40,633 nucleotides of DNA from the NCBI GenBank assembly GCA_019119435.1, contig DWWZ01000028.1:1-40633 (forward strand), read 5' to 3'. The stretch comes from Candidatus Butyricicoccus avicola (GTDB taxonomy: Bacteria; Bacillota; Clostridia; Oscillospirales; Butyricicoccaceae). Shown one piece after another: positions 1 to 40,633 of this stretch. How positions within the stretch are numbered: position 1 is the first letter of the stretch; each line of letters begins with the position of its first letter. A program made the position numbers and the translations under genes. The notes below the pieces were generated by a model. The model was not told where the DNA came from, did no database searches, and saw only the letters and a list, made by a program, of their open reading frames with translations.

Positions 1-1
1 C

Positions 2-802
2 GGCTCGGACGCGGCGGCAAACGCCATCATGACCACCGACACCTGCCCCAAAACCATCGCGGTATCGTTCACCGCCGGCGGCAAGACCTGCCATCTGGGC
101 GGTATCTGCAAAGGTTCGGGTATGATTCACCCCAATATGGGTACCATGCTGTGCTTTCTCACCACCGACTGCGCAGTTGACGGTGATCTGCTGCAAGCCA
201 TGCTGCTCAAGGCCGTTCAGAAGTCCTTTAACCGTGTCTCGGTCGACGGCGACACCTCCACAAACGACACCTGCTGCATTCTGGCCAACGGCATGGCCGG
301 AAACGACAAGATCGCAGACGCTTCCAGTGCAGACGGTCAGGCATTCTACGAGGCACTCGAGGCGGTCTGCATCACGCTCGCACGCAAGATCGCGTCGGAC
401 GGTGAGGGCGCTTCCCGCCTGATTACCTGCACGGTCTCAGGCGCTCCCGACGAGGACACCGCGGAAGGTCTTGCCAAGGCTGTATGCAAGTCCTCGCTCG
501 TCAAGGCTGCTATGTTCGGTGCTGACGCAAACTGGGGCCGTATCCTGTGCGCGATGGGCTATTCGGGTGAGGAGTTTGACCCCGAAACCGTCGACGTGTC
601 CTTCTCTTCCAAGGCTGGGGCGGTCGCTGTGTGCAAGGCTGGCCGTGCGCTCGACTTTGACGAGGAGATTGCAAAGAAGGTTCTGCTCGAGGACGAGGTC
701 TTAATCGACGTTACCCTGCACGCTGGTGACGCTTCGGTCACCGCTTGGGGCTGCGATCTGACCTACGATTACGTCAAAATCAACGGCGATTACCGTACCT
801 AA
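2..802 (+). CDS. argJ: Bifunctional glutamate N-acetyltransferase/amino-acid acetyltransferase, 5' truncated by window edge
   Basis: Frame open from base 2 (GSDAAANAIMTTDTCPK...), ArgJ-like autoprocessing region ANAIMTTDT; followed by argB, argD, argF. Confidence 0.93.
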   Translation, partial: GSDAAANAIMTTDTCPKTIAVSFTAGGKTCHLGGICKGSGMIHPNMGTMLCFLTTDCAVDGDLLQAMLLKAVQKSFNRVSVDGDTSTNDTCCILANGMAGNDKIADASSADGQAFYEALEAVCITLARKIASDGEGASRLITCTVSGAPDEDTAEGLAKAVCKSSLVKAAMFGADANWGRILCAMGYSGEEFDPETVDVSFSSKAGAVAVCKAGRALDFDEEIAKKVLLEDEVLIDVTLHAGDASVTAWGCDLTYDYVKINGDYRT

Positions 803-815
803 GGAGAATACAGCG

Positions 816-1685
816 ATGAATCATCTTGATCCGGCTACCAGCGCAAACGTGCTGGTCGAAGCCCTTCCCTACATTCAGGAATATTACGGTCAGACGGTTG
901 TCGTCAAGTACGGCGGCAACGCCATGATTAACGAAGAACTCAAGGACGCGGTCATTCACGACATCGTTCTGCTCTCGCTCGTCGGCGTGCGCGTGGTCGT
1001 CGTCCACGGCGGCGGCCCCGAGATCTCCGAAATGCTCAAAAAGATCGGCAAGGAATCCCGCTTTGTCAACGGTCTGCGCTACACTGACCGCGAGACCATG
1101 GACATCGTACAGATGATCCTGTGCGGCAAGGTCAACAAAGACCTCGTCACCCTACTCGAGCATGCAGGCGGTCAGGGCATCGGTCTGGGCGGCATGGACG
1201 GCGGCATGTTTCGCGCCAAGCGCATGACCGATGAGGAAGGCACCGATTACGGCTATGTCGGTGATATCGTTGAGGTCAATCCCCAGCCGGTCATCGACGT
1301 GCTGGCACGCGGCTACATCCCGGTCGTGTCCACCGTTGCACAGGGCATCGACGACGACACCAACTACAACATCAACGCCGATACCGCGGCGGCAAAGCTC
1401 GCCATCGCACTGGGCGCAAAGAAGCTCATTCTGCTGACCGACGTGCGCGGCCTGCTGCGCGACCCCAAGGACGAAAGCACCCTGCTGACCCGTCTGAAGG
1501 TCTCCGAAGTCCCGGCTCTCATCCGTGACGGCGTCATCTCGGGCGGCATGATTCCCAAGGTCGATTGCTGCGTCGAAGCCATCCGTAAGGGCGTAGAACG
1601 TGCCAATATTCAGGACGGCCGCGTCAAGCACTCCATCTTGATCGAATTGCTCAGCGACGACGGCGTCGGCACCATGTTTATCTAA
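816..1685 (+). CDS. argB: Acetylglutamate kinase
   Basis: VVKYGGNAM, VVVHGGGPEI, amino-acid kinase fold motifs; arg operon context. Confidence 0.96.
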   Translation: MNHLDPATSANVLVEALPYIQEYYGQTVVVKYGGNAMINEELKDAVIHDIVLLSLVGVRVVVVHGGGPEISEMLKKIGKESRFVNGLRYTDRETMDIVQMILCGKVNKDLVTLLEHAGGQGIGLGGMDGGMFRAKRMTDEEGTDYGYVGDIVEVNPQPVIDVLARGYIPVVSTVAQGIDDDTNYNINADTAAAKLAIALGAKKLILLTDVRGLLRDPKDESTLLTRLKVSEVPALIRDGVISGGMIPKVDCCVEAIRKGVERANIQDGRVKHSILIELLSDDGVGTMFI

Positions 1686-1723
1686 ACGGATTCCCGCCCG
1701 CAGGCGTTATGAAGCTTTCGCTC

Positions 1724-1829
1724 AAGCCTTTCTCGAAAGGCTTGCGGGTTCTTAGGGCAGCGCCCTGAGTCGCACTCCGCAGAGTGCGAAATCCCCTTTT
1801 TGAAACCCGGTGTCCGCCCCGGGTTTCAA
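1724..1829. repeat. Cluster of four consecutive perfect inverted repeats in the argB-argD intergenic region
   Basis: AAGCCTTTC-TC-GAAAGGCTT (1724-1743); AGGGC-AGC-GCCCT (1754-1766); CGCACTC-CGCA-GAGTGCG (1771-1788); TTGAAACCCGG-N8-CCGGGTTTCAA (1800-1829). Confidence 0.75.
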
Positions 1830-1901
1830 CCAAACCGTCGTTCTCTTCCCAATCATCCCCAGAACGACCTCACCCATCTCTCACAATAGAAGGGATCATC
1901 T

Positions 1902-3086
1902 ATGACTTATCAGGAACTCAAATCAGAAGAACAGCAATACGTCATGCAGACCTATGGCCGCTTCCCCATCGCACTTGACCACGGTCAGGGCGCACAGCTC
2001 TGGGACGTCGAGGGCAAGCGCTATATCGACCTGGCATCGGGCATCGGCGTAAACTGCTTAGGCTATAATCACCCCGTCCTCACCCACGCCATCGAGGAGC
2101 AGATCCACAAGCTCATGCACGTGTCCAACCTGTTCACGACCGCGCCCATGGTGCAGACCGCAAAGACGCTGGTCACCGCCACCGGCATGGGCAAGGTCTT
2201 CTTTGCGAACTCGGGCGCAGAGGCCAACGAGGGCGCGATCAAGCTGGCCCGCAAGTACAGCTTTGACAAGTACGGCCAGGGCCGCAGCAAGATCATCACC
2301 CTGTGGAACTCCTTCCACGGCCGCACGGTCACGACGCTCAAGGCCACCGGCCAGACGCGCTTTCATGACTATTTTTTCCCCTTCACCGAGGGCTTTGACT
2401 ATGCAGCCGCAGGTGACTTGGACGACCTCAAGTCCAAGGTGGACGGCTCGACCTGTGCCATCATGATGGAGCTCATCCAGGGCGAGGGCGGCGTCCTGCC
2501 GCAGGACCCGGATTTCGTCAAGGCGGTCCGCGCGCTGTGCGACGAGAAGGACCTGCTGCTCATCATCGACGAGGTGCAGACCGGTATCGGCCGCACCGGC
2601 TCGCTGTTCTGCTTCCAGCAGTATGGCATCCAGCCCGACGTCGTGACCATGGCCAAGGGCTTGGGCGGCGGCCTGCCGGTCGGCGCCGTCATGGCTGCCA
2701 AAACCTGCTGCGATGTCCTCGGCCCGGGCACGCACGCAACCACGTTCGGCGGTTCTCCCACCGTATGCGCTGCGGCGAACGCCGTGCTGTCCATCGTAAA
2801 CGATGACAAATTCTTGGCCGAGGTCCGCGAAAAGGGCGCATACCTCAAGGACAAGATCCTGGCGCTGGGCTCCCCGTCCATCCACGGTGTGCGCGGCATG
2901 GGTCTCATGCTGGGCATTATCGTGGACGACGGCCAGCACAGTGCGTTTGCGAACAAGCTCATCGAGCACGGTGTGCTCGCCATCACGGCCGGCAAGAATG
3001 CCGTGCGTCTGCTGCCGCCGCTGACCATCACCTACGAGGAGATGGATGAGGCGCTTGCCGTTATGAAAACTGTATTCTGCAATTAA
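1902..3086 (+). CDS. argD: Acetylornithine aminotransferase
   Basis: Class-III aminotransferase, PLP motif MAKGLGGGLPVGAV; arg operon context. Confidence 0.95.
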   Translation: MTYQELKSEEQQYVMQTYGRFPIALDHGQGAQLWDVEGKRYIDLASGIGVNCLGYNHPVLTHAIEEQIHKLMHVSNLFTTAPMVQTAKTLVTATGMGKVFFANSGAEANEGAIKLARKYSFDKYGQGRSKIITLWNSFHGRTVTTLKATGQTRFHDYFFPFTEGFDYAAAGDLDDLKSKVDGSTCAIMMELIQGEGGVLPQDPDFVKAVRALCDEKDLLLIIDEVQTGIGRTGSLFCFQQYGIQPDVVTMAKGLGGGLPVGAVMAAKTCCDVLGPGTHATTFGGSPTVCAAANAVLSIVNDDKFLAEVREKGAYLKDKILALGSPSIHGVRGMGLMLGIIVDDGQHSAFANKLIEHGVLAITAGKNAVRLLPPLTITYEEMDEALAVMKTVFCN

Positions 3087-3106
3087 AAAAGGAGAGGAAC
3101 CCTGTT

Positions 3107-4018
3107 ATGAAGCATTTGCTCAAACTGCTTGACCTAACTTCCGAGGAGATCGTGTCCATCCTCGATTTGGCTGACCAGCTCAAGTACGAAAAGAAGAACA
3201 ATATCCCCCATCCGCTGCTCGCGGGCAAGTCCCTCGGCATGATCTTCCAGAAGTCCTCCACCCGTACCCGCGTCTCGTTTGAGACCGGTATGTACCAGCT
3301 TGGCGGCCAGGCGCTGTTCCTGTCCTCCCGCGACCTGCAGATCGGCCGCGGCGAGCCCGTGCAGGACACCGCCCGCGTGCTGTCCCGCTACCTCGACGGC
3401 ATCATGATCCGCACCTTTGCCCAGAAGGAAGTCGAGGACCTGGCCGAATACGGATCCATCCCGATCATCAACGGCCTGACCGACTTCTGCCATCCCTGCC
3501 AGGTGCTGGCCGACCTCATGACCATCCGCGAAAAGTACGCTTCGCTCGACGGCATCCAGCTGACCTACATCGGTGACGGCAACAATATGGCAAACTCGCT
3601 CATCGTCGGTGGCCTCAAGACCGGCATGAAGGTGCATGTCGCCTGCCCCGAGGGCTATCAGCCCGACCCGGTCGTGCTCGAGTTCGCCAAGGGCAACCCG
3701 AACTTCCTGCTCACGACCGACCCGATGGAGGCTGCTGCAAACGCCGACGTCGTCTACACCGACACCTGGGCTTCGATGGGTCAGGAGGCCGAGAAGGAAG
3801 CACGCGCCAAGGCCTTCCAGGGCTATCAGGTCAATGACGAACTCATGGCAGCCGCGCGCGAGGGCGCCATGGTGCAGCACTGCCTGCCCGCTTATCGCGG
3901 CCAGGAGATCACCGACAAGGTCTTTGAAGCGCACGCGGACGAGCTGTTCGACGAGGCAGAGAACCGCCTGCACGCGCAGAAGGCTGTCATGGTCAAGCTC
4001 ATGGACGGCGAGCAGTAA
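3107..4018 (+). CDS. argF: Ornithine carbamoyltransferase
   Basis: SSTRTRVSFE, FCHPCQVLADL, HCLPAYRGQEI motifs. Confidence 0.96.
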   Translation: MKHLLKLLDLTSEEIVSILDLADQLKYEKKNNIPHPLLAGKSLGMIFQKSSTRTRVSFETGMYQLGGQALFLSSRDLQIGRGEPVQDTARVLSRYLDGIMIRTFAQKEVEDLAEYGSIPIINGLTDFCHPCQVLADLMTIREKYASLDGIQLTYIGDGNNMANSLIVGGLKTGMKVHVACPEGYQPDPVVLEFAKGNPNFLLTTDPMEAAANADVVYTDTWASMGQEAEKEARAKAFQGYQVNDELMAAAREGAMVQHCLPAYRGQEITDKVFEAHADELFDEAENRLHAQKAVMVKLMDGEQ

Positions 4019-4028
4019 ACCCATCACA

Positions 4029-4077
4029 AAAAAGCGGCGTGCCGATCGCGTTTCCCGCGGCTGGCACGCCGCTTTTT
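4029..4077. terminator. Intrinsic terminator after argF
   Basis: AAAAAGCGGCGTGCC ... GGCACGCCGCTTTTT inverted repeat between convergent genes. Confidence 0.85.
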
Positions 4078-4091
4078 CTGCAACTTAACCC

Positions 4092-4886
4092 TTATTTTCG
4101 AAAAATATCCAGCGCATGGCTGGTCAGCCCGACGAAATCGGCCCGCTCACACGTGGCGAGATGGTACTGCAAATACAAGCCGAATGCCTCGGCGTCCATG
4201 CGGTCAATCGCCTCCCGCATGAGCAGCGCGCAGCCGTCTGACGCGACATAGTGCAGACGTGTAACCTGCGGAAAAGCCGCCATCAGAGCATCCACGTCCT
4301 CCTTGCGCACCAGCTCAAACAGGTCTTTTGGCTGCGAGTGCGCGGCAAAGGTTTCCCCGTCCAGCAGGCCGTCCCGTATGTACTCCGCGACATCAATAGT
4401 ATGCCGTTGGAACCCTTCGTCTACCAGGCAACCGTCCGATATCACATAGGCGGCAAAGATCACGCCGCCCGGCTTTGTGACGCGGATTGCTTCCCGCAGC
4501 GCCTGCCGCTTGTCCTCCTGGCAATAGAGATGGTACAGTGGCCCAAGCAGCAGCGTAATGTCATATCGGTCGTCCGGAAACGCCGAGAGATCCAGGGCAT
4601 TGCCCTGCACAATTGTGACCTGCTCGTTGGGCTGTGTATTCTGCCGGAACCGCTCGATATTGTGCGCTACCAGCTCCACTGCATCTACGGCATATCCCTG
4701 CCGGGCCAGCGCATGCGAATAGCGCCCCGTACCTGCGCCGATCTCCAGCACGCGATCCCCAGGGCAGATATACCGCTTGATGTAGTGCAGGGTGGTAAAA
4801 AACTCCACCGCCCCATGCTGCTGCGTCAAACGGCTGTCCTCGTCATAATGATTGTAAAAGTCAATGAGATACCGGTTTGTTTCCAT
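4092..4886 (-). CDS. Class I SAM-dependent methyltransferase
   Basis: VLEIGAGTGRYSHALA motif I; likely start METNRYLIDF inside the longer ORF. Confidence 0.85.
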   Translation of the reverse strand: METNRYLIDFYNHYDEDSRLTQQHGAVEFFTTLHYIKRYICPGDRVLEIGAGTGRYSHALARQGYAVDAVELVAHNIERFRQNTQPNEQVTIVQGNALDLSAFPDDRYDITLLLGPLYHLYCQEDKRQALREAIRVTKPGGVIFAAYVISDGCLVDEGFQRHTIDVAEYIRDGLLDGETFAAHSQPKDLFELVRKEDVDALMAAFPQVTRLHYVASDGCALLMREAIDRMDAEAFGLYLQYHLATCERADFVGLTSHALDIFRK

Positions 4887-5181
4887 GTCACACCTCTTTG
4901 CATCCGGGCCGATACGGCCGTTATTTTGGGACAGGCGAGCGCCCTTCGCGCCCGCCACAGTTTCCTCTATGATACCATCGGCACGGTTTCGCCGCAAGAC
5001 AGCCAGCACGCGCACCGCATCTGACCTCGCAAAATCTTTCTTTTACCCTCTGATTTTTCCTATCATATCCAAAAATTTTTCTGTTTTTATCTCTTAAATA
5101 AAAAATATTTTTTCATTCCTCCCTCACTCCGCAATCTTACCGCCGTTCCCTTTCATTTTTTCTCCGGATAGCAAAGTTTTT

Positions 5182-5211
5182 TTGCACAGAACACGCCGGT
5201 TATGGTATAAT
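5182..5211 (+). promoter_or_regulatory. Sigma-70-like promoter for the AGCS symporter
   Basis: TTGCAC - 18 bp - TATAAT. Confidence 0.6.
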
Positions 5212-5278
5212 AAAAACCGCTATCACGCAACCAAAAAAAGAACGGGGTACGTTCTGAAAAAGAAAGGGTAAATCTATC

Positions 5279-6652
5279 ATGTTTTTGGCCAATGCAATCT
5301 CCTGGCTGCGCGATCTCATCTGGGGCGCTCCCATGATCGTGCTGCTGTTTGGGACGCATTTATTCCTGACATTCCGCCTGCGGTTCATCCAACGGCACAC
5401 GTTCCGGGCCATCCGGATGTCCGCCAAGGCCGACGAGGGGGCAAGCGGCGACATCTCGCAGTTCGGCGCGCTGGCAACCGCGCTGGCCGCGACCATCGGC
5501 ACGGGCAATATCGTCGGCGTCTCGACAGCGGTGGCCCTGGGCGGGCCGGGCGCGGTGTTCTGGTGCTGGATGACCGGCGTGTTCGGCATCTCCACCAAGT
5601 ACGCCGAATCGCTGCTGTCGGTCAAATACCGTGTACGGCTTAAGGATGGCTCGATGGCCGGCGGCCCCATGTATACAATCGAGCGCGGCCTGGGCATCAA
5701 GTGGCTGGCCGTCCTGTTTGCGGTCTTTGCCGTGCTGGCGACCTTCGGCGCGGGCTGCACGGTGCAGTCCCATGCCATCACCGACGTCATCCGCACCTCG
5801 TTCGGGATTGATCCCGCCATCTCGGGCGCGGTCGTCACTGTGCTGACCGCCGTCGTCATCCTGGGCGGCGTCAAGCAGATCTCGCGCGTCTGCGAAAAGC
5901 TCGTGCCGTTCATGGCGCTGTTCTATATTGTGGGGGCGGCATGTATCCTGTTTTTGAACCGCCATTTCCTGCTGCCCGCCCTGTACACCATCGTGACCTC
6001 GGCATTCTCTCTCCAATCTGTGGCCGGCGGTTTCCTGGGCTCCGCCATGATGATTGCCTGCAAATACGGCGTCGCGCGCGGCCTGTTTTCCAATGAGTCC
6101 GGCCTGGGCACGGCCCCCATCGCTGCGGCCTCGGCCCAGACCAAGAACCCGGTCCGCCAGGCGATGGTCTCCATGACCGGCACCTTTTGGGACACGGTCG
6201 TCGTGTGCGCCGTGACCGGTATCGTCATCGTATCCTCCCAGCTGCGCTTGCCCGAACTCTACGCCAACGCCGCAGACGATGCGCTGACCCAGATCGCGTT
6301 TGCCCAGCTCCCCTACGTGGGCAGCTATGTGCTGGCCATCGCACTGTCCATCTTCGCCTTTACCACCATCCTGGGCTGGTCCTACTACGGAGAGCGCTGC
6401 GTGACCTATCTATTTGGCGCGAAGCGCGTGACGCCCTACCGCATCCTCTTCCTCGCCGTGCTGTTCTACGGCGCGGTGGCCGATCTTGGCGTCATTTGGA
6501 CCTTCTCCGACCTGATGAACGGCCTGATGGCCTTTCCGAACCTGGTTTCGGTCCTGCTGCTGTCCGGCGTCATCGTCAAGGAGACCCGGCACTATCTGTG
6601 GGAAAAGCGGCTGGATGAAAATGCGCCGCCCGTGCCTGAAGTGGACGAATAA
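5279..6652 (+). CDS. Alanine/glycine:cation symporter family (AGCS) protein
   Basis: ATIGTGNIVGVSTAVALGGPGAVFWCWMTGVFG and ESGLGTAPIAAASA motifs; multi-TM. Confidence 0.92.
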   Translation: MFLANAISWLRDLIWGAPMIVLLFGTHLFLTFRLRFIQRHTFRAIRMSAKADEGASGDISQFGALATALAATIGTGNIVGVSTAVALGGPGAVFWCWMTGVFGISTKYAESLLSVKYRVRLKDGSMAGGPMYTIERGLGIKWLAVLFAVFAVLATFGAGCTVQSHAITDVIRTSFGIDPAISGAVVTVLTAVVILGGVKQISRVCEKLVPFMALFYIVGAACILFLNRHFLLPALYTIVTSAFSLQSVAGGFLGSAMMIACKYGVARGLFSNESGLGTAPIAAASAQTKNPVRQAMVSMTGTFWDTVVVCAVTGIVIVSSQLRLPELYANAADDALTQIAFAQLPYVGSYVLAIALSIFAFTTILGWSYYGERCVTYLFGAKRVTPYRILFLAVLFYGAVADLGVIWTFSDLMNGLMAFPNLVSVLLLSGVIVKETRHYLWEKRLDENAPPVPEVDE

Positions 6653-6656
6653 CCGC

Positions 6657-6692
6657 AAAAAAAGAGACGGACTACTGCGTCCGTCTCTTTTT
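6657..6692. terminator. Bidirectional intrinsic terminator between convergent genes
   Basis: AAAGAGACGGAC-TACTGC-GTCCGTCTCTTT. Confidence 0.85.
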
Positions 6693-6700
6693 CTCTTCCG

Positions 6701-7396
6701 TCATTGTCTGCATCCACAGTCCGACCGCTCAAAACCGACCGGCTGTGTGCCGACCGTATCGCCACAGCAGCAGTCACCCTTCTTGTCCGAATCGTTGAGG
6801 TCAAAATACAGGCGGCTGTCTCGTGTCACGCCAAAGCTGACGTTGGAGCCGGTGTCGCGCACCTTGTTGAAGGCTTCACGGAACAGGGCGTTGTGCGCCT
6901 CCTCGCGGTTGAGCAGGAAATCGATCGTCTCCTTGACGTATTTGTCGTCAATCTGACGGTAAAGATACTCATACATTACCTTAGCCCGCTGTTCGGACGC
7001 GATATTGGATAATAGGTCGGCGCACAGGTCGCCTGTCACCGAGACATAATCCGCTGTCCATGAGTAACCCGAGGCATTCATTAGGCCGGGCGACAGGCCC
7101 AGCATAACATGGGTCTCCAGTTCGCCCGCCGCATGCGCCGCGTCCAGCGTATGCCCGTTGAGCATGGAAATGGTCTGGGCGACCATTTCCATGTGGGACA
7201 GTTCCTCCGAGGCAATGTCCAGGAACAGGTCTTTGATCTCGGGGTTCTGGATGCGGAATGACTGCGACAGGTACTGCATGGCGGCTTTGAGCTCACCGTT
7301 GGCGCCGCCGAGCTGCTCTTGCAGCATGGCGGCATAGCGCGGATTGGCGCGCTCGACGCGCACCGGGTGCAAAAATTCTTTCTTGTGCTGAAACAT
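6701..7396 (-). CDS. Manganese catalase / CotJC-like ferritin-fold protein with Cys-rich C-terminus
   Basis: MFQHKKEFLHPVRVERANPRYAAMLQEQLGGANGELKAAMQYLSQSF; EELSHMEMVAQ metal-ligand helix; tail GDCCCG...CGC. Confidence 0.82.
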   Translation of the reverse strand: MFQHKKEFLHPVRVERANPRYAAMLQEQLGGANGELKAAMQYLSQSFRIQNPEIKDLFLDIASEELSHMEMVAQTISMLNGHTLDAAHAAGELETHVMLGLSPGLMNASGYSWTADYVSVTGDLCADLLSNIASEQRAKVMYEYLYRQIDDKYVKETIDFLLNREEAHNALFREAFNKVRDTGSNVSFGVTRDSRLYFDLNDSDKKGDCCCGDTVGTQPVGFERSDCGCRQ

Positions 7397-7484
7397 GGGG
7401 CGTCCACTTCCTTTCCGGAGGTAGCATGCGCCAAATTTCCGCGGATTACTCATCCCGCTGCACATTTATGGCCCGTTCCAAAAT

Positions 7485-7520
7485 AAAAAAGCTGACAGGC
7501 GCAAGACCTGCCAGCTTTTT
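7485..7520. terminator. Intrinsic terminator downstream of glyS
   Basis: AAAAAGCTGACAGG-CGCAAGA-CCTGCCAGCTTTTT. Confidence 0.8.
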
Positions 7521-7530
7521 GCATCTTTTA

Positions 7531-8922
7531 TTAGAATGCGATCTTCTTTGCCAGATAATGGGTGAGATCGTCGATCTTGACGCGCTCCTGCTCCATCGTA
7601 TCGCGGTCGCGGACGGTCACACAGCCATCCTGCTCGGTCTCAAAGTCAACCGTGATGCAGTACGGCGTGCCGATCTCGTCCTCGCGGCGGTAGCGCTTGC
7701 CGATCGAGCCGGCGTCGTCGAAGTCGACGTTGAACTTCTTGGACAGCTTCTCCCAGACCGGCATGGCCTGCGCGGTCAACTTCTTGGACAGCGGCAGGAC
7801 GGCAGCCTTGAACGGCGCAAGCGCCGGATGCAGGCGCAGGACGGTGCGCACGTCGTCCTTGCCGTTCTTGTCCTGGCCGACGACCTCCTCGTCGTAGGCG
7901 TCGCACAGGAAGGCCAGCGCAACGCGGTCGGCGCCGAGCGACGGTTCGATGACGTAGGGGATATACTTCTCGTTGGCCTCCTGGTCGAAGTACTCCATCG
8001 AAACGCCCGAGGTCTTCTGGTGCTGGGTCAGGTCGAAGTCGGTGCGGTCTGCAATGCCCCACAGCTCGCCCCAGCCAAACGGGAACAGGAACTCAATGTC
8101 GGTGGTTGCATTGGAGTAGTGCGACAGCTCTTCCGGGTCGTGGTCGCGCAGGCGCAGGTTCTCGTCCTTCATGCCCAGCGACAGCAGCCAGTTGTGGCAG
8201 TAGTCCTTCCAGTAGGCGAACCACTCAAGGTCCGTGCCCGGCTTGCAGAAGAACTCCAGCTCCATCTGCTCAAACTCACGGGTACGGAAGGTGAAGTTGC
8301 CCGGGGTGATCTCATTGCGGAAGGACTTACCGACCTGGCCGACGCCAAAGGGGACCTTCTTGCGGGTGGTGCGCTGGATATTCTGGAAGTTGACGAAGAT
8401 GCCCTGTGCGGTCTCCGGGCGCAGATAGATCTCGTTCTTGGCATTCTCGGTGACGCCCTGGAAGGTCTTGAACATGAGGTTGAACTGGCGGATATCGGTA
8501 AAGTTATGGCCGCCGCAGTTCGGGCAGGCAATTTGATGCTCATTGATATACTGCATCATCTGCTCGTTGGACCAGCCGGCCGGGTTTTCGCCCGTGGCCT
8601 CCTCGATGAGCTGGTCGGCGCGATGACGGGTCTTGCAGTCCTTGCAGTCCATGAGCGGATCGGAAAAGCCGCCGACATGGCCGGATGCAACCCAGGTCAT
8701 GGGGTTCATCAGGATGGCAGAATCCAGACCAACATTGTACGGGGACTCCTGCACAAACTTTTTGCGCCAAGCTGCCTTGACATTGTTCTTAAACTCCACG
8801 CCCAGCGGGCCGTAGTCCCAGGTGTTGGCAAGGCCGCCGTAGATCTCCGAGCCGGCGTACACAAAACCGCGTCCCTTGCACAGGGCCACGATCTTTTCCA
8901 TGGTCTTTTCGCTGTTCTTCAT
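7531..8922 (-). CDS. glyS: Glycyl-tRNA synthetase (class II, single chain)
   Basis: [28 protein letters not shown]-terminus, [14 protein letters not shown] motif; start at [10 protein letters not shown] with upstream SD. Confidence 0.95.
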
Positions 8923-9085
8923 TTTTTGTTGTTCTCCTTTCGGCGTATATGGCGTATACACACATAGATTTAAGAGTATATACAGTTAGTCTACCAGTTT
9001 GCCGGATAAAGTCAAGGAAAAGCGCATAAATTGCCCGATAAAATTGTACAAATTTGCATCCAGATACAAAAAAAGTTTTGGGGGC

Positions 9086-9115
9086 TTGACGTATCCGCCT
9101 GCGCCATGATAAACT
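9086..9115 (+). promoter_or_regulatory. Promoter for tRNA-Pro
   Basis: TTGACG - 18 bp - TAAACT, just upstream of the tRNA. Confidence 0.5.
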
Positions 9116-9135
9116 ATATAGGCAAAATGATATAT

Positions 9136-9211
9136 CGAGGTGTAGCGCAGCTGGTAGCGCGCCTGCTTTGGGAGCAGGATGCCGCAGGTTCAAGTCCTGT
9201 CACCTCGACCA
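9136..9211 (+). tRNA. tRNA-Pro(TGG), CCA encoded
   Basis: Acceptor CGAGGTG/CACCTCG, anticodon arm CCTGC-TTTGGGA-GCAGG, T-arm GGTTCAAGTCC, terminal ACCA. Confidence 0.95.
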
Positions 9212-9216
9212 AATCT

Positions 9217-9252
9217 CGGAAGGCCATCCTCGTTGGATGGCCTTCCGTTTTT
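9217..9252 (+). terminator. Intrinsic terminator after tRNA-Pro
   Basis: CGGAAGGCCATCC-TCGTT-GGATGGCCTTCCG-TTTTT. Confidence 0.88.
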
Positions 9253-9376
9253 CTATCCTTTTCGGCCGCATCGCCCGGATGGCCCGGGGCTTTGCATACC
9301 TTACCCGATTGTAAGTTTTTTCTTGCCCCGATGCCGGCCGTTTGCTATGATGGATTTGACGAAAGGGGGGCATCCC

Positions 9377-9949
9377 ATGGATATCCTATGCTTTGGCGAT
9401 TCCAATACCTACGGCTTTGACCCGCGCTCCTATCTTGGCGGGCGATACCCAGCCTCGGTGCGATGGACCGGCTTGCTCGCCGCCAAAACCGGCTGGCTGA
9501 TACGCGAGGCCGGCCAGAACGGCCGGGAAATCCCGGCGCATCCGGCCGAGCTGGCCGGGCTGGCGCGGCAGGTCCAGCCGGGACAGACCGTTGTGCTGAT
9601 GCTGGGCACAAATGATCTTTTACAGCATCCCTGGTGGACGGCTGAGGAGGTGGCCGCCCGGATGGCCTGTTGTCTGGACGTGCTGCGCCCCGCGTGTCCG
9701 GTGCTGCTCGTTGCACCCCCTCCGATGTGTCCGGGCGCCTGGGTGCAGGAGCCCGCGCTGCTGCAGGAGTCGGCCCGGCTGTCCGCCTGCTATGCATCCC
9801 TGGCCGCAAAATGCGGCGCAGACTTTGCGGACGCCGGCGCCTGGGACGTTCCCCTGCTGTTTGATGGCGTCCACTTTTCGCCAGAGGGCCACCGCGCCTT
9901 TGCCGCGGGCATCCTCCCGGTGCTGCGCCGCATGGAGGCCGGCCAATAG
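9377..9949 (+). CDS. SGNH/GDSL-type hydrolase
   Basis: MDILCFGDSNTYGFDP (GDSN block I), MLGTNDLL, and FDGVHFSPEGH (DxxH). Confidence 0.88.
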   Translation: MDILCFGDSNTYGFDPRSYLGGRYPASVRWTGLLAAKTGWLIREAGQNGREIPAHPAELAGLARQVQPGQTVVLMLGTNDLLQHPWWTAEEVAARMACCLDVLRPACPVLLVAPPPMCPGAWVQEPALLQESARLSACYASLAAKCGADFADAGAWDVPLLFDGVHFSPEGHRAFAAGILPVLRRMEAGQ

Positions 9950-9990
9950 CAGGCACCGGCCTGCTTCCGGCCAAAGGCCGCAGCCCCTTA

Positions 9991-10038
9991 TAAAAATAGG
10001 CTCTATCTGGCTTGTGCTCCAGATAGGGCCTATTTTTA
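9991..10038. terminator. Bidirectional intrinsic terminator
   Basis: About 20-bp stem TAAAAATAGGCTCTATCTGG / CCAGATAGGGCCTATTTTTA, 8-nt loop. Confidence 0.85.
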
Positions 10039-10623
10039 TCCCTCTCGCTCCCGGTTCTTGCGGGCCTCCTCGTACCAAGATAGGATATCCGGCAAGTTAT
10101 CGATCAGGAACTGTTGGGCATTTTGATCGTACAGCACGGCCACATAGGCGCCGCGCTGGCTCATACGCTCCTCCTCGGTCAAGCCGAGGGCGTGCCCGCG
10201 TGCGGTCGGCATCCGGCGGTTGTGCCCGCTGCCCTGCGCGACCGTCTGCAAGATCCCATTCTCCTGCATCCACGCTGTCAGCGGGGTGCTGGTCAATGGT
10301 TTCATGGCCTCCGGGTCGATCTCGGCGTTGCACAGAGCCACTACCTGGGTGATGGTCAACGGTATCTCCGCAGGGGTGATGCGCGCATACTGCTCGGCTG
10401 TCAGCGAAAACGGCTGCCGATGCGGCCGTTTTTTTGCCCCGACCGTGCCGCCGTTGTCAATCACCTGTCCGAGCACCCCTGACACGTAAAAGAAGCAGCG
10501 AGACAGCCGCACATTGTTGAGCACCGAATCCTCCGGGAGCTCCTGTCCGGTCAGCGGGTCGATGCCGTTGGCCAGGTTATCCATATATCGCTTGGCGCGC
10601 TGCATAATTTCAAGTTCGGTCAT
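10036..10623 (-). CDS. Conserved-looking hypothetical protein
   Basis: 195-aa ORF with upstream GGAGG-like SD; MTELEIMQRAKRYMDNLANGIDPLTGQELPEDSVLNNVRLSRCFFYVSGVL. Confidence 0.7.
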   Translation of the reverse strand: MTELEIMQRAKRYMDNLANGIDPLTGQELPEDSVLNNVRLSRCFFYVSGVLGQVIDNGGTVGAKKRPHRQPFSLTAEQYARITPAEIPLTITQVVALCNAEIDPEAMKPLTSTPLTAWMQENGILQTVAQGSGHNRRMPTARGHALGLTEEERMSQRGAYVAVLYDQNAQQFLIDNLPDILSWYEEARKNREREG

Positions 10624-10752
10624 CTCTATCTTCCTCCCTACCGGCGCGTGCGGGAACCTTTTCCCGACCTGCCTGATAGGTTTAGTGTAAAACCCGATGC
10701 AGCATTTGTCAATGCCCGGTCAATCCTTCTTGTCCACTTTACGCTCCAGCGC

Positions 10753-11355
10753 CTACAGGGCGAATTCACGGGCACATAGCCGGTCCATCAGGGCTGTGTT
10801 ATGGCTGACGATCACAAGCCCCAGTGCGCGCTCCTGCGCCTGACGCAGCAGGAATTCCCACATCTGCGCCTGGGTGACCAGGTCGAGCATCGCGGTCATC
10901 TCGTCGCACAGCACATAGCGCGTCTGCGGGCGCAGGGCGCGCGCGATACAAAAGCGCTGCAGCTCGCCGCCTGACAGCTCGGCCGGATAGCGCTCGAGCC
11001 AGCCTGGCGCAATGTGCAGCGCGTCGAGCACCCAGTCCTCGACCGGCCCGGCCTCATACAGCGTCTCGCCCAGGCGCAAAAGCGGATCGACTGCGCTCTC
11101 TGGATGCTGCCAGATGAACTGTACTGGGCAGCAGCCCGGATAACTGTCGAGCGGCTTGCCGTCTAGCAGCACCTGGCCGCCGGTCGGCTTCTCGTAACCC
11201 GCCAACAGCTTGCACAGCGTGGTCTTACCGCGCCCGCTTGGCCCGAGCAGGCCTACCCGCTCGCCGCGCTCTACGGTCAAGTCAATCTGATCGAGCACCG
11301 CCGTACGCCGCCGGCCGCGGTAGGAAAAAGACAGGCCAATCGCCTGCAAACTCAT
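10753..11355 (-). CDS. ABC transporter ATP-binding protein (NikE/DppF-like)
   Basis: GPSGRGKTTL Walker A, LSGGELQRFCIARAL signature; start MSLQAIGLSFSYRG, 4-bp overlap with upstream gene. Confidence 0.88.
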   Translation of the reverse strand: MSLQAIGLSFSYRGRRRTAVLDQIDLTVERGERVGLLGPSGRGKTTLCKLLAGYEKPTGGQVLLDGKPLDSYPGCCPVQFIWQHPESAVDPLLRLGETLYEAGPVEDWVLDALHIAPGWLERYPAELSGGELQRFCIARALRPQTRYVLCDEMTAMLDLVTQAQMWEFLLRQAQERALGLVIVSHNTALMDRLCAREFAL

Positions 11356-12290
11356 GTCGTCCAACCTCCTTCCGGGCGCAGGCAGCGCACATAGCCGCCC
11401 TCCGCCGGCCGGTATGGGATGCTCGCCTGGGCGCGGCACGCCGTCCGGCAGTGCCGGCAGCGTGGCGCAAACTGGCATCCCGCCGGGATATCCCCGGGAT
11501 AGGGCTGCGTGCCCGGGATGGGCGTAAACCCGTTCTGCGGCAGGGCCGCCCACAGCGCCTGGGTATAGGGATGGCGCAGGCGGCCGGCCGCAAAGTCCTG
11601 GGCGGCTGCCTCCTCGACGGTCTCCCCGGCGTACAGGACGGCCACCCGGTCGGCAACGGTCAATGCAAGCTCCAGATCGTGCGTGATGAGCAAAATGCCT
11701 GCGCCCGCATCGGCCAGTTCCCGAAAATGCCCCAAGATCCGCGCAGCGGCGCGCGCATCCAGGCCGGGCGTGGGCTCGTCTGCCAGGATGAGCCTGGGCG
11801 TTTCCATGACGGCGGTCGAGATGAGTACCCGCCGCGCCATGCCGCCCGACAGTTCGAACGGATAAAGATTCTCGGTGTCCGCATCCAGGCCGTACCGCGC
11901 AAGAACCTCGCGGCATTTTGCCCGTGCCCGCGCCGTGCGCTGGCCCCGACGCACTTGCGGCCCGACCCGCATGAGTGGGTCCAGATAGGTCACGCCCTGA
12001 GGAACCAGGACCATCTCCCTGCCGCGCAGCGAGGCAGCCCGCTCCGCTGTCAAGGGCATCCCACAAAAGCGCATCTCGCCCTGCATGCAGCTGTTATAGG
12101 GCAGGATATGCAAGATACCGTGGGCAAGCAAACTCTTTCCCGAGCCGCTGGAGCCCACCACCGCAACGATCTGCCCGGCCCCGACCGTGAGCGACAGGTC
12201 GCGGATGACCGGCAGGCTGCGCTGCCGCGTGCCGGCCTCATACTGCCGGAACGCGATCGACAGCCCGCGCACCTCTAAAATCGGCGTCAT
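11352..12290 (-). CDS. ABC transporter ATP-binding protein (NikD/DppD-like)
   Basis: VGSSGSGKSLLAHGIL, ELSGGMARRVLISTAVM, C-terminal oligopeptide/nickel ABC Cys-containing domain. Confidence 0.9.
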   Translation of the reverse strand: MTPILEVRGLSIAFRQYEAGTRQRSLPVIRDLSLTVGAGQIVAVVGSSGSGKSLLAHGILHILPYNSCMQGEMRFCGMPLTAERAASLRGREMVLVPQGVTYLDPLMRVGPQVRRGQRTARARAKCREVLARYGLDADTENLYPFELSGGMARRVLISTAVMETPRLILADEPTPGLDARAAARILGHFRELADAGAGILLITHDLELALTVADRVAVLYAGETVEEAAAQDFAAGRLRHPYTQALWAALPQNGFTPIPGTQPYPGDIPAGCQFAPRCRHCRTACRAQASIPYRPAEGGYVRCLRPEGGWTT

Positions 12291-12314
12291 GGCGCCACCT
12301 CCCAATCAAAGATT

Positions 12315-13139
12315 TTATTCATGTACGCTTGCCGGGTCCAGCAAGCTGCGCAGCCGGTCGCCCAGGGCTGCAAAGAGCAACACCACCAGCACAAGCGCCA
12401 GCCCTGGGAACAGCGCCAGCCACCACTTACCGGTCGTCAGATACTGCATGCTCTCGGACAGGATGACGCCGATGGCCGGCTGCTCGGGCGGCAGGCCAAA
12501 CCCCAAAAATGTCACACTGGCCTCGTGCAAAATGGCGTGCGGGAACTGCAAAATCAGCCCGGTCAAGAACTGCGGCAGCAGATGAGGCAGCAAGTGCCGC
12601 CGGATGATGCGCCCGCGGGATACGCCCAGCTTGCGCGCCGTGCGCACATAGGCGGCCTGCCGGAGCTGGATGACCTCGCCCCGGATCACCCGGCTGAGCG
12701 AGGGCCAATGGCTGAGCGAGACGCCGGCGACCACGCCCACAAAGCCCTTCCCAAAGGCCAGGGAGATGAGCATGACGAGCAAGATATGCGGAATGCCCAT
12801 AACGAGGTCGATGCACCAGGAGATGACGGCGTCCACCTTGGGCCCCAGGGTGGCGGCTGCTACACCGAGCAGCAGCGCGATCACCGCGCTGACCACGGCC
12901 GTCAGCGCGCCGATGCGGATACTCAGCGACAGGCCGGCCAGCGTCCGGGCCAGCATATCCCGTCCCATCCAGTCGGTGCCGAAGATAAAATCAGCACATG
13001 GCATCCAATTCTTTCGCGCAAAGTCGGTCTCAAGCGCCCGGTCACCTAGGAACATACCGCTGACCAATACCGCGCACAGCAGGGCGGCGGTCACGGCAAG
13101 CAAAATCCGTGCGCGCAGGCGGCTATTCCAATGCCTCAT
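12315..13139 (-). CDS. ABC transporter permease (NikC/DppC-like)
   Basis: FGTDWMGRDMLARTLAGLSLSIRIG N-terminal motif and binding-protein-dependent permease loop. Confidence 0.9.
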   Translation of the reverse strand: MRHWNSRLRARILLAVTAALLCAVLVSGMFLGDRALETDFARKNWMPCADFIFGTDWMGRDMLARTLAGLSLSIRIGALTAVVSAVIALLLGVAAATLGPKVDAVISWCIDLVMGIPHILLVMLISLAFGKGFVGVVAGVSLSHWPSLSRVIRGEVIQLRQAAYVRTARKLGVSRGRIIRRHLLPHLLPQFLTGLILQFPHAILHEASVTFLGFGLPPEQPAIGVILSESMQYLTTGKWWLALFPGLALVLVVLLFAALGDRLRSLLDPASVHE

Positions 13140-14131
13140 GTGCCTCTCGCCGCCCCTCTCCGAATTTTGGGATCGACAACGCCGTACAGCAGGTCGGCCG
13201 CCAAGTTGCCCGCAAACACGATGGCCGCTGTAATCACCGTGATTCCAAGGAGCAGCGGCAAGTCGCTGCCCAGCCCTGCGGTCACGGCGGCCTGTCCGAG
13301 GCCGGGATAGGAGAATACCTGCTCAACCAGGACCGAGCCGCCAATGATCTCGCTGACCGAGGTAAACTGTAATGTGATTGCCGGGAGCGCTACATTGCGC
13401 AGTCCATGCCGCACGACAAGGGCCAGGCCCGACTCGCCCCGCGCCCGCGCAAACAGCATGTAGTCGGACGTCATGACTTCCACCATCTTTTCGCGCGTGT
13501 GCAGCGCAATGCTCGCCACGCCGGTCATGCTCAAGGTCAGCGCGGGCAGGATGGCGTGCTGGAACCGGTCGGCCAGCGTTACACTGTCCGCCGTAAGCCC
13601 GATGGGTACGGCCAGGCCAATGGGCAGCCAGCCCAGCCAGACCGAAAAGAAAAGAAGCAGCAAGAGCGCCAGCCAAAAGGCCGGCGTGCTGGAGATCAGC
13701 AGGCAATACCCGCGGATGAGCTTATCAGGCAGCCTGCCGCGCAGGGCGCCCGCCGTTACCCCCAGCGCGACGCCGAGCAGCCCGCTCAGCAGCCACGCTG
13801 CGGCCAGCACACCGGCCGAGTTCGCCAGCCGCTGCCCGATTATCTGCAAGACAGGCTGGCGATAGAGCAGAGATGTACCGAAGTCGCCGTGCAGCGCGTC
13901 GGCCAGCCAGCCGAGGTACCGCTCGGCAAGCGGCGTGCCGACGCCCCAATATGCCTCCAGCTTGCCGATCTGCTCCTGGCTCATGGAGCCCAGGGCGGTC
14001 TGGCCTACGTTGGTCTGCAAGGGATCGAGCGGCGAGGCCGACATGAGCAGAAAAGCCGCAAGGCTCACGCCCAAGAGCAAAAGCGCCATCCGGATCAGCT
14101 TTTTCCCCGCAAACTGAAGCCGGTGTTTCAT
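13136..14131 (-). CDS. ABC transporter permease (NikB/DppB-like)
   Basis: DYMLFARARGESGLALVVRHGLRNVALPAITL EAA-type loop. Confidence 0.9.
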   Translation of the reverse strand: MKHRLQFAGKKLIRMALLLLGVSLAAFLLMSASPLDPLQTNVGQTALGSMSQEQIGKLEAYWGVGTPLAERYLGWLADALHGDFGTSLLYRQPVLQIIGQRLANSAGVLAAAWLLSGLLGVALGVTAGALRGRLPDKLIRGYCLLISSTPAFWLALLLLLFFSVWLGWLPIGLAVPIGLTADSVTLADRFQHAILPALTLSMTGVASIALHTREKMVEVMTSDYMLFARARGESGLALVVRHGLRNVALPAITLQFTSVSEIIGGSVLVEQVFSYPGLGQAAVTAGLGSDLPLLLGITVITAAIVFAGNLAADLLYGVVDPKIRRGAARGT

Positions 14132-14151
14132 TTTGTCCTCCCTCCTCTATC

Positions 14152-15762
14152 TTACGCCTGCGCCCAGCTCCACTGGTCTACATTGTTGACAATCGACCAG
14201 CCATGGCCATGCGGATGGATCTTCTGTTCAGCGATCTGCAGGCCGTCACGCACCCAATAGAGATGATCGACATTGACCAGCCAGATCCAGGGGATGTCGC
14301 CTTCCTGGGTGACACCGGTCTGCCCGTCCCATTGGGCCTTGCGCCACAGGTCATAGGACGTCTCGAGATCGGTGCTGGCGAGCGCGGCATCCATGTAGGC
14401 ATCCACCGTGGGGTTGGCATAGGGCGAATAGAGGGCCGAGCCGGTGTCCCCATCGGTGTGATAAATGTTATAGAGCTCCATGGGCGTGTGCGCGCCCCAT
14501 CCCCAGATCAGCGGATCGGACAGCGCGCGGTCATAGGCCGTATCCCAGCCCACACCCTCGATCATGGCGTCAATCCCAAGCGCCCCGAGCTGGTTTGCCA
14601 GGTCGGCCGCAAGGGCTTGGCGCACCGAATCATCGCTCGCATAGAGCAGGGTCAGCTCCGCGCGCACGCCGTCCTTCTCCCGGATGCCGTCCGGGCCCAT
14701 AGCCCAGCCAGCCTCGTCCAAGAGCGCCGCGGCTGCCTCTGGATCGTAGGAGACCTCAGCGGCCTTGTTGTACCAGGGCATCTGGTCGCAAATGCTGTAG
14801 GCCGGCGTGCCGTGTCCGTTCAGCACATTGTCGATCATCTCCTGCCGGTCGATGCCGATGTTGATGGCGCGGCGCACCTGCACATCGGCGGTCAGATCAT
14901 TTCCGATCGCCCGGCCCTGTGCATCGGTCCCGGCCGGCACGGCGGGCAGGTTTACGCCTCGGTTATCGACCGACTGGTACGCGGCCAAGCGATAGCCGTC
15001 TATGTCCTCCCCAGAATATGTCGCAGACGTGTAGGCGACGTCCACCTGTCCGGCCTGCGCCGCCAAAAAGGCCGCATCCTCCTCCATAAACAGGATGGTG
15101 ACCTGCTGCATCTTCGGCGCCTCCCCGTAATAATCCGGGTTGGCCTCCAGGATGACCTGCTGCCCCTGATCCCACTGCTTGAGGATGTAGCGTCCCGATC
15201 CGATCGGATTGCGTCCATACGTCTCGCTGTCATAGGCATGTTCGGGCACAATGCCCACGACCGCCATGGTATAGGGCCAGATAGAGAACGGCCGGTTCAT
15301 GTGGAAGGCCACGGTTGTGTCGTCCAGGGCCTCTGCACGGTCCAACATGGTGAAGTCGTTGACCGAGCTTGCCGCCTTGACCGTGTTATAGGTAAAGGCG
15401 ACATCCTGCGCAGTCAGCGGCTGTCCATCGGTGAAGGTGACATCGTCCCGGATGGTGACCGTCCAGGTCAGGCCGTCGTCCGACACCGTGTAACCGGTGG
15501 CAAGGTCATAACCGATGGTCAAGTCGGGATTCGTGACCGTCAAGGTGCTCTGGATCAGCGGCTCGTGCACGTGTTCGCCCGCACCCCAGCCATAGGCCGG
15601 GTCAAATCCGGCGGCCGGCTCGGAGTTCACGTCCATCGCAATCACGACCGAATCGGTCCGGTTGGGCTGGGCCGCCTGTCCGCCGGCCGGCTGCTGCCCG
15701 CCGCAGCCGGCAAGCAGGCAGGCCAGGAGCAGACAGGCAAGCAGGGAACGCAGTCGACTCAT
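14152..15762 (-). CDS. Nickel/peptide-type ABC transporter substrate-binding lipoprotein (NikA-like)
   Basis: Lipobox LLAGC; SBP family 5 pattern (TVTIRDDVTFTDGQPLTAQDVAFTYN; GSGRYILKQW); nickel role inferred from lar context. Confidence 0.83.
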   Translation of the reverse strand: MSRLRSLLACLLLACLLAGCGGQQPAGGQAAQPNRTDSVVIAMDVNSEPAAGFDPAYGWGAGEHVHEPLIQSTLTVTNPDLTIGYDLATGYTVSDDGLTWTVTIRDDVTFTDGQPLTAQDVAFTYNTVKAASSVNDFTMLDRAEALDDTTVAFHMNRPFSIWPYTMAVVGIVPEHAYDSETYGRNPIGSGRYILKQWDQGQQVILEANPDYYGEAPKMQQVTILFMEEDAAFLAAQAGQVDVAYTSATYSGEDIDGYRLAAYQSVDNRGVNLPAVPAGTDAQGRAIGNDLTADVQVRRAINIGIDRQEMIDNVLNGHGTPAYSICDQMPWYNKAAEVSYDPEAAAALLDEAGWAMGPDGIREKDGVRAELTLLYASDDSVRQALAADLANQLGALGIDAMIEGVGWDTAYDRALSDPLIWGWGAHTPMELYNIYHTDGDTGSALYSPYANPTVDAYMDAALASTDLETSYDLWRKAQWDGQTGVTQEGDIPWIWLVNVDHLYWVRDGLQIAEQKIHPHGHGWSIVNNVDQWSWAQA

Positions 15763-17054
15763 GCGTCCGCCTCCCCGTCTGCCGCCTGCTGGGCCGCCTG
15801 CCAGACTGTCTCATAGGATACGCCCTGCGCGCGGGCCAGCGCCGCGACGTCCTCAAATTCGGGTTTTTTGTGGGCCACGCCGAAGCCTTCGGCCGTCTTG
15901 ACACGCACCTGGCCCCAGGGTGTCTGCACGGTCTGGCTGCCCGGCGTGAGGAAATACTTGCCGCAGCGGCGGGCACGCAGGCCGTTGGTCGTGGTCTCGG
16001 CCAGGACATGCTGCGCCATCTCCCCTTCGCGCGCGGCCGCGCACAGCACGGTCAGCACTTGGCCGGGGCGCCCCTTCTTCATGGTGCCGGGCGTCGTATA
16101 GACATCCAGGGCGCCTGCATCCAGCAGCCGCTGGCAGGCGAAGGCCAACGCCTCGGGCGTCATATCATCCAGGTTGCAAACGAGCTCGACGATCTCCCCG
16201 TTGCCTGCCTCTGCGGTCTCGCCCAGGAAAGCGCGCACACAGTTGGCTTGCTCGAATGTTTTGGTCCCGATACCCACGCCGACCGCCTGCACGGTCATGG
16301 CCGGCATCGGGCCAAACGAATCGGCAAAGTGCGCCAAGAGCGCCGCCCCGGTCGGCGTACACAGCTCGCCCTGCACCGCGCCGCCATAGACCGGCACACC
16401 GGCGAGCAGGTTGGCCGTCGCAGGCGCGGGCACAGGCATCACGCCGTGTGCACAGCGCACCGTGCCGCTGCCCACGTGGATGGGCGATACGACAATGCGA
16501 TCCGGGCGCAGAAGCGACAGGGCATAGCACACACCGGTCACATCGGCCACGGCGTCGAGCGCGCCGACCTCATGATAGTGCACGTCTCCCACCGGACAGC
16601 CATGCGCTTTGGCCTCGGCCTGTGCGATTGCGTCATAGACGGCCCGTGCCTGTTCCTTGACCGTTTCGGGCAGCGGCAAGCTACCGATGAGATCGGCAAT
16701 GTGGCCGGGCGTCGCGTGGTGATGATGGTGTACATGCCCGTGATCGTGGTCATGCGCATGCGGGTGCGGATGTTCCTGCCCATGCGCGTGGTCATGTCCG
16801 TGTACGTGTCCCTGGCCGTGGTCATGGCCGGGCGCATCCGGCTCATGCTCCTCCGCGCCGTCCACGGTCACACGCATGTGCGTGCCCGCAATGCCGCAGG
16901 TGGTGGCCGGGCAGGCCTCCAGGCGGACGCCGGGCAGGCCCAGACCGTTCATGGCCGCGACAAAACCATCCTTGTCCTCCAACAGTTCATACAGGGCGGA
17001 CATGAGCATATCGCCCGCCGCACCCATGTTGCATTCAATATACAGTGTTCTCAT
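15759..17054 (-). CDS. larC: Nickel pincer cofactor biosynthesis protein LarC
   Basis: YIECNMGAAGDMLMSALYEL, HYHEVGALDAVADVTG; His/Asp-rich internal stretch; adjacent larB and larE. Confidence 0.93.
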   Translation of the reverse strand: MRTLYIECNMGAAGDMLMSALYELLEDKDGFVAAMNGLGLPGVRLEACPATTCGIAGTHMRVTVDGAEEHEPDAPGHDHGQGHVHGHDHAHGQEHPHPHAHDHDHGHVHHHHHATPGHIADLIGSLPLPETVKEQARAVYDAIAQAEAKAHGCPVGDVHYHEVGALDAVADVTGVCYALSLLRPDRIVVSPIHVGSGTVRCAHGVMPVPAPATANLLAGVPVYGGAVQGELCTPTGAALLAHFADSFGPMPAMTVQAVGVGIGTKTFEQANCVRAFLGETAEAGNGEIVELVCNLDDMTPEALAFACQRLLDAGALDVYTTPGTMKKGRPGQVLTVLCAAAREGEMAQHVLAETTTNGLRARRCGKYFLTPGSQTVQTPWGQVRVKTAEGFGVAHKKPEFEDVAALARAQGVSYETVWQAAQQAADGEADA

Positions 17055-17821
17055 TTGGATGTCTCCTCCAGTCCTTCCATCTGGTTAATACGGCTGGCCA
17101 GATAGCCTGCGCCAAAGCCGTTATCGATATTGACCACGCTGCACCCGGAAGCGCAGGAATTGAGCATGGCCAACAGAGCGGATAGGCCGCCGAAGTTGGC
17201 CCCATATCCCACGCTCGTCGGGACGGCCACCACCGGGCAGTCCACCAGCCCGCCGATGACCGAGGCCAGCGCCCCTTCCATACCTGCCACCGCCACGACG
17301 CACCGCGCGTCCATCAGCTCGTCCAGCTTGGACAGCAGCCGGTGCAGCCCAGCCACGCCCACGTCGTACAGCCGCACAACGCGGTTGCCCATGACCTCCG
17401 CCGTCAATGCGGCCTCCTCGGCGACTGGCATATCACTCGTGCCGCCCGTGGCGACCACGATCTTGCCGCGCGCGGGACGCTCCCCTGGGAAGGCGATGCC
17501 CAACCGGGGCAGCGGATGATAGTCCAGCGGCACGGACGCCGCGACCGTCTCGGCTGCCTGTGCGTCCAACCGGGTGATAAGCACATTTCGGCAGCCGCGC
17601 GCGCCCATGGCCGCGGCGATGCCCGCGATCTGCTCCGGGGTCTTGCCCGCGCCGTAGATCACCTCGGCCGCGCCCTGGCGAATGCTGCGGTGAAAATCCA
17701 CCTTGGCATAGCCGAGATCCTCAAACGGCGACTGCTTGAGCTGCAAGAGCGCCTGTTCCGGCGTAGTTTCTCCCGCGGCCACGCCGCGCAGCAGGTTTAA
17801 AATATCATATTTATTGTCCAT
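17051..17821 (-). CDS. larB: Nickel pincer cofactor biosynthesis protein LarB (pyridinium-3-carboxylate biscarboxylate synthase, AIR-carboxylase-like)
   Basis: GLVDCPVVAVPTSVGYGANFGGLSALLAMLNSCASGCSVVNIDNGFGAGY PurE-like motif; lar context. Confidence 0.94.
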   Translation of the reverse strand: MDNKYDILNLLRGVAAGETTPEQALLQLKQSPFEDLGYAKVDFHRSIRQGAAEVIYGAGKTPEQIAGIAAAMGARGCRNVLITRLDAQAAETVAASVPLDYHPLPRLGIAFPGERPARGKIVVATGGTSDMPVAEEAALTAEVMGNRVVRLYDVGVAGLHRLLSKLDELMDARCVVAVAGMEGALASVIGGLVDCPVVAVPTSVGYGANFGGLSALLAMLNSCASGCSVVNIDNGFGAGYLASRINQMEGLEETSK

Positions 17822-17835
17822 GCCTCGTGCCTCCC

Positions 17836-18591
17836 TCATGTCGATGCCGGACGCGCCCGCAGGTCGAGCAGAACATCCGAAAAATCAGGCTGCAGCGCCT
17901 CCCAGATCGCGCCGCGCAGGGATACCGCGCGCGCCATCTGTTCCTCCGTCAGCTCGAGCCGCGCCGCCTGTCCCAGGATGCGCACGCGGAAATCAGAAAA
18001 TCCCAGCGCGGCCAGCGCGGCTTCCGCCCGCTCGACCTTTTGCAGCAGGCCGGGCACGATGGCCTGGCCGGTCGGAATCCGGGTGGCCAGGCAGGCGTAC
18101 GCAGGTTTATCCCAAGTGAACAGGCCGGCCTCCCGCGACCGGCGGCGCACCGCATCTTTGGTCAAGCCACAGATGCGCAGCGGCGAGCGCACGGCCAGCT
18201 CGCGCAGGGCGCGCATACCCGGCCGGTCGCCCGCGTCATCCGAAGCGTTGGTGCCATCCAGCAGGACGGTATAACCGTCGGCCCGGGCGCGCTGCCACAG
18301 CGCGGAAAACAGCGCTTTTTTGCAGTGGTAGCAGCGATCTGGCCCGTTCTCTGCCGCGCCGGGCACGGCCAGGATATCGACCGGGACCTCGGTCATCGGC
18401 ACGCCGAGCGCATCTGTCAGGCGCTTGGCGTCCTCCCTCTCAAATGCCGGCTGGAACGCCGTGCGGACATAGTAGGCGCGCACGGCACAGCCATAGGCCT
18501 TGGCCGCCCACAGCACGAACGCCGAGTCGGTGCCGCCGGAAAATGCCACAGCCGCCCTGGGGGTCTGCGCAAAAAACTCTTCTAACGTCAT
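17836..18591 (-). CDS. larE: Pyridinium-3,5-biscarboxylate mononucleotide sulfur transferase LarE
   Basis: PP-loop AFSGGTDSAFVL; RCYHCKKALF; PAYACLATRIPTG; lar context. Confidence 0.93.
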   Translation of the reverse strand: MTLEEFFAQTPRAAVAFSGGTDSAFVLWAAKAYGCAVRAYYVRTAFQPAFEREDAKRLTDALGVPMTEVPVDILAVPGAAENGPDRCYHCKKALFSALWQRARADGYTVLLDGTNASDDAGDRPGMRALRELAVRSPLRICGLTKDAVRRRSREAGLFTWDKPAYACLATRIPTGQAIVPGLLQKVERAEAALAALGFSDFRVRILGQAARLELTEEQMARAVSLRGAIWEALQPDFSDVLLDLRARPAST

Positions 18592-18795
18592 CTCATTCCT
18601 CCCACACAAAAAAAAGAAGGCATCCGCTCGTCTGTCAGCAGATACCTTCCTGGTACCAATTGTCGCAAAACAGGCCGCAATGGGCCCAAACAAACTGTGT
18701 CACCGCGCGGGCTGTCTGCATTTCCGGACAAGCGCGGCTTCTGCCGCGTTCCCCGGCTTCCTGCCGGAGATTCCAGGAGGGACATCCCGCGTCTT
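18592..18795 (-). ncRNA. Structured 5' leader of lar-nik operon, candidate riboswitch/attenuator
   Basis: Hairpins CGCGGC-AGAA-GCCGCG (18733-18748) and CUCCGGC-AGGAA-GCCGGGG (18751-18769) upstream of the terminator; competing GGUACC-AGGAA-GGUAUC hairpin (18641-18657). Confidence 0.5.
18608..18649 (-). terminator. Intrinsic terminator inside the larE leader (candidate attenuator)
   Basis: On the minus strand: GAAGGTATCTGCT-GACAGACG-AGCGGATGCCTTC-TTTTTTTT (13-bp stem with two U-G wobbles, 8-nt loop, U8). Confidence 0.85.
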
Positions 18796-18802
18796 CTGTT
18801 TT

Positions 18803-18833
18803 AGTATAACAGTTGGAGTGCACTCCATGTCAA
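18803..18833 (-). promoter_or_regulatory. MerR-type promoter of lar-nik operon
   Basis: Minus strand TTGACA - 19 bp - TATACT, with perfect palindrome TGGAGTGCACTCCA (18814-18827) in the spacer. Confidence 0.75.
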
Positions 18834-18927
18834 GCGCCCGGCCGCATTTTTTTTGCGCAGCCCGCCCTCCGCGCCCGTAGGCCAGACGGCAAAGTGCCGC
18901 CTCCACGCGATACTTTTACCGCTTTTG

Positions 18928-18956
18928 TTGTCAAGCCGTGCGCTATCGGGTACAAT
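18928..18956 (+). promoter_or_regulatory. Sigma-70-like promoter for the helicase gene
   Basis: TTGTCA - 17 bp - TACAAT. Confidence 0.6.
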
Positions 18957-19036
18957 AGAATCAGATTCTCCAAATTTTGCCAAAATCCGCCACAGGACTG
19001 CCTGTGTGCGTTTGTCCCCGCTTCAGGAGGCCTGTT

Positions 19037-22000
19037 ATGCTGCAAAATCTGTTCAACTATTGGTATGATCTGGAATTTTTCAGTCCCTGCTGGCCGGTCG
19101 ACCCCTCCCGGGACATCGACCTGGCCGGGCATCCCCTGCCCTGGCCGCGCCCGGCCGACCAGGCAGTACGGTACAGTTACGACATCTATCTCGGCAAGGC
19201 CAAGGCCTGCCGCTTGGTATCCAAGCTGATGGACACGCTCGGCATGCGCGCAGAGGACCGCGCCCCAGAATACGACAACGCCCTTGTGTGCCTGTGTGCG
19301 CTTAAAGTGGACCAAGCGGGGCAGTATGTCGCGGGGTCCTTTGGGCTGTCCAGCTTTGCCTGGGCGATCTCCTGCCTCATGGCTGCGCACCGGCTGGATG
19401 CCCGGCTGGACCCGTCTGCACTGGAAAAGCTGCAAGCCCGCACAGACGAACAGCTCTGCGAGGCCTATGCCCTGCCCGGCAAGCCGCCTTTTTGCAAGGC
19501 TGACCTGATCCGGCTGTACCGCACCCTGCTCCGGCAGTTGGGCTTTGCGCCGGAAGTGTTTTTCGAGGCGCTCTGGGCGCGCCCCAAAAAGCAGCACGCC
19601 AATAAAGACGGCTCCTTCCCGCCGCTCGACCCGTCGACCGAACTCGTCCAGAGCTTTTACCTGCGCGACCTGGCCCGCATCCGGCAGGCGCCCGGCCCGC
19701 TGGTCGAGCAGTATGCCCTAGCCCTGCAATCGCCCTGTCCTACCCGTATCCAGATCGATTGTGACGTCCAACAAATGCAGCGCTGGCTGGATGCCGCCGC
19801 CTTCCCCCTCGGGTTGTGGCCAGCGGCACACAACCCCTGCCTGATGCAGCAGCCCGCCGTCAACCTCGCCATCGCTCCAGATGCGCCGCCGCTGTTTTCG
19901 GTCAATGGCCCGCCCGGCACCGGGAAGACCACGCTGCTCAAGGAGATCGTGGCTTCAAACGTCGTGCAGCGCGCCATACACATGGCCTCCTATGACAAGC
20001 CGGACGATGCATTCACCGCCGAGAAATTCCAGACACCGCCCGACCCTTATACCCAGAATTTTTACCGGCCCGACCCTGCGCTCACGGCCTATGGCATCCT
20101 GGTTGCCTCCAACAACAACGCGGCGGTCGAAAACATCTCGGTCGGCCTGCCCGAATCCATCTCCAAGGATCGCACCGGGCGTTTTTCCGGTGCCGATGCC
20201 GCAAACCCAGGCCCGACCTATTTTGCCGATCTGGCTTCAGCCCTGCTCGGCAAGCCCGCCTGGGGCCTCATCTCCGCCCGGCTGGGCAAGCGCAAAAATA
20301 TTGCCGATCTGCGGGAGCGGCTGTGGTGGGCTGGGGACGGCTTGACCCTCAAGGCCTACTACGAGCAAGAACTGCCCGACTGGCAGGCCGCCCGGCAGGC
20401 GTTCCGATCTGCACTGGACGCCGTGCAGCAGGCTCGGCAGGGCCTGGTCCAGGCGCAAGCTGACCTGCGCGCACAGCGGGACGCCGTGCACCGGCAGGCT
20501 GCCGCCCGGGCCGCCCTACAGCAGGCGCAGGACGCACAGGCTGCCGCACAGCGCGCATGGGAGGCCGGTAATCAGGCCCAGCAATCGCTCAAGCGCACAC
20601 TGGCCGCGCAGAACGGGGCCGCCGCACTGCTCAAAAACCAGCTTTCGTTCATAAAGCGCACCTTCCCCAAAAAATTTGCCAAGGATCCCCTGGTCGCAGG
20701 CTGGCTGGAAGCCCAGCAGACGGCCGACCAGACCGCGCTGCAGCTCAAAGACTGCGCGCGTACCCTGCCCGCGCTCGAACAAGCCCTCGCGCAGGCACGC
20801 GCGCGCACAGACCAGGCCGCGCAAGAGCGGGCGCAGGCTGACACGGCACGGGCGCAGGCTGGCCGCGCGCTGGCGGTCCACCGCGAAACCCTGGGTTCCC
20901 AGCTCCCCGGCCCTGCATTTTGGCAGGACATCACGTCCAACCAGGAGGCCCAGACGGCCTGTCCCTGGACTTATGCCGCATACGACCGCCTGCGGGAGGA
21001 ACTATTCTATCAGGCGCTCATGCTGCACAAGGCTTTCGTCCTGTCCAGCAACCGGGTCAAGCAGAACCTGATGCGGCTCTTTGCCCTCTGGGGCGGCAGG
21101 CTGGAACCCACTGACCGCAAGGCGGCTTATGGTGACCTGCTCAACACCCTCCTGCTCATTATCCCGGTTCTGTCCACCACCTTCGCCTCGGTGCAGACAT
21201 TCCTGGAAGATGTGCCGCCGGGTGCCCTCGGCCTTGTCATCATCGATGAGGCAGGACAGGCCACACCTCAGAGCGCGCTGGGCGCGCTCTGGCGCACCCG
21301 ACGCGCCGTCATCGTGGGCGACCCGCTCCAGGTTGAGCCCATCGTCACCGTCCCCAAGGAACTCATCCGCCGCTTTGCCGCCGAACATGCCATCCCGCCC
21401 GCCTATCAGCAGGCCGAGCTGTCGGTGCAGATCCTGGCCGACCAGTGCAACCCCTTTGGCGGCCTGCGGCAGATCGGTGGGGAACCGGTATGGCTCGGCT
21501 GCCCGCTGGTCGTACACCGGCGCTGTATGGATCCCATGTTCCGCATCGCCAATCAGGTTGCCTACAATGGCCGTATGTTCTCAAAAACGGTGCCACCAGC
21601 CCCCGCGCGCGCCTTCCTGCTGCCGCGCTCGGTCTGGTTCGATATCCGGGGCGCCGAGCACGGCGACCGCAATCACACAGTAGACGCCCAGATTCAGGCT
21701 GCCGCGCAGCTTTTCGTGCGCGCACTCGCCGTATACCACGGCCTGCCTGACCTGTACCTCATCACCCCCTTCACCTCGGTTGAGCAGTCACTGCGCGAGA
21801 CGCTGGACGCGCTGCTGCAAGCCCATCTGCCCGCGATGTCCCGCCGCGATATCAGCGGCTGGCTGGACACCCATTGCGGTACCATCCATACCTTCCAGGG
21901 CCGGGAGGCCAGTGAGGTGCTTCTGATCCTGGGCTGCGACGCAAACAGCGGCAAAAGCGCAGCCCTTTGGGTGGGGCAAAAGCCCAATATGATCAATGTC

Positions 22001-22129
22001 GCCGTTTCCCGCGCAAAATACCGCCTGGGTGTGATCGGCGACCTCGACCTATGGCGCCATGTCCCCTATGTGCAGACCGTATGCCGTACGCTGCCCGCAC
22101 AGGGACAAATCTTTGACGCCGTGGATTGA
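19037..22129 (+). CDS. SF1 (UPF1/DNA2-like) AAA helicase with internal coiled coil
   Basis: NGPPGTGKTTLLKEI Walker A; LVIIDEAGQATPQSAL motif II; TFQGREASEVLLI and INVAVSRAKYRLGVIGD motifs V/VI; start at ATG 19037 preceded by AGGAGG. Confidence 0.88.
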   Translation: MLQNLFNYWYDLEFFSPCWPVDPSRDIDLAGHPLPWPRPADQAVRYSYDIYLGKAKACRLVSKLMDTLGMRAEDRAPEYDNALVCLCALKVDQAGQYVAGSFGLSSFAWAISCLMAAHRLDARLDPSALEKLQARTDEQLCEAYALPGKPPFCKADLIRLYRTLLRQLGFAPEVFFEALWARPKKQHANKDGSFPPLDPSTELVQSFYLRDLARIRQAPGPLVEQYALALQSPCPTRIQIDCDVQQMQRWLDAAAFPLGLWPAAHNPCLMQQPAVNLAIAPDAPPLFSVNGPPGTGKTTLLKEIVASNVVQRAIHMASYDKPDDAFTAEKFQTPPDPYTQNFYRPDPALTAYGILVASNNNAAVENISVGLPESISKDRTGRFSGADAANPGPTYFADLASALLGKPAWGLISARLGKRKNIADLRERLWWAGDGLTLKAYYEQELPDWQAARQAFRSALDAVQQARQGLVQAQADLRAQRDAVHRQAAARAALQQAQDAQAAAQRAWEAGNQAQQSLKRTLAAQNGAAALLKNQLSFIKRTFPKKFAKDPLVAGWLEAQQTADQTALQLKDCARTLPALEQALAQARARTDQAAQERAQADTARAQAGRALAVHRETLGSQLPGPAFWQDITSNQEAQTACPWTYAAYDRLREELFYQALMLHKAFVLSSNRVKQNLMRLFALWGGRLEPTDRKAAYGDLLNTLLLIIPVLSTTFASVQTFLEDVPPGALGLVIIDEAGQATPQSALGALWRTRRAVIVGDPLQVEPIVTVPKELIRRFAAEHAIPPAYQQAELSVQILADQCNPFGGLRQIGGEPVWLGCPLVVHRRCMDPMFRIANQVAYNGRMFSKTVPPAPARAFLLPRSVWFDIRGAEHGDRNHTVDAQIQAAAQLFVRALAVYHGLPDLYLITPFTSVEQSLRETLDALLQAHLPAMSRRDISGWLDTHCGTIHTFQGREASEVLLILGCDANSGKSAALWVGQKPNMINVAVSRAKYRLGVIGDLDLWRHVPYVQTVCRTLPAQGQIFDAVD

Positions 22130-22203
22130 CGCCGTTCCCACACCGATGTTATGATACCCTTGTTGTATGTCTTATCGCCCCCGATAGAAAGGATGTTTTT
22201 CCC

Positions 22204-22527
22204 ATGGGCATGTTTATGCAAACCTTTCACACCATCACCCCCGAGGATGCAAAGAAGCTGATGGACGAGAAGCCCGTGACGATCTTGGATGTGCGCGAGC
22301 CGTCAGAGTTCGCCTCCGGCCATATCCCCGGCGCGCGCAACCTGCCGGTCGGTTCGGTCCGGCGGGAGGCTGCGCAGGCCCTGCCCGACTTAGATGCTAC
22401 CATCCTGGTCTACTGCCTGACCGGCGCGCGTTCCGCAACCGCCTGCTCGATCCTGACCGAGCTTGGCTATACCGCCGTATACGACTTCGGCGGCATCGCA
22501 CTCTGGCCTTATGAGATCGAGGACTGA
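22204..22527 (+). CDS. Rhodanese-like domain protein
   Basis: ILDVREPSEFASGHIPGARNLPVG; active-site loop YCLTGARS. Confidence 0.9.
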   Translation: MGMFMQTFHTITPEDAKKLMDEKPVTILDVREPSEFASGHIPGARNLPVGSVRREAAQALPDLDATILVYCLTGARSATACSILTELGYTAVYDFGGIALWPYEIED

Positions 22528-22571
22528 CGGCGCTGTCCGCGCAGCAAAGACAATCTCAGGTTTTTTCCACA

Positions 22572-22606
22572 AAATACGGCAAAAACAGACAGTTTTTGCC
22601 GTATTT
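22572..22606. terminator. Intrinsic terminator after rhodanese
   Basis: AAATACGGCAAAAAC-AGACA-GTTTTTGCCGTATTT, 15-bp perfect stem. Confidence 0.85.
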
Positions 22607-22800
22607 TTAACTTTTCCGAAAAACCATTTTATAATAGTAATAGACAAAATTGCTAAAATGTTTCCGGTTTTCTTGCGCTCCCGCAAAATAACATTGATTT
22701 AAGCCTGAAAAAGTGTTAAAATTGTCCCATCGTACAGAGTTAAAATTGGCCGCACAGCGGCTATATTTCGTAAAAATTGTTGACAAAGGGATGGTTTTTT

Positions 22801-24255
22801 ATGACTTACAAGATCACCGGCTATCAGCCCGAGCGGCTATTCCACTTTTTTGAGGAGATCAGCGCAATCCCGCGCGGCTCGTCCAACGAAAAGGGGATCA
22901 GCGACTATCTCGTGGAATTTGCCAAGGCGCGCGGCCTCTGGTGCCATCAGGACGAACTCTATAACGTCGTCATCAAAAAACCTGCCAGCGCAGGCGCCGA
23001 GGACAAGCCCGCCGTCATGCTGCAGGGCCATCTGGATATGGTCTGTGAAAAGCTGGCCGGCGTCGCGCATGATTTTGAGAAGGACGGCATTGACCTGATC
23101 GTGCAGGACGGTGTAGTCACCGCAAACGGCACCACGCTCGGCGGCGACAACGGTGCGGCCGTCGCGCTCATGATGACCGTCCTGGATGACGACTCGCTCA
23201 CCCATCCGGCGCTCGAGTGCGTCTTTACCACCCAGGAGGAGACCGGCCTGACCGGCGCATCCGGTCTGGACAAGTCGCTCATCTCGGCGCGCACGATGAT
23301 CAACCTGGATTCCGAGGAGGAAGGCATCGCTACCGTCAGCTGCGCGGGCGGCATGCGTTTCACCATGACCCGCCCGGTGACCCGCCGCAGTGTTTCGGGC
23401 AAGCTGCTGCGCGTCTCGGTTGCCGGCCTGTTGGGCGGCCATTCGGGCACCGATATCGATAAGGAACGCCAAAACGGCATCATCCTGCTGGCCCGCCTGG
23501 TCAACCGTGTGCTGCACAGCACCCAGGCGCAGCTTGCCCTGTTCCAGGGTGGCTCCAAGGACAATGCCATCCCGCGCGAGGTGGAGGCCGTTCTGGTATG
23601 CTCCCCGGCCGAGATCGAAAAGGCAGAGTCCATCGCGCGCAGCCTGGCCGCAGATTTTGCCGACGAGCTGCTGCCGTTTGAGCCTGATTTCACCTGCGCA
23701 GTCTCGGTCAGCGACGGTACGGCTGAGGTCGTATCCGAGGCCGATGCCCGCGCGTTCATCAGCGCCATCTGCCTGGCCCCCAACGGCGTCCGCCGCCGCA
23801 ACATCAAGCAGGACGGCTTTGTCGTGACCTCGCTCAATCTGGGCGTCGCCCGCCTGGGCGATACCGACGCCGTGCTCGTGTTTGCGCCGCGCTCGTCGGT
23901 GGCTTCGCTGCAGGAGGACACCAAGGACCGCCTGTACCTCTTGGCTGAAACCTTTGGCTTTGACTGCGCTATCTCGGGCGCATACCCCGGCTGGAGCTTT
24001 GCCGAGCATTCGCCCATCCGCGACACCTTCGTGGCCAGCTATCACGACCTGTTCGGCACCGAGCTCAAAATCGAGGCGCTGCACGCAGGCCTTGAGTGCG
24101 GCCTGTTCTCGGATGCGCTGCCCGGCCTGGACGCCATCGCGGTCGGCCCGACCATCCGCGGCTGCCATACGCCGGACGAATATCTGCCGCTCGACTCCTT
24201 CGCGCGCTTCTACACGCTGCTGACCGACGTGCTGGCCCGTCTGGCAAAGCGCTAA
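22801..24255 (+). CDS. pepD: Aminoacyl-histidine dipeptidase (beta-Ala-His dipeptidase)
   Basis: M20 family: ISAIPRGSSNEKGISDYLVEFAK, LQGHLDMVCEK, LGGDNGAAVALMM, TTQEETGLTGA. Confidence 0.93.
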   Translation: MTYKITGYQPERLFHFFEEISAIPRGSSNEKGISDYLVEFAKARGLWCHQDELYNVVIKKPASAGAEDKPAVMLQGHLDMVCEKLAGVAHDFEKDGIDLIVQDGVVTANGTTLGGDNGAAVALMMTVLDDDSLTHPALECVFTTQEETGLTGASGLDKSLISARTMINLDSEEEGIATVSCAGGMRFTMTRPVTRRSVSGKLLRVSVAGLLGGHSGTDIDKERQNGIILLARLVNRVLHSTQAQLALFQGGSKDNAIPREVEAVLVCSPAEIEKAESIARSLAADFADELLPFEPDFTCAVSVSDGTAEVVSEADARAFISAICLAPNGVRRRNIKQDGFVVTSLNLGVARLGDTDAVLVFAPRSSVASLQEDTKDRLYLLAETFGFDCAISGAYPGWSFAEHSPIRDTFVASYHDLFGTELKIEALHAGLECGLFSDALPGLDAIAVGPTIRGCHTPDEYLPLDSFARFYTLLTDVLARLAKR

Positions 24256-24427
24256 AAAACGGCCCCCATCGGCAGGCTGTTCTGCCGGATTGCATAAATT
24301 TCCATTCCTGTCATTAAAAAATCTTTCCTTTTGCTGACAGGGATGGTATAATGGCGAAGTTCGTCAAACATTTGCTGCTTTCTCAGAGCATCGCACAAAA
24401 AGAGGAATTAGAAAGGAAAACGCATTC

Positions 24428-26320
24428 ATGCCAAACAACAAGAATGATTTCAAGCCGTATATCCCGGCCGACCGTGTGGTCCCCGAGTTTACGGTGACTT
24501 CGATCTTGATTGGCGTCCTGCTGGCAATCATTTTTGGTGCTGCCAACGCATACCTCGGTCTGCGCGTCGGTATGACCATCTCCGCATCCATCCCTGCGGC
24601 GGTTATCTCGATGGGTATCATCCGTATGGTCCTGCGCAAGGACTCCATTCTGGAAAACAACCTGGTCCAGACCATCGGCTCAGCCGGTGAGTCTGTTGCA
24701 GCCGGTGCGATCTTCACCCTTCCCGCGCTGTTCCTGTGGGCCAAGGAGGGCCTCATTGATTCGCCCAGCCTGATGACGATCTTCCTCGTCGCGCTGGTCG
24801 GCGGCCTTCTGGGCGTGGCCTTTATGGTCCCGCTGCGCCAAGCGCTCATCGTCGAGGAGCACGGGACCCTGCCGTTCCCGGAGGGAACGGCGTGTGCTGA
24901 GGTCCTGCTTGCCGGCGAGCAGGGCGGCGCAAAGGCCGGCACGGTCTTTGCGGGCCTTGGCATTTCGGCTATCTACAAGTTCGTCACAGACGGCGTCAAG
25001 CTCTTCCCGAGCGAGGTCGTCTACAACGTGCCCGGCTATGCAGGCGCGGCGGTCGGCGTGCAGGTCCTGCCTGCGCTGGCCGGCGTCGGCTATATCTGCG
25101 GCCCCAAGATTTCGAGCTACATGCTGGCCGGCTCGACCCTGAGCTGGCTCGTGCTCATGCCGATGATTGCCCTGTTTGGCGGCGACGCCATCGTCTTCCC
25201 TGGCGACAAAATGATCTCGGCGTTGGCGCCGAGCGACCTGTGGGACACCTATATCAAGTATATCGGTGCAGGCGCGGTTGCTGCCGGCGGTATCATCAGC
25301 CTGATCAAGAACATCCCGCTTATCGGCCGCACCTTTATGCAGGCCATGCGCAGCATGAGCAAAAACCACGCCGCGGCAAAGCCCCTGCGTACCGAGCAGG
25401 ATCTGCCGATGCCCTTCCTGCTGGGCATGGTCGTCGTCATTGCCATTGCGATCTGGCTGCTGCCGGCCTTCCCGGTCAGCCCGGTCGGCGCACTGATCGT
25501 CGTCATCTTCGGCTTCTTCTTTGCAACCGTCTCCTCCCGTATGGTCGGCCTCATCGGCTCGTCCAATAACCCGGTTTCCGGCATGGCGATTGCAACGCTC
25601 ATCATTGCGACCCTGCTGCTCAAGGTCACCGGCACCGACGGCACCACCGGCATGGTCGGCGCCATCGCCATCGGCGGTATCATTTGCGTCGTCGCAGCCA
25701 TCGCGGGCGACTGCTCGCAGGACCTCAAGACCGGCTTCATCGTCGGCGCAACGCCCAAGTGGCAGCAGATCGGCGAGATGCTGGGCGTCGTGGTATCCGC
25801 TGCGGCCATCGGCGGCGTGCTGTACCTGCTGGACCAGGCCTGGGGCTATGGCTCCGACCAGATCCCGGCCCCGCAGGCAACCATGATGAAGATGCTGGTC
25901 GAGGGCATCATGAATGCCGAGCTGCCCTGGGCGCTCATCCTGACCGGCGTATTTGTCGCGATTGTTGTTGAGATCCTCAAGGTCCCGGTCCTGCCGTTCG
26001 CAGTCGGCATGTACCTGCCCTTCAGCCTGAATGCGGGCATCATGTGCGGCGGCATCGTCCGCTTCATTATGGATCACCGCAAGGGCTCGGAGGCTGAAAA
26101 GAAGGAGTCGGTCGACCGCGGTATCCTGTATACCTCCGGCCTGATCGCAGGCGAAGGCCTTGTGGGCATCGTGTTGGCTGTCCTGGCTGTCCTGGGTGTC
26201 GATAAAGTCATCGATATCTCGGAAAAGTTCTCGCTCGGCCGAATCGGCTCGCTCATCTTCTTCATCCTGCTGCTTGCCTCGCTCGCAAAGGTGTGCCTCG
26301 GCAAAAAGAAGCGTAGCTAA
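24428..26320 (+). CDS. OPT family oligopeptide transporter
   Basis: FGAANAYLGLRVGMTISASIPAAVISMGI; multi-TM; GAGAVAAGGIISLIKNIP; TGFIVGATPKWQQ. Confidence 0.92.
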   Translation: MPNNKNDFKPYIPADRVVPEFTVTSILIGVLLAIIFGAANAYLGLRVGMTISASIPAAVISMGIIRMVLRKDSILENNLVQTIGSAGESVAAGAIFTLPALFLWAKEGLIDSPSLMTIFLVALVGGLLGVAFMVPLRQALIVEEHGTLPFPEGTACAEVLLAGEQGGAKAGTVFAGLGISAIYKFVTDGVKLFPSEVVYNVPGYAGAAVGVQVLPALAGVGYICGPKISSYMLAGSTLSWLVLMPMIALFGGDAIVFPGDKMISALAPSDLWDTYIKYIGAGAVAAGGIISLIKNIPLIGRTFMQAMRSMSKNHAAAKPLRTEQDLPMPFLLGMVVVIAIAIWLLPAFPVSPVGALIVVIFGFFFATVSSRMVGLIGSSNNPVSGMAIATLIIATLLLKVTGTDGTTGMVGAIAIGGIICVVAAIAGDCSQDLKTGFIVGATPKWQQIGEMLGVVVSAAAIGGVLYLLDQAWGYGSDQIPAPQATMMKMLVEGIMNAELPWALILTGVFVAIVVEILKVPVLPFAVGMYLPFSLNAGIMCGGIVRFIMDHRKGSEAEKKESVDRGILYTSGLIAGEGLVGIVLAVLAVLGVDKVIDISEKFSLGRIGSLIFFILLLASLAKVCLGKKKRS

Positions 26321-26416
26321 TCTGCAAACTCTGAGATACAGCATTTGCCCGATGCAGTCCGCCCGAATCCCGGGCCGGCTGCATCTTTTTTCCATCCCCT
26401 GAAAGGAGCAACGGCT

Positions 26417-26770
26417 ATGGCCAAAAAGAAGGACGCCGGGAACTATCTGGAACTGATCCCGGTGCGCAACCCTGCATTCCCCTACACCGTCGCAGACGAC
26501 GGCATCGTGACCATCTCGGTCGAATGGCAAGGCTTTTATCACCGCATCGCCCAGCGCTTTTTCCGGCGCCCGCGCGTGAGCGACATCAAGCTCGACGCCT
26601 ACGGCAGCTTCGTCTGGCGCACTATAGACGGCGAAAAAAACGTATACGCCATCTCGCAGGCGCTGGAAGCGCAGTTTTCCGGCATGGACAAGGCGCTCTC
26701 CCGCCTGATCAAATTTCTGGAGATCATGCGTGACCATCATATCATCTCGTGGAAAGGGCAGACCAAATGA
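26417..26770 (+). CDS. PqqD-family (RRE-like) protein
   Basis: DAYGSFVWRTIDGEKNVYAISQALEAQF...ALSRLIKFLEIMRDHHII PqqD-like wHTH pattern. Confidence 0.8.
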   Translation: MAKKKDAGNYLELIPVRNPAFPYTVADDGIVTISVEWQGFYHRIAQRFFRRPRVSDIKLDAYGSFVWRTIDGEKNVYAISQALEAQFSGMDKALSRLIKFLEIMRDHHIISWKGQTK

Positions 26771-27129
26771 CCTATTTCGACTACCTGCGCTATATCCCGT
26801 ACGTGCTGCTGTTCGCCTTGGCAACCGCACTCATCTATGGCTGGGGCCTGTGGCGCGCCCGCAACCAGGCGCGTGACCTGGAAAGCATGCTGTCGGCCAA
26901 GGGCATTGGCCGCATCCGCCGGGCGCTCAAAAAGAACGGCCCTATGACCCGGAAGGAACTGGAATCCGTCGTCCAGGGCCTGACCGCCAGCCAGCCCTTT
27001 TCCCGCAGCCGCGTCGGCGTGACCGACCCCAAAAAATTCCTGGATTCGCTGCTGCCCTACATGCTCAAACAAAAGCTCATCGAGGAGCAGACACAGGGCA
27101 AAAAAACCGTATATCTCTATCGGAAATGA
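26767..27129 (+). CDS. Small membrane-anchored protein with C-terminal winged-helix-like region
   Basis: ATGA overlap with PqqD-like gene; N-terminal TM YIPYVLLFALATALIYGWGLW; basic soluble domain. Confidence 0.75.
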   Translation: MTYFDYLRYIPYVLLFALATALIYGWGLWRARNQARDLESMLSAKGIGRIRRALKKNGPMTRKELESVVQGLTASQPFSRSRVGVTDPKKFLDSLLPYMLKQKLIEEQTQGKKTVYLYRK

Positions 27130-27269
27130 TCCCAACGCATGCGCCGCCTGTGAAAGCACCAGGTCGGCGCACTTTTTATGGCCAAGCGCGGCCCGCATAA
27201 AAATTTCCGCAGTTGTCACCGAATTGTAAGTTTGGCCTGCTATCCTAGAGGCAAAGGAGGGAACATCCT

Positions 27270-27953
27270 ATGGAAATCCTACGCTGTGAAAACCTGACCA
27301 AAATCTATGGCACCGGCGCGGGCGCGGTCACCGCGCTCGACCACGTGAGCCTGGCCGTACAAAAGGGCGAATTCGTCTCCATCGTCGGCGCGTCCGGTTC
27401 GGGCAAGTCCACACTTCTGCACCTGTTGGGCGGCGTGGACCGCCCCTCAAGTGGTGTCATCCGCATTGAGGACACCGATCTATCCGCCCTAGGCGAGGAA
27501 CAGCTCGCCATTTTCCGCCGCCGCAAGGTTGGCCTCATCTACCAGTTCTACAACCTTATCCCCACGCTGGACGTGCGGCAGAACATTCTTCTGCCCTTGC
27601 TGCTCGACGGGCGCAAGCCGGATGCATCCCATTTCCGCTCGATCGTGCACACGCTGGGCCTGGAGGACCGCCTGCCCCATCTGCCGAGCGAACTGTCCGG
27701 CGGGCAGCAGCAGCGCGCGGCGATCGGCCGTGCGCTCATCTACCGCCCGGCTATCCTGCTGGCCGACGAGCCGACCGGCAATCTGGACCGCAAGAACTCC
27801 GAGGAGACGGTCGCGCTGCTCAAGCTGTCCAACCAGCGCTTTGGGCAGACCGTGCTGCTCATCACCCATGACGAAAAAATCGCATTGGAGGCCGACCGCA
27901 TCATCACCCTGGAGGATGGCCGGATCGTGAAAGATGAGGCGGTGCGCGTATGA
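27270..27953 (+). CDS. ABC transporter ATP-binding protein (MacB/LolD/BceA-like)
   Basis: GASGSGKSTLLHLLGG, ELSGGQQQRAAIGRALIYRPAILLADEPTGNLD. Confidence 0.93.
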   Translation: MEILRCENLTKIYGTGAGAVTALDHVSLAVQKGEFVSIVGASGSGKSTLLHLLGGVDRPSSGVIRIEDTDLSALGEEQLAIFRRRKVGLIYQFYNLIPTLDVRQNILLPLLLDGRKPDASHFRSIVHTLGLEDRLPHLPSELSGGQQQRAAIGRALIYRPAILLADEPTGNLDRKNSEETVALLKLSNQRFGQTVLLITHDEKIALEADRIITLEDGRIVKDEAVRV

Positions 27954-30640
27954 ACATCCTGCGCATCTATACCCTGGACTACCTGCGGCACAACAAGCGC
28001 ATGGCCTGCGCGATCATGGCGGCCATCCTGCTGACGACCACCATGCTGTCCGCCCTGTGCGGCCTGGTCTACACCACCTGGTCGGACAACGTGCGCCTGA
28101 CGCGCGAGGAGGATGGCAACTGGCATGGCGAGCTGTTCGACACCACCTATGCCCGCGACCTGGACCTCATCGAAAACTACGCCTCGGTCGAGGCCACACT
28201 CATCAAGGGCCCCTGGGAGGTCGCGCAGCTGACACAGTCCACCGAAAAGCGTCCCTATCTGATCCTGCGCGATGCCAACACGGCATACTGGGATTCCATG
28301 CCCGAGGGCAGGCTCATTACCCAGGGATGTGTCCCGCAAAAGCCGGGCGAAATCGCGCTCTCCAAGCAGTACTTTGACGATTTCCCGGACACCCAGATCG
28401 GCGATGTGTGGACGCTGCCGGTCGGCGACCGCATAGCGGGCGGGACCGCCTTGGCCGAGACTGCTGCAAAGGCCGCCGATGAGACCTTCCAGGAGACCGG
28501 CACCAAGACTTACACGATTGTGGGCGAACTGGACGCCGTGACCCCCTCGACCACGCCGGCCTACACCGCGATCGGCTATCTGGACGAGCGCACGCTGCTG
28601 CCGGACGACCAGATCACGGTCTATCTGCGCTTTTCCAACATGCGCGACACCTACAAAGAACTGCCCAAAATCGCGGCGGCGCTCGGCTGGCAGACCGACG
28701 AGTACGGCGACTACAACCTGCGTTACAACGCGACTTATCTCGGCCATTATCTAGTCTTTCCCCCGGATGCATTCTTTGAGATCCGGCTGCAAAACCTGGA
28801 ACTTCCGCTGTCCTTCCTGACCTTGGCAGTCCTTGTGGTGGGCGTGTTCGTGCTCATCATTCACAACACCTTTGCCGTGTCGGCCTCGGCCCGTCTAACA
28901 CAGCTCGGCATTCTGGCAAGCGTGGGCGCAACGCCCCGACAAATCAAAAAATCGGTCCTGTTCGAGGGCCTTATCCTGACCGTCATCCCGCTGCCCATCG
29001 GCCTGTTCCTGGGTTTTGCCCTGGACAAGGGGGTATTCTGGCTTATCAACCACTCCAATCAGTCGCTGCGCGATGCCAACGACGTCATCTTCACCTTTGG
29101 ACTGCCGTCGTGCATCCCGGCTATCATACTGACCCTCGTGACCGTCTATCTATCCGCCCTCATCCCCGCACGGCGGGTCTCCAAGATGGCGCCGATCACA
29201 GCCATCCGGCAGGGGGAGGGCGTGCGGCTCAAAAAGGCAAAAAAGCACCGTCTGCTCGCGCGCTTTTTCGGGCTGGAAGGCGAACTGTCCGCCCGGGCGC
29301 TGGATGCGCGCCGGCGTGCTTACCGGACCGCAACCTTATCGCTCATCTTGTCCTTTGTGACGCTCACCAGCCTGTTTTACATCATGTCCATCCAGACAGC
29401 CGCCGAGTCGGTCTGTCCCGATCCCTATCTGCGCGCACGCCATATCTCGTTTGCCTCTCAAAACGGGGTCCCGCTGACCGCAGCGCAGATGGACGACCTG
29501 CGGCAGACCGATGGCGTCTCTCATATTTTGTTCTGCAGCGATATCTCATTCTCCACCCTTGTCCCCGCCGAGGCACAGGACGCTGGGCTGCAGCAGGCCG
29601 ACGGCTCCTTTGCCGACATTGTCGCCACGCACCAGTTCTACCCCACCGCGCAGGCCGATGTCTCCTTCCGTCTCCTGGTGCAGGTCATCGGCCTGGACGA
29701 CCAGAGCTTCCGTGACTACTGCGCCGCGCAGGACATCGACCCCACGCCCTACTACCAGGACCCCGATCTGGCCATCTTTTATAATCAAACCGAGTCCCGC
29801 ACCCAATCTACCCGGCGTGATCCGGTCTACTATCCTATCCTTGACTTGTCCGCGGGCGACACGCTCACACTCCATGAGCGCGTATACGACGAGGACGACA
29901 CCGACACCTTCCAGCCGTCTCTGACCATCGGCGCATTTGCCGGCACGCTGCCCGCCCTGGGCGAATCCCTGTCGCACTACACGATCGCTGCCATCGTTCC
30001 GATGCAGACCGAGCAGGCACTGGCTGCGCAGAATCACAACCGCTCGGTGCGCGGCCTGTGTACGACCGGCTATGCGCTCGTGGATACCCCTTTGGCAGAC
30101 CCAGGATTTTATCCGGCCATCCATGCGGTGTCTGACCGGATCGAGCAAAAGCTGGACCGGCTGTACGGCGCGGGCGACTATACCATCGTCAATATCGCGG
30201 ACCAGCATGATACGTCGGTCGACGGCCAGCGCGTCATGCAGATCTGCATCTGGTTCGCCGCGGCGCTCATCGCCCTGATCGGCCTGTCCAACATCGCATC
30301 TACCGTATCCGGCAGCCTGCATCAGCGCCGACGTGAGTTTGCCATGCTGCGCTCAGCCGGCCTGTCGCCGCACGGCCTGCGCCGCATGCTGCTGCTCGAA
30401 GCACTGTTCCTCGGCCTGCGGCCGGTCTTGTGGAGCCTGCCCTTCCAGGCTGCGGTCATCGCCGCCTTCCTGTCTATCACCGAGATCACCTTCTGGGAGT
30501 ATCTGCCTTACTTCCCGGTGCTGCCGCTGGCCGCCTTCCTGGCCTGCGTGCTGGCAGCCATTGTGCTGTGCTACTGGCTGGGCGGCCGGCGCCTCATGCG
30601 CGACAATATCCTGGACGCCCTGCGCGACGACACGCTCTAA
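27950..30640 (+). CDS. FtsX-like permease of ABC transporter
   Basis: TM segments with FtsX-type repeats (LGILASVGATPRQIKKSVLFEGL; FAMLRSAGLSPHGLRRMLLLEALFLGL); ATGA overlap with the ATPase gene. Confidence 0.9.
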   Translation: MNILRIYTLDYLRHNKRMACAIMAAILLTTTMLSALCGLVYTTWSDNVRLTREEDGNWHGELFDTTYARDLDLIENYASVEATLIKGPWEVAQLTQSTEKRPYLILRDANTAYWDSMPEGRLITQGCVPQKPGEIALSKQYFDDFPDTQIGDVWTLPVGDRIAGGTALAETAAKAADETFQETGTKTYTIVGELDAVTPSTTPAYTAIGYLDERTLLPDDQITVYLRFSNMRDTYKELPKIAAALGWQTDEYGDYNLRYNATYLGHYLVFPPDAFFEIRLQNLELPLSFLTLAVLVVGVFVLIIHNTFAVSASARLTQLGILASVGATPRQIKKSVLFEGLILTVIPLPIGLFLGFALDKGVFWLINHSNQSLRDANDVIFTFGLPSCIPAIILTLVTVYLSALIPARRVSKMAPITAIRQGEGVRLKKAKKHRLLARFFGLEGELSARALDARRRAYRTATLSLILSFVTLTSLFYIMSIQTAAESVCPDPYLRARHISFASQNGVPLTAAQMDDLRQTDGVSHILFCSDISFSTLVPAEAQDAGLQQADGSFADIVATHQFYPTAQADVSFRLLVQVIGLDDQSFRDYCAAQDIDPTPYYQDPDLAIFYNQTESRTQSTRRDPVYYPILDLSAGDTLTLHERVYDEDDTDTFQPSLTIGAFAGTLPALGESLSHYTIAAIVPMQTEQALAAQNHNRSVRGLCTTGYALVDTPLADPGFYPAIHAVSDRIEQKLDRLYGAGDYTIVNIADQHDTSVDGQRVMQICIWFAAALIALIGLSNIASTVSGSLHQRRREFAMLRSAGLSPHGLRRMLLLEALFLGLRPVLWSLPFQAAVIAAFLSITEITFWEYLPYFPVLPLAAFLACVLAAIVLCYWLGGRRLMRDNILDALRDDTL

Positions 30641-30651
30641 GTACATCTCTC

Positions 30652-30680
30652 TTGCATTTTGTCCCGATACATGGCATAAT
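30652..30680 (+). promoter_or_regulatory. Sigma-70-like promoter
   Basis: TTGCAT - 17 bp - CATAAT. Confidence 0.5.
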
Positions 30681-30715
30681 AGTGCCCTAATATCTGATTT
30701 CAGGAGGGATATAAC

Positions 30716-31360
30716 ATGGATCTTGACATGCAAAGCTGGATGGCGGCGCTGACCGCGGCTTTGCGCCAGGCCTTTGGCGCAAGGCTAGTCTGCGTGGGCC
30801 TGCAGGGCAGCCGCGCGCGCGGCGAAGCTGGGCCGCAGAGCGACATCGACGCGGTCGTGCTCCTTGACCATCTGGCCATGGCCGACCTTGACACCTACCG
30901 TGCCATTTTGGACGCCCTGCCCGCCCGCAGCCTTGCCTGCGGCTTTGTCTCGGGTGTGGATATCCTGTGCGCCTGGGACAAGGCAGAACTGTTCCAGTTC
31001 TGCCAGGATACCGACGTCGTGTACGGCAGCCTGGAAGCGGCCCTGGCCGTGATCCCGCCGGATGCCGCCCGGCAGGCCGTCCACCGCGGCGCATGTGCGA
31101 TCTACCACGCCTGCTGCCATAACTATCTCCATGCGCAGGCTGCGCTCGACGGCCTAACCAAGTCGCTGTGGTTTACGCTGCAGGCCAAGTATTTCTGCGA
31201 TACCGGCCGCTATATCCGCCGCCACCGCGATCTGCTCCCCGTCCTGCCGCCTGCAGAACAGGCGCTCCTGACCGCGCAGCCGGGATGTCTGCGCGAACAT
31301 ACGGCACGGCTCTTAGATTGGGCCGCCGCCTGTATCCAGGCATATGCCACGCCTCACTGA
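30716..31360 (+). CDS. Nucleotidyltransferase-domain protein with helical C-terminus
   Basis: GLQGSRARGEAGPQSDIDAVVLLD (GSxxRG...SDxD NTase motif). Confidence 0.8.
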   Translation: MDLDMQSWMAALTAALRQAFGARLVCVGLQGSRARGEAGPQSDIDAVVLLDHLAMADLDTYRAILDALPARSLACGFVSGVDILCAWDKAELFQFCQDTDVVYGSLEAALAVIPPDAARQAVHRGACAIYHACCHNYLHAQAALDGLTKSLWFTLQAKYFCDTGRYIRRHRDLLPVLPPAEQALLTAQPGCLREHTARLLDWAAACIQAYATPH

Positions 31361-31365
31361 AGCAT

Positions 31366-31397
31366 AAAAAAAAGCGCCCCAAACGGGGCGTTTTTTT
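31366..31397. terminator. Bidirectional intrinsic terminator
   Basis: AAAAAAAAG-CGCCCC-AAAC-GGGGCG-TTTTTTT. Confidence 0.85.
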
Positions 31398-31437
31398 GCA
31401 CGGTGATCCGCCAGCTGCCGGGCGGCCCGTTCTGTTG

Positions 31438-31812
31438 TCATGAATCGGTGTGTTCCCGAGGGCAGGTGATCTCTACCAGAGCCTCGATCATACGGTGCAG
31501 CAGGTTGGCTTCCCGGGTATCCGCAGCCTTATAGTAGACTTCCTTGCCGTCACGGCGGCTGACGATCAGCCCGCTCGCCTTGAGCTGCCGGAGATGGTGC
31601 GAGACCGCCGGGCTGCTCATCTCAACCAGCGCCGACAGATTCATCACGCACTCTTCGCAGTGGCACAAGATCCAGAAAATGCGGATGCGGCTGCTGTCCC
31701 CAAGCTGCTTGAAGATATCGGCCACTGCCTGGAATTCTCCTAGGGCTGGCATATGGTCAAACAGGATGGCGTCATCCTGTCCATGGTTGTGCGGCAATTG
31801 TATCTGCGACAT
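31438..31812 (-). CDS. ArsR/SmtB family metalloregulator
   Basis: LCHCEECVMNLSALVEMSSPAVSHHLRQLKASGLIVSRRDGKEVYY HTH; Cys/His-rich; divergent from metal-efflux genes. Confidence 0.9.
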   Translation of the reverse strand: MSQIQLPHNHGQDDAILFDHMPALGEFQAVADIFKQLGDSSRIRIFWILCHCEECVMNLSALVEMSSPAVSHHLRQLKASGLIVSRRDGKEVYYKAADTREANLLHRMIEALVEITCPREHTDS

Positions 31813-31945
31813 AGAATGCCCCCTTTTCTTGCTGTATTCCTATTTTAGCACAGATCACCGCCAAGCGGAACCGAAAATTTACCAAAGCGGTCGATTTTAC
31901 CCCGCAAAAATTTTTCCGAAATGCCGTAAAAAAAGTCCCGCCCCC

Positions 31946-31974
31946 TGTTGACTTTGCCAGGCGCTGCGCGTATA
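31946..31974 (+). promoter_or_regulatory. Promoter of metal-efflux operon
   Basis: TTGACT - 17 bp - TATAAT. Confidence 0.7.
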
Positions 31975-31987
31975 ATGAAAGCATCCT

Positions 31988-32015
31988 AAATGATTAAATA
32001 AATGTTTAATTGTTT
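31988..32015. promoter_or_regulatory. Putative ArsR/SmtB operator
   Basis: AAATGATTAAA-TAAATG-TTTAATTGTTT, 9/11 matching arms, just downstream of the -10. Confidence 0.65.
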
Positions 32016-32044
32016 AAATGTTTTTTCTGAGAGGAGCACGCATC

Positions 32045-32263
32045 ATGAAAAAGACCTACAAGATCGATGTGGACTGTGCCAACTGTGCAAACAAGATGGA
32101 AGACGCCGCCAAGAACACCCCTGGTGTCAAAAGCGCGACCGTCAACTTTATGACCCTGAAAATGATCGTTGAGTTTGAGGATGGTCAGGACCCCAAGGCC
32201 GTGATGCAGGCAGTCCTCAAAAACTGCAAAAAAGTCGAAGACGACTGCGAGATCTTTCTCTGA
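32045..32263 (+). CDS. Stand-alone heavy-metal-associated (HMA) domain protein
   Basis: MKKTYKIDVDCANCANKMEDAAKNTPGVKSATVNF (CxxC HMA). Confidence 0.92.
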   Translation: MKKTYKIDVDCANCANKMEDAAKNTPGVKSATVNFMTLKMIVEFEDGQDPKAVMQAVLKNCKKVEDDCEIFL

Positions 32264-32281
32264 TCCCAGACCACAGCAGGC

Positions 32282-32310
32282 AAAGCACCCTCCACAAGGG
32301 CGGGTGCTTT
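32282..32310 (+). terminator. Hairpin (partial terminator/processing site) between HMA gene and P-type ATPase gene
   Basis: AAAGCACCC-N11-GGGTGCTTT. Confidence 0.5.
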
Positions 32311-32371
32311 CTCAAAGGATAATATATGAGCATTTATTCATATATCGTCCGCACCGCAAGGAGGATAGGAC

Positions 32372-34255
32372 ATGAACAAGAAGCAAAAAAAGATGCTCAC
32401 GCGGATCGTTGTGGCCGCTGTTCTGCTGGTGGCGCTGCATTTTGTCCCGGCGTCCGGCATTGTACGGTTCGTGCTGTATATGATCCCGTATCTGATCATC
32501 GGCTATGATATCCTCATCAAGGCCGGCAAGGGCGTCAGGAACCGGCAGGCCTTTGACGAGAACTTCCTAATGGCGGTTGCGACCGTGGGCGCCATCGCCC
32601 TCGGGCTGACCGGCAGCGGGGATTACACCGAAGCCATCGGCGTTATGCTATTTTACCAGATCGGCGAATGGTTCCAGAGCTATGCCGTCGGCAAAAGCCG
32701 CCGCAACATCAGCGAGCTCATGGATATCCGGCCCGATTACGCCAACATCGAGCAGGACGGTACGCTCACGCAGGTGGATCCTGATGAAGTCGAGGTTGGC
32801 ACGGTCATCGTGGTGCAGCCCGGCGAAAAGGTCCCGATCGATGGCGTGATCGTCTCGGGCGCCTCCAGCCTGAACACCAGCGCACTGACCGGCGAAAGCC
32901 TGCCGCGCGACGCCGCCCCGGGCGACGAGATCATCAGCGGCTGCATCAACCTGACCGGCGTGCTCAAGATCCGCACGACCAAGGAGTTCGGCGAGTCCAC
33001 AGTCTCCAAGATCCTGGACCTTGTGGAAAACGCCAGCTCGCGCAAGTCGCGCTCTGAGGCCTTTATCTCCAAGTTTGCCAAAATCTACACGCCTGCGGTA
33101 TGCTACAGCGCCTTGGCTCTGGCTGTCCTGCCGCCGCTCGTGCGCATGCTGGGCCTGGGGCTTGCAGCCGAATGGGGCGTCTGGATCTACCGCGCGCTCA
33201 CGTTCCTTGTCATCTCCTGCCCCTGCGCCCTGGTCATCAGCATCCCGCTCTCCTTCTTTGCCGGGATCGGCGGCGCAAGCAATGCAGGCGTGCTGGTCAA
33301 GGGCTCAAACTACCTGGAGATCCTTTCGCAGGCCAAGTATGTGGTCTTTGACAAGACCGGCACCCTGACCCAGGGCGTCTTTGAGGTCAGCGGCATCCAT
33401 CACAATGCGCTCGAGGACGAAAAGCTGCTCGAGTATGCCGCCTTGGCCGAAAGCGCCTCCTCCCATCCTATCAGCAAGAGCTTGCAGCGGGCCTACGGCA
33501 AGGAGCTCGACCGCTCCCGCGTGACCGATATCCAAGAGATCAGCGGCAATGGCGTGATCGCCACGGTGGACGGCATCCAGGTCGCGGCAGGCAACGACAA
33601 GCTCATGAAGCGCCTCAACATCGACTGCATCCCCTGCCACCATGTCGGCACGATCATCCACATGGCAATTGACGGCAAGTATGCCGGCCATATCCTGATC
33701 TCCGACGTCGTCAAGCCCCATGCCAAGCAGGCCATTGCCGCGCTCAAACAGGCTGGCATCCAAAAGACGGTCATGCTGACCGGCGATATCGACCGCGTTG
33801 CCGAGCAGGTCGCGGGCGAGCTCGGCATCGATACGGTCTACAGCGAGCTGCTGCCCGCCGATAAAGTGGAAAAAGTCGAAGCTCTGCTGCGGGAAAAGCC
33901 CGAAAAGGCCAAGCTGGCCTTTGTCGGGGATGGCATAAACGACGCGCCTGTTCTGTCCCGCGCCGATATTGGCATCGCGATGGGCGCAATGGGTTCGGAC
34001 GCCGCCATCGAAGCCGCCGACATCGTGCTCATGGACGACGACCCGCTCAAGATCGCCAAGGCCATCAAGATCTCCCGCAAATGCCTGCGCATTGTCTACG
34101 AAAACATCATTTTCGCCATCGGCATTAAGCTAATCTGCCTGATTCTCGGCGCCCTGGGGATCGCCAACATGTGGCTGGCTATCTTTGCCGATGTTGGCGT
34201 TATGATCCTGGCCGTACTCAACGCTATCCGCGCGCTGTTCGTCAAAAACCTGTGA
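32372..34255 (+). CDS. Heavy-metal translocating P1B-type ATPase (Zn/Cd/Pb-type likely)
   Basis: SCPCALVISIPLSFF, FDKTGTLTQG, VMLTGDI, FVGDGINDAPVLSRADIGIAMG; lacks N-terminal HMA. Confidence 0.94.
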   Translation: MNKKQKKMLTRIVVAAVLLVALHFVPASGIVRFVLYMIPYLIIGYDILIKAGKGVRNRQAFDENFLMAVATVGAIALGLTGSGDYTEAIGVMLFYQIGEWFQSYAVGKSRRNISELMDIRPDYANIEQDGTLTQVDPDEVEVGTVIVVQPGEKVPIDGVIVSGASSLNTSALTGESLPRDAAPGDEIISGCINLTGVLKIRTTKEFGESTVSKILDLVENASSRKSRSEAFISKFAKIYTPAVCYSALALAVLPPLVRMLGLGLAAEWGVWIYRALTFLVISCPCALVISIPLSFFAGIGGASNAGVLVKGSNYLEILSQAKYVVFDKTGTLTQGVFEVSGIHHNALEDEKLLEYAALAESASSHPISKSLQRAYGKELDRSRVTDIQEISGNGVIATVDGIQVAAGNDKLMKRLNIDCIPCHHVGTIIHMAIDGKYAGHILISDVVKPHAKQAIAALKQAGIQKTVMLTGDIDRVAEQVAGELGIDTVYSELLPADKVEKVEALLREKPEKAKLAFVGDGINDAPVLSRADIGIAMGAMGSDAAIEAADIVLMDDDPLKIAKAIKISRKCLRIVYENIIFAIGIKLICLILGALGIANMWLAIFADVGVMILAVLNAIRALFVKNL

Positions 34256-34264
34256 CCATCGCGC

Positions 34265-34304
34265 AAAAAAGAGAGCGTACCCTGCGGGGTACGCTTTCTT
34301 TCTG
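34265..34304. terminator. Intrinsic terminator after P-type ATPase
   Basis: AAAAAAGAGAGCGTACCC-TGCG-GGGTACGCTTTCTTT. Confidence 0.8.
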
Positions 34305-34312
34305 TTTTCCGT

Positions 34313-34909
34313 TCACGCCCCGTCCTGCCCCTCTCGCAGCGCGCGGCGCAGCCGGCTGAGCGTTACCGGCGTAATCCCCAGGAAAGAGGCGACATATTTA
34401 TTGCTGATCTGCTCGATCAGGCCAGGATATGCCCGCAGGAACCACTGATAGCGCTCCATCGCATTGTGCTGGCAGAGCATGTTCTTGATCTCCCAATGCA
34501 CCTGAGAGGACTGCTGCAAGAGACGGTTGTACAGGCTCATCGCCTCCATATTCTGCCCGACCAGGCGCATAGCTTCCTCGGTCGGGATGCACAGCACGCG
34601 GCAGTCGGTCAGCGCCTCGATGCTGATCGGCGAGGGCGTGTCCAGCGTAAAGCTGGACATGGCCGGCGTGCCGCACTGCACAACAAAACAGTCGGTGATT
34701 TCCCTGCCGTTCATGTCGAGGTAATAGCCGCGCAGGACACCCTCCAGCACAAAGACAACTTCCTGCTGCCGGGCACCGGTCTCGACAAGCACTTCCCGGC
34801 GTTTTAGGGCGCGCACTTCGGTGAGTGCGGTGAGTGTCTTGAGCAGCCCCTCGTCGGTCAGGCCAAGTACGTCCGTGTAAAACTTTTCGACCTGCACCTC
34901 AAGTTCCAA
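34313..34909 (-). CDS. Crp/Fnr family transcriptional regulator
   Basis: Cyclic-nucleotide-binding fold then HTH YVASFLGITPVTLSRLRRAL. Confidence 0.85.
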   Translation of the reverse strand: MELEVQVEKFYTDVLGLTDEGLLKTLTALTEVRALKRREVLVETGARQQEVVFVLEGVLRGYYLDMNGREITDCFVVQCGTPAMSSFTLDTPSPISIEALTDCRVLCIPTEEAMRLVGQNMEAMSLYNRLLQQSSQVHWEIKNMLCQHNAMERYQWFLRAYPGLIEQISNKYVASFLGITPVTLSRLRRALREGQDGA

Positions 34910-35076
34910 ATTTCAATGCCCCTTTCGCGGGCGGTCCCGCATCCTACACGCAGGATCATCCCTCAATTGCATATCATATTTATTATACCATGGGGTATCC
35001 GGACGCTTCATTATCTTATGTTAATTTTTCCTATTTATTTCATAATTTCCTCTGTTTTATAGGATATTGTGGGCAC

Positions 35077-35114
35077 AACAAAAGGCGCCCGGCCATCATG
35101 GCCGGACGCCTTTT
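35077..35114. terminator. Bidirectional terminator-like hairpin
   Basis: AAAAGGCGcCCGGCCAT/ATGGCCGGaCGCCTTTT. Confidence 0.7.
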
Positions 35115-35271
35115 GCCGTGGATTCCGTGAAACCCAGCCGGGCGGCATGCCTGCGGACGTCATTTTTCCGCATCCAAATATCCCATTGCATGAACCTTGA
35201 CGTGCTTTTCGGCAAAAGCAAGGCCCGCCGCCCCGGCAAAAATAAGAGAAGAAAAGAGAAGATCGGTCAAT

Positions 35272-35949
35272 TTATGGGGTGATGAGCTGATACTTTCCCG
35301 TGCGCAGCAGGTCGGCGAACGCGAAGCCATCTTCCGGCAGGGTCTCACTCAGGATGCCGCCTTTGGCCTCGTCCCCGGGCCGGTGACAGTCCGACCCCGA
35401 AGTCATGATCAGCCCATGCTCCTCGGCATACGCCCGCGCCAGGTCGTTGCGGCTGTCATGCCGGGGATTGAGGTTGAGCACTTCCACGCCGTCCAGCCAG
35501 GCAGCCGGTGCCGGCGTACATTTTTTGCGGAATGGATGCGCCTGGATTAGCAACGCACCGTCCGCCCGGTAGGCGGGGACAAACTGCTCCAGTCCACCGC
35601 GCATCAGCCGGTCCGGGTCAGCCAGCAGGTCATGATGGAAGCCGTAAATCAGATAGTCATTTTCCGACTCATCAAAGCGCAGCTCGGCGCCCTCGTAGAT
35701 TCGGATGCCATATTTCTCGGCCTCTCGGTGCAGCCGGCGGTATCCGAGCAGGAATGCCTCGGTCTTGCTGCCCGGGGTGGTCAGATCAATATCGGCATAA
35801 TCAAAGCACGCCCGATTGTAGTGATCGGTCACGCAGATCGCCGCATACCCGGCCGCCGCATAGGCTTTCAGGATCGCCTGTGCACCCAGCCAGCCGCAAT
35901 GGCTGATATATGTCGTATGTAGATGGGTTTCAATCTTGTACAAGAACAT
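35272..35949 (-). CDS. PHP-domain metal-dependent phosphoesterase-like protein
   Basis: KIETHLHTTYISHC, VTDHYN, QAHPFR, SGSDCHRPGD metal-ligand motifs. Confidence 0.87.
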   Translation of the reverse strand: MFLYKIETHLHTTYISHCGWLGAQAILKAYAAAGYAAICVTDHYNRACFDYADIDLTTPGSKTEAFLLGYRRLHREAEKYGIRIYEGAELRFDESENDYLIYGFHHDLLADPDRLMRGGLEQFVPAYRADGALLIQAHPFRKKCTPAPAAWLDGVEVLNLNPRHDSRNDLARAYAEEHGLIMTSGSDCHRPGDEAKGGILSETLPEDGFAFADLLRTGKYQLITP

Positions 35950-35975
35950 TTGCCTCCTTGCCGCCGAGCAATTTT

Positions 35976-36731
35976 TTACAGGGCATCCTCACGGGCAGAG
36001 AGTACGTCGAGCAGATCTGGGATGCGCGTGATGACGGCGTCCGGCTGCCACATGGGGTCGGTCGCCGCGTCCTTCTGGTCGGTCAGCGCCGAGCGAATCT
36101 GCACTGCCATGCCAAAGCCTGCCTGCTTGGCCCCGCGGATATCCCGCGAGCGTGTATCGCCCACATAGATGCAATTCTCTGGCTTTGCCTGCAGCTGCCG
36201 CAGCGAGATTTCAAAGATGCCATGGTGCGGTTTGCGATAGCCGGTCACGCTGGACAGGGTCACGTCCTGGAAATAGTCCCGGATGCCGTAGTGCTCCAGC
36301 ACGTTAAAGACCGAATAAAGCGAAGCCGTATTGGAGATGACACCCAGTTTGTAGCCGCGCTGCCGCAGCGCTTCCAGGGTTTGCTGCACGCCCGGCCGCA
36401 GCTCTCGGTGATAATAGGTGACCTCCCAAAAATCCGCCAGCTCCTCAGCGATGGCGCCCACTTTGCCCGGATGCAGCCCCAGGTTTTCAAGATAATACAT
36501 CGGCCAGATTTCCTCGGGCTTTTTTTCCAGGGATGCGGCCTCGCTCCACGCCTTATAGCGGCTGACGCCCTGCATGACGCTGTCCCAGAACGATTCCTGC
36601 CCGCACGATACGGAAATCCCATGCCGGGACAACAGCGAAAGCAGCCCTTGGGCGGTCTGCTTTGCAGTCTCATCGCTGTACCAGATGTCCTCCAGTGTGC
36701 CGCCCATATCAAATTGTATCGTATCGAGCAT
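35976..36731 (-). CDS. HAD-superfamily hydrolase with atypical DMGGT motif
   Basis: IQFDMGGTLED motif I, GVISNTAS motif II, GYRKPHHGIFE motif III, CIYVGDTRSRDIRGAKQAGF motif IV. Confidence 0.87.
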   Translation of the reverse strand: MLDTIQFDMGGTLEDIWYSDETAKQTAQGLLSLLSRHGISVSCGQESFWDSVMQGVSRYKAWSEAASLEKKPEEIWPMYYLENLGLHPGKVGAIAEELADFWEVTYYHRELRPGVQQTLEALRQRGYKLGVISNTASLYSVFNVLEHYGIRDYFQDVTLSSVTGYRKPHHGIFEISLRQLQAKPENCIYVGDTRSRDIRGAKQAGFGMAVQIRSALTDQKDAATDPMWQPDAVITRIPDLLDVLSAREDAL

Positions 36732-36749
36732 AAAATCCCTCCTTATTTC

Positions 36750-37775
36750 TTAAAACACCAGCCGCGCCCACACCACATTGTGGTCGCTTAGCTCCTGACC
36801 CTGGAAGTCGGCCAGCGCGCTGCCCGCACGGGCAAACGTGCAGTCCGCCCGGCGCGTGGACACCACCCGGCTCTCTTCCAGCCGCAGGCCGCGCTGCAAA
36901 ATCCAGTCCAGCTGCAGTTCCAGCGTTCGCCCACCCGGTAAGGGCTTGCGCCGGGTCATCGGCCCTGCATCCTGCCAGCGGTACCCCGCCGCAGCGGCCG
37001 CCTCAAACAGGGGTTCATACACGGCCATGCCGTCCAGATGCGCCCGGTAAAACACCGGATCATCGGCCATTTTGCCAATGATATCCCGATCCCGGCCGTC
37101 AAATGTATTGGTATTGAGGTCGCCGCCGATGATAACGGGCAGGCCGGCAAAAACACGCTCAGCCTCATCCAGTACCGCCTGCATCTGGCGGCGTCTGCCA
37201 ATGCCATCCGTACGGTTTTCCAGGTGTACCGACACCGCGCCGAGTGCCCTGCCGCCCACATCCAGGCGGGCGAACACTGCACATCGGCCGCCGATACGCT
37301 TTTGCCGGTCAAAATACCAGTTGTATGCCTCGGGCAGGCGCAAAACCTCGGCCCACGTGATGGGCCAGCGGGACAGAAGCGCATTTCCATGGTACCCTTT
37401 TTCATCCGGCCCGGTATTGAGTTCGATAAACTCCAGACCGAATACTGCATACATGCCCAGCGCCTCGGCCAGCAGGCGGGTATTGTCCCGCAGGCCGGAC
37501 CTTGCGCAGCCGTCATCTAACTCGTTGGCAAAAATAAGGTCCGCCGGCTGCAGGGCCGGGCAATCTTTCAAAAAATCGATGCTTTCATATAGCTGTACGC
37601 CGCGTTCTATGTTGAACACAGCAGCGCACAACTGGTCTGCCGGCGGCGGTGCCGCCCGGCCTGCGATGCACTTGGCTTGTGAAAACTGGGGCAGATCATC
37701 CATGACCTGCGCCTGGCTCTCGCACTCCAGCCGCCTGCCCAGCGCATTCCTTAACACCCAATCTATTTTCTCCAT
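36750..37775 (-). CDS. Endonuclease/exonuclease/phosphatase family protein
   Basis: AVFNIERG, ANELDDG, VIIGGDLNTNTFDG, QELSDHNVVWARL. Confidence 0.85.
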   Translation of the reverse strand: MEKIDWVLRNALGRRLECESQAQVMDDLPQFSQAKCIAGRAAPPPADQLCAAVFNIERGVQLYESIDFLKDCPALQPADLIFANELDDGCARSGLRDNTRLLAEALGMYAVFGLEFIELNTGPDEKGYHGNALLSRWPITWAEVLRLPEAYNWYFDRQKRIGGRCAVFARLDVGGRALGAVSVHLENRTDGIGRRRQMQAVLDEAERVFAGLPVIIGGDLNTNTFDGRDRDIIGKMADDPVFYRAHLDGMAVYEPLFEAAAAAGYRWQDAGPMTRRKPLPGGRTLELQLDWILQRGLRLEESRVVSTRRADCTFARAGSALADFQGQELSDHNVVWARLVF

Positions 37776-37787
37776 GTTCTCCGCCTT

Positions 37788-38789
37788 TCAGCGCGCCGCG
37801 CGTCGGTGACAAGTGCCGCGAATGATAAGTTCCGGCTGTAAAATGTCCACCGTTCGGCCGACCTTACCTTGGATTTGCTCGAACAGACGCAGAACGGCAG
37901 TCCGGCCGACCTGGCGTTTGTGCTGCGATACGGTGGTCAGGTTGATGCGCGGCAAACTCGCGTACGAAATGTTATCGAATCCCACGAGCGAGAGCTGCTT
38001 TGGGATATCTATGCCGCACTCATCCGCCGCCTGCAACACTTGCAGCGCGATGCGGTCCGAATAGGCAAAGACCGCATCCGGCAATTCCCTGCGCCCGAGC
38101 AGGGCGCGGATCATCCGATAGGTCTCCTGCGCACAGTCGCACTCGATCTTCTGCTGCGCATGCGCCCCCGGCACCTCTTCCATCGCCTTGTAAAACCCGC
38201 TGACGCGGAACTGCCGTGTCAGTGAGCCTTGCCGCCCGCCCAAATATAAAATATTGCGGTGGCCCAGGCACAGGAGGTACCGCGTCGCCTCGTATGCGCC
38301 GCGCTTGTTGTCGATGACCACATAACTGCAGTCATCGCCATGGTTATTGCCCAGATAAACGTGAGGCAGGCTGTGCAGGCTGTCCTGCAGGCTGTCCGCC
38401 GACGCCGCTGAAACCGGCGCAACAATCAGGCCCTCGACCTGCTGCGAAAGCAGGGCATCCACAGCCTCGGCTTCCCGCGCGCTGTCACGCAGAGAATTGC
38501 ACAGCAAAACGCGGTATCCATTCTCCCGAGCGGCCTCCTCAATTGCCAAGGCGGCCCCGGCAAAGTAGTCGTTTGAAATGTCGGGCACGAGCAGGCCGAT
38601 GGTCCGTGTCCGGCGGCTGACCAGGCTGCGCGCCGCAATATTGGGGATGTACCCCAGTTCCTTGCATGCCGCGCGCACCTGCGCCTTTGTCTCGGTGCTG
38701 ATTTCCGGGCGGTCATTGAGAGCGCGGGACACCGTGGAAAAACTCACGCCTGCACGCGCAGCAACGTCTTTGAGCGTTACCCGCTTCAC
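37788..38789 (-). CDS. LacI family transcriptional regulator
   Basis: VTLKDVAARAGVSFSTVSRALNDRPEIS HTH; likely GTG start (VKRVTLKD) preceded by GGGAGG. Confidence 0.92.
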   Translation of the reverse strand: MKRVTLKDVAARAGVSFSTVSRALNDRPEISTETKAQVRAACKELGYIPNIAARSLVSRRTRTIGLLVPDISNDYFAGAALAIEEAARENGYRVLLCNSLRDSAREAEAVDALLSQQVEGLIVAPVSAASADSLQDSLHSLPHVYLGNNHGDDCSYVVIDNKRGAYEATRYLLCLGHRNILYLGGRQGSLTRQFRVSGFYKAMEEVPGAHAQQKIECDCAQETYRMIRALLGRRELPDAVFAYSDRIALQVLQAADECGIDIPKQLSLVGFDNISYASLPRINLTTVSQHKRQVGRTAVLRLFEQIQGKVGRTVDILQPELIIRGTCHRRAAR

Positions 38790-38809
38790 CAAACCGCCTC
38801 CCTTTCTTA

Positions 38810-39241
38810 TTACATGCGCCTGCTGTCCTTCCAGCCAAGCCTCCAGTAAATCGTCCAACTAATCAGATTGCCAACAGCAGCTGGCCCTAGGCCGTACATC
38901 GAGATCAGATAGATCATCGTAGGACGGACCGTGGCATCCAGTGCAAAGGCCGCGACGTAAAACATCGCAACAATCACCGCCAGGCCCACGAAGCTGTACG
39001 GTACGATGCTCTTGTCCGGCAGGAAAAACAGCAGGCAGCAGCCCGCCGTCCCCGCGAGCGCGATCAAAAGCGTTTCGACCGCGCTTAGGACGGTCTCGTT
39101 TGCAATCGGCAAATTGTGCAGCGGCACGGTCAAAAAAGCGTATGCCGCAACAAAGATTACCATAAACAACAGCGCCCCGAAGAAATAGGCGAGTATTTTC
39201 GGACTCTTCCGTTTGCCTTCTTTGGTCAAAAATAGACTCAT
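38810..39241 (-). CDS. Small multi-TM membrane protein, unknown function
   Basis: 143-aa hydrophobic ORF between substrate-binding protein and LacI genes, same strand, SD GGAGGAG. Confidence 0.7.
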   Translation of the reverse strand: MSLFLTKEGKRKSPKILAYFFGALLFMVIFVAAYAFLTVPLHNLPIANETVLSAVETLLIALAGTAGCCLLFFLPDKSIVPYSFVGLAVIVAMFYVAAFALDATVRPTMIYLISMYGLGPAAVGNLISWTIYWRLGWKDSRRM

Positions 39242-39280
39242 TTTGGCTCCTCCTTTGCCTCAAAACTTCTGGCAGCTGCC

Positions 39281-39305
39281 GCGGCAGGTGGTAACCGCCT
39301 GCCGC
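39281..39305. other. Intergenic hairpin downstream of substrate-binding protein gene
   Basis: GCGGCAGG-N9-CCTGCCGC between the SBP stop and the next start. Confidence 0.5.
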
Positions 39306-39320
39306 GTATGCAATGATTTG

Positions 39321-40514
39321 TTATCCAAGCAACGTCCAGAAATCACGTACTGCGTTGATGTTTTCGTAAATGGCCATCGGGTCGAAGTCGGATACATTCA
39401 GCTCGTCGTACGGGGTGGAACCTTCCGCAGGCTCGATGTCGTCGCGGACCGGCCAGCCGCCCAGCGTGTTGAATTCATTGTATCCGCTCAGGTCGCCGTC
39501 GGTGCCGCCCAGCATAAAGCGGATGAGCAGCTTGGCAGCGTTCGGATGCTCGCAGCCTTCTACGATGTACAGGGTGTTGATCGCCGGGATACCGGTGGTC
39601 GGGACCAGGTTGATGGGTTCCAGGCACCAGTCATTGTCCGCGTTCTTGCGCAGCTTGGACGACGCGCAGAAGCCGAGTGGCGGGTTGGTCTGGCCTCTGG
39701 TGCCGACCGACTCCGCAATCTCATCCGAAGACGAGGTGTAGATCGGTTCATTGTCATGCAGGCGCTTGAGGAATTCATAGCCCGCATTCTCGCAGCCTTC
39801 GCTCAGGACGAGTTCCTCACCGGTCAGATCCTTATAGGCCTGTGCCAGCTGATCGGGCACATCGCCCGTGCAGAAACCGGTGATCCAAGAGCCCCAGGAT
39901 ACGTTATCCAGCGGGTTCTGCATCATGATGCGGCCCTTCCACTCCGGCTGGGTGATCTCCCAGATGTTGCTGACCGGCGCGCCGTCCGGATAAGCTTCCG
40001 AATTGTAGAAGAGCTGGGTCAGCTCGATATAGAGCGGGACCTGGGTCTCAGTGTACTTGGGATCGATGTGCTCCGCGATGTCGGAGGGCAGATAGTTATA
40101 AAAGATCTTGTTCTGTACGTACTCGTTCCACAACGAACCATCCTGGTCCTTGATGTGCACAACGTCCGCGACGTTCTGGCCGGCCTCGTGCTCGCGCGTG
40201 ACCTTCTCGAGCAGCTCATTGGTCGAGATATCGAACGGCTCGCACTCAATGCCCGGATATTTTTCCATGAACGCCTCTGCGATCTTGGTGCAGCGGGAGG
40301 AGATCGAATAGAACGTGACCGAGCCTTCCTCCTTGGCCAGCTCGTAGAGTTCCTCCTCGCTCTGATCCATGTTGAAGATGTCTGCCGAGGCTTCCCATTC
40401 GGTCTCGCCGTTTTCGTTGACTTCGGCTGTCTGCTCCTTGCTGCCGCACGCAGTCAATGACAGTGCCATGACTGCCGCCAGTGCAGCAGAGATCCATCGC
40501 TTATGCTGTAACAT
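39321..40514 (-). CDS. ABC transporter extracellular substrate-binding lipoprotein (family 1, Fe3+/phosphonate/polyamine-like)
   Basis: Lipobox LTACGS; SVTFYSISSRCTKIAEAFMEKYPGIE; start MLQHKRWISAAL. Confidence 0.88.
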   Translation of the reverse strand: MLQHKRWISAALAAVMALSLTACGSKEQTAEVNENGETEWEASADIFNMDQSEEELYELAKEEGSVTFYSISSRCTKIAEAFMEKYPGIECEPFDISTNELLEKVTREHEAGQNVADVVHIKDQDGSLWNEYVQNKIFYNYLPSDIAEHIDPKYTETQVPLYIELTQLFYNSEAYPDGAPVSNIWEITQPEWKGRIMMQNPLDNVSWGSWITGFCTGDVPDQLAQAYKDLTGEELVLSEGCENAGYEFLKRLHDNEPIYTSSSDEIAESVGTRGQTNPPLGFCASSKLRKNADNDWCLEPINLVPTTGIPAINTLYIVEGCEHPNAAKLLIRFMLGGTDGDLSGYNEFNTLGGWPVRDDIEPAEGSTPYDELNVSDFDPMAIYENINAVRDFWTLLG

Positions 40515-40573
40515 TTTCTTTTCCTCCCTTTTCGGCATAGTATTTGTTTCTATCGTCAGGCATACGCCTGTAT

Positions 40574-40633
40574 TTACCGGGAATACTTGATGAGCCGCTG
40601 GCTCTCCTTATCAAAGACATTCATCTTATGCGG
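40574..40633 (-). CDS. C-terminal fragment of an upstream gene, probably ABC ATP-binding subunit
   Basis: Minus-strand frame ...PHKMNVFDKESQRLIKYSR*, resembling the C-terminus of PotA/FbpC-type ATPases. Confidence 0.5.
   Translation of the reverse strand, partial: PHKMNVFDKESQRLIKYSR

Follow-up and report, generated by a model that had tools for sequence, protein, structure and literature searches.

A leader element of tandem GAA-loop hairpins with alternative antiterminator and terminator stems upstream of larE, and its association with DUF3842

The larE operon and its leader

The window analysed here is a stretch of 40,633 nucleotides from Candidatus Butyricicoccus avicola. Its minus strand carries a larE-larB-larC operon that continues into genes for a substrate-binding protein, two permeases and an ABC ATPase (Table 1). 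Divergent from this operon, at 18977-22129 on the plus strand, is a gene encoding an AAA_11/AAA_12 SF1-helicase-like protein of at most 1050 amino acids, and the next gene after it (22126-22527) encodes a rhodanese-domain protein.

The promoter that can be read in front of larE has its two hexamers separated by a 19-nt spacer, and transcription of the operon is expected to start near 18796. A 19-nt spacer together with a perfect palindrome is typical for MerR-family activators, and the palindrome within the spacer, GGAGTGCACTCC, may be an operator of the MerR-family type that provides a second layer of control at the DNA level. The same promoter design is found 5' of larE in the locus L033 and in genome G026 (L005). 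G026 possesses larE, DUF3842 is absent from it and the RNA element described below was not detected there. Since this operator type occurs both in the window and in a genome with neither DUF3842 nor a detected element, two layers may act on lar, and in the window's genome lar may be under the control of a MerR-type operator as well as an RNA switch.

Two hairpins that have GAA loops, H1 and H2, come first in the leader and together form dual 1. They are followed by H3, a perfect 6-bp stem closed by a 5-nt loop, whose 3' arm doubles as the 5' arm of an intrinsic terminator. The inner hairpin of the terminator, H4, has a C(AGAA)G loop in most relatives that has diverged to CAGACG in the window. 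The U8 of the terminator ends 16 nt 5' of the larE ATG (18591). A consensus scan of 15 kb found 16 terminators where 10 were expected, and that of the larE leader ranked first among them. Folding of the 192-nt leader gives -86 kcal/mol compared with -67.1 +/- 4.6 for shuffled sequences (z -4.1), and that of the terminator alone -23.0 kcal/mol (z -6.7); with the terminator removed, the leader shows no unusual stability (z -1.1). As single hairpins, H3, H1 and H2 have energies of -6.7, -9.7 and -10.8 kcal/mol, respectively, and when the entire leader is folded to minimum energy, an alternative pairing takes the place of H1. It is conservation, not folding energy, that marks the leader as real.

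Table 1. Features of the larE operon, its promoter and its leader in the window
Feature	Position	Strand	Basis or remark
-35 hexamer TTGACA	18828-18833	-	read from sequence; 19-nt spacer to TATACT
Palindrome GGAGTGCACTCC	18815-18826	-	perfect; within the promoter spacer
-10 hexamer TATACT	18803-18808	-	read from sequence
65-codon ORF across the leader, ATGA overlap with larE	18588-18785	-	present; judged not functional, since ORFs of other leaders differ
H1, tctCCGGC-AGGAA-GCCGGgga, GAA-loop hairpin, first of dual 1, 5-nt loop AGGAA	18750-18770	-	sequence and R1 match
H2, CGCGGC-AGAA-GCCGCG, GAA-loop hairpin, second of dual 1, 4-nt loop AGAA	18733-18748	-	sequence and R1 match
H3, antiterminator hairpin GGUACC-AGGAA-GGUAUC	18641-18657	-	sequence, covariation and R2 match
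Intrinsic terminator, stem of about 13 bp then U8 (18608-18615)	18608-18650	-	consensus scan, covariation and folding
larE, first regulated gene	17836-18591	-	TIGR00268, 234.7 bits (cut-off 150)
larB (AIR-carboxylase family)	17051-17839	-	PF00731
larC (nickel insertion)	15759-17054	-	PF01969
SBP_5 substrate-binding protein	14152-15762	-	best NCBIfam match NikA, below its cut-off
Two transport permeases, Nik/Opp type	13136-14131 and 12315-13139	-	profile matches
ABC ATPase	10753-12066	-	best NCBIfam matches NikE-type, below cut-off

Conservation of the hairpins and of the alternative stems

Relatives of larE were taken from the same family and from genome contigs. Their leaders contain a C(ANGAA)G hairpin and, after 12-16 nt, a C(NGAA)G hairpin, both with free stem sequence, and a second C(ANGAA)G hairpin lies directly 5' of larE with its 3' arm opening the terminator. 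The dual, a 5-nt loop and then a 4-nt loop, is usually present twice per leader, and the number and spacing of duals differ among leaders. At least two GAA-loop hairpins are found in 28 of the 60 larE leaders, compared with none or one of 60 in each of 20 dinucleotide shuffles. Two covariance models were built, R1 of the upstream dual and R2 of the half containing H3 and the terminator. In the window's genome only the larE leader matches R1 significantly (18768-18733, E 6.5e-8; next best 0.085), and the sole R2 match is at 18658-18608 (E 1.7e-8). In three other genomes (G025, G045 and G046) R1 has two matches in the larE leader, one to each dual.

The two competing stems were compared in an alignment (A3) of 32 H3-terminator segments from relatives. 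Pairing is seen in 92.4% of the cells of the antiterminator stem H3 (25 double-change cells) and in 95.1% of those of the terminator stem (66 double-change cells); these percentages are upper bounds because the sequences were gathered with a hairpin finder, which selects on pairing. When the alignment is slid, pairing drops to 32-56%. At column 16 of A3 a change from U to C is accompanied by changes from A to G at columns 6 and 53. Thus, the shared arm covaries with both of its partners, a pattern that marks alternative structures. The larE leaders L053, L055 and L057 retain GAA-loop hairpins and have a terminator that is built differently (CCGGGTTTGTTTCCTTTT); this group is a probable variant architecture that R2 misses.

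An earlier note on this DNA had pointed to the two strong 5' hairpins without interpreting them, and these are now seen to be present, conserved and part of a GAA-loop recognition array. It had also described a terminator about 16 nt before the larE ATG with no minus-strand gene between it and the promoter, as is read in the sequence, and had proposed GGUACC-AGGAA-GGUAUC as a competitor, which the shared arm and the covariation bear out. The question that it posed, whether structure is kept upstream of larE in relatives, can be answered in the affirmative.

Genes behind the element and the association with DUF3842

Genomes were scanned with R1 at the level of the order and class and with R2 over the DUF3842 sets and the phylum; order-level R1 matches with E values of about 1e-3 or worse, often inside unrelated ORFs, were discarded as background. 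Full elements are found 5' of larE, the larB operon, larC, the nickel-type or metal-chelate transporters SBP_5, CbiM (PF01891) and FecCD, and an ECF S component (PF12822) of the kind found in vitamin transporters. The ECF S component, which carries a PMHxPVLLCG motif, is the commonest target: it accounts for 17 of the 31 R2 matches whose loci were examined in the genome sets with and without DUF3842, followed by larE (7), the larB operon (2), FecCD (2), CbiM (1) and SBP_5 (1), with one match (L332) unplaced. The targets other than this orphan ECF S component are genes for nickel or the nickel-pincer nucleotide (NPN) or for metal uptake. Cobalt or corrinoids are handled by CbiM and FecCD, too, in other bacteria. 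Nickel is therefore the best common denominator of the regulon and not a proven one. The control of the lar-nik operon that had been proposed earlier holds insofar as the element is tied largely to nickel and lar genes; the regulon itself extends well past lar.

In seven loci (L201, L204, L205, L207, L229, L340 and L357) genes for two small proteins of no known class lie between the element and larB (sequences MACFLVPAAEAVITT... and MTLLTTVFAAVICT..., MACFLVPAAEA... and MTLLTTVFAA...); the pair has no match in Pfam or NCBIfam and is possibly a nickel-uptake or storage pair. In five others (L326, L344, L353, L361 and L362) the ECF S gene precedes one for a protein of about 310-320 amino acids with a conserved N-terminal YPxM...LxYQxEFGxGHM, which has a weak P-loop kinase match and no Pfam family. 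A class I SAM methyltransferase gene lies downstream of the element, 3' of the FecCD operon in L197 and of the ECF S component in L338. The phylum-wide R2 scan gave weak matches (E 1e-4 to 1e-2), several of which precede the same kinds of genes, suggesting that the range of the element may exceed Clostridia. One weak match in another class of the phylum (L358) lies 5' of a gene of the FmdE family (PF02663) that has a dksA/traR zinc finger.

The gene encoding DUF3842 (PF12953) often lies immediately 5' of the element in the same orientation, with a promoter in between, while the target gene varies, an arrangement that resembles that of an antiterminator gene preceding its target. Of 90 duf3842 genes, 17 have a composite of GAA-loop hairpin and terminator within 600 nt on their 3' side, and between two and four of these cases look spurious. 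None of the 90 had one in any of five shuffles, and two sets of control windows yielded one composite in 90 and one in 55. R2 matched in 30 of 80 genomes with DUF3842 and in 1 of 80 without it (p 6e-10) or, with the eight training genomes left out, in 22 of 72 and 1 of 80 (p 1e-7), and hairpin arrays are present in the larE leaders of 27 of 47 genomes with DUF3842 and 1 of 13 without it (p 0.0013); all three p-values are too small because the genomes are related. LarC is encoded in 45 of the 80 genomes without DUF3842. At the level of the order, DUF3842 is present in all 16 sampled genomes with a clear R1 match, compared with 134 of 394 overall. Four of the 16 (G023, G298, G300 and G085) lack larC, and DUF3842 thus accompanies the element in the absence of lar as well. 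The exceptions, genomes with an element and no detected DUF3842, are G166 (L356) and the genome of L051 (G830), and many genomes with DUF3842 have no R2 match. The window's genome has one copy of duf3842, on another contig (G000:C25:2510-2893). A regulator was sought within the lar operon, where only lar and transporter genes recur in addition to duf3842 upstream in six loci, and lar neighbourhoods have no conserved regulator besides DUF3842.

The structure of DUF3842, modelled with 13 sequences, is predicted to be a Rossmann-like alpha/beta domain (pLDDT 88.5). A Foldseek comparison with the PDB returned generic Rossmann-type proteins only (UbiX-like and NAD-binding) at low TM scores, the best being UbiX-like with a TM score of about 0.5, and a sequence search of solved structures gave no match. 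Invariant or nearly invariant residues comprise a GGG loop after strand 1, N36, M43, TGEN, E83 and C107, and on the model these are compatible with binding of a nucleotide such as NPN and of a metal via the cysteine. The predicted fold is not among the known RNA-binding folds. The literature searched contains no paper on DUF3842.

A candidate antitermination switch and its alternatives

The element combines a conserved antiterminator and an intrinsic terminator that, by virtue of their common arm, are mutually exclusive, which is one general mark of a transcription attenuator or antiterminator. The earlier note had regarded the leader as a candidate riboswitch or attenuator of an unrecognised class. 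A search of Rfam 15 (T-box, NiCo and cobalamin included) gave no match in the leader at gathering score and only a tRNA elsewhere; relaxed to E 10, the best leader matches were EBER1 (E 8.7) and Chlorobi-1 (E 7.7), none of them relevant. The leader is thus like NiCo (czcD) and other metal or cofactor riboswitches of Rfam in being a leader RNA before metal-related genes and differs in matching none of them.

In the BglG/SacY/LicT systems the RAT antiterminator, a hairpin, and the terminator overlap, and the regulator is often encoded ahead of its target; the RAT is a single hairpin of about 30 nt with internal loops that is bound by the CAT domain and is PTS controlled. H3 has a perfect stem, there are no sugar genes, and the element is not of this type. 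In ANTAR antitermination (EutV, NasR and AmiR) two small hairpins are present, the second overlapping the terminator, and their sites have 3-bp stems and hexanucleotide loops with A at position 1 and G at position 4 (Ramesh et al. 2012, PMC3369931). Binding of the protein favours the antiterminator, and several transcription units are controlled in trans (PMC3369931). The larE element likewise consists of tandem hairpins overlapping a terminator, here usually as two duals. However, its AGGAA and AGAA loops do not fit the ANTAR definition, the loops of the element having 5 nt (ANGAA) and 4 nt (NGAA), and its candidate protein, DUF3842, is not an ANTAR protein. This raises the possibility of an ANTAR-like logic that uses a different RNA motif and a wholly new regulator family.

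The explanation that appears reasonably probable from these sequence comparisons is transcription antitermination with DUF3842 as the likely binder of the GAA loops and a shortage of nickel or NPN as the probable signal. The nascent RNA would fold as tandem GAA-loop hairpins, dual 1 (H1 and H2) and dual 2 (H3 and H4), and dual 1 would be the loading site for a factor that recognises tandem GAA loops. The large difference in stability between H3 and the terminator implies that the RNA by itself would terminate by default and that something must hold H3 (and H4) for the brief time that transcription allows. This would be a trans-acting protein, most likely DUF3842, whose binding to the GAA loops under scarcity of nickel or NPN keeps these hairpins in place so that polymerase reads into larE-larB-larC and the transporter genes; without bound protein the far more stable terminator would form. 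Read-through under scarcity is the likely sign of the response because uptake genes are part of the regulon. DUF3842 is probably the regulator of the element, although a DUF3842 that is a nickel/NPN enzyme or chaperone could produce the co-occurrence too.

An alternative is a direct riboswitch, which would make DUF3842 a functional partner only. Here the tandem hairpins would contact one another and take up Ni2+, NPN or some other ligand with no protein involved, the ligand choosing between H3 and the terminator. The conserved loops, their regular spacing of 12-16 nt, the usual order of a 5-nt and then a 4-nt loop and the nickel/NPN-centred regulon speak for it, and a precedent exists in the guanidine-II riboswitch (mini-ykkC), in which tandem small hairpins with near-identical conserved ACGR loops bind guanidinium (PMC9300104). 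The element is not itself a guanidine-II riboswitch: its loops are (A)NGAA, Rfam gave no match, and guanidine-exporter genes and a proposed translational mechanism are replaced here by nickel-type genes and a terminator. Small GAA loops on freely varying stems have no obvious binding pocket, the duals differ among leaders in number and spacing, as protein sites do, and the linkage to DUF3842 is strong in genomes without larC too. A direct metabolite riboswitch therefore seems less likely, the genomic pattern favouring a protein partner in DUF3842; of the earlier proposal the attenuator is the part that stands. Binding of the hairpins by some other protein in trans, such as an ANTAR- or NusG-like factor that escaped recognition, with DUF3842 being a co-regulated nickel protein, is an improbable reading: ANTAR antitermination on tandem hairpins is established (PMC3369931), but DUF3842 is the only conserved candidate near lar and its presence separates element-positive from element-negative genomes.

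The 65-codon ORF had been put forward as a basis for leader-peptide attenuation or translational coupling, given its ATGA overlap with larE. ORFs of at least 30 codons that end at larE are common by chance (14 of 25 leaders), the peptides from different leaders share neither sequence nor length, and the conserved parts of the leader are the hairpin loops and the two alternative stems, so this proposal, its ORF not being conserved, is very doubtful. Intrinsic terminators are common, as the excess in the 15-kb scan illustrates, and this one might be an ordinary constitutive terminator or the hairpins might be due to chance, with no regulation at all; the conservation of competing stems, loops and gene set leaves next to no room for that.

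A bolder form of the antitermination model can be entertained tentatively. DUF3842 might be the founder of a new family of antiterminators that bind RNA sequence-specifically; it would be a Rossmann-like sensor that binds NPN (or nickel) and runs a nickel/NPN regulon via GAA-loop hairpins. The regulated ECF S component, which in several genomes adjoins the P-loop kinase-like gene and also occurs where larC is lacking, might import nickel or salvage an NPN precursor. The literature searched contains no account of RNA-level control of nickel-pincer cofactor genes, and nothing relevant was found on a larE riboswitch, nickel regulons or candidate structured RNAs in microbiomes. The regulon spans many gut Clostridia and probably other Bacillota, and it offers a first testable function for DUF3842, a family present in a third of the 394 genomes of the order, as well as a predicted role for the orphan ECF S component behind more than half (17/31) of the R2 matches. 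If DUF3842 binds the hairpins, it would add one more protein family to the few dedicated bacterial antiterminators.
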